Source: Planctomycetota bacterium
Lineage (GTDB): Bacteria > Planctomycetota > Phycisphaerae > Tepidisphaerales > Tepidisphaeraceae
Direction: 5' to 3'
DNA length: 54,401 nucleotides
Assembly (NCBI GenBank): GCA_039182125.1
Contig: JBCDCH010000025.1
Span: 1 to 54,401 of the forward strand
The position numbers were made by a program, and so were the translations under genes. Each line of letters begins with the position of its first letter. Position 1 is the first letter of the stretch. Of this stretch, positions 1-54,401 are shown one piece after another. The notes under the pieces are model-generated. The model was given only the letters and a program-made list of their open reading frames with translations, did not search any database and was not told the origin of the DNA.

Positions 1-315
1 CAGGATGTACGAGTGGAGGCACGGCCAAAAAAGCCGTTAAACCGCCACCATGCATATCCGTACGAGTTGCTCACGAACGTGGAACATAACACCGCATGAA
101 GCCACGTCAACTTCGCTCGCCCCGAAACGCCCCACAACGCCCCGCACGGAGCTAGGCCGCGCTATGCCGAATGTCCGGGGCGGGTTGTCCCGTAAAGACG
201 ATGGGGCGCGGGGCGAGCCGTCGATAACTTGCTCGACATCGGATCGGTTATCAGACGCCCGAGGCGTCGACCGAACCCAAGTCGTTTCGAACCGAGCCAG
301 CCCGAAAGGACTCCC
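1..315. other. Intergenic region upstream of the first PEP-CTERM gene
   Basis: I see no convincing gene here. The short frames on both strands are arginine- and proline-rich and resemble no protein I know. The promoter of the gene starting at 316 should lie here, but I could not pick a clear -35/-10 pair. An AAAGGA Shine-Dalgarno-like sequence is at 304-309. The first bases may belong to the end of a feature outside the window. Confidence 0.5.
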
Positions 316-1368
316 ATGCCCTTCCCCCACACGATCGCGAGAGATGACATGTACACCGCAGTTTCACGGCACGCACTCGCCGCGGCAGCCATCGGCCTCG
401 GCACAACGGGAGCACTCGCGCAGACCGGCGCGTCGGACCTTGGCCAAGCCCTGATCGTCGGTAGCGACGGCCAGGTCAGCGGCATCCTCGCCGACGAACT
501 CGACACCCCCCGCGGCACCGCACTCGCCCCCGACGGCACGTTCTTCGTTTCCGTCACCGGCGGACTCGGCGGGGCCGACGGCTTCGTCCTGCGCGTCAAC
601 CCCGACGGCTCCTCCGCGCCGTTCGTCTCGGGCATCTCGCCGTTCGATCTGGAGATCGGACCCGGCGGCGACCTGTTCATCTCCGACGCCTCGGCCGACA
701 ACATCCTGCGCGTCCCCACCAGTGGGCCCGACGAGGGCATCGTCTCGGTTTTCACCAGCGGCTTCACGCCCAGCGGCCTCGGCTTCGCGCCCAACGGCAG
801 CCTCTACGCCGGCATGCAGCCCGACGACCCCTCCATCCCCGGCAGCGGCGGGCTCGCCGAAGTCCTGCCCGACGGCACCAACCGACAGGTCGGCATCCTC
901 GACAGCCCCTTCGACGTCCAGGTCGACGCCAACGGCAACGTCTTCGCCAACAACGGCGTCGGCTTCCCGTTCGACGGTGAGATCGCGTTCTTCCCCGGCC
1001 TCGGCGCGGTCGATGCCGACGTCCCCGACGAGCCCCTGCCCAGCACCACCTTCTCCCCCACCGGCATCCGCGGTCTCGGCATTGGCCCGGTCGGCACCAG
1101 CATCGAAGATCAGATCTTCGCCACCACCGCCGACTTCACCGTCGTCGTCTTCGACCCGTTCGACCCCGACGCCTTCGACCCGACCGACCTCGGCACCATC
1201 TTCGCCGGCCCGCCGATCAGCGACATTGAGGACCCTTTCGCCTTCGACATTCAGTTCCTGCCCGGCGGCGACTTCCAACTGTTGATCTCGACCGACGACA
1301 TCATCCCCGAACCGGCCGGCATCGGCCTGTTCGCCCTCGGCGGCCTGATCCTGCGTCGACGCCGATAG
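316..1368 (+). CDS. Secreted PEP-CTERM protein, ScyD/NHL-like beta-propeller
   Basis: Predicted exported protein of 350 residues. The N-terminus has a hydrophobic signal segment (ALAAAAIGLGTTGALAQ). The body repeats blocks such as LDTPRGTALAPDGTFFVS and GLGFAPNGSLY, typical of NHL/SMP-30-like propellers of the ScyD/ScyE type. The C-terminus is a short anchor: PEP, a hydrophobic stretch, then LRRRR, the planctomycete version of the PEP-CTERM sorting signal read by an exosortase. I chose the ATG at 316 because AAAGGA lies 6 bases upstream; an ATG at 349 is possible. A strong terminator follows. The export and sorting call is firm; the substrate or role is unknown. Confidence 0.8.
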   Translation: MPFPHTIARDDMYTAVSRHALAAAAIGLGTTGALAQTGASDLGQALIVGSDGQVSGILADELDTPRGTALAPDGTFFVSVTGGLGGADGFVLRVNPDGSSAPFVSGISPFDLEIGPGGDLFISDASADNILRVPTSGPDEGIVSVFTSGFTPSGLGFAPNGSLYAGMQPDDPSIPGSGGLAEVLPDGTNRQVGILDSPFDVQVDANGNVFANNGVGFPFDGEIAFFPGLGAVDADVPDEPLPSTTFSPTGIRGLGIGPVGTSIEDQIFATTADFTVVVFDPFDPDAFDPTDLGTIFAGPPISDIEDPFAFDIQFLPGGDFQLLISTDDIIPEPAGIGLFALGGLILRRRR

Positions 1369-1392
1369 CCCGCACCAACGGCATTTCTCCGT

Positions 1393-1433
1393 CCCCACGC
1401 CGGCGATTACTTCCCGCCGGCGAGGGGTTTTTT
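1393..1433 (+). terminator. Rho-independent terminator after the PEP-CTERM gene
   Basis: CCCC, then a CGCCGGCG arm, a 9-base loop, a second CGCCGGCG arm and GGGG, followed directly by six T. This is a textbook intrinsic terminator on the plus strand, 24 bases after the stop codon. Confidence 0.85.
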
Positions 1434-1469
1434 CGTTCACCGATGGCCGCGCGGCCTACCGTCACCCAC

Positions 1470-1543
1470 CGGGACATAGCTCAGCTTGGTAGAGCGTCCG
1501 CTTTGGGAGCGGAAGGTCGCAGGTTCGAATCCTGTTGTCCCGA
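1470..1543 (+). tRNA. tRNA-Pro (anticodon TGG)
   Basis: A complete 74-base cloverleaf. The acceptor arm CGGGACA pairs perfectly with TGTCCCG. The anticodon loop TTTGGGA gives TGG, which reads CCA. The T-loop is TTCGAAT and the discriminator base is A. CCA is not encoded. It ends one base before the stop codon of the convergent KAP gene. Confidence 0.95.
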
Positions 1544-1544
1544 T

Positions 1545-3617
1545 TCAATCGCCTCGCCCCAGGGGAACCGGCGGCATCGTGACGATCTTCGCGGCATGCC
1601 AGCGGGCGATGAACGCTTCGACCTCGTCGGGATTGTCGGCATACGGGTCGTACGGCGGCTCGCTGTCGATCGGCGGTCGTGGGCCGAACGCTTCGTTTTC
1701 GTCGAGCCAATCCCTGATCCGGATCGCGGCCTGCTGCTCGGGTGTCGGACCGCCGGGCCAAACCACACTCGCCCCGCTGAGCAGCTTCCAACACGTCTTT
1801 CGCACATCCACGTCCAGCCCGGCGAGGAACTCCGCCACGAACATCGTCGCGAGCATCCGCTCCGAGCTTTCGTCGATACCCTCGACCATCCGCGGCAACC
1901 CATCCATCGCTTCTTCCAAGCCCTTGAGCATGCCGAAGCCGTTCTGTAGCCGCTTGATCTGACGGGGGTTGGTGAACGCGAACTGCTCGACGCACTGGCG
2001 AAACGCACGGCGTTCATCCGCCGTGAACTGCATCGCTTGGTCGATGTCTTCATCGGTAACCGGCGGCGGACGAAGCTCCGGCGCTGGAGCCGAAGGCGTG
2101 TCATCGTTGTCAATCGAGGTGGCAACCTTGCCACCGTTGATGTCGGTACTCGGTACCGGCGGCGATGGTCGATCGGTAAGCGCTTCGACTGCGCCGACCA
2201 CACTTTCCTCGTCTTCTGCTTCCTGCTTCTCGCGTTCGATCGCATCCTTGAAGAGATGCGTTTCGACGTAGTTCCGCACCACCGCCGGCTCGGGCGGTGG
2301 GAGTTGCACGACGGTGTGGAGCACCTTGGCCAGGTAATCCCGGGCCACCCGCGGCCTGTCCTCGGCGGCGACCGTATCGCGGTAGTGGTGCATCACCGCC
2401 TGCAACGCGATGTCCGAGTCGACGAGCACCACCACCGTCACTCCCGGCACCTCCGCCACGAGCCGCACCGCGTCGAGCGTCTCCACCACCGACTCCGCGT
2501 TACAACGGTCGACGTCGTCGACGAACAGAACCAGTTGCCGCTTTGCGTTGAGCGATGGATCGACCACGTCACGGGCCGTGATCGTGTCGAGCCATCGGCG
2601 AAAGCGGCCACGCTTGTCCGTGTTCTCGCCCGACTGCTCTCCCGGCAACAGGCGTAACTTGGCCATCACTTCGAGGTTGCGGCGAATGGCCGGAAGCTCG
2701 CCGAGATGGTCCGCGTAGTCCGGCAACTGCATGTACCGGTGCAGGTCCGGCGACAGCGGGTGCTTCGCAAGGCTCGTCAGTTGAGCGAATTCCTTCAGTC
2801 CTTTGACCGCTGCGGCGAGCAGGCCCAAGACAGCGATGGTAAGCGGTAGTCCGGTCAACATGCTCAGATTCGGAATCGTGGCGATGACATCGTCGCCAAA
2901 GACGGCCACCATCCCAAAAGCCGTCAGGATCAGCACGACAAGCAAGGCGACCCAACCAAGCCTTAGTAAGAACGGCACAGGGTGTGCGTGCCATGCGAAC
3001 GTCCAGCGCAAACGCAGTTTCGCGAAGAACCCGAGCGGTGCCACCAATCCCTGCACGACTTCCTGCGCCAAGCCCGCAGCGAGGTTGTCGGTTTTCTCGT
3101 AACGCCAGGCGTTGAACTCGGCGAAGCAGAAACGTTTGCCGTGGGTCTTGGTGAGACGATCGCGGAGTTGGAGCATGACGCTGCTCTTGCCAGTGCCCCA
3201 GTCACCGAGCAGGCCGAGGGTGGTGTGGGCGGGAAACTTCTCGCCGGCGAACATCCGCGCGAGCATGAGCACGAACGGCTTCCGGTCGAGATAGTCGTCC
3301 GCCGACGGCTTCTCCGCCGCGATCACCGTCGTGTTGCCGTTGTCCCGCTTGCTCGCCGACCTGGACGCCGCTTCGTCGGTGGATTCGTCCTCAACGAGCG
3401 GCTCGCCGCGGGCCGCAAGCCAGTCGTTGAGTCGATGCAGCATCGCCGGATAACCGAGGCCGGCTTTCGACGTCGAGAGGTACGCATCGAGCAGATCGGT
3501 CCGCTCCACCGACTCGAACGCCTTGCGAATCGTGGGCAGGCGTTCCTTGATAAGTTCCGGCAAACCAGCTTTCCAGAGCGGGCGTTGATAGAACTCATCC
3601 AGCACCTCGGCCGCCAC
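1545..3617 (-). CDS. KAP-family P-loop NTPase
   Basis: Predicted membrane-associated NTPase of 690 residues. Walker A is GDWGTGKS near residues 138-145 and Walker B is LVLFVDDVDRC. Between them lie two strongly hydrophobic segments (near FLLRLGWVALLVVLILTAF and LTIAVLGLLAAAV), the usual KAP arrangement in which membrane helices are inserted in the NTPase domain. The first 80 residues form a separate helical domain that I could not name. The start is GTG at 3617; no good ribosome site precedes it. The upstream frameshifted gene ends 23 bases away, and one 7-bp repeat unit separates the two frames. KAP proteins are often found in defence or accessory loci, but the role here is not shown. Confidence 0.85.
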   Translation of the reverse strand: MAAEVLDEFYQRPLWKAGLPELIKERLPTIRKAFESVERTDLLDAYLSTSKAGLGYPAMLHRLNDWLAARGEPLVEDESTDEAASRSASKRDNGNTTVIAAEKPSADDYLDRKPFVLMLARMFAGEKFPAHTTLGLLGDWGTGKSSVMLQLRDRLTKTHGKRFCFAEFNAWRYEKTDNLAAGLAQEVVQGLVAPLGFFAKLRLRWTFAWHAHPVPFLLRLGWVALLVVLILTAFGMVAVFGDDVIATIPNLSMLTGLPLTIAVLGLLAAAVKGLKEFAQLTSLAKHPLSPDLHRYMQLPDYADHLGELPAIRRNLEVMAKLRLLPGEQSGENTDKRGRFRRWLDTITARDVVDPSLNAKRQLVLFVDDVDRCNAESVVETLDAVRLVAEVPGVTVVVLVDSDIALQAVMHHYRDTVAAEDRPRVARDYLAKVLHTVVQLPPPEPAVVRNYVETHLFKDAIEREKQEAEDEESVVGAVEALTDRPSPPVPSTDINGGKVATSIDNDDTPSAPAPELRPPPVTDEDIDQAMQFTADERRAFRQCVEQFAFTNPRQIKRLQNGFGMLKGLEEAMDGLPRMVEGIDESSERMLATMFVAEFLAGLDVDVRKTCWKLLSGASVVWPGGPTPEQQAAIRIRDWLDENEAFGPRPPIDSEPPYDPYADNPDEVEAFIARWHAAKIVTMPPVPLGRGD

Positions 3618-3621
3618 TTCG

Positions 3622-3657
3622 TCACCAACTTCACCAACTTTAGACTTTAGACTTTAG
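3622..3657. repeat. Short tandem repeats at the junction of the KAP gene and its upstream partner
   Basis: Plus strand: two perfect copies of TCACCAACT (3622-3639), then three perfect copies of ACTTTAG (3637-3657). The 7-bp unit is not a multiple of three, so gain or loss of a unit shifts the frame. With two units instead of three, the upstream frame would read straight into the KAP frame (FLKSKVGEVGDEVAAEVLDE). Confidence 0.9.
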
Positions 3658-4193
3658 AAATTCAAAATCGTTGGCGGCAGCGTAGGTAGGAGCGGCGGTG
3701 GCGGTGGCGGTTACGTCGGGAGGTAGCTCGCCGGGAATGATAACGACCGGGTGTACGTTAAAGATTGAGTGAGCCTCGGCAACAGCCTTATCGGCGATAT
3801 CGGCGGAGTTGACACTAGCGGCTGCTGATGCGACATCAGCGGCCGCATCAGCGACAGATTTGGCGATGGCCGCGGCTAACCCAGCGAGGCTGACACTGGA
3901 AGAGATGGAGCGCGCCGCAGCGCGGGCGGCTCCTTCAGCAGCGCCGGTAGCCTTTACGACGGCGCTCCAAACCATCGAATCAGTCGGTCGACGACAGAAT
4001 ACAGCACCCGCCACGACTGCAGCGTCAATGTTCGACAGAGTTGAGCCTCCATTTTCCCCCAGAAATCGAAGTCGCCGCCGTAACCTACAACCGGAAACAC
4101 GCGCATCGCACAACGGACGGCATATGCGACGATCGCCTGCTTCGGCAGCTCGGCAAGTTCCCCTCGTGTTGGTAGCTTTGCCTGCTCGGCCAC
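3640..4193 (-). pseudogene. Frameshifted gene with LPTRxELAxLP domain, upstream of KAP NTPase
   Basis: Reading from a GTG at 4193 (AAGGGGA about 9 bases upstream) gives AEQAKLPTRGELAELPKQ followed by AIVAYAVRCAMRVFPVV. I recall this domain start from small conserved bacterial proteins; it is normally followed by a long Ala-rich helix. In this frame the sense is lost after FWGKMEAQ and a stop comes at 3954. The expected Ala-rich helix (AAEGAARAAARS, SVADAAADVASAAASV) continues in the -1 frame from about 4040 to a TAA at 3640-3642. The switch falls just after a GGGGGAAAA run (4052-4060). It may be a broken gene, a base-call error, or a slippage site. Function unknown; the pairing with a KAP NTPase suggests one system. 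Confidence 0.65.
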
Positions 4194-4460
4194 GCCCGGT
4201 GTCCCCTTGCTTGCGGTCGTGGGAACGGTATCAGAACACGTCAACGATGTCGTGACATGGATGCGATCGCCGAACATCCGAGCGGCGCGAGAGCGCTCAG
4301 CCGCGTTGCTCCGCAACGCGATTTCGACACCGCGTTGGCGCTGCGAACCAACCGCGTTGCAGAACGACGCAGTCACGCACCACCACGTCGTTGGTACGAC
4401 GTCGCGTTGACGTGGCAGCGTGTCATGGTGTCCGCTTAGGCCATCGCATCATCTCGTGGC
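4194..4460. other. Spacer with degenerate palindromic repeats
   Basis: No gene seen. It holds one good and one decayed copy of the dispersed palindromic repeat described at 4303-4372. The minus-strand reading frame here gives repeat-derived sequence (SNAAERSRAARM), so I do not extend the frameshifted gene into it. Confidence 0.5.
4303..4372. repeat. Dispersed palindromic repeat, copy 1 (partly decayed)
   Basis: A perfect core GCGTTGCTCCGCAACGC at 4303-4319 and a diverged arm at 4350-4372 that matches the AACCGCGTTGCGGAGC-type arm with several changes. Other copies are at 14165-14237, 24957-25028, 33843-33924 and 50743-50806. Confidence 0.7.
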
Positions 4461-4619
4461 GTGCCCCGGCAGATCGAGAGCGTGGTGCTGGGGTGGCTAC
4501 GCGCGGCAGTGCGGTGGATCGCGGGGGTGTTTCGACACCGACCGCCCGCGCTCCGAACTACCGGTCGGTGCTCCACATGTTGTTCTCGATCGAGCGGTAG
4601 GTGTCCTCGAAGCGCATGA
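4461..4619 (+). CDS. Short tryptophan-rich reading frame, related to 5545-5640
   Basis: A GTG-started frame of 52 codons. Its first part reads [20 protein letters not shown], very close to RQAEAVVLGWLLAGWRWLAR encoded at 5551-5610, on the other side of the prepilin-like gene. Several differences between the two copies fall in third codon positions (CTG/CTC, CTA/CTG), as expected if a peptide is conserved. After about residue 33 the similarity stops, and the frame runs antisense into the prepilin-like gene and becomes Ser/Cys/Arg-rich. It may be a decayed duplicate. No clear ribosome site. I do not recognise the family. Confidence 0.35.
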
Positions 4620-5412
4620 AGGTCACGCTCGAGTCGACCATGCCGTACCACTGGCCGTTGCCGTAGCGGGACTCGCCCTCGTGCTCGGGGCGGCGGCCGT
4701 CGATGGGCTGGTCCCATTCGGTGGCGTCCGGATCATCGGGGAAGAGGGTCAGGGGCGGCGCGGCCCGGCCGCGGCTCCAGTGGTACGGGTCGTCCTCGTC
4801 GAGCGTGTCCGCCCACGGATCCACGCACACGTCGAAGTACTCGCTGCTCCAGAACGGGTCGTCCTGGTTCGCGAGCGGCAGCGGATCGGGCGGCGTGATC
4901 GTGGCGCCTTCCCAGTTGCGTGTCCGGAGGGTGAGCATGATCGTTTCGGACGACCGGCGGACTTGCGTCATCTTCCTGGGTACGCCGGTGAGGAACCCGT
5001 TGTCGACGAACGAGCCCCACATCGCGGGGAGGTCGGCGTCAGGATCGAGCGGGTCGAACCAGACGCCGCGGTTGGTGCGTTGGGAGCCGTCTTCCTCCAC
5101 GCCGCCGCTCTGGCCGATGTAGCTTTCGAGCGCGCGGTGGTAGCTGTCGAGCCGCCACCAGTTGGCGGTCTCGGGGAAGCCGGTAGCCGTGTCCATCGTG
5201 CGGGGCATCCAGTCCTCGTTGCCCTGGGAGTACATGCGGGCCGCGATCGCGATCTGGCGCATGTTGTTGGCCGTCTTCACGCCCGCGGCCTGCTTTCGGG
5301 CAGCGGTGAGCGACGGAAGAAGGATGCTAATCAACAGCGCGATGATGCCGATGACGACCAGCAGTTCGACGAGCGTGAACGCGCGTGGGCGATGTTGGAG
5401 CGAGACTTTCAT
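4558..5412 (-). CDS. Prepilin-like protein with N-terminal methylation/cleavage segment
   Basis: 284 residues. [20 protein letters not shown] near residues 10-29 is a type IV pilin/type II pseudopilin signal: cleavage before F, Glu at +5, then one hydrophobic helix. A polar extracytoplasmic domain rich in Asp and Trp follows. Planctomycetes carry many such DUF1559-type or pseudopilin-like proteins, most with unknown roles. The conserved DGH-type C-terminal motif is not clear here ([15 protein letters not shown]). The ATG at 5412 lies only six bases from a good -10 box, and there is no Shine-Dalgarno sequence, so the message may be leaderless. Confidence 0.85.
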
Positions 5413-5418
5413 GCCGGG

Positions 5419-5446
5419 AGATTACACTTTGATATGTCAAAGTCAA
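5419..5446 (-). promoter_or_regulatory. Promoter with internal palindromic operator for the prepilin-like gene
   Basis: On the minus strand: -35 TTGACT (5441-5446), 16-base spacer, -10 TAATCT (5419-5424), then six bases to the ATG at 5412. The spacer holds a perfect palindrome, ACTTTGA-TATG-TCAAAGT, at 5426-5443. A dimeric regulator bound there would block polymerase. The expected start of transcription falls at or beside the ATG. Confidence 0.6.
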
Positions 5447-5544
5447 TGCCTTTAAATGCCACGGCGTCGACTTTTGCCTGTCGCGGACATGCCGATCTGC
5501 TTGACCGATTTTGCCGGACGTCGGCCGCGAAGTAAGGTGCTTGG

Positions 5545-5673
5545 ATGGCACGGCAGGCCGAGGCGGTGGTGCTCGGGTGGCTGCTGGCGGGTTGGCGGTG
5601 GCTGGCTCGGCTGGTTTGGCGGAAGCCCGGCGCGGCGTTGGTTCGGCCCGCCGCTTCGGCTACAACCGTGGCC
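5545..5673 (+). other. Possible N-terminal extension of the YhaM-like gene or separate short peptide
   Basis: An ATG at 5545 opens a frame that joins the YhaM-like gene without a stop. It begins MARQAEAVVLGWLLAG and is Trp-rich (GWRWLARLVWRK). It resembles the short frame at 4461-4520, in both peptide and codon pattern. YhaM proteins do not carry such a leader, so it is either a repeat that happens to be in frame or a hydrophobic/amphipathic leader peptide. Confidence 0.35.
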
Positions 5674-6732
5674 ATGCCCCGCACTTTCCTGGCCGATGCC
5701 GAGACCGGCAGTGTGCTCGATGACGTGTTCGTCATCACCAACCCGCAGCTCGGCACCACGCGCAAGGGGGACCCGTTCATCAAGCTGCTCGTGAGCGATC
5801 GGACGATGCAGGTACCAGGCAAGTGGTGGCAGATGGGGCCGGAGACGCTGGCGAAACTGCCCAAGAACGGGGCGGCGGTGCGGGTGAAGGGGTTGCTCGA
5901 GGAGTTCAACGATTCGCCGCAGTTCCGCGTGGACAACATCTGGCCGGTCGACCCGGCGGACGTGGACTACGCCGACCTGCTGCCGAGCACGGAGAAGAAC
6001 GTCGACGAGCTGCTCGCGACGGTCGAGTCGATCCTCGCGACGATCGAGCACCCGGACCTGCGGGCGCTGACCGCGGCGTACCTGCGGGATGAGAGGCTCA
6101 TGACCGACTTCAAGCTCGCCCCGGCCGCGATGGCGATGCACCATGCGTACCTCGGCGGCTTGCTCGAACACACCTGCATCCTCCTGCAACTCGCCGACGC
6201 GGTGTGCCCGCTCTACCCGGACCTCGATCGCGACACGGTGGTCTTCGGGCTGTTCGTACATGACCTGGCGAAGACGTGGGAGCTGAAGTACGACGTGGCG
6301 TTCGGCTACACCGACGGCGGGAATCTGGTGGGCCACATCGTGAAGGCGGCGCTGTGGCTGGAGGACAAGGCCCGCGAAGTCCACGAGAAACGCGGCGAGC
6401 CGATCGACCGACGCGTGATGGACATCCTGCAGAACCTGCTGCTGAGCCATCACGGCCTGACCGAGCAGGACTACGGCAGCGCCCGTAACCCGATGACGCC
6501 CGAGGCGATCATGGTGCACATGCTCGACACGCTCGATGCGAAGCTGATGCCGGCGTTGGAGCTTTGCCGGTCCGGCGACACGGACGCGACGATGACGGAC
6601 TTCTCCCGAAGTCTCGGCACGCGGCTGTACCGGCCGTCCATCGCCCAACTCGGCGACGAGCCCGCCAGGCCAGCGGGCGACCAGCCGATCGCCCCGCCGC
6701 CGAAGCTGGACAATCCGCTGTTCGGTTCGTGA
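5674..6732 (+). CDS. YhaM-like 3'-5' exoribonuclease, OB-fold plus HD domain
   Basis: 352 residues from the ATG at 5674. Residues about 15-92 look like an OB-type nucleic-acid-binding fold (GTTRKGDPFIKLLVSD, VRVKGLLEEFN). Residues about 150-310 form an HD phosphohydrolase domain: H157, H166 in GGLLEHTC, and the HD pair H196-D197 in FVHDLAKTW, then LLSHHG and a conserved Asp in HMLDTLDAKL. This is the order seen in YhaM (CBF1) nucleases, which trim RNA or DNA from the 3' end. I prefer 5674 because the N-terminus then matches the family; the frame is open back to 5545. A thioredoxin-like gene follows 22 bases later and may be cotranscribed. Confidence 0.82.
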   Translation: MPRTFLADAETGSVLDDVFVITNPQLGTTRKGDPFIKLLVSDRTMQVPGKWWQMGPETLAKLPKNGAAVRVKGLLEEFNDSPQFRVDNIWPVDPADVDYADLLPSTEKNVDELLATVESILATIEHPDLRALTAAYLRDERLMTDFKLAPAAMAMHHAYLGGLLEHTCILLQLADAVCPLYPDLDRDTVVFGLFVHDLAKTWELKYDVAFGYTDGGNLVGHIVKAALWLEDKAREVHEKRGEPIDRRVMDILQNLLLSHHGLTEQDYGSARNPMTPEAIMVHMLDTLDAKLMPALELCRSGDTDATMTDFSRSLGTRLYRPSIAQLGDEPARPAGDQPIAPPPKLDNPLFGS

Positions 6733-6754
6733 GCACTTCGGGTATCATCGGGGG

Positions 6755-7909
6755 ATGCTCAACGTTCTGCTTAGCGTGTCGATGGTTCAGGCCGCGCCGG
6801 CCGCTGACCCGGTGGCGGAGTTACAGACCGATGTCGCGGCGGCGTACACGCAGCTCGACTCGCTGCACATGGCCGGCAAGCTGGATTACGTCGTCGCCTA
6901 TGCCGACCTGCGTTACGAGCGGAGCCGGGCGTTCACGGGCGACTTTGCCAGCGGATTGTTCCTGCACGTCAGCGACACGGGGCCGACCTTCGCCAACACC
7001 GGCGAGGACATCTTCGTCTACGAACCGGACCAACAGAGCTACCAGCGTTTCGCCGCAGCGAGCGGTACCGAGGAAAGCGCGTTGCCGCCGTACCTGGCCG
7101 GGCTCGCGGTGGAGAACCCGGCACTGCTGCTTGCCGCGACGGGCGGCGACCTGACCCCGCTCATCGCCAACGGGGCCGAGTTCATCGTCGACGAGGGCGA
7201 CGGGAAGAAGATCCTCTCGTTCGAGCGGGACGGCGCGGTGGTGACGTTGATGTTCGACGCGGAGACCATGTTGCTCCGGGGCCGTGAGATCGACCTGCGT
7301 CCGGCGTTGATGGCCGACGGGGTCGAGCATGTGACCGAGGGGCGATTGTCGCTGGTTTATGAAACGATGGAGACGGGCAAGGCGATCGACGCGTCGGTGT
7401 TCGCGTGGAAGCCGCCGGCCGAGGCCGAGCCCGCCGAAGCCCAGGCCGCCGTGGCCGAGGATCCCAACGCGCTCGTCGGTGCAGAGGCACCAAAGTTCAC
7501 GCTCGACAACCTTGCCGGCGATCCGGTCACGCTCGAAGACCAGCGCGGCAAGGTCGTCGTCCTCGACTTCTGGGCGACGTGGTGCCCGCCCTGCCGCGAG
7601 GGGTTGCCGCATGTCGCCGGCCTTGCCGACCGGTTCGGCGAAGACTTGCGGGTGTTCGCGGTCAACCAACGCGAGGATGCCGACACGATCCAGGGCTTCC
7701 TCGACGAGCAAGGCATCGACGTCGAATCGCTATTGGACCTCGACGGTGCCGTCGGTGATCAGTACGGCGTGACCGGCATCCCGACAACCGTCGTCATCGA
7801 CCGCGACGGCCATGTCCGCCACGTGCTGGTCGGCTTCGGCCCGGACACGCCGGCCCAGCTCGACGCGGCCATCGAGGAGACCATCCGCGACGTCGGCGTG
7901 GCGCACTAG
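6755..7909 (+). CDS. Exported DUF2092-TlpA thioredoxin fusion
   Basis: 384 residues. A short N-terminal hydrophobic leader (LLSVSMVQAAPA) suggests export. Residues about 25-225 resemble DUF2092-type periplasmic domains, with LDSLHMAGKLDYVVAYAD near the start. After an Ala/Glu-rich linker (AEAEPAEAQAAVAEDP), residues about 240-380 are a TlpA/ResA-like thioredoxin fold with the active site W276-C277-P-P-C280 and a cis-Pro loop (GIPTTVVID). Such proteins reduce disulfides outside the cytoplasm or act in redox signalling. The fusion of a lipid-binding-like DUF2092 domain with a thioredoxin is seen in other planctomycetes as far as I recall. Substrate unknown. Confidence 0.82.
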   Translation: MLNVLLSVSMVQAAPAADPVAELQTDVAAAYTQLDSLHMAGKLDYVVAYADLRYERSRAFTGDFASGLFLHVSDTGPTFANTGEDIFVYEPDQQSYQRFAAASGTEESALPPYLAGLAVENPALLLAATGGDLTPLIANGAEFIVDEGDGKKILSFERDGAVVTLMFDAETMLLRGREIDLRPALMADGVEHVTEGRLSLVYETMETGKAIDASVFAWKPPAEAEPAEAQAAVAEDPNALVGAEAPKFTLDNLAGDPVTLEDQRGKVVVLDFWATWCPPCREGLPHVAGLADRFGEDLRVFAVNQREDADTIQGFLDEQGIDVESLLDLDGAVGDQYGVTGIPTTVVIDRDGHVRHVLVGFGPDTPAQLDAAIEETIRDVGVAH

Positions 7910-8058
7910 GTCCGCTAACCCCATTTGCTTCCAACCCTCTCCCGCCGCCGCAAGTCGCTCGTCGGTCCGACCGATGACAGCAACGTGCGTGCAAGTGTTA
8001 CCGCGACGCACACGTGATCGGGGACCTAAAAGTGCGGTCGACTCTGCGAGAAGCGAAA

Positions 8059-9690
8059 ATGGCTGAAACCTGTAAAGAAGGCACGGAGCAGACCGATTTG
8101 GAATCGGCCGCGAGCGCCAAACTCTTCGAGCGAGTCTCGCAATGCCGGCATCTGCCGTCGCCGCCGGCGGTGGCGATGCGCGTCCTCGAACTCGTCGAGA
8201 GCGAGACGTGCTCGGCCGACGAGATCGGCGAGCTCATCGCACAGGACCCCGCGCTGGCCGGCAAGCTGCTCAAGACGGTCAACAGCGCGTTCTACGCGCG
8301 ATCAACCCCCGTCTCGACCGTGCCGCAGGCGGTGGTGATCCTCGGGTTGCAGGCGGTGCAGACGCTCGTGCTCGGCTTCTCACTCATCATCGAACTGCGT
8401 AGCCACGACGAAGACAAGCGGTTCAACCACTCGCTGTTCTGGCAGCGCAGCATCTACGGCGCAACGGCCGCGCGATTGCTCGCCGTCGAGGCCGGCGTCC
8501 GCCAGGTCGAGGAAGCCTTTCTCGCCGGTCTCCTGCGGGACATCGGCATGCTCGCGATCGACTGCGCGCTGGGCGACGAGTACGGCAACGTGCTCGGCCA
8601 AGCGTCGACGTCCGATCAGATCATCGACGCCGAGCTTGATGCTTTTGACTGCACGCACGCCAACATCGGCGGCAAGCTCGCCGAGACCTGGAGGCTACCC
8701 CCGGTACTGGTCGAGCCCATCCGCAACCACCACGGTAACGACGAAGCCGACGGCTCCGGTCCGCTCGATCGGCTCTGCGAAGTTGTCGAGTTCGCCGACC
8801 AAATCTCCGAGACGTTCGTCATGCCCGACGGCGCGGAAGCCCGCGAGCCGATCGTCGAAGCGTGCGCCGGTCGGCTCAAGCTCGAGACGGGCGCGATCCG
8901 CAAGGTCATTGATCAGATCGAAACTCAGGCCCGCGATGTCGCGACGTTGTACGAGGTGGATCTCAACGAAGCGACCCGCTACGAAGCGATTCTGAACCAA
9001 GCCAACGATCGCCTCGTCGATCGCACGCTCCGCGTTCAGGCGGAGGCAACGCAGCTGCAAGTGCAAGCGGCGCAAATGCAGGAGAAAGCGGCACACCTTG
9101 AAGTCGACGCCGCCAAGGCACGGGCTTCGGCCAAGGCACTCAAGCACGCCGCCTCGTTCGACGCGCTCACCGGCCTGCTCAACCGTGGCCAGCTCGACCA
9201 ACAGCTCGCCGCCCAACTCGCATACGCCGTCCAAAAGGGCAAGCCGCTTGCGGTCGCGATGTTCGACCTTGATAAGTTCAAGACGCTCAACGACACGCAC
9301 GGCCACGCCGCCGGCGACGCGGTCCTCAAGCACGTCGCCCGTATCCTCAAGTCGATGTCGGCCGACAAGCTCATTCCCGCCCGCTACGGCGGCGAGGAGA
9401 TGACGGTGCTCATGCCCAACTGCGACCGCGCCGTCGCCCTGCCGATCTGCGAACGCATCCGCCAGCGGATCGAGCAATCAACGGTGACACACGAGGGAAC
9501 GACGCTGGACGTGACCACGAGCATCGGCCTGGCGGCGTACGAACCGGCGACGGCGTATCGCATGTTCGCCAAGCCGAGCGTGCTGATGAAGGCCGCTGAC
9601 CTCGCGCTCTACCACGCCAAGCAAGCGGGCCGCAATCGCACCAAAGTCTGCCTCCTGCCCGACGCCCAACCTTCAGCCGAGGCTGCCTGA
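8059..9690 (+). CDS. HDOD-GGDEF signalling protein, probable diguanylate cyclase
   Basis: 543 residues. The N-terminal half is an HDOD domain (LPSPPAVAMRVLELV, IAQDPALAGKLLKTVNSAFY, VPQAVVILGLQAVQ). A coiled-coil linker rich in Gln/Ala (QAEATQLQVQAAQMQEKAA) follows. The C-terminal half is a GGDEF domain (FDALTGLLNRGQLD, MFDLDKFKTLND) with the signature GGEEM, a permitted GGEEF-type variant, so c-di-GMP synthesis is likely. The helix heptads would hold the cyclase as a dimer. I start at ATG 8059 (GAGAAG just upstream) rather than GTG 8014. The end overlaps the convergent mscS-type gene by 18 bases. Confidence 0.85.
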   Translation: MAETCKEGTEQTDLESAASAKLFERVSQCRHLPSPPAVAMRVLELVESETCSADEIGELIAQDPALAGKLLKTVNSAFYARSTPVSTVPQAVVILGLQAVQTLVLGFSLIIELRSHDEDKRFNHSLFWQRSIYGATAARLLAVEAGVRQVEEAFLAGLLRDIGMLAIDCALGDEYGNVLGQASTSDQIIDAELDAFDCTHANIGGKLAETWRLPPVLVEPIRNHHGNDEADGSGPLDRLCEVVEFADQISETFVMPDGAEAREPIVEACAGRLKLETGAIRKVIDQIETQARDVATLYEVDLNEATRYEAILNQANDRLVDRTLRVQAEATQLQVQAAQMQEKAAHLEVDAAKARASAKALKHAASFDALTGLLNRGQLDQQLAAQLAYAVQKGKPLAVAMFDLDKFKTLNDTHGHAAGDAVLKHVARILKSMSADKLIPARYGGEEMTVLMPNCDRAVALPICERIRQRIEQSTVTHEGTTLDVTTSIGLAAYEPATAYRMFAKPSVLMKAADLALYHAKQAGRNRTKVCLLPDAQPSAEAA

Positions 9691-10791
9691 CCCACTGCCC
9701 GACGCATCGAGCCGGCCGTCGATGTGGACGTCCATCTGCGGGTACGGGATGCCGATGTCCGCGGCGTCGAGCTTGTACTTCACGTTGCGGATCAACGCTT
9801 CGCGGACCGCCCAGTAATCCTCGGCGTTCGACCAAACACGCAACACCCAATCCACGCTGCTGCCGCCGAGGCCTGACAGGTAAACCTGCGGTGCCGGCTC
9901 TTGGTGAATGCCCTCGGTTGCGACAATCGCTTCATTCAGCACCGAGCGCGTGTGGTCGATGTCCGCGTCGTAGCTCACGCCGACCGGGACATCCACACGC
10001 CGCGTACGAAACAGCGTCTTGTTCTCGATGATCCCGTCGTACACCTGGGCGTTGGGCACGAAAAGTCGGCGATTGTCGAACGTGTTGATGTTGGTGGTGA
10101 ACAGTTCGATCTCGGCGACCTTGCCGCTGACACCGGCAATCTCGATGACGTCGCCGACCTTGAACGGTCGGAAAACCAGCAGCAGCATGCCGGCCGCGAA
10201 GTTGCCCAGCGTGCCGGAGAGCGCCATGCCGATCGCGAAGCCCGCCGCGGCGAGGATCGCCGCGAAGCCGGTGACGGGAATGCCGAAGATCCCGAGCACC
10301 ATGATCAGCACAAGGATCAGCAACGCATAGCGGATCATGCGTGAGATGAAGCCGGCGAGTGTTTCGTCGACCTTCGCCTTCGTCATCGTCCGACGGGCCA
10401 TCCCGGCGAGCCACTTGGTTACGAACAAACCGACCACCAGCACGACCAACGCACCCGCGAGCTTCCCGAGCAAGCTGGGGCCGTACTTGACCAGCAAGTC
10501 CCAGCTCAGATCGGCCAACTGCGACACATCGCCCTCCTTGAGGGAGGTGACGAGTTGATCGGTTTCCGATCCGATGCCGTCGTCACTGCCCCCACTGGTG
10601 CCGTCCGTGGGTTCGCCTTCGGCCGGTGCGCCGTTGAAGCTGTCCTGGGCGAAAGCCGCGAGCGATGTCGCCATCACCGCCCCCGTCGCGATCATCGCAC
10701 GGGCGCGGAGATCCCTGGTGTTATGGGCAACAGCGATTGACGCGGCACCAACGGCGTCGATAATTGGGCGGACGAAATGGGGAATATGCAT
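9673..10791 (-). CDS. Small-conductance mechanosensitive channel, MscS family
   Basis: 372 residues. An N-terminal signal-like segment (ATGAVMATSLAAFAQ) precedes a short periplasmic part. Three membrane helices follow: LAGALVVLVVGLFV, YALLILVLIMVLGIFGI and the glycine/alanine-rich pore helix AAAGFAIGMALSGTLGNFAAG. The cytoplasmic beta domain has the MscS motif FRPFKVGDVIEIAG and LFVPNAQVYDGIIEN. The protein opens under membrane tension and protects against hypo-osmotic shock. The ATG at 10791 lacks a good ribosome site; an internal start near residue 33 is possible. It diverges from the histidine-kinase gene 44 bases away. Confidence 0.88.
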   Translation of the reverse strand: MHIPHFVRPIIDAVGAASIAVAHNTRDLRARAMIATGAVMATSLAAFAQDSFNGAPAEGEPTDGTSGGSDDGIGSETDQLVTSLKEGDVSQLADLSWDLLVKYGPSLLGKLAGALVVLVVGLFVTKWLAGMARRTMTKAKVDETLAGFISRMIRYALLILVLIMVLGIFGIPVTGFAAILAAAGFAIGMALSGTLGNFAAGMLLLVFRPFKVGDVIEIAGVSGKVAEIELFTTNINTFDNRRLFVPNAQVYDGIIENKTLFRTRRVDVPVGVSYDADIDHTRSVLNEAIVATEGIHQEPAPQVYLSGLGGSSVDWVLRVWSNAEDYWAVREALIRNVKYKLDAADIGIPYPQMDVHIDGRLDASGSGSGSLG

Positions 10792-10835
10792 CGTTTCGTT
10801 TTGAACCTGTGGGTCGCCGGCGAAGTCGTTTACCG

Positions 10836-12110
10836 ATGAGTCGGCAACCGATGAACTCCGAGCGTGTCTTTTCTATGTCGGCCTTGCCTAGCGATCCGGT
10901 CCAATCTCCTCAGCGTCTGGCTGTTCTCGATCAGACCTACCTGCTCGGCAGCGATGCCGAGCCGACGTTCGACCGGCTCACGAAAATGGCCGCCCGCCTG
11001 CTCGACGTACCGGTCGCGCTGATCTCGCTCGTCGGGCAGGACCACCAGTTTTTCAAGAGCCAAACCGGTCTGACCGGCCCGATCGCCGAGTCGTGCCGAA
11101 CGCCGTTGGACCAGTCTTTCTGCAAGCACGTCGTCGCGGACGACGAGCCGTTGATCGTTCGCGATGCACGGATCGACCCGCGCGTCTCCGACAACGGCGC
11201 GATCGAAGCGCTCAACGTGATCGCCTACGCGGGTGTTCCGCTACGCACATCCGACGGCCATGTCCTCGGATCGCTGTGCGCGATCTGCCCGGAGCCGCGT
11301 GACTGGTCCGACGAAGATGTCGCCGTTCTCGAACAACTCGCCGACTCGGCCATGCAGGAGATCGAGCTGCGTCGCCGGCTCTCGATCGCCGAGGAAGACA
11401 ACGCCCGCTATCGCCGGCAACTCGAAAATCAGCAGGCACAGTCGAACAACCGCGACGAACTGTTCGCCGTCCTGGGGCATGAACTACGCAACAACATCGG
11501 GCCGGCCATGCTCGCGGCGGAGATGCTGTCGATTGATGACCGCCTGCCCAGGGACATGAAGGAAGACGTCGCCTCGATCCGCCGCTCGCTCGAAGCCGAA
11601 GCATCGCTCGTCGGCGATATGGTCGATGTCGCCCGCATGATCCGCGGCCAACTTCGCATCAACCGCCAGCCGACCGACATCAACGAACTCATCCGCGAGA
11701 TCGCCAACGACTTTCGCACGACCGTGGAAACGCGCGGCCTCACGCTCGATGTCCAAACCTGTCCCGACCACGTTGAGCTCGGCATCGATCCACTCCGCTT
11801 ACGACAGGTCGTCGTGAACCTTCTCAACAACGCGGCCAAGTTCACCGACAAAGGTACGATCCGCGTGACCTGCACCAAGAACGATCGGTCGGTCGCCGTC
11901 GCCGTCGCCGACACCGGATGCGGCATGGATCGCGACCGGATCGAACGACTGTTCGTGCCGATGAGCACGTCAAACGAGAACAAACGCAGCGGACTCGGGC
12001 TAGGGCTCACGATCTGCCGTGGCGTGATCGAAGCCCATGGCGGCACCATCAACGCCCGCAGCGACGGACCCGGGCATGGTTCGACTTTCACCTTCACGCT
12101 GCCGCGTTGA
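10836..12110 (+). CDS. GAF-domain sensor histidine kinase
   Basis: 424 residues if ATG 10836 is used (10851 and 10875 are alternatives; none has a strong ribosome site). Residues about 30-185 form a GAF domain of the FF-SQTGL / LDQSFCKHVV type often found in cytoplasmic kinases. A coiled-coil (RRRLSIAEEDNARYRRQ) leads to HisKA with the phospho-acceptor His in VLGHELRNNIGP, then HATPase_c boxes: N in NLLNNAAKF, ADTGCGMD and SGLGLGLTICRGVIEAHGG. No membrane helix and no receiver domain are seen, so it is a cytoplasmic sensor. No response regulator lies beside it. It ends directly before the convergent DUF2071 gene. Confidence 0.85.
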   Translation: MSRQPMNSERVFSMSALPSDPVQSPQRLAVLDQTYLLGSDAEPTFDRLTKMAARLLDVPVALISLVGQDHQFFKSQTGLTGPIAESCRTPLDQSFCKHVVADDEPLIVRDARIDPRVSDNGAIEALNVIAYAGVPLRTSDGHVLGSLCAICPEPRDWSDEDVAVLEQLADSAMQEIELRRRLSIAEEDNARYRRQLENQQAQSNNRDELFAVLGHELRNNIGPAMLAAEMLSIDDRLPRDMKEDVASIRRSLEAEASLVGDMVDVARMIRGQLRINRQPTDINELIREIANDFRTTVETRGLTLDVQTCPDHVELGIDPLRLRQVVVNLLNNAAKFTDKGTIRVTCTKNDRSVAVAVADTGCGMDRDRIERLFVPMSTSNENKRSGLGLGLTICRGVIEAHGGTINARSDGPGHGSTFTFTLPR

Positions 12111-12851
12111 TCAGTCGAGCTTGCCCGTCGGTAGCCAAGCGACCACGTCGATGGACCGAGCGAAGTGCAGCAACGGTTCACCGCCGATCGTCACGCCGAT
12201 CTGCGACGTCATCTTGAGTTCCGTCAGGTTCAACCACGCCGGCTGCAACGGCCAAGGCTCGTGGTGAATGTCCCCGCGGAGCAGCCGACCACGGCGACTG
12301 GCGTAGAGGCAATACCGCTCGGTCAGCCAGTGCTCGAGCGTGCCCGGTCGGCTGCGAAACACGTCACCGTCCGGCCCATAGCTGCCTTCAAAGTTGGCCG
12401 GCACCGCACCGGCGTGTGTGCGATCGCTGCGGTACACGACGGCCGAACCTTCCGCACGGCAAACCATGTCCGCGTCGTAGTACGGCAAGGCGAACGTAAA
12501 GCGGGCCGTGCGGACGGCCAACCGATGCTCGGCGTCGAGTGAGAAGAACCACACGCCCGGCTTGTCGCCGACCTTCACATACGTCCGCAGGTTCAGTTCC
12601 GCGAACGCGTTGGCTCCCGGCAGTCGAGGCATGCAACGCCCGCGAACCCCGCTCATCCGAAACGGCACGACGCCCAACCATGCCTCCCCATCGAACGTGT
12701 CCAGTTCCAACCCTTTCGGTAACAACGGTCGCAACGCGTCCGGCTTGACCGGCCAGTGCGCGAACAGCAACTCCTCCCACCGCATGAACATCGCCCACGG
12801 CGAACGCGGCAAGGGGTACGGACGATGCTCGGTCAACGCGAGAAGACCCAC
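12111..12851 (-). CDS. DUF2071 family protein (YqjF-like)
   Basis: 246 residues from a GTG at 12851. Characteristic DUF2071 text is present: RWEELLFAHWPVKPDALRPL, then LELDTFDGEAWLGVVPFRM, FAELNLRTYV, and a C-terminal TIGGEPLLHFARSIDVVAW. The fold is related to acetoacetate decarboxylase; the biochemical role is unknown. The start is uncertain: ATGs at 12791 and 12785 exist, but homologs usually include the HRPYPLPRSPW segment before them. The start must lie left of the arsR promoter at 12877. It is divergent from arsR, with only 67 bases between the starts, so ArsR could affect it too. Confidence 0.75.
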   Translation of the reverse strand: MGLLALTEHRPYPLPRSPWAMFMRWEELLFAHWPVKPDALRPLLPKGLELDTFDGEAWLGVVPFRMSGVRGRCMPRLPGANAFAELNLRTYVKVGDKPGVWFFSLDAEHRLAVRTARFTFALPYYDADMVCRAEGSAVVYRSDRTHAGAVPANFEGSYGPDGDVFRSRPGTLEHWLTERYCLYASRRGRLLRGDIHHEPWPLQPAWLNLTELKMTSQIGVTIGGEPLLHFARSIDVVAWLPTGKLD

Positions 12852-12876
12852 GGGCAAGTGTAGCCGGGGTGATCGC

Positions 12877-12936
12877 TTGACCCGGCTTGCTGGCGTGATT
12901 ACATTCGCCTGTCCGAATATGCGTGTAACCGAATAT
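12877..12936 (+). promoter_or_regulatory. arsR promoter and probable ArsR operator
   Basis: -35 TTGACC (12877-12882), 17-base spacer, -10 TACATT (12900-12905). An inverted repeat ATTCG-6-CGAAT (12903-12918) overlaps the -10 and ends at the base before the ATG. CGAATAT also recurs at 12914-12920 and 12930-12936. The transcript leader would be only about six bases. The arrangement fits autorepression by ArsR. Confidence 0.55.
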
Positions 12937-13278
12937 CCTGACACCCACGCCTTACTCCGTGCGTTCGCCGACCCGACACGCCTTCGGCTGCTCGCGCTGC
13001 TGCGTTTGGCCAAGCGTGAAGGCGGCGGCGAGGTGTGCGTGTGCGATCTGGTTGACGTGCTTGAACTGCCGCAACCGACCGTGTCTCGACACCTTGCGGC
13101 GCTTCGTGGTGCCGGGCTGGTCCTTGTCCGCAAGGACGGGGCTTGGTCGCACTACCGCCTGGCCCCGGCCGATGGTGCGGTGCATCGCCGGCTGCTCGGC
13201 CTGCTCGATGTGGCGCACGAAGGTGCCGCCGATGTTCGAAGCGATGCGTCCCGATTACGCCGTGCCAAATGCTGCTAA
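12919..13278 (+). CDS. arsR: ArsR-family metal/metalloid-sensing repressor
   Basis: 119 residues, a winged helix-turn-helix dimer-type repressor. Opening helix [18 protein letters not shown], then the metal-site motif [11 protein letters not shown] with C40 and C42, equivalent to the ELCVCDL site that binds arsenite or antimonite in the alpha-3 helix. The recognition helix is [19 protein letters not shown], followed by the wing [10 protein letters not shown]. The tail ends KCC, which could add a third ligand. It lies 18 bases upstream of arsM, so it most likely represses arsM and itself and lets go of DNA when As(III) binds. Confidence 0.9.
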
Positions 13279-13296
13279 CCCTCGACCCCACCTGCC

Positions 13297-14166
13297 ATGA
13301 AACTCGAACCAGCCTGCTGCGACACCGACTGCTGCAACGACGACGTCACCTCGACCGTTCGCGACAAGTACGCCGACGTCGCCCGAAGTGCGTTGACCAA
13401 CGATGACGCCGGCGTCCGCCAAGTCGCCGAGGCGTTCGGGTACTCCGCCGAGGAGCTCGACGCGATCCCCGCCGAGGCGAACATGGGCCTCTCCTGCGGC
13501 AACCCAACGGCCATGGCGTCATTGCGACCGGGCGAAGTCGTGGTCGATCTCGGCAGTGGCGGCGGACTGGATGTGTTTCTTGCTGCGAAGGCCGTCGGAC
13601 CGACCGGCAAAGCGATCGGGATCGACATGACCCCCGACATGATCGAGCGCGCCCGACGAAGCGCCGAGGGGTTCGACAACGTCGAGTTCCATCTGTCGAC
13701 GATCGACAAGCTCCCGCTGCCCGACGCGAGCGTGGATTGCATCATCAGCAACTGCGTGCTCAACCTCGCGGCCGACAAGCCGGCGGTGTTACGCGAGGCG
13801 TTCCGCGTACTCAAACCCGGCGGGCGGTTGGCGATCAGCGACATCGCGCTGCGGCGTGAGCTCCCCGCCGATATTGCCGAGAGCGTCGCGGCGTTCGTCG
13901 GCTGCATCGCCGGGGCAATCCCAATGAACACGTTCGCGCCCATGCTCACGAGCGCCGGATTCATTGAGCCGACAATCGTTGACGCTGGTGCCGACCTCAA
14001 TACGTACGCCAAGGTCGAGAACCAAAGCGCATGCTGCTCGCCAAGCATGGAAGGTGACGCCTGCTGCGAGACGACGGTCCACGAAGACCTGACCGCCCTA
14101 CTCAGCAAGCATGACGTGAACGAATACACGGCAAGCGTCAAGGTGTTCGCGGTGAAACCGGAGTAA
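13297..14166 (+). CDS. arsM: Arsenite S-adenosylmethionine methyltransferase ArsM
   Basis: 289 residues. It methylates As(III) with SAM in the cytoplasm, giving methylated arsenicals. SAM-binding motif [13 protein letters not shown] near residues 82-94. All three conserved catalytic cysteines are visible: C67 in MGLSCGNP, C153 in ISNCVLNL and C203 in [10 protein letters not shown]. Extra paired cysteines occur at the N-terminus (ACCDTDCC) and near the end ([14 protein letters not shown]), a common ArsM feature. It follows arsR as a two-gene operon. No arsenite pump or arsenate reductase gene is adjacent, so methylation seems to be the local detoxification route. Confidence 0.92.
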
Positions 14167-14237
14167 CCGCGTTGCGGAGCAACGCAGCTTGGCACATTCG
14201 TGATGCGCGCTTAGCTGCATTGCTCCGCAACGCGGTT
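14165..14237. repeat. Dispersed palindromic repeat, copy 2
   Basis: Two 25-base arms (14165-14189 and 14213-14237) that are inverted copies with one mismatch, separated by 23 bases. Each arm is itself palindromic around GCGTTGC-GGA-GCAACGC. It sits between the convergent arsM and rho genes and could end transcription from both sides. Confidence 0.85.
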
Positions 14238-14244
14238 CGATTCC

Positions 14245-16119
14245 TTAGTCGATGTTCATCTGCATCAAGAACTGCGCGTTGCTCGGGGCCTTCTCCAAGC
14301 GGCTCTTGAGCATCTCGATGCCCTCGACCGGGTTCATGTCGCTGAGCACGCGGCGCAGGCGGTAGACCAGGTCGAGTTCCTTCGGATCCATCAGCAGTTC
14401 CTCGCGGCGGGTACCCGAGGCGTTGACGTCGATGGCTGGGTAGACGCGCTTGTCGGAGAGGCGGCGGTCGAGGTGGAGCTCGGCGTTGCCGGTGCCCTTG
14501 AACTCCTCGAAGATGACGTCGTCCATCTTGGAGTTGGTCTCGACGAGTGCGGTGGCGAGGATGGTCAGGGAGCCGCCGCCTTCGATGGCGCGGGCGGCAC
14601 CGAAGAAGCGCTTGGGTTTTTGCAGCGCGTTGGCGTCGATACCACCGGAGAGGATCTTGCCGCTGTTGCCGGCCTCGCTGTTGTACGCGCGAGCCAAGCG
14701 CGTAATCGAGTCGAGCAGGATCACCACGTCCTTGCCGTACTCGACGTAACGCTTGGCCTTATCAATGACCATGTTGGCCACCTGCACGTGGCGGGAGGAC
14801 GGTTCGTCGAACGTGCTGCTCACGACCTCGGCCGTGGTGTTGCGTTTGAAGTCGGTCACTTCCTCGGGTCGTTCGTCGATAAGCACGACCATCATGATCA
14901 CGTCGGGGTTGTTGCCCGTGATCGAGTTGGTGATCTTCTGCAGCAGCACGGTCTTGCCGGTGCGCGGCGGAGCGACGATGAGCATGCGTTGTCCCATGCC
15001 GATGGGCGTGACCAGGTCGACGATCCGCATGTTCAGGTCGTTGGTCTCGTGCTCCAGAACGAGCCGCCTGTTGGGGTGTAGCGGGGTGAGGTCTTCGAAG
15101 TTGCCGACTTCGTGAGCCTTCTGCGGATTCTCGCCCATGATGCTATCGACGCGGAGCAGCGCGAAATAGCGCTCAGACTCCTTGGGCGGACGCGTTGCGC
15201 CGCTGACGACCATGCCGTCGCGCAGGCCGAAGCGGCGAATCTGGCTTGGGCTGACGTACACGTCATCCGGGCACGGCAGATAGTTGTACTCGGGACTGCG
15301 CAGGAACCCGAAGCCGTCGGGCAGGATCTCGAGCACGCCCTCGCCGAAGAGCATGCCGGACTTCTTGGTCCGGGCACGCAGAATCTGGAAGATCAGGTCG
15401 TTCTTGTTGGTCGGCGGATTCTCAACGCCTTCCTCGGCCGCGAGCTTGTTCAGCTCGTCGACTTCCATCTTTTGGAGATCCTTGATGTACAGCGGCGGGA
15501 CGTTGGGGTCCGGCGCGGTCGGGCCATCCCAGTCGGGGCCGTACGGGTCCTCCATGTCATCGTCGTACTCGATGATCGGGCCGCGGTAGTGCTCGTTGCG
15601 GTTGCCGTCGACGACGCGATTGCCGTCACGGTTGCGGTTCTTGTTGCGGTCCTTGCGGTTCTTCTTGCGTCGTCCGCCCCGACCGTTGTTTTGGTGACGA
15701 TCGCCTCCCTGGTTGCGATCGCCGTTTTGATTGCGGTCCCGGTCGTTGCGGTCTCGGCCGCGCATGTCGCCGCGGTCGTTGTCGCGATCATCGTCGGCCT
15801 GGCCGTCCCGCGACTCGGCGGCGGTATCGCCGTCGTCGTCTTTCGCGGCTTTGACCTCCGTGGCCGCCTCGATCTCCGCGCGGACATCGTCCATTTCGGA
15901 GCGGGCGTCGTCCATCGCGTCGGCAACCGGCTCGGGCTTCGCCGCCGCACGCTTGCGGACGGTCTTCTTTGTGGTGCGCTTGGCCTTGGTCTTCGGCTCG
16001 GCAGCCTCCTCAACGCCACTGGCCTCGGTGTCTTTGGTTTCGACATCCTTCGTGGCGGTTTTGGTCGCCTTCTTGGTCGTCTTGCGCCGGGTGCGTGGGG
16101 TCGTTTCGCTCTTGGCCAT
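14245..16119 (-). CDS. rho: Transcription termination factor Rho with long basic N-terminal extension
   Basis: 624 residues; E. coli Rho is about 419. The first roughly 180 residues are low-complexity: a Lys/Arg/Thr stretch ([12 protein letters not shown]), an acidic part, then a DRN/RNQNGD-rich tract ending in [19 protein letters not shown]. This kind of extension, known from Actinobacteria and planctomycetes, binds RNA. The Rho N domain follows ([18 protein letters not shown]), then the OB RNA-binding fold ([22 protein letters not shown]). The ATPase core has Walker A PPRTGKT (often PPKAGKT elsewhere), [10 protein letters not shown] and the Q-loop/R-loop text [14 protein letters not shown] lies about 10 bases before the ATG at 16119. 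coaE lies upstream on the same strand. Confidence 0.93.
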
Positions 16120-16276
16120 GATGGCACATCTCCGAAGGGGAACACATCCGGGGGCGGGGGAAGCTCGACCGGCTCGGGCGCGCGGACGTGGGCGCGTGGT
16201 CGATCCGTGGGGTGGTCGGCTTCGGGGCGCATGCCGGATGGAATCCCGGCAGGCTGGTTCGCGGGTGACGAACGGA

Positions 16277-17173
16277 TCAGGCGTCGGTTGCCAAAGGGGC
16301 GACACACCGACAACCATTTCCGCAGCCACCGTTGGCGGCGGATTTCTCACAACCGCCACCGCCGAGAATCAGGTCCAGCACGTTTCGGACCTGAACGTCG
16401 ACCAGCGTGGTTGCGTCCCGACTGACTTGGCCCGACGCACCATGCACGTCGGCATTGTCGGGATGTTTCAGCTTCAACTCGGCCGACGAACCAATGACCG
16501 GGTTGGAGGAAAATGTCGATTCGGGGGCGTCAACGTTCGGCGTGCCGCCCGTGCGGTTCGCGTCAGTCGTGCCGGCATCGACACTGGTTTGTGTTTCGGG
16601 AAGGACCGCGACGGCGTTGACATCTGCCCCCGCGTTGCTGATGACATAGTCCGCTTTCTCACGCTTTTTGTCCAGCGGCCATTGTACATTTTCCCGCCGA
16701 AACAGTTCTTTTTCGTCCCACCCTCGCTCGACGGCCCGGCTCGCACGCACCGAACCCGGCGCGTCCACGAACACCACCGCCGTACAAAGCTTGTCCAAAC
16801 CTGTCTCAAAGAGCAACGGCGAGTCCCAGACGAACGCCCGGACGTTCGGATCGTCCCCGCCGGCCTGCATGCGTTGCAGGCGGACCTGATTCACGATCGG
16901 GTGGAGCAACTGCTCGAGCTGACGACGTTTTTCGACATCGCCGAAAACCGCCTTCCCGATCGCGGCCCGGTCAACCTCGCCGCCGGGGTTGAATGCATCC
17001 TCCCCGAACATGTCCATGATCGCCCGCTTAACCGCCGGGTGGGTGTAGGCGGTGCGGACCAGCGCGTCGGAGGAAATGACCATGCAGCCGAACGCGCCAA
17101 AGAGCCGGGAGACGTGGGTCTTGCCCGACGCGATCCCGCCGGCGATGCCGATGATGGGTTTGTTGGCGTACAT
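16277..17173 (-). CDS. coaE: Dephospho-CoA kinase with an unusual C-terminal insertion
   Basis: 298 residues against about 200 for the family. It phosphorylates dephospho-CoA, the last step of coenzyme A synthesis. P-loop GGIASGKTH (12-20), substrate motif [20 protein letters not shown] and the lid region [20 protein letters not shown] are all in place. The usual final helix ([13 protein letters not shown]) is present, but about 70 polar residues rich in Thr, Asp and Asn are inserted before it, after [14 protein letters not shown] short cysteine-rich tail follows (GGCGNGCRC). The core should be active. A VOC-like gene lies 23 bases upstream; rho is 157 bases downstream. Confidence 0.88.
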
Positions 17174-17196
17174 CTGTTGGCGTGCTTGAAACTGGG

Positions 17197-17655
17197 TCAG
17201 CCGACTTCACGATACTCGGTGATCATCACCCAGCCGCCGGCGGGGTCCTTGAGCAGCAGGCCGTCGTTACCGGGCGTGAGGTGTTGGACTTTCTCGTACT
17301 CGATCTCGGCGTCGATCAACCGCTCCTCGGTCGCGGGCAGGTCGAACACCTCCAAGGCCACCGGCTGGTAACTCTCCCGCTCGATCGGCGGCTCGAGCAC
17401 GTCGAACACCAATGCGTGCTTCTCCGCACGATAGGTCGGAAACGGGGCCGACTCGCGCAGTAATGGAAGGAAACCGGTGTAGAACGCGTCGAGTTCACGC
17501 TCCTGGCCGGCCACGGTCGGGCGATGAACATCGTCCACGGCAAGCAAACGAACCGGCGGTGGCTCGGGCATGTGCGGGCGATCGTCGGTCGATGCCGCCA
17601 CGGGCTTCCCCGACGCTTCCACCTCCAACGGGCCGTCATCGGCGCTACTGGCCAT
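17197..17655 (-). CDS. VOC/glyoxalase-like protein
   Basis: 152 residues from ATG 17655. The pattern VRLLAVDDVHRPTVAGQERE, DAFYTGFLPLL, then EKHALVFDVLEP and a final DPAGGWVMITEYR fits the paired beta-alpha-beta-beta-beta modules of the vicinal oxygen chelate fold. I do not see a full set of His/Glu metal ligands, so enzyme activity is doubtful. The first 40 residues are a polar, disordered-looking lead. Its start overlaps the end of the small membrane-protein gene upstream by 11 bases, which suggests translational coupling, and coaE follows. Confidence 0.6.
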   Translation of the reverse strand: MASSADDGPLEVEASGKPVAASTDDRPHMPEPPPVRLLAVDDVHRPTVAGQERELDAFYTGFLPLLRESAPFPTYRAEKHALVFDVLEPPIERESYQPVALEVFDLPATEERLIDAEIEYEKVQHLTPGNDGLLLKDPAGGWVMITEYREVG

Positions 17656-17908
17656 CGCCCGATCGTAGCCGCCAGACCAACGCGATGACTGACACGACGC
17701 ACAGCGTCTTCCACGCCAGCAGCCACCACGGCCGATACCACGCACCGGTCCGCGTTTCGACAATGTCACTCACGCCAAAGGCAATCAGTACCGCCGCGAC
17801 ACCCCACAGCCGCCAACGCCAAACGACAATCAGCGCCACCGCGAACCACAGCCCGGCTTCGGCGAGATTGAGCCGGACGAACCAGGGATCAATGGCAGCA
17901 AGCATCAC
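17645..17908 (-). CDS. Small membrane protein, three predicted helices
   Basis: 87 residues, not recognised. Hydrophobic stretches near residues 15-30 (AEAGLWFAVALIVVW), 33-48 (LWGVAAVLIAFGVSDI) and 60-80 (WWLLAWKTLCVVSVIALVW), with a DIVETRTGAW loop between helices 2 and 3. It overlaps the genes on both sides by a few bases, so it is part of one transcript with the zinc-ribbon genes upstream and the VOC-like gene downstream. The DIVETRTGAWY motif recalls small conserved planctomycete/cyanobacterial membrane proteins, but I cannot name a family. Confidence 0.65.
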   Translation of the reverse strand: MMLAAIDPWFVRLNLAEAGLWFAVALIVVWRWRLWGVAAVLIAFGVSDIVETRTGAWYRPWWLLAWKTLCVVSVIALVWRLRSGDGQ

Positions 17909-18807
17909 GGCAACGCCTTACCGTCGGCCGACCAAAGGAAACTGAACGTGCGGCGGGCCTGCAGCGGGAGGAACAAGGTCAGCACGGCCCGAGCGATCGG
18001 GCGGGCGAGCCAGACCGTGACCGCGAGCGCCGCCCATGCGATCGCCATGTAAGCCATCGCCCAGCGTGTCATCCACGGCGCGGTGAGGCGCATGTTCTCG
18101 ACGCTCCAAACGATGCCCATGAACAAGCCCACCGATATGAGCGTCACGACCGCCCCCACTGCCCACGGCCACACCCGACGCCGATGCCCCAGTGCGATCG
18201 TCAGCACCGAACCGGGCACGACCGAGCCGAGCACGAAAATGGTGATCATGAACGTAAGAAACATCGGCGCATCGTTTCCGATCCGGTCGCGATGGCCCGG
18301 CAAGCCCGGCGGGATCATCGTGTAAGTCGTGGGCGGCATCATCTGGTTGGCCACGTCGATCTCGACGCCGTCGATGAGCGTAACGTTCATGCCGTTGCCG
18401 GTGGCGTCGACGCGCCACTCCCGGGTGACGAGCCGGCCGTCGCGGGTCATCTGGCCGTAGCTGCAAAAGCCCTCGTGGTGCGCGACGAGCATGCCGAACT
18501 GAGCCGCCCCGCAAGCGAGGACGAAACCGATCACCCCAAGCACCCAGACCGAGAGCAGCAGGATACCGAACCGCCGCAACCACGGCCGCGTCGCACTCAC
18601 AACCTGCCCAGCCGGGTGATGTCGCCCGCACTCGGGGCAGCGGCAAAGCAACAGGTCGAGCCGTTCGTCACGCCACACGCGCTGGGCGTGGAGGTTGAAC
18701 CCACACTCGTTACAGAACAAGTCCGTCTCGACTTGGGCCACGGTGGGCTGTTCGTCTCTTAAATCCACGCTTCGCTCTGCGAGGCCTCGATCCGGTAAAG
18801 CAGCCAT
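17905..18807 (-). CDS. Zinc-ribbon membrane protein
   Basis: 300 residues from ATG 18807 (GGAG seven bases before it); a GTG at 18768, overlapping the upstream stop, is the alternative. An N-terminal zinc ribbon (CNECGFNLH ... CRCPECGRH) faces the cytoplasm. Hydrophobic segments follow: FGILLLSVWVLGVIGFVLA, MFLTFMITIFVLGSVV, WAVGAVVTLISVGLFMGIVW and AYMAIAWAALAVTVWLA. Between helices 1 and 2 there is a loop of about 80 residues. Such zinc-ribbon plus membrane-domain proteins are abundant in planctomycetes and of unknown role. The 49-base overlap with the preceding gene, if real, implies tight coupling. Confidence 0.7.
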   Translation of the reverse strand: MAALPDRGLAERSVDLRDEQPTVAQVETDLFCNECGFNLHAQRVWRDERLDLLLCRCPECGRHHPAGQVVSATRPWLRRFGILLLSVWVLGVIGFVLACGAAQFGMLVAHHEGFCSYGQMTRDGRLVTREWRVDATGNGMNVTLIDGVEIDVANQMMPPTTYTMIPPGLPGHRDRIGNDAPMFLTFMITIFVLGSVVPGSVLTIALGHRRRVWPWAVGAVVTLISVGLFMGIVWSVENMRLTAPWMTRWAMAYMAIAWAALAVTVWLARPIARAVLTLFLPLQARRTFSFLWSADGKALP

Positions 18808-19664
18808 TGACGGGCTCCGTGGAGTATGACGATGCCGAGGACGCACATCGCGGCGTCGGCCATCGGCATTCTGAACACCGCGAGGAACGCCCCGAAGGTC
18901 AACACCGCCCCGCCGAGCGTCGACACCATTGCGCCGTTGAGTTCGTCCAGCGGAGCGCCGGCGATCCCCGCCAATGCCGAGGGCAGAAGCGCCACGCCGC
19001 AGAGTTTCAGGATCGTCGTGGGAATGGCGTTGGGAAAGTCGAAACCGGCCAGGGCCGCGATGCCGAAGCACGCGGCCACCGTCGTCGCAAGGTTCGTAAG
19101 GATGTCGGTGAAGCCGGGAACGATGCAGTGGGCCCCGACCTCGAACCCTTTGTCGTCCGGCAACCACATGTGACGCACGAACGTGCAGACCACGCCCAAC
19201 GCGATCATCGCGATCGGCAGATACGTCATTCGCCAAACGGGCTCGGGCTTGGCGAAGGGGTCCTCGTCCTCGCCGAGCTTGGCCCGGGTGGGCGCGACGC
19301 CAAGCTTGCGTTGCAGGTCGTCGGTCGGCGCGGCCATCGGGGCGTCGGCGGTCGGACCGACCTTGCGCCCGACGCGCAGGTCGTAGCCACACGTCACGCA
19401 CAACACCGCACCCGCCGCAAGACCCGCGCCGCAAGACGGGCACACCGACGCTGCCGCAGGGGTGGCCTCCGGTTGGAACTCGTCCTCGGCGAAGCCGTAC
19501 AGATCATCACCGTCCTCGTCGGCAAACGCCTCCGGCTCGGCGGGGATGCGCATGACATGCGAACAGGTACACTTGGCCTTCTTCCCCGCCCGCTCCGCAG
19601 CCCACGGCCAACGCTTCCCACACGCCCCACACGCGAACTCGCCCTGCTGCTTCGCCGTTGCCAT
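18759..19664 (-). CDS. Zinc-ribbon membrane protein with two Cys motifs
   Basis: 301 residues from ATG 19664. Two treble-clef/ribbon-like motifs: CGACGKRWPW...CTCSH near the start and CPSCGAGLAAGAVLCVTCGY near residues 75-95, joined by an acidic linker. Four or so hydrophobic segments follow (YLPIAMIALGVVCTFV, LATTVAACFGIAALAGF, ILKLCGVALLPSALAGI, GGAVLTFGAFLAVF). It is a membrane protein with a cytoplasmic zinc-binding head, function unknown. It diverges from the gene at 19809 and leads the four-gene overlapping set ending in the VOC-like gene. Confidence 0.72.
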   Translation of the reverse strand: MATAKQQGEFACGACGKRWPWAAERAGKKAKCTCSHVMRIPAEPEAFADEDGDDLYGFAEDEFQPEATPAAASVCPSCGAGLAAGAVLCVTCGYDLRVGRKVGPTADAPMAAPTDDLQRKLGVAPTRAKLGEDEDPFAKPEPVWRMTYLPIAMIALGVVCTFVRHMWLPDDKGFEVGAHCIVPGFTDILTNLATTVAACFGIAALAGFDFPNAIPTTILKLCGVALLPSALAGIAGAPLDELNGAMVSTLGGAVLTFGAFLAVFRMPMADAAMCVLGIVILHGARQWLLYRIEASQSEAWI

Positions 19665-19808
19665 GGCGTGATTGTCGGGAGTCGAAGCCGTTGTCGCAAG
19701 CATGACAGGCGGCAGGTCTGCCGCCGGCTGTTGGCTCGGAGGTGACTTGTCGCAGGGCTTCTGAGTCTGCGAGGCCAGGTTGGTGCATGATTTGAGTACG
19801 ATGCGGCG

Positions 19809-20618
19809 GTGTCGATCGATGTCCTCTCGTACCACCCACACCGTCCACGTCGGGTGTTGAGTTGGGTTGCTCGACATCGACGCACGCTGGTGTTGCTCAC
19901 GCTCGTCGGCGTTGTCGGCTGGGCGGTGTGGCGCTATCACGAACCAGTGGGCCAGTGGTTCGCGTGGCAGCGAGCGATGCGGGCATGCATGGCGTTCGAG
20001 ATGCCGGAGGATGAGCACGCAGCGTCGCCGATGCCCGATGCGTTGCAGCGGCTCTCGGAACTCGATGGGCGCCTCGAGTGGGTGCGTCCCATCACGCGAA
20101 ACAAAACCCAGTTTGCAAACGACATCATCTTTTTAGGGACACTCCAACGCCCGGACGGCCAGAGGCGCCTGATGATTGTCGGCGGACGGTCGGTCAATGG
20201 TTACAACCCACTTACGCAGTTGCGGGTGCTGGCTTTGCCTGAGCCGAGTCTTTCCGGCAGTGAGCGGCAAGAGTGGTGGTCAATTGGTCGAATGTATAGC
20301 GGCATTTACATTCCCGCACGATTTCGACTGGCAAGCGTTGATCATGAGGATCCGACATCACTCCTGCTGCCATTGGATGTGCATGCGGGGCTTCGCATGA
20401 ATGGTGAGGGCGAAGTCACGAGGGTTGAAGAGCCTGACGGAGGCGTGTTGATACGAATGTCGTTGCAAGACGATGACACGGTCACCTTCGAGATCGTGCC
20501 CAACACTCAATGGGGACGAGGACCGGAAGAACTGCAACGCCCGACCCGGCGTGCCGCCCCGACAGTCGACTGGCGACAGCGACGCGAGGCGGAGCGGAAG
20601 AGACACGCTCTCTACTGA
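19809..20618 (+). CDS. Membrane-anchored protein of unknown function
   Basis: 269 residues from a GTG at 19809 with no clear ribosome site. A basic N-terminus (HPHRPRRVLSWVARHRR) precedes one membrane helix (LVLLTLVGVVGWAVW); the rest would lie outside the cytoplasm. It has a hydrophilic mixed alpha/beta composition, with segments such as NDIIFLGTLQRPDGQRRLMI and SVDHEDPTSLLLPLD, and a basic tail. I do not recognise it. It is convergent with thrS, with a large imperfect hairpin between. Confidence 0.6.
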   Translation: MSIDVLSYHPHRPRRVLSWVARHRRTLVLLTLVGVVGWAVWRYHEPVGQWFAWQRAMRACMAFEMPEDEHAASPMPDALQRLSELDGRLEWVRPITRNKTQFANDIIFLGTLQRPDGQRRLMIVGGRSVNGYNPLTQLRVLALPEPSLSGSERQEWWSIGRMYSGIYIPARFRLASVDHEDPTSLLLPLDVHAGLRMNGEGEVTRVEEPDGGVLIRMSLQDDDTVTFEIVPNTQWGRGPEELQRPTRRAAPTVDWRQRREAERKRHALY

Positions 20619-20633
20619 GGCTACGCGCGGCGA

Positions 20634-20704
20634 CCCGTTGAGCTGCGACCGGAGAGAGCTTTGGGCGTTCGGAGGAAAGCTCCCGTCGGTCGCCGCCCAA
20701 CGGG
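20634..20704. repeat. Large imperfect hairpin between convergent genes
   Basis: Nested complementary blocks run from CCCGTTG (20634-20640) to CAACGGG (20698-20704), with GCGACCG/CGGTCGC and GAGCTTT/AAAGCTC pairing inside. It lies between the stop codons of the membrane-protein gene and thrS and probably serves as a two-way terminator or a REP-like element. It differs from the GCGTTGCGGAGCAACGC family. Confidence 0.7.
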
Positions 20705-22723
20705 CTATTGCGCCGGCTGCAACACACGCTCGGCTACTTCCGCACGCAAACGCTCGACTGCTTCGGCGGGCGTCAGGCTCCCGGCGTCGCCGGCGGTGCG
20801 GTGTCTCAGGCTGACCGTTCCGTCGGCCTGTTCTTTCTCGCCGACGATGAGCATGTACGGGACCTTCGCCATGGTGGCGGTGCGGATCTTGGCGCCGATC
20901 TTTTCGTTGCCCTTGTTGGCGCTGGCGCGCAGGCCGGCGTCCTTGAGCTTGGCCGTGACTTCGTCGGCGTAGTCGTTGAACTTTTCGCTGATGGGCAGGA
21001 CCATCGCTTGGGTCGGGGCGAGCCAGGTGGGGAACGCGCCGGCGAAGTGTTCGATGAGCACGCCGACGAACCGCTCCATCGAGCCGAAGGGGGCGCGGTG
21101 GAGCATGACGGGTCTGTGGGTGGCGTTGTCGGCACCGACGTAAGTCAGGCCGAAGCGTTCGGGGAGTTGGTAATCGACCTGCACGGTTCCAAGCTGCCAC
21201 TCGCGGCCCAAGGCATCCTTGATGACGAAGTCGATCTTCGGCCCGTAGAACGCGGCCTCTCCGGGCTCGGAGGCGTAGTCGACGCCGAGGGTTTCGGCCG
21301 CGTCGATGCAAGCCTTCTCCGCCCGATCCCATTGCGCAGGGTCACCGACGTACTTGCTCGAGTCGGGGTCGCGCAAACCCACCCGCACACGGCACTCGGT
21401 CATACCCAACGTGCCGAGCACAACCTTCACCAGTTCGAGACAGCCCTGTATCTCCGCGGCGACCTGATCTTCGGTGCAGAAAATGTGGGCATCGTCCTGG
21501 GTGAAGCCACGCACGCGGGTCATGCCGCCGAGCTCGCCGGACTGCTCCCAGCGGTAAACGGTACCGAACTCGGCGATGCGGACCGGCAGGTCGCGATAGC
21601 TATGGGCGTCCGAGGCGTAGATGCGCACGTGATGCGGGCAGTTCATCGGCTTGAGCAGGTAACCGTCGATCTCGCCCTTCTCCAGCATCCCGGCCAGGTC
21701 CGCACACGATTTGCCCTCGGCCCCGAGCCGCTTGATCGTGTCGTAGTCGATCAGCGGCGGGAACTGGCTGTCGGCGTAGTACGGGTAATGGCCGGAAGTA
21801 CGGTAGAGGTCGAGCTTACCGATGTGCGGAGTGACGACCTGCTGGTAGCCCTGGCGGGTGAGGTGTTCGCTGATGAAGTTCTGTAACTCCTGGCGAACGA
21901 CCGCGCCATTGGGCTTCCAGAGCACCAAGCCTTGGCCGGACTGCTCGTCGATGGTGTATAGCCCTAGCTGGGGGCCGAGGACGCGGTGGTCGCGCTTCTT
22001 CGCCTCAGCGAGTTTTTCCAAGTGCTCGGCCAGTTCCTTCTTGTCGAAGAACGCGGTTCCGTAGATGCGGGTGAGTTGCTCGCGGTTGGCATCGCCTCGC
22101 CAGTACGCGCCGGCGATGCTCATGAGTTTGAAGGCGCCGATCCGGCCGGTGTCGGGTAAATGTGGGCCACGGCACAGATCGGTGAACTCGCCCTGACGGT
22201 ACAGCGACACCGTCGCCTCGCCCTGGGCCGCGAGTTCGTCGATCAACTCTTTCTTGAACCGCTGATTCTCCGCGGCCAAAGCGGTATTGGCGGCGTCGGG
22301 CGTGACGTCCTCGCGGGTGAACGCCAGCTTCTCCTTGACGATCTTCTTCATCTCCTTCTCGACCTTCGACAAGTCATCGGCGGAAATGGCTTCGGGGAGT
22401 TCGACATCGTAATAGAAGCCGTTGTCGATGACCGGGCCGATGGTGTACTGGACGTCGTTGCCGTAGATGCGCCGTAGGGCCTGGGCCAGGACGTGGGCGG
22501 TTGAGTGGCGCATGACGAACAGGCCCTCGGGGTCGCGGGAGGTGAAGAGCCGAACCTCGTGCGTGCCGGTAAGCGGAAACGAGAGGTCGACCTGCTTGCC
22601 GTCGACCTCGGCGGCGAGTGCGGCGCGCGCCAGGCCTGGGCCGATGGTTTCGGCAAGGGTCATGACGGTCGCCCCCTCGGGCAGTTGTTTCTCGGATCCG
22701 TCCGGCAGCTTCGCGGTGGGCAT
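20705..22723 (-). CDS. thrS: Threonyl-tRNA synthetase
   Basis: 672 residues, normal for the bacterial enzyme, which charges tRNA-Thr and edits misacylated serine. Order: TGS domain (about 1-62), editing domain with the HxxxH pair H73/H77 in MRHSTAHVL and LCRGPHLPDTG, then the class II core with MNCPHH (zinc cysteine), VYRWEQSGELGGMTRVRGFTQDDAH cut across motif 2, and motif 3 MLHRAPFGSMERF. The anticodon-binding domain closes it (PTWLAPTQAMVLPI, SANKGNEKIGAKIR). ATG 22723 gives the expected N-terminus. No T-box or leader is apparent. The neighbours are not functionally linked. Confidence 0.95.
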   Translation of the reverse strand: MPTAKLPDGSEKQLPEGATVMTLAETIGPGLARAALAAEVDGKQVDLSFPLTGTHEVRLFTSRDPEGLFVMRHSTAHVLAQALRRIYGNDVQYTIGPVIDNGFYYDVELPEAISADDLSKVEKEMKKIVKEKLAFTREDVTPDAANTALAAENQRFKKELIDELAAQGEATVSLYRQGEFTDLCRGPHLPDTGRIGAFKLMSIAGAYWRGDANREQLTRIYGTAFFDKKELAEHLEKLAEAKKRDHRVLGPQLGLYTIDEQSGQGLVLWKPNGAVVRQELQNFISEHLTRQGYQQVVTPHIGKLDLYRTSGHYPYYADSQFPPLIDYDTIKRLGAEGKSCADLAGMLEKGEIDGYLLKPMNCPHHVRIYASDAHSYRDLPVRIAEFGTVYRWEQSGELGGMTRVRGFTQDDAHIFCTEDQVAAEIQGCLELVKVVLGTLGMTECRVRVGLRDPDSSKYVGDPAQWDRAEKACIDAAETLGVDYASEPGEAAFYGPKIDFVIKDALGREWQLGTVQVDYQLPERFGLTYVGADNATHRPVMLHRAPFGSMERFVGVLIEHFAGAFPTWLAPTQAMVLPISEKFNDYADEVTAKLKDAGLRASANKGNEKIGAKIRTATMAKVPYMLIVGEKEQADGTVSLRHRTAGDAGSLTPAEAVERLRAEVAERVLQPAQ

Positions 22724-23053
22724 GGGGCCATCGTTGCACCGAGATCGGCCCAAGCAAGCAGCCGCCGGCGTCAACCAACGAACCTCAGCCCGGCCCGCGT
22801 CCTGAACCTGCGTCGCCCAGCCCGTGCGACAACCCGTCACACGAGGGTGCGACAAATACGACCCCAAGGTGGCTTTATCGCGCCATCAGGTCGAAAAATC
22901 AAACGTCGCCACCAACGGAAGCAGCGGCAACCCAGCCGTCCGAACGCTGTGTTAGCAAAGGACGAAACCGGTCGCCGGCCTATGGCAAGTCGCGTATCGG
23001 TTTCCTACCTTGGCGGCGACCAGTCGCACCCCCAACCCCTCACAGACAGAACC
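22724..23053. other. Divergent intergenic region between thrS and the DUF4914 gene
   Basis: 330 bases without a gene. Both promoters should lie here. The only structure I noted is a direct repeat GTGCGACAA at 22824-22832 and 22847-22855, 23 bases apart (about two helical turns), which could be paired sites for a regulator. No riboswitch-like fold was recognised. Confidence 0.45.
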
Positions 23054-24946
23054 ATGTCCGTCCCACAGATCCCCGGTCTTTCTCTCTCGCAGTCCGCCGA
23101 AGCCGTCCTCAACGAGGCCAAATCGGTGACCTTCGCCAGTAGCCCCGAGGAACTAGTCCAGCTCGCGGTCCCCGACGACCAGGTCGACCCGGCAGGCTAC
23201 TTCACCGTCGGTTACGACGTGAATGGCAAGTTCACCCCCGAGCTGAAGGTCTGTCGCGTCCGCAACGGCATCTCGGCCAACTACCTCGAGCCGTACATGC
23301 GGCGTCGCGATGCCCAGTGCATGGTCATCGCCGACGAACGCGCGACCGACAAGCCGACGTACGAGGGCCGCTTCGGTAAGTCGTTTGAAGATCTGCGGCA
23401 GGAAACGTTCGCCTGGCTCAAGAGCCAGGACCTGGCCTGCTTCTTCTTCGACGTCGGGCAGCTCGGCGAGACGATGCCCGCCCTGGCGATCTGTCCGGCC
23501 AACGCCGGCTTCTTCGCGCTGGGCCTCTCGCTGCTCCAAGGCATCGTGCCCATCGAGGAAATGAAGCGCCGCGCCGACACGTACCACCACACCGCGATCA
23601 TCTACATCGCCCCGCCGTTCCGGCACACGCACTTCGAGGGCAAACAGGTCGTGGTCCACAACCGACGCGAAGGGCTCCACGAGCTCTTCAGCTACAATCT
23701 CTACCCCGGCCCGTCCGCGAAGAAGGGCGTCTACGGCATGCTCCTCACCCTCGGTGAGAAGCAGGAGTGGACCACCGCCCACTGCTCGACCGTGCAGGTC
23801 ACCACGCCCTATGACAACACCGTCACGATCATGCACGAAGGTGCGTCCGGCGGCGGCAAGAGCGAGATGATCGAGCGCATGCACCGCGAGCCCGACGGCC
23901 GGCTGCACCTGGGCACCAACACCGTCACCGGCGACGAACGCTACCTCACTCTGCCGCGGGGTTGTGACCTCGGACCGGTCACCGACGACATGGCCCTTTG
24001 TCACCCCGACCTTCAGGACAAGGACGCCAAGCTCAAGAAGCTCACCCTCACCGACGCCGAGGCCGCCTGGTTCCTGCGGGTCAACCACATCGACCACTAC
24101 GGCACCGACCCGAACCTCGAGGGCATGACGATCAACACCAAGGCACCGATGCTCTTCTTGAACATCGATGCGATGCCGGGCTCGACGGCGTTGATCTGGG
24201 AGCACATCCAGGACGAGCCGGGCGTGCCCTGCCCCAACCCGCGCGTGGTATTCCCCCGCAAGCACTACCCCGACATCGTCAACGAACCGGTGACGGTGGA
24301 CATCCGCAGCTTCGGGGTGCGTTGTCCGCCATGCACGCGGAAGTTGCCGACGTACGGGATCATGGGCCTGTTCCATGTCCTGCCGCCGGCGCTGGCCTGG
24401 CTCTGGCGGCTCGTCGCGCCCCGCGGCCACGGCAACCCGTCGATCGTCGACGAGGGCGGCATGACCAGCGAGGGCGTGGGCTCCTACTGGCCCTTCGCCA
24501 CCGGCCGACGCGTCGACCAGGCCAACATCCTGCTCAACCAGATCAACGACACGCAGGACACGATGTTCATCCTCACGCCCAACCAGCACATCGGTTGCTG
24601 GAAGACCGGCTTCGCGCCGCAATGGGTCACCCGCGAGTACCTCGCCCGTCGGGGCGCCACTCCGTTCGACCCGGGTAAACTCGTCGACAGCCGCTGCCCC
24701 CTTCTGGGCCGCTCGCTCAAGACACTGCAGGTCGAAGGCCAGACCATCGGCAGGTGGTTCATGCAGGTCGAAACCCAGCCCGAAGTCGGCGAAGAAGCCT
24801 ACGACATCGGCGCGAAGATGCTCACCGACTTCTTCCACCAGCAGATCGACAAGTTCGTCCACGACGACCTCGACGCGATGGGCCGGAAGATCATCGAAGC
24901 GTGCAAGGACGGCGCGACGGTGAGCGATTACGACGGGATGATGTGA
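23054..24946 (+). CDS. DUF4914 family protein with PEPCK-like P-loop
   Basis: 630 residues. The whole sequence matches my memory of DUF4914 proteins: LEPYMRRRDAQCMVIADE, FRHTHFEGKQVVVHNRREG, LFSYNLYPGPSAKKGVYG, RSFGVRCPPCT and LAWLWRLVAPRGHGNPSIVD. Residues 261-270 are HEGASGGGKS, a P-loop of the kind found in PEP carboxykinases and HPr kinases, and the following text (LGTNTVTGDERYL) is also PEPCK-like. A nucleotide-dependent phosphotransferase or carboxykinase-type activity is likely, but the substrate is unknown. ATG 23054 has no strong ribosome site. It stands alone between divergent thrS and a convergent ECF module. Confidence 0.8.
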   Translation: MSVPQIPGLSLSQSAEAVLNEAKSVTFASSPEELVQLAVPDDQVDPAGYFTVGYDVNGKFTPELKVCRVRNGISANYLEPYMRRRDAQCMVIADERATDKPTYEGRFGKSFEDLRQETFAWLKSQDLACFFFDVGQLGETMPALAICPANAGFFALGLSLLQGIVPIEEMKRRADTYHHTAIIYIAPPFRHTHFEGKQVVVHNRREGLHELFSYNLYPGPSAKKGVYGMLLTLGEKQEWTTAHCSTVQVTTPYDNTVTIMHEGASGGGKSEMIERMHREPDGRLHLGTNTVTGDERYLTLPRGCDLGPVTDDMALCHPDLQDKDAKLKKLTLTDAEAAWFLRVNHIDHYGTDPNLEGMTINTKAPMLFLNIDAMPGSTALIWEHIQDEPGVPCPNPRVVFPRKHYPDIVNEPVTVDIRSFGVRCPPCTRKLPTYGIMGLFHVLPPALAWLWRLVAPRGHGNPSIVDEGGMTSEGVGSYWPFATGRRVDQANILLNQINDTQDTMFILTPNQHIGCWKTGFAPQWVTREYLARRGATPFDPGKLVDSRCPLLGRSLKTLQVEGQTIGRWFMQVETQPEVGEEAYDIGAKMLTDFFHQQIDKFVHDDLDAMGRKIIEACKDGATVSDYDGMM

Positions 24947-24956
24947 TCGACATCGG

Positions 24957-25028
24957 ACCGCATTGCGGGGCAACGCCGCTTGGCGCGTCATTGGTGTGCG
25001 ATGCGCGGCGGCATTCCTCCGCAGAGTT
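24957..25028. repeat. Dispersed palindromic repeat, copy 3 (degenerate)
   Basis: Left arm at 24957-24980 (ACCGCATTGCGGGGCAACGC core) and a decayed inverted right arm at about 25005-25028. It lies just after the DUF4914 stop codon. Confidence 0.55.
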
Positions 25029-25037
25029 TCACAGGGA

Positions 25038-25262
25038 TCAACGGTCCGACGCTTCGATTTGGGCAAACTGATCCATGGCTTCATCCAGGACTTCGGTTTG
25101 CGGCTTGGACCGCCGGCAGGTGCCGCAAATCATGCGGTGTAGCCGCTCGGCGAGCGCTTCGACGCGATCGGACTCGCCGTAGTGCTGGCGAAGCCGAATC
25201 TCATCGGCGTCCTCGCAGCGGAGGGTCAGGACCAACAGAAGATGTCGAATGGATCGTCGCAA
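25038..25262 (-). CDS. Small HxxxCxxC protein, probable zinc-binding anti-sigma factor
   Basis: About 74 residues from a TTG at 25262 (a TTG at 25322 would add 20). Key text: LTLRCEDADEIRLRQHYGES followed by LAERLHRMICGTCRRS, which holds the HxxxCxxC zinc-binding (ZAS-like) motif together with an upstream Cys. Small proteins like this sit directly after TIGR02943-type ECF sigma factors and are thought to bind them. The gene begins 66 bases (or 6 with the longer start) after the sigma-factor stop codon. Role inferred from motif and position. Confidence 0.65.
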   Translation of the reverse strand: MRRSIRHLLLVLTLRCEDADEIRLRQHYGESDRVEALAERLHRMICGTCRRSKPQTEVLDEAMDQFAQIEASDR

Positions 25263-25328
25263 GGGAGGGGATCTTTCTCTACCCAAAAGGTCGTAAGAGC
25301 CTAGCAAAACTTTCAGCGTCAAACGAAA

Positions 25329-25934
25329 TCATTTCCTGCCACTCCGCATCAAAGGACCAAGGTCCGCCCGCAGCCGCAGCCGGGCGCGATGCACCAGCGT
25401 CCAGAGATTGGCTTTGGAGATACCGAGCGTCTCGCACACCTCCGGCGTCGGCAGGCGGTCGATCTCGCGCAGAACCATCGCTTGCCGCATGAGCGTGGGC
25501 ATCTTGTCGAGGCATTGATTGAACTTCTCCCAGAACTCGGCCCGCTCCAGTGCGGCGGCGGGCGGGACGTTCCACCGCTTGGCCGCGACGGCGTACACCT
25601 CGTCACGGATCGTCGTCGCCTGGTCGGCGATGATCTGCGAGTACTCGTCGGCCACCCGGCGGGTCCGCACGGTCTTGCGGAGCAGATCCACGATGCGCCG
25701 CCGCAGGAGCGTCAGCAGAAACGCCCGCTCGACCTCGGCCTTCTCACCTTTGCTGACCGCGACCGCGGCGGAGAGCAACGCGTCCTGAACGACATCCTCG
25801 GCTGCCTCCTCGGAACCGAGCCGTCGACGTGCGAACGTTTTGAGTGTCGCTCCGTGTTTCTCGAACCACGACGCGACGAGCGCGGATTGTTCGTTGCTCA
25901 GTCGTGCATCGGGCCCCATCGATTCATCGAGCAT
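25329..25934 (-). CDS. ECF-type RNA polymerase sigma factor
   Basis: 201 residues from ATG 25934. Region 2 (ASWFEKHGATLKTFARRRLG, EAAEDVVQDALLSA) binds the -10 element and core; region 4 (LPTPEVCETLGISKANLWTLVHRARLRLRADL) binds the -35. The NLWTLVHRARLRLR ending resembles the TIGR02943 family. An HxxxCxxC protein follows and is the likely anti-sigma factor. The start is not certain; a second ATG at 25919 is in frame. Target genes are unknown. Confidence 0.85.
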   Translation of the reverse strand: MLDESMGPDARLSNEQSALVASWFEKHGATLKTFARRRLGSEEAAEDVVQDALLSAAVAVSKGEKAEVERAFLLTLLRRRIVDLLRKTVRTRRVADEYSQIIADQATTIRDEVYAVAAKRWNVPPAAALERAEFWEKFNQCLDKMPTLMRQAMVLREIDRLPTPEVCETLGISKANLWTLVHRARLRLRADLGPLMRSGRK

Positions 25935-26292
25935 AGTGGTCCGGCCGGTGCGAGATTGGCCTGCACAGGTGCCCCGCCGGGCTGCGAGAGCGCCGACGGG
26001 GCGGGGTAGAGAGAATGGAAGTGCTGCTGTCACGGTGGCTTAGTAATCCAAACTACAGAGCAGATTCGAGGAAAAGTGAGCCATCAGATCTCGCCTCTGG
26101 GGTGTCGGAACGATGGGTTCATTGGCCGTGGTGCGGTAACAGTCGCCAGCTTTTCCGTGCCCTTTCACGAAAACCGGCTGGCATCGCGCGTTTTTCCCTC
26201 TTGACGGGAAACAGACTTGCCGTATCTTTCGGTAACTGTTTCACAGGCCCGCGAGCCTGTTGTGTTCGGCACGTCGACGTAGGAGGACGTCC
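25935..26292. other. Divergent intergenic region, ECF sigma gene and LacI-type gene
   Basis: 358 bases. The right part holds the LacI-type promoter annotated at 26201-26242. The left part is presumably the sigma-gene promoter, but I could not pick it. Base composition is less GC-rich than its surroundings around 26035-26100. No gene seen. Confidence 0.5.
26201..26242 (+). promoter_or_regulatory. Promoter and possible operator of the LacI-type gene
   Basis: -35 TTGACG (26201-26206), 16-base spacer, -10 TATCTT (26223-26228). An inverted pair GAAACAG (26208-26214) / CTGTTTC (26236-26242) brackets the -10. It may be the regulator's own operator, although the 21-base gap is wider than in classical LacI sites. 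Confidence 0.55.
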
Positions 26293-27357
26293 ATGGCCAG
26301 TTTCAGACAGATCGCCCAGGACGCCGGTGTCTCGATCGCGACGGTTTCGCGTGTACTTAACGCCAATCCGAACGTCAACGAAGACGCCCGGCGCCGCGTC
26401 CTCGAAGCCGCCAACCGGGTCGGATATGTCCGCAAGGTCGGCAAACGGTCCGTGGCCGAAGGGCTGGCTTTGGCATATGCCGGGCCGGTCTCGGTCGAGT
26501 CGCCGTATGACCACGGCCTTCTTCAAGGGATCGGCTGGGCGGTCGACCAGACTGCCGGTGTGGATCGTTTCGGCCACGACCTGTTGGTTTTGAGCATGCA
26601 ACGCTCGCTCCGCCCCGGAGAATCGCCTGCCGAACTGTTCCTGCGTAAAGGGATCAAAGGGGCGATCATCCGCACGACCGACGAGTACATTCCGCTCTGT
26701 GAAGAACTCGCGGCGACGGGCTTTCCGGCGGTGGTGGTCGGTGAACGGTTCGATGATCCGTCCTCGAAAGTCAGCTTCGTCGACGCCGAGAGCCGTGGCT
26801 CCAGCACCGAAGCGGTCCGTTATCTGATCGAACTCGGCCACGAACGGATCGCGGTGGTGAGCAATGCCCACGACGACACGGACCACCTTGACCGCATGAA
26901 TGGCTGGCGTGACGCCCACGAGCAGGCCGGGATTGTGGTTGATGAGGATCGTGTCATTCGTGTCTGGGCAACGCTGGAAGCCGGCGTGCAGGTGGCCAAG
27001 CGGATGGCGTCGCTGCCCAAGAGTTCGCGACCGACGGCGGCGTATGTGGCGGACCCGATGGCAGCGCTCGGCATGCTCCGCGGCCTCCAGGAGGCAGGAT
27101 TGAACGTCCCCACCGACTTCTCGTTGATCGGCTTCGACGACGGCAACCTACGCAAACTCTCCTACCCGATGATGACGGCGGTGTGCCAGGACGTGGTGCA
27201 GCTCGGGGAGAAAGCCGTTGAGATCATGCGGGAGTTGATCGCCGATCGGTCGGTTGCTCGCACCAAAGGAAAGGACAAACCTGAACCGCGACGCCATTGC
27301 GTAACCGTGCAAACAACTTTTGAAGTAGGAGAAACCACCGGCCCGCCTGCCTCGTAG
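26293..27357 (+). CDS. LacI-family transcriptional regulator
   Basis: 354 residues. ATG 26293 is preceded by an excellent AGGAGG seven bases away. The N-terminal helix-turn-helix reads [20 protein letters not shown], then the hinge helix [14 protein letters not shown]. The C-terminal part is a periplasmic-binding-protein-like ligand domain ([57 protein letters not shown]). It should be a dimeric DNA-binding regulator responding to a small sugar-like ligand. The only gene downstream in the same direction is a prepilin-like gene 90 bases on; in planctomycetes such regulators often precede prepilin or sugar-use genes. The ligand is unknown. Confidence 0.9.
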
Positions 27358-27399
27358 TAGTCCCGACGTTCACGCCGCTTGACCGTGTCGTGAACGCTT

Positions 27400-27421
27400 G
27401 GCCCGGGCATTGTGCCCGGCC
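27400..27421 (+). promoter_or_regulatory. GC-rich stem-loop between the LacI-type and prepilin-like genes
   Basis: GGCCCGGGCA-TTG-TGCCCGGCC folds into a strong stem with one bulged C. No T run follows. It could be a weak terminator or an mRNA-stabilising element in the leader of the next gene. Confidence 0.45.
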
Positions 27422-27446
27422 GACATTCTCTAGTGAGGAGATTTCC

Positions 27447-28379
27447 ATGATTCGCGCTTCATCGCGACGGGCTTTCACGCTCGTCGAGCTATTGGTGGTT
27501 ATTGGCATCATCGCGCTGCTAATTTCCATTCTTCTTCCCTCCCTCCAACGCGCTCGCGCCTCGGCCATTACGGTGCAGTGCTTGAGTAATGTTCGCCAGC
27601 AAGGCTTGGCGACCTACCTCTATACGGTCGAAAATGACACCTCCCTGCCGTTCGGTTTCTTCGTCAACGGCGAATCAGAGCCCGACGACTATGGTGCGGA
27701 CTGGACAATCCTGATCGCGCCATACATCGGTGCCGAAGGAGCCAGCTATCAGGATCTCGACAACGACACACGTGGCGAGGGTGGCCGTGCCGTCTTCACT
27801 TGTCCGTCCGCCCCGCAGCCAGCGGAGTCGGGTGATGACCTGGAAGAAGGGGCCAACACTCAGTATGGCGCTCATCCGCGACTAATGCCCAACCTCGGTG
27901 ACAACATCCCAGCCGCCCCGGTCGTCGGTGGGTACAAGATCACCAAGGTCGGCAATTCCGCTGGAACACTCCTCGTAGCCGACGCAGCCATCCAGACAAC
28001 CAACTCCGGTGGCGATGACAACCAGATTTTCGCCGCAACAGCAACGCTGTATCGCTTGGACCACACCGCACCGTTCGGCGGCGGTTTCAACGGGCTCTAC
28101 TCTGATCCGCACATGATCTTGGGTGCCGAGGGCGATCCCGACTTCTACGACCGCAACCTCTCGGCGGGTGGCGACAACACCGATGGAGCGACATTCAACG
28201 ACATCGGCCAACTGCGTTTCCGTCACGGCGGCGACAACACCGGGTTCACCGGCGTGTCAGCCAACATCCTCTACGTCGATGGCCACGCTGAATCCCAGAA
28301 AGCAGCCGGTGAGTTCGAGGAATTCCCCGGTTACCTCGACACCGGCCTGAGCCGCAGGGCCGTCATGGTCCAGCGATAA
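27447..28379 (+). CDS. Prepilin-like protein, DUF1559-type
   Basis: 310 residues from ATG 27447 (GAGGAG six bases upstream). [20 protein letters not shown] at residues 8-27 is the cleavable pilin-type segment. The extracytoplasmic part ends with [10 protein letters not shown], the DGH motif typical of planctomycete type II secretion-like major-pseudopilin family proteins. Conserved text such as RFRHGGDN precedes it. The product is probably processed by prepilin peptidase and set in the envelope; the role is unknown. A LacI-type regulator gene precedes it and a stem-loop follows it. Confidence 0.87.
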
Positions 28380-28396
28380 GCCAAACGTTCCCCACA

Positions 28397-28426
28397 CGTT
28401 CGTTGCGCTTGATCGCGTAACGAACG
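28397..28426 (+). terminator. Stem-loop after the prepilin-like gene
   Basis: CGTTCGTTGCGC pairs with GCGTAACGAACG (one G-T pair) around a TTGATC loop: a 12-bp stem 17 bases after the stop codon. No T run, so termination may be Rho-assisted, or the stem may protect the 3' end. Confidence 0.6.
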
Positions 28427-28528
28427 GCTTCGCCCCCCAAAACCTTGGCGACGGCAACACCCTCGCCGGGGAATCACCTCCTCATTGGTCAAACGGCCCC
28501 AAGGCTGCAATCTTGGGGTTCGTTTGAT

Positions 28529-29857
28529 TCAGGTACCGGCCAACTCGCAAGTCAGCTGCAGTTCGCAAGGTGCGGGCGGATAGTCGACGGCCCCGCGAAA
28601 ATGTCGAAAGCCGGCCACGTCACCACAACCGGCACGGGTGAACGCGTCGCTCAACAGTTGTCCGTAGTCGAAACCGAACGACGCGGACCGCTCGCGGTTC
28701 AGTTGCACCGCATCAGCCGGACGAACGGGTTCGAGTTCGCGCTTTGATGCCGGGTCGCTGGCACCTCGTTCCTCGAGATTGCCGAACAAAGCAAACGTCG
28801 GCCAGCGGAAGTGCGTCAAGTCCGGGTGCAGCAGCAGATCGAACTGCACGTGTTCGAGAGGCGTCCGCACGGTCAGCACGTATCGGCCTTCGACATTGTC
28901 GGTGCTGCGATAACGCGGCAGCGCATTGCGGTAGCGCTCGCCGGCAATGACGGTCACCGCGCCGGCCCGGCCGACATCGCCGGGAGCAAGCTCGTCGTAG
29001 AGCCAGCCTTTATCGCCAACCCACTGGCGAATCTCCGGCAGCGGGCGGCTGCAATAGTCGGTCATCAAACTCAGCGGTCGCTCGTCATCCGTCCGCTCCG
29101 ACGCGCCGCGCGGATCGAGGGCTTCACGCTTGAACGGCTCGTACGGCGTGCCATCGTCCTGCTGCGTGCGAAGCCGACGGATAAGCCAAGGCACCTGAGG
29201 ACGAAGTCGTTCGAGCTGGACGTAGCCCGAGACCTGCACGCAGTCGAGTTGGTCCGGCTGATCATCGGAGGGGAATAGCGCGAGGGTGAGAAACTGCGTC
29301 TGGGCACGAACGCCCCAGATCGCCGAGCCAGCCTTGTAGTACGAGCGGCGCTCCTCGAGTTCGGTCACCGGATCGGGACGAACGCCGGCCAGCATCGCCT
29401 CGAACGTCCGTCGGTCGCCGGCGTGTTTGCGGACGAAACCACGCAGACTCTGGTCGGCGGCACGAACCCGTGCCAGTTGATCGGCCGCCACACCCACGCC
29501 CTTCGCCGCCTCGACGACGATCTCCACACCGCCCCGACCGGGCAGGTGCTTGAACGCGTCGCACGGATCTTCGTTGACCGTGAAGCGGGCGAGCTTCCAG
29601 GCGAGCGTCTTGTCGAGATCGAGCGTTCGGGCCAGGTCGACGGCCCGGGCCCCACCGAGGCCCGCGTCACCGATCAGGCCGGTCATCGCATCCTGCGCCT
29701 CGCGAATCGCTTGCGCCGCGGCGTCGATGAACGTGGGCGTGGCCTGGGCGGTAACGCGGCGGGTTGGCTTAGAGGCGGCGGTGATGCGGGAAGCATAACA
29801 GCCGACGGGCGATTTGAACGCCCGCGCCAAAAATCTTTGGAGATTTTCTGGAAACAT
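28529..29857 (-). CDS. Conserved-looking protein of unknown function, N-terminal helical domain
   Basis: 442 residues, not recognised. The first 110 residues look like an HTH-type or helical region (IDAAAQAIREAQDAMTGLIG, VDLARTLDLDKTLAWKLARF, a pattern seen in winged-helix starts, then GRGGVEIVVEAAKGVGV). The rest is mixed alpha/beta with LTHFRWPTFALFGNLEERG near the end. No signal peptide or membrane helix, so it is cytoplasmic. ATG 29857 opens the longest frame; a shorter protein is possible because the first 35 residues are atypical (Arg/Ser-rich). It is divergent from the PEP-CTERM gene at 29951. A DNA-binding role is a guess from the N-terminal part only. Confidence 0.6.
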   Translation of the reverse strand: MFPENLQRFLARAFKSPVGCYASRITAASKPTRRVTAQATPTFIDAAAQAIREAQDAMTGLIGDAGLGGARAVDLARTLDLDKTLAWKLARFTVNEDPCDAFKHLPGRGGVEIVVEAAKGVGVAADQLARVRAADQSLRGFVRKHAGDRRTFEAMLAGVRPDPVTELEERRSYYKAGSAIWGVRAQTQFLTLALFPSDDQPDQLDCVQVSGYVQLERLRPQVPWLIRRLRTQQDDGTPYEPFKREALDPRGASERTDDERPLSLMTDYCSRPLPEIRQWVGDKGWLYDELAPGDVGRAGAVTVIAGERYRNALPRYRSTDNVEGRYVLTVRTPLEHVQFDLLLHPDLTHFRWPTFALFGNLEERGASDPASKRELEPVRPADAVQLNRERSASFGFDYGQLLSDAFTRAGCGDVAGFRHFRGAVDYPPAPCELQLTCELAGT

Positions 29858-29950
29858 CTGGCGTCGCCGCGAACTTTCGTTATCGTGTTGCTGGTGACGC
29901 CCATCAGCCGGAATCCGGCCACCACGGGCGATCCAAACGAAGGAAGAAAC

Positions 29951-30745
29951 ATGACAAAATCACAAACACTCTTCTCCGCCGCACTCGGCCTGCCGCTATT
30001 GGGTATGCCGCTGCTCGCATCCGCGGGCACGACCACGCAGGTCGTGCCGTTCGACTACTTCGCGGTGGATGGGGCCCTGCCGGTCTTCGAACTTCACGAC
30101 GACATGGGCGGCACCCGCCCGCTCACGGGGATCACGCTCACCTACGACCAGCGGATCACGTTCGGCGTCAACATCGAGCAGAACTCGCCGGTCGCGATCG
30201 CCGAAGGCAACTTCTCCGCCGACGTGCTCTACCTGTCGATCCACCAGTTCGGTCTCGCCGATGGCGGCGGCGGTGATCCCGATGAAGAAGGCGGCGGCAG
30301 TTTCCCGCCGTTCATCGGCCCTGGCGCGGCCGGCGACATCTTCAGCCCCGGCCTCGGACCCACCGACGGGTTCAACGGCAGCGGCCCCGACTTCTTCCAG
30401 GGCAACTTTGACTCCGGCGAGTTCCAGTTCGTCGCAGAGTTCGACGCCAACGACCCTGACGTGCTCAACGCGTTCACTGGCGTCGTCCCGCTCACGACCG
30501 TGCTCGGCGGCTTCACGGAAATCTTCGGCGGCTTCGAGACCGACCCCGGCTTCCCCGACATCGATCCGAACAATCCGCCGCAAGGGCCGTTCTTTCCGTT
30601 CCAGGACCCGTTCTTCGGCGCGTTCGTCGACCCGTTCGACGTCCGCCACCAGGGCACGATCACGGCGACGTTCACGTTCGTCCCCGAGCCGGCCAGCCTG
30701 ACCGGGCTTGCCGTCGCTGGTCTGCTGCTCCGCCGACGCCGCTAG
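29951..30745 (+). CDS. Secreted PEP-CTERM protein
   Basis: 264 residues from ATG 29951 with AAGGAAG five bases upstream. N-terminal signal peptide (LFSAALGLPLLGMPLLASAG). The body is rich in Gly, Asp, Phe and Pro (GGGGDPDEEGGGSFPP, NPPQGPFFPFQDPFFGAF), with a beta-strand pattern. It ends in TFVPEPASLTGLAVAGLLL followed by four arginines: the PEP-CTERM signal for exosortase-dependent sorting. It resembles the protein at 316 only in its tail. Probably an envelope or extracellular-matrix protein. A hairpin follows. Confidence 0.8.
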   Translation: MTKSQTLFSAALGLPLLGMPLLASAGTTTQVVPFDYFAVDGALPVFELHDDMGGTRPLTGITLTYDQRITFGVNIEQNSPVAIAEGNFSADVLYLSIHQFGLADGGGGDPDEEGGGSFPPFIGPGAAGDIFSPGLGPTDGFNGSGPDFFQGNFDSGEFQFVAEFDANDPDVLNAFTGVVPLTTVLGGFTEIFGGFETDPGFPDIDPNNPPQGPFFPFQDPFFGAFVDPFDVRHQGTITATFTFVPEPASLTGLAVAGLLLRRRR

Positions 30746-30770
30746 CGCCAAACGGACCCCACCCCCAAGA

Positions 30771-30808
30771 CGAACGCCCCCGGACGCACTCGCGCCGGGG
30801 GTCGTTCG
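30771..30808 (+). terminator. Hairpin after the second PEP-CTERM gene
   Basis: CGAACGCCCCCGG pairs with CCGGGGGTCGTTCG (one extra base) around an 11-base loop. It lies between two convergent genes, so it may act on both. No T run. Confidence 0.6.
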
Positions 30809-30854
30809 CATATGGAAACAGATGGCCTCGCGCCTCTCGTATCCGTCGACCGGG

Positions 30855-32126
30855 TCAGTCGACCAACACCGGCTTGCCGACGAAGACGTTGGTCTTGATC
30901 GAGCCGAAGTTGTCCCACCAGAAGCCGTACTCGTCCTGCATGCCGAGGTAGAGGCGGGTCGCGCCGTCGGGCACGACGATCCGCTGGAGCCGGTCGGCGT
31001 CGTTGTTGAGCCCGTCGCCGATGTGGAAGATCTGCTTGTTTTCCGGGCGTAGCTCGTCGTAGTTGCGGGCCGACCGGCTGGAGAAGTCGAGGCCGGGAAC
31101 GTAGCCGGTCTTGTCGGGCTGATCGTCGGTGAGGAACACACCGGTGAGCGCGTTGAGCGGCCCTCTCATGCCGGCGTAGCCGTTGACGTCGGACTGGATG
31201 ATGTTGGGCCGTCCTTCGTTGCCATCGAGGCCGTACTTTTGCCCGCCGGAGTTGTAGTCGCCGGTCACGCCGTTGACATCGCGGAAGTAGAGCACTTGGC
31301 CCGGCTTGACCGGGATGTCGACGCGATACGCGGCACAACGCTCGATCGTCGAATGCGACGGCGTCAGGTACTGCTTCTTCTTCAAATTGCCGCTGGCGTC
31401 CTTTTTGGCCTTGATGGCCTTCTCCCACTTGGCCGGGTCTTCGTTCTGGTCGTAGAGATCGTCCTCGCCGTCACCGTCGAAGTCGTAATCTTCCATGTCC
31501 CACTTCCGCCCCTTTTTCCCCTCGTAGAAGGTGAACGGAATCTTCGTGCCCTTGGGCATGCCAGCCATGTAGGGACTGGCGACGGCGTGTACCTCGAGCG
31601 GGACGGCCTTGCCGCGAGTCGCGGTGGCGCTGAGCGTGGCTTCGAACTTGGTTTCGCCGAAGAAGCGGGCAAAGTAGGACTTCATCCCGGTGTTGCCATC
31701 GGCGTTGACGTCGGCCGTCACCCGCAGGGCCGTCGCATTGGCCGGGTTACCGGTCGGCGTGAACGAACGGGTGTGGGCGTCCCAAATGCCGAACTCGATG
31801 TTCGCGTTCGACACTTTCAACGCCACGCCATTGCCGTCGGCGTCACGGAACATCGGGTTGTCGGCCAACGAATCTCGAACACGTTTGCGAACCTCGGCGC
31901 TGTTGATGTCCAGCCCGGTCACGCCGTAGAGCGTTGCAGCATCGACCGCCGATTGCATCTTCGAACGCTCCAGCTGCACGCTGCCGACGTCGATCGCCAG
32001 CACCGCCATGCCCATGAGCACGAACAACGCCAACGTCGCATAGATCAGCGACATCCCACCGCGTCGGGGATCGCACCGCCTCACCGCCGGCTCGACCGAC
32101 CGCCCTTCAAGTTGCATCCGTTCCAT
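30855..32126 (-). CDS. TadG-like pilus-assembly membrane protein
   Basis: 423 residues from ATG 32126 (ATG 32117 is equally possible). After a basic start (RRCDPRRGG) comes MSLIYATLALFVLMGMAVLAIDVGSVQLER, here cited as one membrane helix followed by the AIDVG motif, typical of the Tad/TadE-TadG helix. QLERSKMQSAVDAATL continues the family pattern. The long C-terminal part is extracytoplasmic, with Asp/Gly-rich loops (DFDGDGEDDLYDQNED) that could bind calcium. Such proteins act with Flp-type pili or in planctomycete surface structures. No other tad gene is near. tRNA-Thr lies just upstream on the same strand. Confidence 0.75.
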   Translation of the reverse strand: MERMQLEGRSVEPAVRRCDPRRGGMSLIYATLALFVLMGMAVLAIDVGSVQLERSKMQSAVDAATLYGVTGLDINSAEVRKRVRDSLADNPMFRDADGNGVALKVSNANIEFGIWDAHTRSFTPTGNPANATALRVTADVNADGNTGMKSYFARFFGETKFEATLSATATRGKAVPLEVHAVASPYMAGMPKGTKIPFTFYEGKKGRKWDMEDYDFDGDGEDDLYDQNEDPAKWEKAIKAKKDASGNLKKKQYLTPSHSTIERCAAYRVDIPVKPGQVLYFRDVNGVTGDYNSGGQKYGLDGNEGRPNIIQSDVNGYAGMRGPLNALTGVFLTDDQPDKTGYVPGLDFSSRSARNYDELRPENKQIFHIGDGLNNDADRLQRIVVPDGATRLYLGMQDEYGFWWDNFGSIKTNVFVGKPVLVD

Positions 32127-32207
32127 GGATGAAACATAAAATCGCCCGCCGCATCCGGCCAGCAGGAATCTGCCGGAGATGGTCGTCTGATAAGCGGTGT
32201 CGAGAAA

Positions 32208-32280
32208 AGCCGACGGTGGGACTCGAACCCACGACAACGGCTTTACGAAAGCCGCGCTCTACCAACTGAGCTACGTCGGC
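32208..32280 (-). tRNA. tRNA-Thr (anticodon CGT)
   Basis: A complete 73-base cloverleaf. Acceptor GCCGACG pairs with CGTCGGC; anticodon loop TTCGTAA gives CGT, reading ACG; T-loop TTCGAGT; discriminator T. CCA is not encoded. The TadG-like gene begins 82 bases downstream on the same strand. Confidence 0.95.
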
Positions 32281-32367
32281 GAACCGAAACGCAGGTTAGG
32301 ACCGCCCCGGAAACTCGGCAACCAATCCCGTCGCAACCTCGCGGCGATTTCGTACTATCGGAGGTCG

Positions 32368-33225
32368 ATGCCGGTCTTTTCGTGCAATGTCTGTGGCGCA
32401 CAACTCTCGGCCGAGGATCGCTACGCCGGACGGAAGGTGAAATGTCCGACCTGCCAGTCGATCCAGACCGTGCCGGGGGCCGAGGATCTCGCGCCGGTGT
32501 CGGCAAAGCCCACCCAGGAGACGTTCGACACCTCGCTGGGCACCGACGCGCCGCCGGTTCCGAGCAACCGGCCCGACCCTCGCGCCGCCCCCACACCGCC
32601 CAAGCCTGCCGCGTCGCAACGCCTCTCGGCCGACACCGTCCGCGCCCACAAGGGGACCGGTCGGCGCTACGGCTTCAACTGCCAATACTGCTCGTCCCGC
32701 CTCGAGGCCAACGAAGGCATGGCCGGCTCCGAAGGCCACTGCCCCACCTGCGGCAACACGATCATCATTCCGATCCTCGACCGCTACGGCCGACTCATCG
32801 ACCCGATGACGGGCAAGGTCGTCAAGCCCCCGCCGCACCCGGTCCACGCCTACGCCGCCGCGGGGGAGCGCGCGCCCAAGATTCTGCGGCAAGGTGACGG
32901 GTCGCAAGTGATCAAGTGTCCGCGGTGCGGCGCGAACAACTCGATCCAGATGAACAACTGCAAGAGTTGCGGGATGCCCTTCACGATGGAGGGCACGACG
33001 CTCGAAGCGGCCGGCGCGAACAACGGGTTCTGCGTCGCGTCGCTCGTGCTGGGCATCATCGGCATCCCGGCCGGCTGCACGATCATCGTCCCGCTGCTGG
33101 CGATCGTCTTCGGCATCGTCGGCATCGCCCAGAGCGGCGAAGGCGGCGGCAAGGGCATGGCCATCGCCGGCATCATCTGCGGCGGCATCGGCTGCCTCAT
33201 CGCCATGTCGCTGTACCTGACATGA
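32368..33225 (+). CDS. Triple zinc-ribbon protein with DUF4190-like membrane tail
   Basis: 285 residues; GGAGG lies three bases before ATG 32368. Three CxxC pairs: CNVC...CPTC (6-31), CQYC...CPTC (about 106-130) and CPRC...CKSC (about 190-207). Two hydrophobic helices close the protein (GFCVASLVLGIIGIPAGCTIIVP cut to its core ASLVLGIIGIPAG, and MAIAGIICGGIGCLIAMSLYL) with GIVGIAQS between, like DUF4190. A cytoplasmic zinc-binding head is tethered to the membrane. Role unknown. The end nearly meets the convergent tsaB gene. Confidence 0.78.
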   Translation: MPVFSCNVCGAQLSAEDRYAGRKVKCPTCQSIQTVPGAEDLAPVSAKPTQETFDTSLGTDAPPVPSNRPDPRAAPTPPKPAASQRLSADTVRAHKGTGRRYGFNCQYCSSRLEANEGMAGSEGHCPTCGNTIIIPILDRYGRLIDPMTGKVVKPPPHPVHAYAAAGERAPKILRQGDGSQVIKCPRCGANNSIQMNNCKSCGMPFTMEGTTLEAAGANNGFCVASLVLGIIGIPAGCTIIVPLLAIVFGIVGIAQSGEGGGKGMAIAGIICGGIGCLIAMSLYLT

Positions 33226-33231
33226 CCCACG

Positions 33232-33828
33232 TCACACCAACCCCAGCCGCTTCTCCTCCGGCTCGGGGCGACGCACATACGCCGGCACCAAACGGACCGC
33301 ATCGACCGGCGTCATTTTCACACCGAGGCAAGCCACGTCCGACGCCAACGGCGGCGTGTCCTCCCGTAGGATTTCCGTACCGGCTGGCAACTCATCAAGC
33401 GTCGCGTCCGGCACGATCGTCGGCTCCGAAGTCGCAATCACCTCACCGCTGCGCCGCTCGAACTGACCGAGAATGACACGCCCTTTCCGCGCATCGAGCG
33501 CCACCGCGATCCGCTCCGCCGACGAACGCTGTGCCGCTGCGAGCAAGCTCGGCACCGCCACCACCTCGACGCCCAGGCTCAACGCCAACATCTTCGCCAC
33601 GCCGAGCCCCACGCGCACCCCGGTAAAACTTCCCGGCCCGATCGACACCGCGACACGCTGCAAATCCGTCGGCGTCCAGCCGGCCGACCTGCAAAGCAAG
33701 TCGATCTCCCCCACCAGCGACTTCGCCTGTCGAAACCCCGCCGCATACGCCCGCTCCGCGACAACGCCGTCGTCCCACAGCGCGATCGACCCCTGACGGG
33801 TGGAGGTTTCCAAGGCGAGCAACTTCAC
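33232..33828 (-). CDS. tsaB: tRNA t6A synthesis protein TsaB
   Basis: 198 residues from GTG 33828. It partners TsaD and TsaE in adding threonylcarbamoyl to A37 of tRNAs that read ANN codons. The N-terminus LLALETSTRQGSIALW and the signature SIGPGSFTGVRVGLGVAKML are diagnostic of TsaB, as is ALDARKGRVILGQF. TsaB lacks the metal-binding histidines of TsaD, and so does this sequence. Usual length is about 220; this is slightly short at the C-terminus. It is the last gene before a convergent zinc-ribbon gene. tsaD and tsaE are not in the window. Confidence 0.9.
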   Translation of the reverse strand: MKLLALETSTRQGSIALWDDGVVAERAYAAGFRQAKSLVGEIDLLCRSAGWTPTDLQRVAVSIGPGSFTGVRVGLGVAKMLALSLGVEVVAVPSLLAAAQRSSAERIAVALDARKGRVILGQFERRSGEVIATSEPTIVPDATLDELPAGTEILREDTPPLASDVACLGVKMTPVDAVRLVPAYVRRPEPEEKRLGLV

Positions 33829-33842
33829 GCCCCGAGCGTAGC

Positions 33843-33924
33843 AACCGCGTTGCGGAGCAACGCAGCCGAGCACCGGGTCCAGGTTTTCGCCGAGCGCATA
33901 GCTGCGTTGCTCCGCAACGCGGTT
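33843..33924. repeat. Dispersed palindromic repeat, copy 4 (best copy)
   Basis: Two 24-base arms, 33843-33866 and 33901-33924, are perfect inverted copies 34 bases apart. Each arm contains GCGTTGC-GGA-GCAACGC. It lies between the start of tsaB and the end of the nuclease gene. Confidence 0.9.
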
Positions 33925-33938
33925 CGAATACCCAAACG

Positions 33939-34430
33939 TCACCGACGTTCGCGCCACTCCCACGGCGGGATGCGGTCGCGTTCGGGCAAACCCCACAACC
34001 CAAGCCCTGCAGCGCGGGCGGCGTCCTCGGCGGGGATCATCGACGGGCGTGTCGGGAAGCGCCGATCCACCCAAACCGCACCGGCCTTCACCAACGCCAG
34101 ATTCACGTCGCGGCCCTGATCGTCGAAGACCCATGCGATCTTGCGGCCGTAGCGATCGGTCGCCTTAATGTCGAGGAACACGTCCTTACCCATGAGCGCG
34201 TTGCGCAAAAGACCTGTCGCGACCTCGGCATGGGGCTGGTCGTACTCGGGCGCGTCGATGTCGTCGAGGCGAACTTCGAACGACCTGCCGGTCGCGGGTT
34301 TCACCTCGATCGTGTCGCCGTCAGGCACACGGACGACCGAGACACGAACCAAGTCCTGCTCGCGAGGACGATCAGCTGCGGCGGCAACAAAGACACCGAG
34401 AAGGAGAATCGCATAGGTCGCGATACGCAT
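33939..34430 (-). CDS. Secreted thermonuclease (SNase) family protein
   Basis: 163 residues from ATG 34430. N-terminal signal peptide (IATYAILLLGVFVAAAADR). The staphylococcal nuclease fold is clear: VPDGDTIEV (first metal Asp region), VRLDDIDAPE (catalytic Arg and Asp), ATDRYGRKIAWVF (second catalytic Arg) and VNLALVKAGAVWV. It would cleave DNA or RNA 5' phosphodiester bonds outside the cytoplasm, calcium-dependent in the family. The end, LGLWGLPERDRIPPWEWR, is typical. It lies 50 bases downstream of gnd, on the same strand. Confidence 0.88.
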   Translation of the reverse strand: MRIATYAILLLGVFVAAAADRPREQDLVRVSVVRVPDGDTIEVKPATGRSFEVRLDDIDAPEYDQPHAEVATGLLRNALMGKDVFLDIKATDRYGRKIAWVFDDQGRDVNLALVKAGAVWVDRRFPTRPSMIPAEDAARAAGLGLWGLPERDRIPPWEWRERR

Positions 34431-34480
34431 CCGCGCAAGCTTACCAGAACGTCTTATCCACACCGCATCCGGCATGACGC

Positions 34481-35923
34481 TCAGCTCTTCTCGCCCCACT
34501 CGGTGTGGAACGTCTCACCGACGGGCTTGTCGAGGCGCTCGTAGGTGTGGGCGCCGAAGTAGTCGCGCTGGGCCTGGATGAGGTTAGCCGGGAGGCGGGC
34601 GGTGCGGTAGCTGTCGTAGTAGGCGAGGCTCGCGCTGAAGCCGGGGACGGGGACGCCCTGGTTGGCGGCAAGGCGAACGACGCGCCGCCAGGCGGCTTGT
34701 CGTTCGGCGATCTCGTTCCTGAACTGCTCGGCCATGAGCAGGTTGGCGATGTCCGGCTCCTTGTTCATCACGCTGGTGATGTCGTTGAGGAAGGCGGCGC
34801 GGATGATGCAGCCGGCCCGCCAGATGCCGGCGACTTCCTTGATCCGCAGACCAAAGTCGAACTCCTTGTCGGCCGCTTGCAGGAGCGTGAAGCCCTGGGC
34901 GTAGGAGCAGATCTTGCTGCAGTAGAGCGCGGCCCGAACGTCCTGGATGAGCTGCTTCTGGTGAATCCACGAACCGTCGGGCTTGGGGCCTTCGAGCACG
35001 CCGTCGGCTTTCACGCGTTCTTCCTTGCGATCGGAGATGCTGCGGGCCATGACCGCCTCGGCGATCGTCGGGATGCTGATGCCCAGGTCCATCGCCGCCT
35101 GCACGGTCCACGCACCGGTACCTTTAGCCTTGGCGGCGTCGCGGATCAGGTCGATGAGGTCTTCCTTGTCGCCCTCGGCCGCTCCGTACTTGAAGATGTC
35201 AACGGTGATGTCAACGAGGAACGACTGAAGGTCCTTACCCTGGTTCCACTCGTGGAAGATGTCGCCGATCTCGGCGTTGGACAAGCCACCGACGCGCTTG
35301 AGCAGGTCGTACGCCTCGGCGATGAGCTGCATGTCGCCGTACTCGATGCCGTTGTGGACCATCTTGACGAAGTGGCCCGCCCCGCCGTTGCCGAGGTAGG
35401 TCACGCAGGGCTGGCCGTCCTCTTCCGCTTTGGCGGCGATCTTCTTGAGGATCTCGTCGACCTCGTCGTAGAGCTTCTCGGTGCCGCCGGGCATGAGCGA
35501 GGGGCCCCAGAGCGCGCCCTCCTCGCCGCCGGAGACGCCACAGCCGAAGAAGCCGAAGCCGTGCGACTCCATGTCCTTGGCCCGCCGTTCGGTGTCGGTG
35601 TAGAGCGAGTTGCCGCCGTCGATGACCATGTCGTCCTTGTCGAGGACTTTCTTGAGATCCTCGAGGACGTAGTCGACCGGCTTGCCGGCCTTGACCATCA
35701 CGAGGATGCGGCGTGGCTTTTGGAGCAGGCCGACGAACTCTTCGTAAGTCGCGCCCATCTTGGCGTTGATGCCGGGGTTTTCCTTGAGGAACTCCTCGGA
35801 CTTGCTGGTGGTTCGGTTGTAGACGGCGATGGGGAAGCCGTTGCGCTCGATGTTCTTGGCAATGTTCTTGCCCATGACTTCGAGGCCGATGATGCCGAAA
35901 GCTTGCGTGGCAGTGTCGCTCAT
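34481..35923 (-). CDS. gnd: 6-phosphogluconate dehydrogenase, decarboxylating
   Basis: 480 residues, the full length of the long dimeric class. It oxidises and decarboxylates 6-phosphogluconate to ribulose 5-phosphate with NADP+ (pentose phosphate pathway, cytoplasm). NADP site IIGLEVMGKNIAKNI with NRT after the second strand; substrate site FFGCGVSGGEEGALWGPSLM (SGG motif); catalytic K and N in HFVKMVHNGIEYGDMQLIAE; C-terminal YFGAHTYERLD and the FHTEW tail that reaches into the partner subunit. ATG 35923 matches the family start. No zwf or pgl gene is adjacent. Confidence 0.95.
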   Translation of the reverse strand: MSDTATQAFGIIGLEVMGKNIAKNIERNGFPIAVYNRTTSKSEEFLKENPGINAKMGATYEEFVGLLQKPRRILVMVKAGKPVDYVLEDLKKVLDKDDMVIDGGNSLYTDTERRAKDMESHGFGFFGCGVSGGEEGALWGPSLMPGGTEKLYDEVDEILKKIAAKAEEDGQPCVTYLGNGGAGHFVKMVHNGIEYGDMQLIAEAYDLLKRVGGLSNAEIGDIFHEWNQGKDLQSFLVDITVDIFKYGAAEGDKEDLIDLIRDAAKAKGTGAWTVQAAMDLGISIPTIAEAVMARSISDRKEERVKADGVLEGPKPDGSWIHQKQLIQDVRAALYCSKICSYAQGFTLLQAADKEFDFGLRIKEVAGIWRAGCIIRAAFLNDITSVMNKEPDIANLLMAEQFRNEIAERQAAWRRVVRLAANQGVPVPGFSASLAYYDSYRTARLPANLIQAQRDYFGAHTYERLDKPVGETFHTEWGEKS

Positions 35924-36008
35924 GGTGGATGTTCTAGTCGACCAAGGGCCGAAGGTCATGGGCCAAAGCGGTTAGAATTTCACCCACGGTCCGACGGACG
36001 CATGTCGG

Positions 36009-37109
36009 CTACCGCAGCACGCGAGTGGCCGACCCGTCGAAGGGAGCGACGTAGAGCTGGCTGGTGCCGGCGTCGGTGTCGGAGACCGGGCGTTTGGCGG
36101 TCCACAGCATCCATTTGCCCGTCGGGTCGAACACGGGCAGACCGTCAAAGCCTGGCGCGTCGGTGACGCGCTGCTTGCCGGTGCCGTCGAGGCTGATGCG
36201 GTAGACCTCGTAGTTGCGATGGCCCTGCTCACTCGTGGCGTAGGCGACGAACTCACCCGACGGGTGCCAGAACGGACCCCAGTTGACGTGGCGGTTGTCG
36301 GTGACGGCGATGATGTTCTCCATGCCCGTGATGTCGCCGTCGGCATTACGGACCAGGTCGCCGACCATGATCTGCAGCAGGTCGTTGCCGGCGTAGTCGG
36401 CCCGCCAGATGACCTTGGAATTGTCGGGGTTGACGAAGGGGCCACCGTCGTAGCCGGGGGCGTCGGTCAGGCGCACGACGCCGGTCCCGTCGGCCCGCAT
36501 GGCGTAGAGCTCCAAGTCCCCATCGCGGTCGGAGGTGAAGATGATGTTGTTGCCGTCGGGGCTGTAAGCACCCTCGGCGTCGTAGGCGTCGTTGTCGGTC
36601 AACGCAATCGGCTTTTTAGTCGGCAGGCCGTCTTCGTCGAGCGTGTCGGTGTAGATCTCCATGGCCGCGTCGAAGTCCCACTCGTAGTCGCCGCCCTCGC
36701 GTTGGTAGCCGGACTGGCCCGAGGGTGAGTCGGGGCGTTTGAGCGTGGAGGCGTAGAGGATGCGTGGCTGGGTGGGGTGGAAGTAGCCGCAGGTGTTGCG
36801 TGAGCCTTCGGGCGTGATACGGACCGGCTCGCTGAGGCCGACGATCTGCTCGCCCTCGAACTGCAACTCGGCGAGGTACATCTGGTAGTGCGCCTCGCCG
36901 AGGGGTTTGGCCTGGAAAATCAGGTGCCGCGTGTCGGGGCAGAAGTACGCTTCGCCCGCGGCATCGAACTGCTCGGCGGTGGTCAGTTGCACCGGCTCGC
37001 CGAGCGTGGTGCGGGTCTCGGTGCGTTGGTAGGTGCTGGTTGTTTTGCCGCAGCCGGCCAACAGTCCACACCCAATCATTAAAATCGCGATTATCCGTGC
37101 AGAAGTCAT
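36009..37109 (-). CDS. TolB-like PD40 beta-propeller lipoprotein
   Basis: 366 residues. A lipoprotein signal ends at LLAGC (Cys about 20). The mature part has PD40/WD40-like TolB repeats: DAEGAYSPDGNNIIFTSDRD, DLELYAMRADGTGVVRLTD, WGPFWHPSGEFVAYATSEQ and YEVYRISLDGTGKQRVTD. They form a beta-propeller of about six blades, anchored to a membrane and facing outside the cytoplasm. The family often carries out binding rather than catalysis. It is 85 bases upstream of gnd on the same strand but is unlikely to be related in function. Confidence 0.82.
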   Translation of the reverse strand: MTSARIIAILMIGCGLLAGCGKTTSTYQRTETRTTLGEPVQLTTAEQFDAAGEAYFCPDTRHLIFQAKPLGEAHYQMYLAELQFEGEQIVGLSEPVRITPEGSRNTCGYFHPTQPRILYASTLKRPDSPSGQSGYQREGGDYEWDFDAAMEIYTDTLDEDGLPTKKPIALTDNDAYDAEGAYSPDGNNIIFTSDRDGDLELYAMRADGTGVVRLTDAPGYDGGPFVNPDNSKVIWRADYAGNDLLQIMVGDLVRNADGDITGMENIIAVTDNRHVNWGPFWHPSGEFVAYATSEQGHRNYEVYRISLDGTGKQRVTDAPGFDGLPVFDPTGKWMLWTAKRPVSDTDAGTSQLYVAPFDGSATRVLR

Positions 37110-37281
37110 GAGATGATCGTAGAACAAGGATGCGGTCGGCCGATGCGACCGTGTGTCGTTTGTTCGAGGAGTCGACCGGCGTGGCCAAAGCGGGGGTGCG
37201 TGGGTCGGAGTGAATGCACCCGCATCGACCCGTGGGCGGGGCCGACAGGCCCGGTCGTTGGTCGATCGATCGGTCACGCCC

Positions 37282-37920
37282 ATGGCCCTGTCCAAACCAC
37301 TGCTGCGTCGGCTCCACGCGGAGGTGTGCGCCCCGCCGCCAACGCCGGCACAGGGCGTGGCGCAGCGCCGCCTCGCCGACGACGCCGACCGGCTCTGGAC
37401 CCGGCTCACCGATTGGCTCGGCCGCGGCGACATGGTCAGCGATGCCGACAACGACGCACTCCAACTGGCCTGCTGGGCGTTGCAGCTACCCTCGGCCCGT
37501 GGCGATTTGCCGACGGGCAAGTTCGGCGTCGCCTCCATGCGTGACCGGGCCGAGCGGTCAGCGGAACTGCTGGTGACCGACCTCGCCGACGACATCGACG
37601 ACGACCTACTGGACCGCACGGTTCGGCTGCTCCAGGAGTTGCACCGCCGGCCACCGATGCTCGAAGAGGCGAAGCTGCTCAGCGACGCGGTCAACCTCGA
37701 CGACTTCGGCATCGGCGGCTTCGTGCAACAGGTCGGCCGGCTCGCCATCAGCGGCGACGGGCTCACCGCCCTGCTCGACGCGACCCGCGCCCGCAGTCGC
37801 TACGGCTACTGGACCGCCCGCCTTGGCGACGAGTTCCACTTCGACTTCGCCCGCCAACTCGCCGAGAAGCGCCTCGAAACGTGGCTGGACGTCGCGCGGC
37901 TGCTGGAGGAGGAAGTCTGA
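37282..37920 (+). CDS. Protein of unknown function
   Basis: 212 residues from ATG 37282. All-helical in appearance: PLLRRLHAEV, LADDADRLWTRLTDWLGRGD, ALQLACWALQLPS, RDRAERSAELLVTDLADDI, RTVRLLQELHRRPPMLEEAKLLSDAVNLDDFGIGG (cited in parts) and a final EKRLETWLDVARLLEEEV. Several His and Asp residues occur (ELHRRPP, LSDAVN), loosely like a degenerate HD fold, but I cannot show the ligand set. No signal or membrane helix. It may be cotranscribed with the amidohydrolase downstream, although a large hairpin separates them. Confidence 0.6.
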   Translation: MALSKPLLRRLHAEVCAPPPTPAQGVAQRRLADDADRLWTRLTDWLGRGDMVSDADNDALQLACWALQLPSARGDLPTGKFGVASMRDRAERSAELLVTDLADDIDDDLLDRTVRLLQELHRRPPMLEEAKLLSDAVNLDDFGIGGFVQQVGRLAISGDGLTALLDATRARSRYGYWTARLGDEFHFDFARQLAEKRLETWLDVARLLEEEV

Positions 37921-37922
37921 AA

Positions 37923-38009
37923 CATGAAGCCGAGGGATGAGTCCGCGAATCCCCGGGTGCTGGCGGCGTTCGACCCGGGGATTCGCTACGCTCGTCCCTC
38001 GGCTTCATG
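37923..38009. repeat. Long inverted repeat upstream of the amidohydrolase gene
   Basis: Arms of 36 and 37 bases (37923-37958 and 37973-38009) begin CATGAAGCCGAGGGA and end GCGAATCCCCGGGT when aligned; they differ at only a few positions. The loop is 14 bases. The right arm ends with an ATG (38007) in frame with the next gene. Confidence 0.85.
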
Positions 38010-38018
38010 CGCACCAAC

Positions 38019-39170
38019 ATGCTCCTTCGTGCTCGAACAGTTCTGCCCATCACCGACGCACCCATCGACGGGGGCATGGTGCGTGTCGCGGACGGGAAGA
38101 TCGTCGAGGTCGGCGTCGGGCTCGACGGGATCGTGACGGACCTGGGCGACGTGACGCTGTTGCCGGGGTTGGTGAATGCGCACACGCACCTGGAGTTGTC
38201 GTTGTGCGAGTCGGAGCCGTTGCCCGAGGGCGGGTTCGTGCCGTGGGTGATGGGTTTGCGTCAGCGTTCGAAGCTCGACGGGACCAACGACCCGTTCCAC
38301 GCGGCCCAGGCGATGGGACGCGGCGTGGCCGAATCGATGCGGTTCGGCGTCACTTGCGTCGGCGACATCACCCGGCTGCCAAACCTGACCCGCCCCACGC
38401 TCGCCGCCGCCCCGATGCGCAGCGTCAGCTACGGCGAAGTCCTCGCGCCGTCCGGGAAGGCACACCTGGCCGACGGGATGGTCGCCGCCGCCGTCGAGGC
38501 CAACGCAAGTGGCGAACATCTGACCATCGGTGTCTCGCCCCACGCGCCCTACACCGTCGAGCGTGACGGTTGGGAAGCGTGCCTGGCGACCGGGCTGCCG
38601 ATCAGCACGCACCTGGCGGAGCTGACCGAGGAGGCCGAGTACGTGCGTCATCGCACCGGGCCGTTCGCGGATCTGATCCGGGACTCCGGCTATTGGGCCG
38701 ACGGTCTGCCGACCTTCGACGGCTCGCCCGTGGAGTTCGCCGAGTCGATCGGGCTGCTCGAACGAAACGCCGTGCTGGCCCATGTGAACTACGCCGATGA
38801 CGCCGACCTTGACTTGCTAGCAGGCGGCAACTGCTCGGTCACGTTTTGTCCGCGGACCCATTTGTTCTTCGAGCACCCGCCCCACCGCTGGCGCGAGATG
38901 CTCAAGCACGGGATCAACCTCTGCCTCGGCACCGACAGCCGCGCGAGTTCGCCCGACCTGGACCTGCGGGCCGAGTGTCGGCTACTGCGCGGGCAGGTCG
39001 ACGACGCAACGCTGCTGCGGTTGGTCACGGACAATGCCGGCGTCGCATTGGGGATCGAGGTCGGCCGGCTCGCGCCCGGCTTCCATGCGGACATGATTGC
39101 CATCGCCGGCGACGTGTTCGATGGCGAGATCGTGGGCCGATGGGTTGGTGGCAAACGGGCCGACGGGTAA
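38019..39170 (+). CDS. Metal-dependent amidohydrolase
   Basis: 383 residues from ATG 38019; ATG 38007 adds four residues but lies inside a hairpin arm. TIM-barrel amidohydrolase ligands: HxH in LVNAHTHLELS, His in PISTHLAELTEEAE, His in VLAHVNYAD and Asp in LGTDSRASSPDLD. NAHTHLELS is common in the aminodeoxyfutalosine deaminase (MqnX-like) and chlorohydrolase branches, so deamination of a purine-like substrate is plausible; planctomycetes may use the futalosine pathway for menaquinone. The assignment is not firm. A VOC protein gene starts four bases after its stop codon. Confidence 0.8.
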   Translation: MLLRARTVLPITDAPIDGGMVRVADGKIVEVGVGLDGIVTDLGDVTLLPGLVNAHTHLELSLCESEPLPEGGFVPWVMGLRQRSKLDGTNDPFHAAQAMGRGVAESMRFGVTCVGDITRLPNLTRPTLAAAPMRSVSYGEVLAPSGKAHLADGMVAAAVEANASGEHLTIGVSPHAPYTVERDGWEACLATGLPISTHLAELTEEAEYVRHRTGPFADLIRDSGYWADGLPTFDGSPVEFAESIGLLERNAVLAHVNYADDADLDLLAGGNCSVTFCPRTHLFFEHPPHRWREMLKHGINLCLGTDSRASSPDLDLRAECRLLRGQVDDATLLRLVTDNAGVALGIEVGRLAPGFHADMIAIAGDVFDGEIVGRWVGGKRADG

Positions 39171-39174
39171 CGTC

Positions 39175-39612
39175 ATGCGCATGGCTTGGCACCCGCACAT
39201 CAGCATCGTGACGCTCGGCGTGGCCGACGTCGCCGTCTCCACCGCGTTCTACGAACGCCTCGGCTGGAAGAAGGCGTCAGGCTCGAACGAGCACATCAGC
39301 TTTTTCAAACTCTCGGGCACCGTCTTCGGCTTGTACGGCCGGGCGGCGCTGGCCGAGGACGCGGAAGTCTCCGCCGAAGGCAACGGTTTCCGTGGCGTGA
39401 CGCTCGCGCACAATCTCAACAGCCGCGCGGAAGTCGACGAAGCGTTCGCCTTCGCCGTCGACTGCGGCGCTACACCGATCAAGGAGCCACAGGAAGTCTT
39501 CTGGGGCGGCTACTCCGGCTACATCGCCGACCCCGACGGCCACCTCTGGGAGATCGCCCACAACCCGTTCTCTCCCAACGACGAGAACGGACAGATGCAG
39601 ATGGAGGATTGA
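39175..39612 (+). CDS. VOC superfamily (glyoxalase-like) protein
   Basis: 145 residues. HISIVTLGVADVAVSTAFYERLGW is a classic VOC opening (cited as pattern: HxSIVTLGVADV, then FYERLGW). SFFKLSGTVFGLYG and YIADPDGHLWEIAHNPF complete a two-module fold; the H/E pair near the end (DGHLWEIAHN) fits a metal site. It may be a lyase, a dioxygenase or a resistance-type binding protein; the specific role is not clear. ATG 39175 or 39181 is the start. It follows the amidohydrolase by four bases, so they are likely cotranscribed. Confidence 0.82.
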   Translation: MRMAWHPHISIVTLGVADVAVSTAFYERLGWKKASGSNEHISFFKLSGTVFGLYGRAALAEDAEVSAEGNGFRGVTLAHNLNSRAEVDEAFAFAVDCGATPIKEPQEVFWGGYSGYIADPDGHLWEIAHNPFSPNDENGQMQMED

Positions 39613-39619
39613 ACGAACG

Positions 39620-39696
39620 CCCCAAAGCCCACGGCTTCAGCCGCAGGTCGGCGGGGAGCGTCGCGGACCCACGGCTGAAGCCGTGGGCTTTTGGGG
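39620..39696. terminator. Inverted repeat between convergent VOC and hpt genes
   Basis: CCCCAAAGCCCACGGCTTCA at the start of the left arm (39620-39643) is the inverse of the right arm (39672-39696), differing by one extra A. Each arm holds the palindrome CGGCTTCAGCCG or CGGCTGAAGCCG. It lies between two stop codons and can act as a terminator for both strands. The AAGCCCACGGCTgAAGCCGTGGGC type of element recurs in planctomycete genomes as I recall. Confidence 0.75.
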
Positions 39697-39700
39697 GAGA

Positions 39701-40261
39701 TCAACTGAACGTCTCGTCCTTGAGCACGACGATGTCGGGGAGATTGCGGTACATGTCGTTGTAGTCCAGCCCGTAGCCGACGACGAACGCATCGGGGATG
39801 TCGAAGCCGACGTAATCGCCCACGACGTCCGCGGCCTCGGGGCGATTTTCCTTGCGCAGCAACACGCAGGTCTTGACCGACTTGGCACCGAGCTCTTTCA
39901 GTTCGGCGGTGACGGCACGCAGCGTGTTGCCGCTGTCGAGGATGTCATCCACGAGCAACACCGGCCGACCGACGACGCGCTCCTTGAGCTTCTCGATCTG
40001 ATCCTCGACAAACTTCACGCCCTGGCTGGTCGTCGCGGTGCCGGGGTAGCTGCTGACGGTGAGCAAACCGATCTTCATCGGCACCGGCATGCGTCGGATC
40101 AGGTCGCACGTGAACACCATCGCTCCGGTGAGGATTGGCACGATGATCAGCCCGTCCTCGCCCTCGTAATCGTGAACGATGTCGGCGGCCATCGCGCCCA
40201 CGCGAGAAAGGATCTGATCGCTGGTGAGCAGGACGCGGTCGATACCGGAGTGGCCGTGCAT
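39701..40261 (-). CDS. hpt: Hypoxanthine phosphoribosyltransferase
   Basis: 186 residues from ATG 40261. It makes IMP or GMP from hypoxanthine or guanine and PRPP (purine salvage). The PRPP-binding loop VLLVDDILDSGNTL is decisive; LLTVSSYPGTATTSQGVKFV is the flexible catalytic loop; VPILTGAMVFTCDLIRR and YVGFDIPDAFVVGYGLDYND complete the family pattern. The start overlaps the start of the divergent membrane-protein gene: the two ATGs share bases 40260-40261. Confidence 0.92.
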   Translation of the reverse strand: MHGHSGIDRVLLTSDQILSRVGAMAADIVHDYEGEDGLIIVPILTGAMVFTCDLIRRMPVPMKIGLLTVSSYPGTATTSQGVKFVEDQIEKLKERVVGRPVLLVDDILDSGNTLRAVTAELKELGAKSVKTCVLLRKENRPEAADVVGDYVGFDIPDAFVVGYGLDYNDMYRNLPDIVVLKDETFS

Positions 40262-41855
40262 GGGCAAAGCGTACCCGGTCGGCGGCAAGCCGCTACCCTT
40301 GGCGGCCTTGCGTGAAGCCGACACCATCTCGCTCCGACGAACGTTCCTGTTGGTGGCGAAGAACGTGGTGGGCTGGTTGTTCATCCTCGCGTCGCCCTTG
40401 CTGGGGATCACGCTACCCGGGCCTGGCGGGATTCCGGTGTTCCTGATCGGCTTCGCGCTGGTGACGTTTCCGGGCAAACGCAAACTTACCACGCGGTTTC
40501 TCAGCGGTCGCAGGCTCGAACTAAGCGATCGGCTGCTCGTGGGCCTCTCGACGCTCGCGGCGGTGCTGGTGACCGTCGGACTCGTCACGTACGGGGCCGC
40601 GCAGTTTGATCGGATCGAGTCCCTGCTCGAAGACTACGCGCTGGGGACCGGGGCGTTGGTGCCCTTCACCGCGTTGGCCGTGCTCACGTCGTTTGCGACG
40701 GCGTGGGTCGGATTGCAGGTGCTCAACTGGTCGCTCGGAAAAATCCCGAAGCTGCGCCGGCTGGCGCGTCGCTGGTTCAAGAAGTTCGGCCTGCGACTGC
40801 TGCCGCCCCGCCGCAAGCACGGCCGATCCGGCGAGGGTGAAATCCTCGAACTTTCGGAGACATCGCAACGCAAACTCCGCAGGGTGTGGTCGATCGCCGG
40901 CCCGTGGCTGGCGCGGATGGTGGTCACATCGTTCGCGCTGGGGCTGCTTTGGTTGATCGTGCTGCCGTTGCTACGCGGCATCGGCGAGGTGCCGCGGCTG
41001 CTGCGTGGAATCGACGTACTGGGCCTGGTGCTGGCGGCGGGCGTGCTGCTGGCGTATCTGCTGGTCGCTCGGCCGGCGCTTTGGCGGGCGGTGCTCGCGG
41101 GGCTCGGGCACTGGATACCTTTGCGGGAGGCGTCGAAAGTCTGGACCGTGGCGGAACTGGCCGGCTACCTGCCGGTAAACATGTTGCCGCTGCTGGGTCG
41201 GCCGTATCTGCTGCGACCGTTCGGCGTCCCGGCACGCACGACCTGGTCGGCACGCTTTTACGAGACGGCGATCATCCTCGCGGCGTCGCTGATGACCGCC
41301 GCCCTGTTTCTCGTCGGCGCGGCGATTGGCGAAGTGGACCTGCGCGTGCCGACGTGGTCGGTCGTTGCGGTGGCGGCCGCGGTGCTGGTCGGTGCGCCGT
41401 TGATCCTCCGACCGACTTGGCTGCGTCGGATTTTCAACATCATCGCCGACCTCCTCGACCGGCCGCCGCTCGCGTCGGGATTGGGTGAAGCACGGCTTTA
41501 CACAATTCTCGGGCTGGGCGTCGTCGGTCAAGCGTTGTTTGCAATCGCGGGAGCGTCGGTGGTGGCCGATGTCTTGCGGCTGCACGGCGGCGAGATCGCG
41601 CTGTGTGCGGCGGCGGTCGCGGTAGCGTATGCCGCGGGCAACACCGCCCGGCCCGTCCCCGCCGGCCTTGGCGTGCGCGAGCTGGTTCTTTACGGCATGC
41701 TCCGACTACTGCTGCCCGACGGCGCGGTCACGATGAACCCGATCGACCGGGATGCCGCGTTCGCACTGGCGGCGATCACACTGCGCGTGTGGACGCTGCT
41801 GGGCGAGATCATCGCCGTTGTGGTCGATGTGTGGTTGATGCGAGGCAAGGGTTGA
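40260..41855 (+). CDS. PGPGW domain fused to AglD/MprF-type lysylphosphatidylglycerol synthase membrane domain
   Basis: 531 residues if ATG 40260 is used. Since this ATG overlaps the hpt start codon, a later start (for example TTG near 40300) is likely. Residues about 40-80 read LFILASPLLGITLPGPGGIPVFLIG, cited as LGITLPGPGGIPVFLIG, the PGPGW-type two-helix motif. From about residue 210 a polytopic domain of roughly eight helices follows (WLARMVVTSFALGLLWLIVL, VLGLVLAAGVLLAYLLVARP, AVAVAYAAGNTARPVPAGLG, ending ELVLYGMLRLLLP...LLGEIIAVVVDVWL), matching the lysylphosphatidylglycerol synthase transmembrane (UPF0104) family. It may move or modify membrane lipids. The catalytic soluble domain of MprF is absent. 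Confidence 0.72.
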   Translation: MGKAYPVGGKPLPLAALREADTISLRRTFLLVAKNVVGWLFILASPLLGITLPGPGGIPVFLIGFALVTFPGKRKLTTRFLSGRRLELSDRLLVGLSTLAAVLVTVGLVTYGAAQFDRIESLLEDYALGTGALVPFTALAVLTSFATAWVGLQVLNWSLGKIPKLRRLARRWFKKFGLRLLPPRRKHGRSGEGEILELSETSQRKLRRVWSIAGPWLARMVVTSFALGLLWLIVLPLLRGIGEVPRLLRGIDVLGLVLAAGVLLAYLLVARPALWRAVLAGLGHWIPLREASKVWTVAELAGYLPVNMLPLLGRPYLLRPFGVPARTTWSARFYETAIILAASLMTAALFLVGAAIGEVDLRVPTWSVVAVAAAVLVGAPLILRPTWLRRIFNIIADLLDRPPLASGLGEARLYTILGLGVVGQALFAIAGASVVADVLRLHGGEIALCAAAVAVAYAAGNTARPVPAGLGVRELVLYGMLRLLLPDGAVTMNPIDRDAAFALAAITLRVWTLLGEIIAVVVDVWLMRGKG

Positions 41856-41905
41856 TGCGAGGCAAGCACCGCTAAGCGGCGACCGAAGCGAGCCTCGACC
41901 GGTGA

Positions 41906-43870
41906 TCACTTCAAGAAGCCACGCTGACGCAGCAGGTCCATGATCTTGGCGACACACGCCTCGGCGGCGAGTTCGTCGGTGCGCAACGTCAGGTCGGCGT
42001 TGCGAGGATCTTCGTACGGTGCGGTCACGCCGGTGAAGTCCTCGAACTCCCCGGCATCGGCCTGCTCGTACACACCGCTGACTCGGCGACGACACACGTC
42101 CAACGGCGTACTCAGGTGAACCTGCACGAACCCGTCGGGCCCGGTCGCGGCGGCGATGTTTTCACGGGCAAGTGCCCGGTCGGATTCGAACGGACTGATG
42201 AACGCACAGACGCTGAACAGGCCGGCCTCGCACATGAGGCGGGCGGCCTCGGCTGCGCGGCGGACGTTCTCACTGCGGTCGTCACCGGTGAAATCAAGAT
42301 CGCTGTTGAGCGTGGACCGGAGGTTGCCACCGTCGAGCACGGTGCCGACCAAGCCCGCGTCGAAGAGAGCACGCTCCAAGGCGTAGGCGATGGTGGTTTT
42401 GCCGCTGCCCTTGAGACCGGTGAGCCAGACGCAGAGCGGCTTTTGACCGAGGCGCGTTTCGCGTTCGTGCGGACCGACGGTCGAGCGATGGCGATGCACG
42501 GCGGGCCGAGGCTTGCGGCGCCGGTCCTGGCCTTTCCAGCCTTCCTCGCTCGGGTGCCGATCGTCGGATTCGCGGTCGAGGATCATGCCGGCCCCGACGG
42601 TCCAGCCGTTCTCCTTGTCAATGAGGATGAACGCGCCGGTCTGTCGATTCCGGGTGTAAGCGTCAAAGGCGATGGGCCGGGCGAGATTGATCTCGACGCG
42701 GCCGATCTCGTTGAGCTCGAGCCTCTCGGCCGGGTGCTGACGCAGCGTGTTCACATCCGTGCGATAGCGGATCTGGCTGATCTCGGCGGGAACCTGACGG
42801 GTGCAATGCTTGAGCAGATAGCCCTTGCGGGTCGCCATGGCCTCGGGGTGCATCCAGACGAGCATGGCGTCGAAGCCGTTGCCGACACGGGGGACGTTGT
42901 TGGGGTTGGCCAGCACGTCGCCGCGGGAGACGTCGATCTCAGATTCGAGCGTGACGGTGCAGGCCATGGGCGGGTAGGCCTCGTCGACCTCGTTGCCGGA
43001 GGAGTCGAGCACCTGCTTGATGCGGGACTTCACGCCGCTAGGCAGCGCGATGACGTCTTCACCGGGGCGGAGGATGCCGCCAGCGGGGCTGCCGGCGTAG
43101 CCGCGGAAGGTGCGGTCGGGACGCAGCACGTACTGCACGGGGAAGCGCATGTCGACGAGGTTGCGGTCGCCGGCGATGTGGACGTGCTCGAGGTGTTCGA
43201 GCATCGGTCGGCCGGTGTGCCAAGGCATCTTGTCGCTACGCGACGTGACATTCTCCCCGGCGAGCGCGCTCATTGGGATGAACTCGACGTCCGGGAAGCT
43301 GAGCCGGGCGGCGAAGTCGGTGAACGCGTTGCGGATGTCGTCGAAGACCTTCTGGTCGTAATCGATCAGGTCCATCTTGTTGACCGCGACGACGACGTGC
43401 TTGATGCCCAATAGTGAGACGATGAACGCGTGACGGCGGGTCTGGACCTGCATACCCTTGCTCGCGTCGACCAACAAGATCGCGAGGTTGGCGGTGCTGG
43501 CACCGGTCACCATGTTGCGGGTGTACTGCTCGTGGCCCGGCGTGTCTGCGATGATGAACTTGCGGTGGGCCGTGGAGAAATAGCGGTAGGCGACGTCGAT
43601 CGTGATGCCCTGCTCACGCTCGGCCTTGAGCCCATCGGTCAGCAGCGCCGGGTCGAACTCGCCGCCGGTGGTGCCGAAGCGTTTGGAGTCGACCTCCAGC
43701 GCGGCCAGTTGGTCCTCGTACACCATCTTCGAGTCAAACAGCAGCCTCCCGATGAGCGTGGACTTGCCGTCGTCGACGCTGCCACAGGTGAGGAAGCGGA
43801 GCAGGTCCTTACGCTCGTGCTGGTCGAGGTAGGCGTGAATGTCGGAGGCGATGAGCTGGTCTTGCTGCAT
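41906..43870 (-). CDS. cysNC: Bifunctional sulfate adenylyltransferase GTPase subunit / APS kinase
   Basis: 654 residues. The N-terminal 430 are CysN, the GTPase that drives ATP sulfurylase: G1 GSVDDGKS (30-37), DTPGHEQY (109-116) and NKMD (164-167), then EF-Tu-like barrels. After a basic linker, residues about 475-654 are an APS kinase (CysC) domain with P-loop GLKGSGKT (485-492), FISPFESDR and FEDFTGVTAPYEDP. The family motif DGDN is DGGN here (513-516), losing the second Asp, so kinase activity is in doubt; a separate cysC with DGDN lies upstream. CysN pairs with CysD, encoded 460 bases upstream beyond the four-helix-bundle gene. ATG 43870. Confidence 0.92.
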   Translation of the reverse strand: MQQDQLIASDIHAYLDQHERKDLLRFLTCGSVDDGKSTLIGRLLFDSKMVYEDQLAALEVDSKRFGTTGGEFDPALLTDGLKAEREQGITIDVAYRYFSTAHRKFIIADTPGHEQYTRNMVTGASTANLAILLVDASKGMQVQTRRHAFIVSLLGIKHVVVAVNKMDLIDYDQKVFDDIRNAFTDFAARLSFPDVEFIPMSALAGENVTSRSDKMPWHTGRPMLEHLEHVHIAGDRNLVDMRFPVQYVLRPDRTFRGYAGSPAGGILRPGEDVIALPSGVKSRIKQVLDSSGNEVDEAYPPMACTVTLESEIDVSRGDVLANPNNVPRVGNGFDAMLVWMHPEAMATRKGYLLKHCTRQVPAEISQIRYRTDVNTLRQHPAERLELNEIGRVEINLARPIAFDAYTRNRQTGAFILIDKENGWTVGAGMILDRESDDRHPSEEGWKGQDRRRKPRPAVHRHRSTVGPHERETRLGQKPLCVWLTGLKGSGKTTIAYALERALFDAGLVGTVLDGGNLRSTLNSDLDFTGDDRSENVRRAAEAARLMCEAGLFSVCAFISPFESDRALARENIAAATGPDGFVQVHLSTPLDVCRRRVSGVYEQADAGEFEDFTGVTAPYEDPRNADLTLRTDELAAEACVAKIMDLLRQRGFLK

Positions 43871-43875
43871 GGGAG

Positions 43876-43909
43876 TAGGCGCTAGGGGCTAGGGGTTAGG
43901 CGCTAGGGC
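43876..43909. repeat. Inverted-repeat arm on the cysNC side of the four-helix-bundle gene
   Basis: 34 bases made of three related TAGG-rich units (TAGGCGCTAGGGG, CTAGGGGT, TAGGCGCTAGGGC). The part TTAGGCGCTAGGGC matches the inverse of 44309-44335. The two arms would pair in RNA with the small gene in the loop. Confidence 0.85.
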
Positions 43910-43927
43910 CTGTTGATCAACATCTGG

Positions 43928-44308
43928 TCAGGTTCGTGACTGGATGAGGCGGGTGAGGAGCTTGCCTGTTTCTTGGGCTAGTTGCCATGCGTCTTTCACA
44001 TCGTCTCGATTGAGCCTGTTGCAACGAACTGCGATTTCGATCTGTGTCTCGACCTCTGCGAGCGAGCCCATCGCGTAGCGCAGATGCTTTACGTAATCCT
44101 TGCCCGCTCCGCGTCCGTATCCCTCCGCAATGTTCGACGGCACCGACACGCCCGCCCGCTGCAACTGGGAGATCAATCCGAACTTCTCCGACTCGCTCAT
44201 CTGATCCGTCAACGCATACACCGCTACACAAAGCTCCATCGCTCGCTGCCAAACCACCAACCCCCGATACCCAGAACCATCCGCTTTCAAGTCAAACTCC
44301 AATAACAA
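43928..44308 (-). CDS. Four-helix-bundle protein (23S rRNA intervening-sequence protein family)
   Basis: 126 residues, start uncertain: TTG 44308 or the TTG two codons later, with no ATG before the domain. The family pattern is clear: GLVVWQRAMELCVAVYALTD, EKFGLISQLQRAGVSVPSNI, AEGYGRGAGKDYVKHLRYAMGSLAEVETQI. These proteins form a pentamer-building four-helix bundle and were first found inside intervening sequences of 23S rRNA genes; many also occur between protein genes. Here the gene sits between cysD and cysNC, flanked by inverted repeats. Function unknown. Confidence 0.88.
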   Translation of the reverse strand: MLLEFDLKADGSGYRGLVVWQRAMELCVAVYALTDQMSESEKFGLISQLQRAGVSVPSNIAEGYGRGAGKDYVKHLRYAMGSLAEVETQIEIAVRCNRLNRDDVKDAWQLAQETGKLLTRLIQSRT

Positions 44309-44335
44309 GCCCTAGCGCCTAACCCCCAGCGCCTA
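44309..44335. repeat. Inverted-repeat arm on the cysD side of the four-helix-bundle gene
   Basis: 27 bases; on the transcribed strand TAGGCGCTGGGGGTTAGG then CGCTAGGGC. Its first three bases are the cysD stop codon. Nearly all of it matches the other arm at 43876-43909 in inverse orientation. Confidence 0.85.
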
Positions 44336-45280
44336 GTAGTACCCCTGCTGCTTCTTCTCCTCCATCGAAGCCCCCGGGTCCTTGTCCACTGCTCGCCCTT
44401 CCCGTTCACTTCTCGTTGCAAGCAGCATCTCCTGGATGATCTGCGGGAGGTTGTCCGCTTTGCTCGGCGTCGCTCCCGACAGCGGATAATCGCCGAGGGT
44501 GCGGAAGCGGACCCACTCCTTGCGGGCGGTCTTGCGGAGCGCTTCGGGCGTGCGGTCGTCGTCGACGGCGATGAGGTTGCCTTCGAACTCGACCACGTCA
44601 CGCTCCGCGGCGAAGTAGGCGGGGACGAGCTTGATGTTTTCGCGGTAGATGTATTGCCAGATGTCGAGCTCGGTCCAGTTGCTCAGTGGGAAGGCGCGGA
44701 TCTGCTCGCCCTTGTGGACGTTGCCGTTGTAGAGGTTCCAGAGCTCGGGGCGTTGGTTCTTCGGGTCCCACTGGTGGTTGGCGTCGCGGAAGCTGTAGAC
44801 GCGCTCCTTGGCGCGGGACTTTTCTTCATCGCGTCGACCACCGCCAAACGCGGCGTCGAAGTCGAACTTGTCCAGCGCCTGGCGCAGCGCGCCGAGGTTC
44901 ATCACTTCGGTGAACCGCTTGCTGCCGTGCTCGAAGGGATTGATGTCCTGCTTCAGGCCGTCTTCGTTGATGTGCACCAAACACTCCATGCCAAGCTCAC
45001 CGACAATGTGCTCGTCGCGGAACTCGTACATGCTGCGGAAGTTCCAAGTGGTATCGATTAGCAGCAACGGAAACGGCGGCTTGCCCGGCGCGAACGCCTT
45101 GCGCGCCAAATGCAACATCACGCACGAGTCCTTGCCCATCGAGAAGAGCATCACCGGGTTTTCGAACTCCGAGACGACCTCACGGAAGATGTGAATGCTC
45201 TCGGCCTCGAGCTGGTCGAGGTGGGTCATCCGGCGGGACTGCTCGGGCTTGGACGTGCTGGGGTCGGCGACTTGTTGCAT
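44333..45280 (-). CDS. cysD: Sulfate adenylyltransferase subunit 2
   Basis: 315 residues. CysD adenylylates sulfate to APS using ATP, driven by CysN. The PP-loop [15 protein letters not shown] (SMGKDS near 47-52) binds ATP pyrophosphate; [34 protein letters not shown] and [15 protein letters not shown] are family signatures, and the end [20 protein letters not shown] leads to the conserved KKQQGYY tail. ATG 45280 and ATG 45229 are both possible; 45280 gives the extra HxxQ-free lead found in some CysD. The stop codon lies inside the inverted repeat next to the four-helix-bundle gene. Confidence 0.95.
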
Positions 45281-45317
45281 GGTTCTCGGTTTCCCGCGGG
45301 CACCTTCGGTGCTGCCG

Positions 45318-45929
45318 CTACACGGGGAGGATGTTTTTATCGCGGAGCAGGGCGAGCACCTGCTCCACTTCCTGGTCGAGGGTCAGTTCGGCGGTGGGCA
45401 ACTTTAGCGCCGGGGACTGCGGTGCTTCGTAAGGATCGTCGATTCCGGTGAACTGCTTGATCTGGCCGGCCCGGGCTTTCTTGTACAAGCCTTTGGGGTC
45501 GCGAGCCTCGGCCGTCTCCAGCGGCGCGTCGACGAACACCTCGAAAAAGGGCACCAACCCCTTTTCGTGCAGCGTCGCTACGGCGGCGCGGTCGGTGCGG
45601 TAGGGGCTGATGAAGCTGCTGAGCACGATCAGGCCGGCGTCGGCCATGAGCTTCGCCACTTCGCCGACGCGGCGGATGTTCTCGGTGCGATCCTCGGCGG
45701 AAAAGCCTAGATCCCCGCAAAGGCCGTGGCGGACGTTGTCCCCGTCGAGCCGGTAGCAGGCATGCCCGGCCGCGAGCAGCGCCTTCTCCACGGCCACCGC
45801 GACGGTCGACTTCCCGCTTCCCGAGAGCCCGGTGAGCCAGAGGGTGCAGCCGGTCTGATTCAGCACGCGGCGACGGTCCGCGGGCGTCACGTCGCCGCCG
45901 TGCCAGACGATGTTGTCGGCTTTGGGCAT
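45318..45929 (-). CDS. cysC: Adenylylsulfate kinase
   Basis: 203 residues. It phosphorylates APS to PAPS. P-loop GLSGSGKS (34-41), DGDNVRHGL (D62, D64) with the catalytic and substrate Asp residues, [28 protein letters not shown], and [22 protein letters not shown], the APS-binding lid. All key residues are intact, unlike the CysC domain of CysNC. It lies 38 bases before cysD and 6 bases after the glycosyltransferase stop codon. Confidence 0.95.
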
Positions 45930-45934
45930 ATGAG

Positions 45935-47137
45935 CTAAATGAGATTGCGAGCGTGGCCGACCTCGTCGAGGACCTGCTGGAGGTTGCGGGCGGCGGCTTC
46001 GTCGGAGTAATGGGCCGCGGCTTGCAGGCGCGCGGCGGCACCGAGCCGGTTGCGTGTCGTTTCGTCGGTCCAGAGGCGGTCGATCGTCCGGGTCAGTTCG
46101 TCGACATCGCGGTTCTTGACGAGCAGGCCGGTTTGCTCGTGCTCGATGTAGTCCACCGTGCCGGGCGAGTCGGTGGCGATGAGCGCTCGGCCACTCATCA
46201 TCGCGTTGATCACCGTGACCTGCCCGCTGGCGGTGTCTTCGTTGTCGATGGGTACGACGTTGACGCGTGCCTCCTGTTCAAGCTTGCGGCACTCGTCAAG
46301 CGACAAGCCCCTGTGTACCTCGACGTTATCGGGCAAATCCAAACCCTCGACGGCCGACTGACCGGCCACGATGACCACGCGATGACCGAGCCGTTTGGCC
46401 GCTTCGCCGAGCGTCCGGTAGTCGCGCTTGGCCGTACCCATCGCGAGGATGAACGGATCGTCCTCATTCTCGTCCGCGAGATGCCCGACCATGCCGCGTT
46501 GTAGCGGCATGAACGTGAACCGATCTTCGGGCCAACCGATCCATTCGGCGTACGCCTTGACCTCGAAGCGGCTATGCACGATGAAACGGTCGACGTGCTT
46601 GAGCGCGAAGCGGGCCAGAGAACGTTGCAGGCCGCCGTGGAGCTTACCGAGGTTGAAGGTCCACGCGACCACGGGGATGTTCTTGCGGCGTTTGAACCGC
46701 TGCCGCATGCCGACCAGCACGGGCAACTGCGGGAACAGCGTGACAATCCCCGACGGCGGGTCGGTCACAGCATACTCCCAGACGAGCTTGGCGTGTTGAT
46801 TGTGCTTGCGCCACTCGCTCATTGGCGAAGTGCCACCACGGTTGTGCCAGTTTTCGTTGGGCGTGGGCCGGGGGATCTTGCGGAGACTGTGCCACTCGGG
46901 CATGCCCAGATCGAACCACGGGCTGTCCTCGGACCCGAAGAACGGAGCAGCGACGTACCAGTGGAGTTGATCGGCACGCGCGGCTTTGCCATCGGCCGAC
47001 CGCAGCCCGTCAGCCGGTGTTACCGCGTGAAGTTTCATCACTGAGCCATCCATAGGGCGCTTATCCGAGGCATCGGTCTTTGAGCGGTCTGGCGTGGGAA
47101 CGGGCAACGGCACGGGTGGATAATTCAACTTCGACAC
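45935..47137 (-). CDS. Glycosyltransferase family 4-like protein
   Basis: 400 residues. The C-terminal half has the GT-B nucleotide-sugar side: FILAMGTAKRDYRTLGEAAK, VIVAGQSAVEGLDLPDNVEV, then DNEDTASGQVTVINAMMSGR and ALIATDSPGTVDYIEHEQTG with the Glu region typical of GT4. The N-terminal half includes PVVAWTFNLGKLHGGLQRSL. No signal or membrane helix. The acceptor is unknown. It is embedded in the sulfate-activation operon between cysQ (24 bases upstream) and cysC (5 bases downstream), which points to a sulfated glycan. ATG 47137. Confidence 0.85.
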   Translation of the reverse strand: MSKLNYPPVPLPVPTPDRSKTDASDKRPMDGSVMKLHAVTPADGLRSADGKAARADQLHWYVAAPFFGSEDSPWFDLGMPEWHSLRKIPRPTPNENWHNRGGTSPMSEWRKHNQHAKLVWEYAVTDPPSGIVTLFPQLPVLVGMRQRFKRRKNIPVVAWTFNLGKLHGGLQRSLARFALKHVDRFIVHSRFEVKAYAEWIGWPEDRFTFMPLQRGMVGHLADENEDDPFILAMGTAKRDYRTLGEAAKRLGHRVVIVAGQSAVEGLDLPDNVEVHRGLSLDECRKLEQEARVNVVPIDNEDTASGQVTVINAMMSGRALIATDSPGTVDYIEHEQTGLLVKNRDVDELTRTIDRLWTDETTRNRLGAAARLQAAAHYSDEAAARNLQQVLDEVGHARNLI

Positions 47138-47161
47138 CCGGACGATGTCGAATTGGCCGGC

Positions 47162-48052
47162 TCACACGCCAAGCACGTCCGAGACGGCTGATAATACCGC
47201 GTCGTGAAAACGCCCGCTGGTAGCAACGACGCCGCGGTTGTCTTCCAGTTTACGGCCACGCGAGAAATCGAGCGGCTTTCCATCTACATCGGTCACCCGG
47301 CCGCCCGCACATTCGACACAAATCAAACCCGCCCCGTGGTCCCAGATGCGCTCCCGATAACCCGGACGCGTCGGCAGACGCAGGTACACCTCCGCGTCGC
47401 CCAGCGCGACGGCGGCGTACTTCGCCTGACTGTCCATCCGCAACGGGTCGCGGCCGATGCCCAGAGCGCGGGCGATTTGCACCGACTGGTCTTGGTCGGA
47501 ATGGCCGGATTCGACGGATTCGACCAGCCGGGCTTGCGTCGGGTCGGTCACCGTGCTGACCGAAAACGGTGGCGTTTTGCCGCGCTCGGCGGCGAGGACG
47601 GTACCACAGTTGAGCGCCGGGCACGCCAACGCCCCGAGCACCGGTGTCCCTTCCTCGATCAACGCCAGGGCGACGGCGTATTGGTCGTTTCGCAAAAAGC
47701 CCTTGGTGCCGTCGATCGGGTCGAGCGTCCAGAATCGCCCTTTCGCCTCGGCGTGGCCACCGGCGTCGAGGCGGCGCATCACGTCCGCTTCGCTCGCCCC
47801 GGCCAGTTCGCAGACCTTGGCTCGCACCGCCGCATCCTCCCGCAGCGCGTCGGCCGACTCCTCGCCAACCACCGGGATGCCCAGCGGCTCCAGCGCCTCG
47901 ATCACGATCGCCTGCGACGCCAGGTCCGCGACCGTCACCGGGCTGCGGTCCTTTTTCTCGATGCTCTCGGGCGTGACCATCTCGGCCCGCACCCGCTGAC
48001 AAACGTCCGCCGCCTTGCGCACGGCCGCCTCGGCGGCTTGTAGTAACTCCAT
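47162..48052 (-). CDS. cysQ: 3'(2'),5'-bisphosphate nucleotidase, CysQ/HAL2-like
   Basis: 296 residues from ATG 48052 (ATG 48064 is also in frame). An inositol-monophosphatase-fold enzyme that removes the 3' phosphate of PAP or PAPS, the by-product of PAPS use. Metal site: GEESAD, LDPIDGTKGFLR and WDHGAGLICVECAGGRVTD. RNDQYAVALALIEEGTPVLG and EKKDRSPVTVADLASQA are typical of the HAL2/CysQ branch. It is the first gene of the six-gene cys operon, and supports the view that the operon makes PAPS for transfer reactions. Confidence 0.88.
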   Translation of the reverse strand: MELLQAAEAAVRKAADVCQRVRAEMVTPESIEKKDRSPVTVADLASQAIVIEALEPLGIPVVGEESADALREDAAVRAKVCELAGASEADVMRRLDAGGHAEAKGRFWTLDPIDGTKGFLRNDQYAVALALIEEGTPVLGALACPALNCGTVLAAERGKTPPFSVSTVTDPTQARLVESVESGHSDQDQSVQIARALGIGRDPLRMDSQAKYAAVALGDAEVYLRLPTRPGYRERIWDHGAGLICVECAGGRVTDVDGKPLDFSRGRKLEDNRGVVATSGRFHDAVLSAVSDVLGV

Positions 48053-48171
48053 GCGGCAGATCATGCGATTCGCCGGCGTGATATCCAACCCGCCCGAAAA
48101 ATCTCCGACCCCGGCGCGAAATCCGACGCCCGGCATCGTTGGTATCTTGAAAACCCCACAAGGACACACCC

Positions 48172-49074
48172 ATGCGAAAACATATCCTCCCCGCCGCGCT
48201 ACTCGCGTCGACCCTGCCGCTGACCACCCTCGCACAAGAGGGCGGGTTCGGCGGCGAATTCGGCGGCCGGCAAAACGTGCAAAAACCCGTCTACGACGCG
48301 CCGGACGACGCCAAATACTTTGACGAGATCAACCTTTACAACGCCGGCGTGGGCCAGGTGATCGACTACTTCCGCGACAGCGATCCGACGTTCCAGGCGA
48401 TCATCATGACGCCCGAGCATGCCGACGCGGTTCTGCCGCCGTTGCAGCTCAAAAATATGCGCGCTCACGACGTGCTGGCACTGCTCAACGGTGAGCGTTT
48501 CGACAACTTCGTCATGGAAGTCGTGCATGAGCAGGTCGGTGGCAGACTGATCTACAAAATCCACGTCCACCCGGCCCATGGCCGAGTCACGCCCCAAACG
48601 GAGCAGGAAGTCCGCACTTTCGCGCTGGGTTCACCGATCGAGGACGGCGACGACATCCTCGGCCTGCTCGACCAACTCGCCGCCACCCTCCCCGGCGACA
48701 CACCGCCGACACTCCAGATCCACCGCGAGACCGGCATCGTCATCGCCAAGGGCTACGTCCCCCAACTTAAGGCCATTGAAAGCCTGTTCGACCGACTTCA
48801 AGAAACGAAGGATTGGGATGGTTGGCGACAGGAGTTTTTTGTACTCCAGGAAAAGGCCGAGCAAGCGACCCGCCAAGTCGCGGGACTCACCGCCCAACTC
48901 GAGGCCCAGCGCTTGGAAAACGAGCTGCTCAGGAGGCAACTTGCACAGACGGAACAGCGTCTTGCACAGACGCAAGAACGTAACGACGAGCAGTCTGCTG
49001 TCATCATCAGGCTGCAGCGCACCGTGGACGCACTCGAACAGGCCAACGCTTCCGACGCGGAGTACGCGGATTAG
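48172..49074 (+). CDS. Exported protein with secretin-N-like domain and C-terminal coiled coil
   Basis: 300 residues; AAGGA lies about 6 bases before ATG 48172. Signal peptide KHILPAALLASTLPLTTLAQ. Residues about 52-105 (INLYNAGVGQVIDYFRDSDP, AIIMTPEHADAVLPPLQLKN, MRAHDVLALLNGE) resemble the secretin/TonB short N-terminal domain that binds partners. A second similar beta-alpha module lies around 165-205 (IHRETGIVIAKGYVPQLKAI). From about 215 on there is a long coiled coil (AEQATRQVAGLTAQLEAQRL, LLRRQLAQTEQRLAQTQERN). The first gene of an operon with an ECF sigma factor and a membrane partner: possibly the sensing part of that signalling unit. Confidence 0.7.
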   Translation: MRKHILPAALLASTLPLTTLAQEGGFGGEFGGRQNVQKPVYDAPDDAKYFDEINLYNAGVGQVIDYFRDSDPTFQAIIMTPEHADAVLPPLQLKNMRAHDVLALLNGERFDNFVMEVVHEQVGGRLIYKIHVHPAHGRVTPQTEQEVRTFALGSPIEDGDDILGLLDQLAATLPGDTPPTLQIHRETGIVIAKGYVPQLKAIESLFDRLQETKDWDGWRQEFFVLQEKAEQATRQVAGLTAQLEAQRLENELLRRQLAQTEQRLAQTQERNDEQSAVIIRLQRTVDALEQANASDAEYAD

Positions 49075-49079
49075 ACCGC

Positions 49080-49634
49080 TTGTCGACGCCCGACGCCGAA
49101 ACGGATGACACCCCCGCCCTCACCACGGCCATGGCCCGCGGTGAGCGGTCGGCCGTCGAGACCTTCTACCGGCGGCACTTCGACGGCATGCTCGCCGACG
49201 CAAGCCGAAACACCCGCCGCGACGAACACTTTTGCCTCGACGTCGTGCAGGACGCGACGCTCAAGATCGTTCGGAGTATCAAGCCGATGCGCGACGCCGC
49301 CCATTTGCGTCGCTGGGTCCGTCGGGTCGTGCTCAACGCGGCGATCGACCGGTTGCGGGCCGAGCAACGCCGCTCGACACGGGAGCGAGCCGTCGCCGGC
49401 GCGCCGTCGATCGACCCGGCCGACGACGTGGAACTCGCGGAGCGGATCGCGGACCTGCGCCGACGCGTTGGCCGGCTCGACGCGGCCAGCCGGCGTCTGC
49501 TGCTGCTCCGCCACGTCCGCAATATGACCCTCGCGGACATCGGCCGCAAGCTCGGTCTCGGCCCCGGCGGCGTCGACAGCCGACTCCGCCGCATCGTCAG
49601 ACGCGTCCGCACCTCGCATCCGGAGCAACCATGA
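49080..49634 (+). CDS. ECF-type RNA polymerase sigma factor
   Basis: 184 residues from TTG 49080, five bases after the upstream stop; ATG 49131 is possible. Region 2: RHFDGMLADASRNTRRDEHF, CLDVVQDATLKIVRSIKP; region 4: LDAASRRLLLLRHVRNMTLADIGRKLGLGP cited in parts (LLLLRHVRNMTLADIGRKLG). This is a small ECF sigma with the two core domains. Its stop codon overlaps the start of the next gene (ATGA), and it follows a periplasmic coiled-coil protein, so the three are most likely one regulatory operon. Confidence 0.82.
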   Translation: MSTPDAETDDTPALTTAMARGERSAVETFYRRHFDGMLADASRNTRRDEHFCLDVVQDATLKIVRSIKPMRDAAHLRRWVRRVVLNAAIDRLRAEQRRSTRERAVAGAPSIDPADDVELAERIADLRRRVGRLDAASRRLLLLRHVRNMTLADIGRKLGLGPGGVDSRLRRIVRRVRTSHPEQP

Positions 49635-50074
49635 CCACCAAAGCCCACATCCTCGAACTTGCTCTGCGGGCAGCCGACCGACGCCGGCGGCAACGCCGCT
49701 TCGCACGGGCATCAGGCGTTGCCGCGGTGTTGCTCGTTGCCGGTGGCAGCTTGCTGTGGGCGCTGGCGACGCCCGCGCCGGACGAGACAAGTCCTGACTT
49801 GATCGCAAATCCCTCGTTGTCCAAGCCGGTGACACCGCCACCGTCGGTTCCCGCGGTCACGGTCATCGCCGCCGGGCCGCTCCGGCATGTGAACGTGATC
49901 AGTCATGACCCCGGACTCGAACACGTCACCTGGCTCGACGACACGCAGTTGCTCGACACGCTCGCCGACGCCGGCCTCGATGCGGGACTCGCCTATCACG
50001 GCGACCGGGCGTTCCTGCTCCCTCGCGGGTGGACGCTGCACACGACGGCCCCCGGTGACCGGGACGACAAGTAG
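49631..50074 (+). CDS. Membrane-anchored partner of the ECF sigma factor, possible anti-sigma factor
   Basis: 147 residues. The ATG overlaps the sigma-factor stop codon. A short basic cytoplasmic N-terminus (LELALRAADRRRRQRRFARA) precedes one membrane helix (GVAAVLLVAGGSLLWALA); the outer part is Pro-rich then folded (VISHDPGLEHVTWLDDTQLL, YHGDRAFLLPRGWTL). The layout (short cytoplasmic part, one helix, periplasmic domain) and coupling suggest an anti-sigma role, but the cytoplasmic part is too short for a standard ZAS domain and has no HxxxCxxC. Convergent with modB. Confidence 0.6.
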   Translation: MTTKAHILELALRAADRRRRQRRFARASGVAAVLLVAGGSLLWALATPAPDETSPDLIANPSLSKPVTPPPSVPAVTVIAAGPLRHVNVISHDPGLEHVTWLDDTQLLDTLADAGLDAGLAYHGDRAFLLPRGWTLHTTAPGDRDDK

Positions 50075-50093
50075 CCCCGGGTGGTCCCGGTAC

Positions 50094-50720
50094 TCACTTC
50101 GCCACTGCGTTGTGCGCGATCACGAGCAGCACGGCCAACATCGCCAACAAGCCGGCCGGATACGCCGCGGCGATCAGGTCACCGCGCTCGAAAGCCGCGT
50201 AGACAGCGATGGGCAGTGTCGTCTTTCCCGGCAGCCAACCCAACACCATCAGCGTCGCACCAAACTCCCCCAGACCGCGGGCGAACCCAAGCAACAACCC
50301 CGCCGCGATGCCGTGTCGGGCCAACGGGAGATCGACGTGCCAAAGGGACTGCGACCGACTCGCGCCGAGGATCCGAGTTGCATCGCGCAGGTCCGGATCG
50401 ATCGCCGCGAATGCCGCCCGGGTCGGCAGGTACACCAGCGGCAGTGCGACCACCGCTGCCGCGATGATTGCCCCGCCGACCGTGAACACCATCGGCACAC
50501 CCAGCCACCCTGCCGGCCCGCGATTGCCCAGCAGCACCACCAACGCAAACCCCACCACCGTCGGCGGCATCACCACCGGCAAAAGCACCGCCACTTCGAG
50601 CCAACGCAAACGACGCCGCGCCACGAACCACGCCAATGGCACCGCGATCAGTGCCGCCAACATCGTCGCCGCCGACGCGACCTGCAGCGAAAGCCAGGCA
50701 CTTTGCACGAGCCCACTCAT
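50094..50720 (-). CDS. modB: Molybdate ABC transporter permease
   Basis: 208 residues with about five membrane helices (AATMLAALIAVPLAWFVA, EVAVLLPVVMPPTVVGFALVVL, FTVGGAIIAAAVVALPLVYL, IAAAYPAGLLAMLAVLLVIA). The EAA loop that contacts the ATPase reads ATRILGASRSQSLWHVDLPL followed by ARHGIAAG. VMPPTVVGFALVVLLGNRGP is typical of ModB. It imports molybdate or tungstate with ModA and ModC. Its start overlaps modA by four bases. No modC follows: the next gene is convergent and unrelated. Confidence 0.88.
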   Translation of the reverse strand: MSGLVQSAWLSLQVASAATMLAALIAVPLAWFVARRRLRWLEVAVLLPVVMPPTVVGFALVVLLGNRGPAGWLGVPMVFTVGGAIIAAAVVALPLVYLPTRAAFAAIDPDLRDATRILGASRSQSLWHVDLPLARHGIAAGLLLGFARGLGEFGATLMVLGWLPGKTTLPIAVYAAFERGDLIAAAYPAGLLAMLAVLLVIAHNAVAK

Positions 50721-51436
50721 CGCGCTCCCGCTGGTTCGGAGCCACGTTGCTCCGCAACGCTGGGGCCTGGCAAATCCGAAACACCAGCGTTACGGAGCAA
50801 AGCGGCTCGGTCGACGAAACCATGCGCTTCAAACGCCAGCCCTGCCGTCGGTTTGTGCAAGAAACCGGCGAAGCGATCACCGGTGTCGGTGAAATACGTT
50901 GCTCGGTAATCGATCGGATCGTGCAACGCCGGGTCGATCGGCACACCCTCGGCATCGGTCGCATATACGAGTGCGGCATCCACCTCGCCGCGTTGCACAT
51001 ACGCCAACACCTGCCGGACGTTCGCCCCGTACACAAGCCTGCCGTCGAGGTCGTCCCATACCCCGGCGGATTGCAACGCTTGCCGGGCGTACTTGCCCGC
51101 CGGGACGGTGTCTGGCGCGCCGATGGCAACTCGGCCAATGTCGTCCAGTTCGTCGAGCGACCCGACGCCAACCAGCACGAGCCGGTTGCCCGCGACCGGC
51201 GTCCCGTCCAATGAATCGTCGGCGAGGACGGTCACGTCGTACCCGGCCCCCGCGAGTTGCTGCTGAACGATCTTGCCACTGGAGGCAAAGACCAGTTGCA
51301 CACGCACGCCGGTCTCGACCTCGTACGCCGCGGCGATCTCTGGCATCACCTCCGCCAGACTCGACGCTGCTCCGACGGTGACGGTCGCGCGGTCGTCGCA
51401 ACCGAGCAACAGAAGGATGAGCAGCAAGAAGCGCAC
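50717..51436 (-). CDS. modA: Molybdate-binding lipoprotein ModA
   Basis: 239 residues. Lipoprotein signal LLLILLLLGC (Cys 13). Periplasmic type II binding-protein fold: TVTVGAASSLAEVMPEIAAA, LVFASSGKIVQQQLAGAGYDV (the SSG loop binds the oxyanion), VLADDSLDG, VYGANVRQVLAYVQRGEVDA and ALVYATDAEG. The last 28 or so residues (RAALLRNAGVSDLPGPSVAE and on) are encoded by a palindromic repeat and are not part of the usual fold; normal ModA ends shortly after the helix that would precede them. modB overlaps by four bases. It diverges from the RNase HII-like gene. Confidence 0.88.
   Translation of the reverse strand: MRFLLLILLLLGCDDRATVTVGAASSLAEVMPEIAAAYEVETGVRVQLVFASSGKIVQQQLAGAGYDVTVLADDSLDGTPVAGNRLVLVGVGSLDELDDIGRVAIGAPDTVPAGKYARQALQSAGVWDDLDGRLVYGANVRQVLAYVQRGEVDAALVYATDAEGVPIDPALHDPIDYRATYFTDTGDRFAGFLHKPTAGLAFEAHGFVDRAALLRNAGVSDLPGPSVAEQRGSEPAGAR
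50743..50806. repeat. Dispersed palindromic repeat, copy 5, inside modA
   Basis: Arm 1 at 50743-50764 has core CGTTGCTCCGCAACG; arm 2 at 50784-50806 (CCAGCGTTACGGAGCAAAGC) is its diverged inverse. Both lie within the last 30 codons of modA. Confidence 0.75.
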
Positions 51437-51474
51437 GGCGACACGTTACCCGGATTTGCGGTTACCGTGCGACC

Positions 51475-52380
51475 ATGCGTTGGATCGTGGCGGGCATCGA
51501 CGAGGCGGGGTACGGGCCGATCCTCGGGCCGTTGTGCGTCGGTTGCCATGCGGCCGCGGTCGAGGCCGACGGACCGCCCGACCTTTGGGATCTGCTACGC
51601 CGCGTGACGAGCAAGAAGCGTGACACCCGCAAGATCCACGTCGCGGATTCCAAGAAAGTGCACGTCTCCAAAGATCTGAGTCGGCTCGAAACGGCCGCAC
51701 TGGGCATGATCGGCCCGGACTGGCGTCCCGACGTGCCGAGCCTGCCGTGGTATCAGACCATCGGACCCATCCCGATCTCGGTGGACGCGACCGCCGTCAC
51801 GATCCTGCACAACGCCTACGTGGCCGAGTGCGACCGGCTCGGCGTCGAGACCGTCCACCATGTCGCCCATGTCTACGGCGAGGACGTGCTCAACCAGCGA
51901 TTCGCCGCGACGAAGAACAAAGCGTCGGTCCTGTTCACCGCAACGGCCGTGCATCTGCAAAACCTGCTCGGCGATTTCGCCGAGCCCGGCGTGCGGCTGC
52001 ACATCACCTGCGACCAACACGGCGGCCGCGACAGCTACACCGGCCTGCTTCGGGATATGTTCGGCGACTGGGACTTGACCGTCGTCGAGGAAACCGACGG
52101 CATAAGCACCTACGACCTGGCACAAGGCGGGGCGATCGCGACGGTCAGGTTCGCCGAAAAGGCCGATAATCACTGCTATTCCGCCGCCGCCGCGAGCATC
52201 CTGGCCAAGTATGCCCGGGAAGCGCTCATGCATCGGTTCAACGCGTGGTGGGCCGAGCGTGTGTCCGACCTGAAGCCGACCGCCGGCTATTGGACCGACG
52301 GTCTACGTTTTCTCGAGGACATCTCCAACACCCGCACCGCCCTCGGGCTTGACGAAGCGGCCCTGCGGCGGTCAAGGTAG
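51475..52380 (+). CDS. Ribonuclease HII-like protein
   Basis: 301 residues; RNase HII is usually about 200. The start, WIVAGIDEAGYGPILGPLCV, carries the DE pair of the HII active site (normally GIDEAGRGPLAGPV; the Arg is Tyr here). VADSKKV matches the second conserved Lys-rich motif (DSKKL). ITCDQHGGRDSY offers the third acid, and ADNHCYSAAAASILAKYARE matches the helix that follows (usually AASIxAKxxRD). Long inserts separate them. It probably cleaves RNA in RNA-DNA hybrids, though the Tyr change and the inserts could alter specificity. ATG 51475. lemA follows 25 bases later. Confidence 0.78.
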   Translation: MRWIVAGIDEAGYGPILGPLCVGCHAAAVEADGPPDLWDLLRRVTSKKRDTRKIHVADSKKVHVSKDLSRLETAALGMIGPDWRPDVPSLPWYQTIGPIPISVDATAVTILHNAYVAECDRLGVETVHHVAHVYGEDVLNQRFAATKNKASVLFTATAVHLQNLLGDFAEPGVRLHITCDQHGGRDSYTGLLRDMFGDWDLTVVEETDGISTYDLAQGGAIATVRFAEKADNHCYSAAAASILAKYAREALMHRFNAWWAERVSDLKPTAGYWTDGLRFLEDISNTRTALGLDEAALRRSR

Positions 52381-52405
52381 GTGCCCACAAGCAAGGAACC
52401 TTCCC

Positions 52406-52984
52406 ATGTCAGCGATCGTCGTCATCCTGCTCATCGCGTTCATCGTCGTACTCGTCGTCGGCGGCGGCCTGGCGCTCTGGGGCATCGGCGTCTACAACGG
52501 CCTGGTCCGCGGCCGGGAGGCGGTCAACAACGCCTGGGCCCAAATCGACGTGCTGCTCAAGCGTCGCCACGACCTGATCCCCAACCTCGTCGAAACCGTC
52601 AAGGGGTACGCGAGCCATGAGTCCGAGACGTTCGAAAAGGTGATTCAGGCCCGCAACGGGGCCGTGGCGGCGACCGGCCCGCAGCAATCATCCGCGGCCG
52701 AGGGGATGCTCACCGGTGCCCTGCGGCAACTCTTTGCCGTCGCCGAGGCATACCCCGATCTCAAGGCCAACCAGAACTTCATGCAGCTCCAGGCCGAACT
52801 CTCCACCACGGAGGACGAAATCGCCGGCGTCCGCAGCCGGTACAACGACGTCGCCAAGGGCTACAACATCAGCGTCAAGGAGTTCCCGCGGAACCTGCTG
52901 GCGGGCATTTTCGGGTTCAACGAAGAGCCGTACTTCGAGGTCGAGGACGCCGAGGTACAAGCCGCCCCGAAAGTTCAGTTCTGA
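52406..52984 (+). CDS. lemA: LemA family membrane protein
   Basis: 192 residues; AAGGA eight bases before ATG 52406. One N-terminal helix (VVILLIAFIVVLVVGGGLAL) and then the LemA helical bundle: YNGLVRGREAVNNAWAQIDV, LLKRRHDLIPNLVETVKGYA, QAELSTTEDEIAGVRSRYND and FPRNLLAGIFGF. LemA proteins are anchored in the membrane with unknown role. Here it is followed by an amidase lipoprotein gene 49 bases on, rather than the usual TPM or peptidase gene. Confidence 0.92.
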   Translation: MSAIVVILLIAFIVVLVVGGGLALWGIGVYNGLVRGREAVNNAWAQIDVLLKRRHDLIPNLVETVKGYASHESETFEKVIQARNGAVAATGPQQSSAAEGMLTGALRQLFAVAEAYPDLKANQNFMQLQAELSTTEDEIAGVRSRYNDVAKGYNISVKEFPRNLLAGIFGFNEEPYFEVEDAEVQAAPKVQF

Positions 52985-53033
52985 CCGTGGATTTTTTCAA
53001 GAGGCCCGCCGGCCGAGTCCGATATCAGCACGG

Positions 53034-53846
53034 ATGAACACACTGCGCGCGACGATTTTCCTGACGCTGGGCGTGATGCTGGCCGCCGGTTGTGAGACCA
53101 CGACCAGGCCGGTGGCATACACGTCGAGCGATCCGGTGCCCGTCGCGCCGCACGAACGGCACAAGGGCAGACAAGCCAGCCACCGCACGCCGGAGATTCA
53201 GCCGCACCGTTCACAGCACGTCATCGCCGTCCCGACGGCCTGGCGTCCCCGTGCGACCGCCCAACCTTGGCGGTACATCGTGATCCACCATTCGGCCACC
53301 ACGGGCGGCAACGCCCGGACCTTCGATCGGGCCCACCGCTCCAAGGGCTGGGACGAGTTGGGTTACCACTTCGTCGTCGGCAACGGCCACGGCTCACGCG
53401 ATGGCTTCGTCGAGGTCGGCCCCCGATGGACCAAGCAGAAGCACGGTGCCCACGCCAAGACCGCCGACAACCGCTACAACCAGCGCGGCATCGGCATCTG
53501 CCTCGTCGGCAACTTCGACAACAAACGCCCCACCCCCGCCCAGCAGGCCGCCCTGACCAAGCTCGTGGCCTATCTCATGCACGAGCACAACATCCCGGCC
53601 TCCAACGTCATCGGCCACCGCGACACCAAGCCCACCGCTTGTCCCGGCCGCAATATGAACGTCGCCGTCGTCCGCAACCAGGCCCTGCGCACCCTCGCTG
53701 CGGCCAACCTCCCCGCCCCCGACGGCCCCGCCCTCACCGCCGCCGAGATCGACGAAATCGACTGGGATCACCCCGAGGAGCACGTACATCACGCCAGCAC
53801 GTGTTCGGGCTGCGACCATCACGATCACGGAGAAGACGCGGAGTGA
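53034..53846 (+). CDS. N-acetylmuramoyl-L-alanine amidase lipoprotein (amidase_2/PGRP-like)
   Basis: 270 residues. Lipoprotein signal ending LAAGC. The amidase_2 domain shows zinc ligands His in IVIHHSAT, His in VIGHRDTKPTACPG and the conserved Cys in ACPG (usually Cys or Asp), with WDELGYHFVVGNG and GIGICLVGNFD as the PGRP-like signature. It cuts the amide between MurNAc and the stem peptide. The C-terminal tail is rich in His/Cys/Asp (HVHHASTCSGCDHHDHGEDA), a possible metal-binding tail. ATG 53034 has no strong ribosome site. lemA precedes it. Confidence 0.88.
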   Translation: MNTLRATIFLTLGVMLAAGCETTTRPVAYTSSDPVPVAPHERHKGRQASHRTPEIQPHRSQHVIAVPTAWRPRATAQPWRYIVIHHSATTGGNARTFDRAHRSKGWDELGYHFVVGNGHGSRDGFVEVGPRWTKQKHGAHAKTADNRYNQRGIGICLVGNFDNKRPTPAQQAALTKLVAYLMHEHNIPASNVIGHRDTKPTACPGRNMNVAVVRNQALRTLAAANLPAPDGPALTAAEIDEIDWDHPEEHVHHASTCSGCDHHDHGEDAE

Positions 53847-53848
53847 GA

Positions 53849-53898
53849 AAGGCGGATTGCGGAGCGAAGAACAGCTTCTTCATTCCGCAATCCGCCTT
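53849..53898. terminator. Hairpin after the amidase gene
   Basis: AAGGCGGATTGCGGA (53849-53863) pairs perfectly with TCCGCAATCCGCCTT (53884-53898) around a 20-base loop. A 15-bp stem with short A and T runs at its ends, directly after the amidase stop codon; likely terminator or REP-like element. Confidence 0.7.
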
Positions 53899-53949
53899 CC
53901 ATCTTCCGCATTTCCCTCGGCCCTGATCCGCGCCTAATGTGCCGACCTG

Positions 53950-54023
53950 CGGGATGTAGCTCAGCTTGGTAGAGCGCTGCGTTCGGGACGTAGAGGTCGC
54001 TGGTTCGAATCCAGTCATCCCGA
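53950..54023 (+). tRNA. tRNA-Pro (anticodon CGG)
   Basis: A complete 74-base cloverleaf. Acceptor CGGGATG pairs with CATCCCG; anticodon loop TTCGGGA gives CGG, reading CCG; T-loop TTCGAAT; discriminator A; CCA not encoded. It resembles the tRNA-Pro(TGG) at 1470. TAATGT at 53935-53940 could be its -10 box. Confidence 0.95.
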
Positions 54024-54047
54024 CTCACGATCGAGAGTCCACACAAC

Positions 54048-54091
54048 GACGGTCCGGCGCACCTACTCATGCGTCCGGGCCGTCACTTTTT
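54048..54091 (+). terminator. Rho-independent terminator after tRNA-Pro
   Basis: GACGGTCCGGCGCA pairs with TGCGTCCGGGCCGTC (one bulge and one G-T/C-type change) around an 8-base loop and is followed by ACTTTTT. Confidence 0.7.
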
Positions 54092-54216
54092 GGTCGGTGG
54101 GCATAGCCGCGAGGAAGTACGGACGTTCACGTCGCATTTCGGTGCGTCAAGACTGCAAACAGGCGATTCTGATTGTCCGTAGTGCCTTGAGCCGCCACGC
54201 CCGGGCGTGACCCAAC

Positions 54217-54254
54217 GCGAACGCCCCGGTGCATTTCTGCACCGGGGCGTTCGC
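54217..54254 (-). terminator. Perfect 17-bp hairpin after the flagellin gene
   Basis: GCGAACGCCCCGGTGCA pairs perfectly with TGCACCGGGGCGTTCGC around a TTTC loop (plus-strand reading), 20 bases after the flagellin stop codon. Very stable; no T run on the minus strand. Confidence 0.75.
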
Positions 54255-54274
54255 TTAAAGAACTTGAATCAGGT

Positions 54275-54401
54275 TTAACCGAGAAGCTGTAGCGCGAGCT
54301 GCGGGCTCTGGTTGGCCTGGGACAGCACGTTGGTGCTGGCCTGGCTCAGGATCTGCTGACGGGTGAGCTTCGCCGTCTCCTCGGCGAAGTCCGTGTCGCG
54401 G
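54275..54401 (-). CDS. Flagellin, C-terminal end only (gene continues outside window)
   Basis: The last 41 codons of a minus-strand gene, stop TAA at 54275-54277. Translated: [20 protein letters not shown] then [20 protein letters not shown]. This is the flagellin C-terminal D0 helix, which packs in the filament core; the ending [14 protein letters not shown] is characteristic. It shows the organism can probably build flagella. Start, length and gene name cannot be seen. Confidence 0.88.

Follow-up and report, generated by a model that had tools for sequence, protein, structure and literature searches.

The main finding of this study is that the minus strand between positions 4193 and 1545 very probably holds the remains of a single gene, in which a helical head was fused to a KAP-family NTPase and which carries two frame-breaking changes, one of them the expansion of a heptamer repeat. 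Positions refer to the window, i.e., the whole 54,401-nt stretch of Planctomycetota DNA that was analyzed. The modules of such a gene are all present and in order—an N-terminal helical domain, an Ala-rich stretch, a linker (D-F-x-x-L followed by PLW), and the KAP NTPase—but two frame changes keep them out of one open frame. Homologous, colinear pieces lying in different frames, in a family of which intact members exist, are what characterizes a pseudogene, and the locus is most likely an ordinary decaying gene (Table 1).

The reconstruction relies on a family profile built from 23 relatives whose head domain and KAP share a single ORF; such a profile was required because comparing the 5' pieces with the G097 protein by BLASTP had been uninformative. 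Along the window, the profile aligns as three colinear segments—profile positions 3–60 in the KAP frame (31.7 bits, E=9e-12), 75–159 in the frame of ORF 3640–4113, and 160–752 again in the KAP frame, i.e., frames 2, 1, and 2. When both frame changes are bridged, the score is 519.6 bits, compared with 484.3 for the KAP frame only and 450.5 for KAP alone. The middle piece contributes ~37 bits to the profile score; when it was shuffled with its composition kept, none of 200 permutations reached the real score, and 200 shuffles of just its last 16 residues, adjoining the array, likewise fell short. This scoring of read-throughs superseded a simple frame-aware dynamic programme, which placed the first frame change at about 4002 and failed to bridge the linker. 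GTG 4193 is the natural start; AAGGGG lies nine bases upstream of it, and from it the gene spans ~880 codons, close to the 878 of its G097 relative (locus L030). The KAP ORF retains, in alignment with relatives, the Walker A motif GDWGTGKSS and the Walker B motif LVLFVDDVDRC, and scores 111.3 bits against PF07693, for which the curated cut-off is 20.

Table 1. Features of the disrupted KAP locus and its surroundings (window coordinates)
Feature	Position	Strand	Description
tRNA-Pro(TGG)	1470..1543	+	3' end directly adjoins the KAP stop codon (tail to tail)
KAP-family P-loop NTPase ORF	1545..3617	-	690 aa; first usable in-frame start GTG 3617; PF07693 E=6.8e-32
TCACCAACT x2.1	3622-3640		Frame-preserving 9-bp duplication in the same linker (VGEVGD); Tandem Repeats Finder
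ACTTTAG x3.1 array	3637-3658		Second frame change, +1 relative to two units
Middle piece of gene	3640..4041	-	Ala-rich, helical; ends ANDFEFLKSKV + TAA; 4041 boundary approximate
GGCGGT x3	3694-3711		Frame-preserving 6-bp array in the Ala-rich piece; Tandem Repeats Finder
5' piece of gene	3954..4193	-	GTG 4193; conserved head motif LPKQAIVAYAVRCAMRVFPVV..FDFW; KAP frame; ends at TAA 3954-3956; 79 aa
First frame change	3957..4062	-	Net -1; read-through scores flat here, dropping upstream

The initial annotation had correctly described the KAP ORF and, upstream of it, ORF 3640–4113, with the array between the end of the upstream frame and the KAP GTG. It took the upstream ORF for a partner of KAP, i.e., a second gene, while the profile and the 23 relatives identify it as the middle part of one ~880-codon gene starting at GTG 4193. 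What that description did not contain is the true N-terminus, found in another ORF upstream of KAP (3954–4376) that contains LPTRGELAELPKQAIVAYAVRCAMRVFPVVGYGGDFDFW, shares the frame of KAP, and thereby reveals a second frame change, nor the TAA within the repeat unit. The G5A4 run near 4060 raised the idea of programmed −1 frameshifting at the first break, but this was rejected, as there is no canonical slippery heptamer in phase and the second break would also be left uncrossed.

Two further observations concern the surroundings of the gene. A tRNA 3' end lying tail to tail with a gene's stop codon is a layout often seen at integration sites; a search for a duplicated tRNA-Pro 3' end that might serve as an attachment site gave nothing convincing. 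In addition, window positions 4455–4560 and 5545–5650 read as similar protein starts (the second with MARQAEAVVLGWL), the former having no obvious gene behind it.

Comparison with relatives supports an originally fused gene. Scanning genome contigs with the KAP part of the window alone returned nothing, whereas an alignment of four relatives retrieved 80 loci, and in 28 of these, which include L030 from Phycisphaerae and L064 from Phycisphaeraceae, head and KAP are in a single ORF (weakly so in one, L048). A comparison of homologous loci had been proposed as the check on fusion, and its outcome thus favors fusion. With a two-unit array, PLW would lie 27 residues from the D of DFEFL, exactly as in L030, the nearest Phycisphaerae relative, and two units are therefore the probable earlier state. 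The proposal that a fused ancestral gene was broken by repeat expansion consequently stands as far as the 28 fused loci and the linker length go; it is incomplete in that there is a further frame change at 4062–3957, so that loss of a single unit would still leave the protein disrupted. There are counterpoints to the fused-gene reading: KAP proteins with a short extension and no head domain occur at L045, L050, and L055, and G037 possibly encodes a stand-alone head-domain protein.

The family is sporadic and frequently damaged. Among 396 further genomes of the class, 3 have a comparable KAP, and five relatives are themselves disrupted, by an in-frame TAG (L014 and L017), by a frameshift (L049), or by dispersal over several frames (L061 and L065). 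This sporadic occurrence, together with the broken relatives, points to an accessory gene that is often gained and broken. In the Nitrosomonas marina Nm22 relative (L017:4100-4300), one TAG replaces the Trp of FNAW, and L049 is frame-shifted at nearly the same spot. Some KAP genes carry another N-terminal part or a short one; the Planctomycetota relatives L025, L032, and L046 (G477), 1160–1210 aa in length, have different N-terminal parts, which suggests that N-terminal domains are swapped in the KAP family.

The heptamer array itself is beyond dispute. Tandem Repeats Finder reports ACTTTAG at 3637–3658 with a period of 7, 3.1 copies, and 100% match, and the three perfect copies listed in the initial annotation (3637–3657) were located at 3637, 3644, and 3651. 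The ACTTTAG doublet ACTTTAGACTTTAG occurs in the whole 4.13 Mb genome at this locus only. In 1.254 Mb sampled from the genome, there are just two perfect arrays of at least three copies with a period of 5 or 7–13, ACTTTAG x3.1 and GCGGAAA x3.9. When imperfect arrays with periods not divisible by 3 are counted in the same sample, period 7 yields six and each other period none or one, which argues that the array is more than chance. The other five sampled heptamer arrays are all intergenic, with gene positions judged from ORFs, in contrast to the ACTTTAG array, which lies inside a former coding sequence. On the coding strand its unit is CTAAAGT, which contains TAA, and each of the six reading frames across the array contains a stop codon. 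Both frame-preserving repeats in Table 1 lie less than 75 bp from it. Within intact relatives, tandem arrays in the gene have periods of 6, 9, 12, 15, or 18 only, as expected where the reading frame must be kept. A heptamer in this position fits a region no longer constrained in frame, but could also be the breaking event itself.

Other heptamer arrays in this genome deserve mention in their own right. The window contains a second one, TAGGGGC x4.7 (80% match) at 43876–43908, 20 bp downstream of a 23S_rRNA_IVP (S23) gene (43928–44308) and just upstream of a cysN/cysC-type gene. Four more degenerate arrays (L112:18747, L125:7656, L134:11986, and L155:8242) all lie between genes, the one in L125 directly before a ribosomal protein L25-like gene and the one in L155 preceding an elongation factor P-like gene. 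The proximity of the array at ~43875 to the S23 gene raised the idea that ACTTTAG might be the scar of an S23/IVP-type element; this was dropped, the only other S23 gene (C10) having no clear heptamer array.

Together, these findings lead us to propose the following history. The ancestral gene would have comprised ~880 codons, encoding an all-helical N-terminal domain—a conserved head, Ala-rich helices, and the D-F-x-x-L/PLW linker—joined to a KAP-family P-loop NTPase. One break would be a net −1 change somewhere in 4062–3957, and the other the growth of the 7-bp unit from two to three copies in the variable linker, a gain for which replication slippage is the probable cause. The gene's own start would now yield a 79-residue stub, the full-length protein would be lost, and the KAP part could be made only via internal initiation, e.g., at GTG 3617.

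Could the array act as a switch? The initial annotation had offered, as one of two alternatives, contingency-type phase variation, in which slippage between two and three units would toggle a fused and a split protein. Its observation that removal of one copy brings the upstream frame in phase with KAP is accurate, since with two units ANDFEFLKSKV continues into GEVGDEVAAEV with no intervening stop, and the array is exceptional for this genome. We nevertheless regard such switching as highly improbable. At a contingency locus the unit count varies within the population and toggles open and closed frames, by means of a unit that is stop-free in the frame being read, in a gene whose remainder is intact. 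A family-level DNA search yielded no homologous locus in which units could be counted. Here one unit gives the wrong frame, two read through, and three, four, five, or six all stop at a TAA inside the array, which leaves at most one "on" unit number, and the remainder of the gene is not intact, the upstream frame change leaving even the two-unit state broken. A classical contingency tract is excluded because the unit carries its own stop and solely two units are open. Moreover, three copies are the bare detection limit for heptamers, compared with 13–38 copies in known tracts (PMC2651432), and none of the relatives has a tract in the gene with a period other than a multiple of three. A literature search found no paper on phase-variable KAP genes. 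It is barely conceivable that the break at 4062–3957 is an assembly error and that the population contains cells with two units and cells with three, in which case slippage in a heptamer tract of minimal length would uncouple a sensor-like helical domain from a defence-type KAP ATPase. Equally hard to credit is that the upstream ORF and KAP are separate, genuine genes with the repeat as a spacer: both ORFs are open as they stand, but the upstream one starts out of frame with the conserved head that belongs to it, 28 relatives are fused, and the junction residues fit the family linker.

The other two alternatives concern the reality and the consequences of the breaks. Either break could be an assembly error, in a draft of 131 contigs and with the first break close to short homopolymers, leaving a real gene that is intact. 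That sequencing or assembly accounts for one or both breaks is nonetheless unlikely, considering that sequencing reads easily span a perfect 22-bp array, that two separate errors would be needed in one 2.65-kb gene, and that other family members are also broken, including one in the named isolate Nitrosomonas marina Nm22. A gene that is truncated yet working, having lost its head and producing by re-initiation from GTG 3617 a KAP protein that functions without it, is a possibility that we take seriously even though we doubt it. The KAP ORF is 690 codons long with its motifs intact, GGTGA lies 4 nt before GTG 3617, relatives consisting of KAP with a short extension exist, and both breaks are upstream of the KAP ORF. 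On the other hand, the stop of the 5' stub is ~337 nt upstream, too distant for simple coupling, and no promoter-like site was found in the region, although this is a weak test. The absence of any further stop or shift in the 690 KAP codons is also a counterpoint to straightforward decay; the two breaks are confined to the initial 22% of the gene (chance about 0.05 if random), which hints that the KAP part may still be under constraint. On balance, we favor a fused gene in decay.

A decayed gene at an individual locus is of modest interest. Of wider significance is that an apparent molecular switch can be excluded by considering frames and relatives, beyond the repeat itself, and that an unnamed all-helical, Ala-rich domain fused to KAP NTPases is widespread in Planctomycetota, Gammaproteobacteria, Nitrosomonas, and Balneolaceae and is broken in several of its copies, a pattern that fits accessory, defence-like genes that come and go. 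No Pfam family matched this N-terminal domain, apart from an Imm5-like match in one of 23 members that was judged too weak. The AlphaFold2 model of the L064 head domain (3233–4033) consists entirely of helices (mean pLDDT 78), and it found no match among solved structures and mere noise among viral models.

Measured against known systems, the gene shares with KAP-family P-loop NTPases (Pfam PF07693, ~111 bits) a P-loop NTPase with Walker A and FVDDxDRC motifs and hydrophobic segments between them; it differs by the added N-terminal helical domain and in that the copy here is frame-broken. The best-named relatives of the KAP part are QatA from the Qat anti-phage system, PifA, and PADLOC PDC-S20. 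However, the KAP part scores 91.7 bits against QatA (NF041923), for which the equivalog cut-off is 600, and among the four neighboring proteins tested there is no qatB, qatC, or qatD and no PADLOC defence family. A role in defence is thus suggested by resemblance. The array for its part shares a 7-bp tandem unit with the phase-variable heptanucleotide tracts upstream of hmw1A and hmw2A in Haemophilus influenzae, but those are promoter tracts of 13–38 copies (PMC2651432), whereas ACTTTAG is a three-copy coding tract with a stop-bearing unit. A closer parallel in form is offered by the heptameric simple repeats that are over-represented in many bacteria, such as Xanthomonas, Nostoc, and Beggiatoaceae, which are mostly intergenic and for which polymerase slippage has been proposed (PMC4692102, PMC4679880). 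They too have a 7-bp unit, few copies, and a small genome-wide set; the ACTTTAG array stands apart from them, and from the five intergenic arrays sampled here, by its position in a former coding sequence.

Follow-up and report, generated by a model that had tools for sequence, protein, structure and literature searches.

The QatA protein of the anti-phage system qatABCD is described as a predicted KAP NTPase (PMC13279940). KAP-family P-loop NTPases are represented by Pfam entry PF07693. As for genes with interrupted reading frames, a survey of frame transitions (PMC3711429) expects that isolated BLAST-supported cases (singletons) reflect errors in sequencing and not true indels. Here we describe a locus that touches on both subjects, in a window of 54,401 nucleotides (the whole stretch of DNA analysed) from a Planctomycetota bacterium. 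The minus strand from 4193 to 1545 carries one gene of about 880 residues, made up of an N-terminal helical module, an Ala-rich middle and a KAP-family P-loop NTPase, the module start and the NTPase being read in frame 0 and the middle between them in frame -1. The gene belongs to a known NTPase family, its frame is broken, and it was probably inactivated recently by two frame breaks. For annotation, this means that the three hypothetical ORFs at the locus are best read as fragments of one broken gene. Its features are as follows:

4056-4193, minus strand: module start in frame 0, from GTG 4193, matched by a profile of seven one-frame relatives.
3960-4089, minus strand: interval with the first frame break (0 to -1), delimited by switch scans, with GGGGGAAAA at 4052-4060 inside it.
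3643-4056, minus strand: Ala-rich middle, open in the -1 frame, placed by the absence of stops and by composite score; its upper end depends on the position of the first break.
3637-3658, minus strand: 7-bp tandem repeat of 3.1 copies, seat of the second break (-1 to 0), placed by stop positions.
1545-3617, minus strand: KAP-family P-loop NTPase ORF of 690 codons from GTG 3617, scoring 111.3 bits against KAP_NTPase.

From GTG 4193, which is preceded by AAGGGG, frame 0 reads VAEQAKLPTRGELAELPKQAIVAYAVRCAMRVFPVVGYGGDFDFWG and then runs to a stop at 3956-3954, giving 79 residues. The Ala-rich stretch in the -1 frame ends at a stop at 3642-3640, while frame 0 reopens at about 3653 and continues to 1545 as an open frame of 702 codons, in which the 690-codon NTPase frame is undamaged. 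A sequence-only reading of the same DNA had placed LPTRGELAELPKQAIVAYAVRCAMRVFPVVGYGGDFDFWG in one minus-strand frame and the Ala-rich stretch in the -1 frame, and had counted two frame breaks in 600 bases; all of this holds. That reading spoke of an "LPTRxELAxLP gene"; the frame switch is real, and the stretch is the start of a larger gene running into the KAP NTPase, to which it had not been connected. No second copy of the gene was found in the bacterium's own genome, an assembly in 131 contigs.

The score of the NTPase against PF07693 lies well above the curated cut-off of 20 bits. The strings GDWGTGKSS and LVLFVDDVDRC, which we take to be the P-loop and Walker B motifs, can be read from the ORF and align with those of its relatives; the product is predicted to be a KAP-family P-loop NTPase. 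Unlike the family as defined in Pfam, the gene adds an N-terminal module that has no Pfam name, and it is frame-broken. The resemblance to QatA consists in a partial match across the NTPase part; the score of 91.7 bits lies far under the NCBIfam equivalog cut-off of 600, so a role of the protein in defence is a guess, and the N-terminal module sets the two proteins further apart. On the plus strand, a tRNA-Pro gene (1470-1543) comes to within 2 bases of the NTPase gene's 3' end.

To collect relatives, genome contigs were scanned with an alignment of the window composite and one related protein (L011), which gave 48 loci; BLASTP of pieces of the window against L011 alone returned nothing meaningful. 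Frames were read in the best nine of the 48 (L015-L023, E 1e-50 or better), with L011 and L019, which are the same protein, counted once, and with L020, truncated at its start by a contig end, set aside. Module and NTPase lie in one open frame in seven of these nine (L015, L016, L018, L019, L021, L022 and L023), which belong to Balneolaceae, Gammaproteobacteria and Phycisphaerae; on its 3' side, L016 runs into the end of its contig. All seven have R-C-A-x-R-V or a variant of it in the N-terminal module, a helical or Ala-rich middle and then the KAP NTPase, and most have a module end of the type DFxxL ... F(Y/F)xxPLW. Homologs lacking the second half would have refuted the sequence-only reading; the opposite was found, since these relatives possess it and continue into the KAP NTPase. 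In L017 a complete Ala-rich module stands in the frame of the NTPase, and between the two lie an in-frame TAG (3029-3031) and directly after it an ATG, which reflects either a nonsense mutation or the division of the gene in two. The module is not universal among KAP proteins, as that of genome G110 has a different N-terminus.

Within the family of the bacterium only its own genome matched (1 of 26; none of the 25 others), and in its class, where L011 was also found, the module start occurs in 6 of 298 genomes and the NTPase in 4, the own genome included in both counts. Across the phylum the module profile matches 15 of 392 genomes, again with its own, and the full-length profile at E 1e-60 matches that genome alone (1/392). 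At the same threshold, 4 of 92 genomes matched in the family to which the genome of L015 belongs, among them those of L015, L018 and L023. Plasmids searched with the module start gave no match, and none of 135 pattern hits on viral contigs was confirmed. Inspection by eye of the surroundings of L015, L018, L019, L022 and L023 revealed no apparent common neighbour, except that those of L018 and L023 are similar. In another genome (G135), one contig ends in a module start (L005) and another in a KAP NTPase (L012), perhaps parts of a single gene that the assembly divided.

Across the middle of the window gene the -1 frame has no stops, frame 0 has four and the +1 frame ten. The profile of the seven one-frame relatives matches frame 0 of the window in the NTPase and at the module start (19.0 bits, i-Evalue 6.3e-8 among 3 targets), and nowhere in the stretch that separates them; the -1 frame has no significant match to this profile. 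Against a profile of 11 related modules, a composite read in frames 0/-1/0 scores 72.6 bits, compared with 53.7 and 48.7 when the middle is taken from the other two frames and 49.0 when it is omitted. Shuffled middles (n = 500) averaged 50.4 bits and reached 70.7 at best, so that none of the 500 attained 72.6. Scored by itself, the -1 middle has -2.3 bits, and its support is therefore its fit between the two flanking anchors.

The first break can be placed less exactly. The GGGGGAAAA run is present at 4052-4060 as the sequence-only reading had reported, and occurs once in the window against 0.31 expected; the proposal that the switch lies near 4030-4062, at the run, fared less well. The 11-sequence profile favours a switch at about 3990, which scores 80.9 bits where one at the run scores 72.6, and the scores from a 29-sequence profile hardly vary between 4089 and 3960 (74.3-79.5 bits, 77.1 for the run). 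Of 30 subsampled profiles, 18 have their optimum below 4050, 11 inside the run and one above it. When the genome was searched with a wider profile, the match to frame 0 extended past the run as far as 4023, and codon usage slightly favours frame 0 in the windows starting at 4050 and 4020. Homology narrows the first break to about 4089-3960 only and does not single out the run. The window holds 79 homopolymer runs of at least 5 bases, one per about 690 bases, and by our own arithmetic a 130-base interval has a chance of about 17% of containing one. As site or cause of the first break, the run is unproven.

These data also bear on a programmed -1 ribosomal frameshift at GGGGGAAAA, an exceedingly unlikely origin of the first break. 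The direction of the shift is right, the run does lie inside the interval, and the 11 subsampled profiles mentioned above put the switch there. Against this, the profiles do not fix the switch at the run, frame 0 holds no X_XXY_YYZ heptamer within 4193-3955, and the RNA 3' of the run is no more stable than its mononucleotide shuffles (-23.1 kcal/mol, shuffle mean -23.9); the gene would moreover need another shift in the opposite direction. Programmed slippage was rejected, the heptamer and the RNA structure being absent and the frame change not conserved (7 of 9 relatives in one frame). With it falls one of three options left by the sequence-only reading, a disabled gene, a sequencing error or a -1 slippage site, among which the disabled gene is best supported.

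The second break is confined to the 7-bp repeat because stops leave no other place for it: those in frames 0 and -1 restrict the switch to about 3655-3643, inside 3637-3658. The repeat is perfect, and its length is not a multiple of 3. It is one of three adjoining tandem arrays at 3622-3711 (9-bp in 2.1 copies, 7-bp in 3.1 and 6-bp in 3.0), and the unit lengths of the other two are multiples of 3. Elsewhere in the window (43876-43908) there is another 7-bp tandem array, TAGGGGC, in 4.7 copies with 80% match. A unit of this length sitting exactly at a frame break is what would be expected if changes in copy number toggled the gene on and off by phase variation, which we consider very unlikely: the array has only 3.1 copies, a change in the repeat alone leaves the first break in place, and a search of the genome for other such 7-bp arrays found the copy at this locus only. 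An extended form, in which 7-bp copy number together with slippage at the first break would reversibly switch a KAP NTPase, perhaps a defence protein, has an equally slight chance of being correct.

In the -1 frame, an ATG at 3975 precedes the frame-0 stop by 19 bases, and GTG 3617, which follows GGTGA, starts 22 bases beyond the stop at the second break. Such an arrangement might indicate a gene split into coupled, still translated cistrons for module start, Ala-rich middle and NTPase, and the TAG that abuts an ATG in L017 points the same way; this is nonetheless distinctly improbable, in that the first boundary would cut through the module, a unit that the seven one-frame relatives keep intact.

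Frames were also scanned by codon usage in 18 stretches of 20 kb and in the window, which yielded 228 same-strand frame changes among 1067 segments. Among those listed, 27 fall in the window, including the second break and not the first, and the second break resembles ordinary neighbouring genes. Because the scan does not tell broken genes from neighbouring ones, we claim no base rate of frame breaks from it.

Taken together, the two breaks, the one-frame relatives and the lack of a slippage signal make a recently broken gene the best reading. Ribosomes starting at 4193 would stop after 79 residues and would make no full protein, and the NTPase alone would need an internal start such as GTG 3617. 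The second break would most simply have originated by replication slippage that expanded the 7-bp repeat, and the first by an ordinary small indel, the remainder of the gene having not yet decayed. The frames, the family match and the one-frame relatives are observed directly, and we infer the biological nature of the breaks, their order and the loss of function. In favour of a broken gene stand the seven relatives (of the best nine of 48 loci) with module and NTPase in a single frame, the match of their profile on either side of the middle, the composite scores, the confinement of the second break to a perfect repeat and the lack of a further copy found in the own genome. On the other side, L017 shows that a stop can separate module and NTPase, and the intact NTPase frame is also compatible with a sequencing error or with continued use of this part.

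Since the 690-codon NTPase is undamaged, either the break is recent or the sequence contains an error. That one or both breaks are errors of sequencing or assembly, and the gene really intact, is rather unlikely; the division of the assembly into 131 contigs fits it, as does the expectation for isolated frame transitions cited above, which bears more on the first break than on the perfect 7-bp repeat. A repeat of this kind is not a homopolymer miscall, and a random base-call error would rarely create one. The window gene resembles the singletons surveyed in PMC3711429 in having a homology-supported frame transition that is absent from the relatives read, and differs in having two opposite breaks, one of them inside a short tandem repeat.

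The analysis yielded, as a by-product, a module without a Pfam name. No Pfam family matched above its cut-off in the members scanned; DUF416 and Imm5_like each appeared in one of nine modules (best E 6e-4 and 0.0022, respectively), with bit scores, where shown, below the cut-offs. Imm5_like had no match in the own genome and matched 6 of 14 control genomes, none above cut-off. Searches with the predicted fold of the L015 module (mean pLDDT 68.1, pTM 0.74) reached neither E 0.001 in Foldseek nor Z 5 in VIA-align, and PDB sequence matches to the module began at E 0.22; this lack of structural matches does not establish that the predicted fold is new. The DUF416 structure 2q9r aligned to it with Z 3.7 and an rmsd of 4.3 over 105 residues, tied with unrelated rows, and the resemblances to DUF416 and Imm5_like are leads only. 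The module occurs alone, in tandem (L004) and in several fusions: with KAP NTPases, in L083 with a dsRNA-binding motif (E 5.2e-16) and in L099 with TPR-like repeats that score under the Pfam cut-off. Besides L083, L004 and L099, a further locus, L097, carries the module in one of these other contexts.
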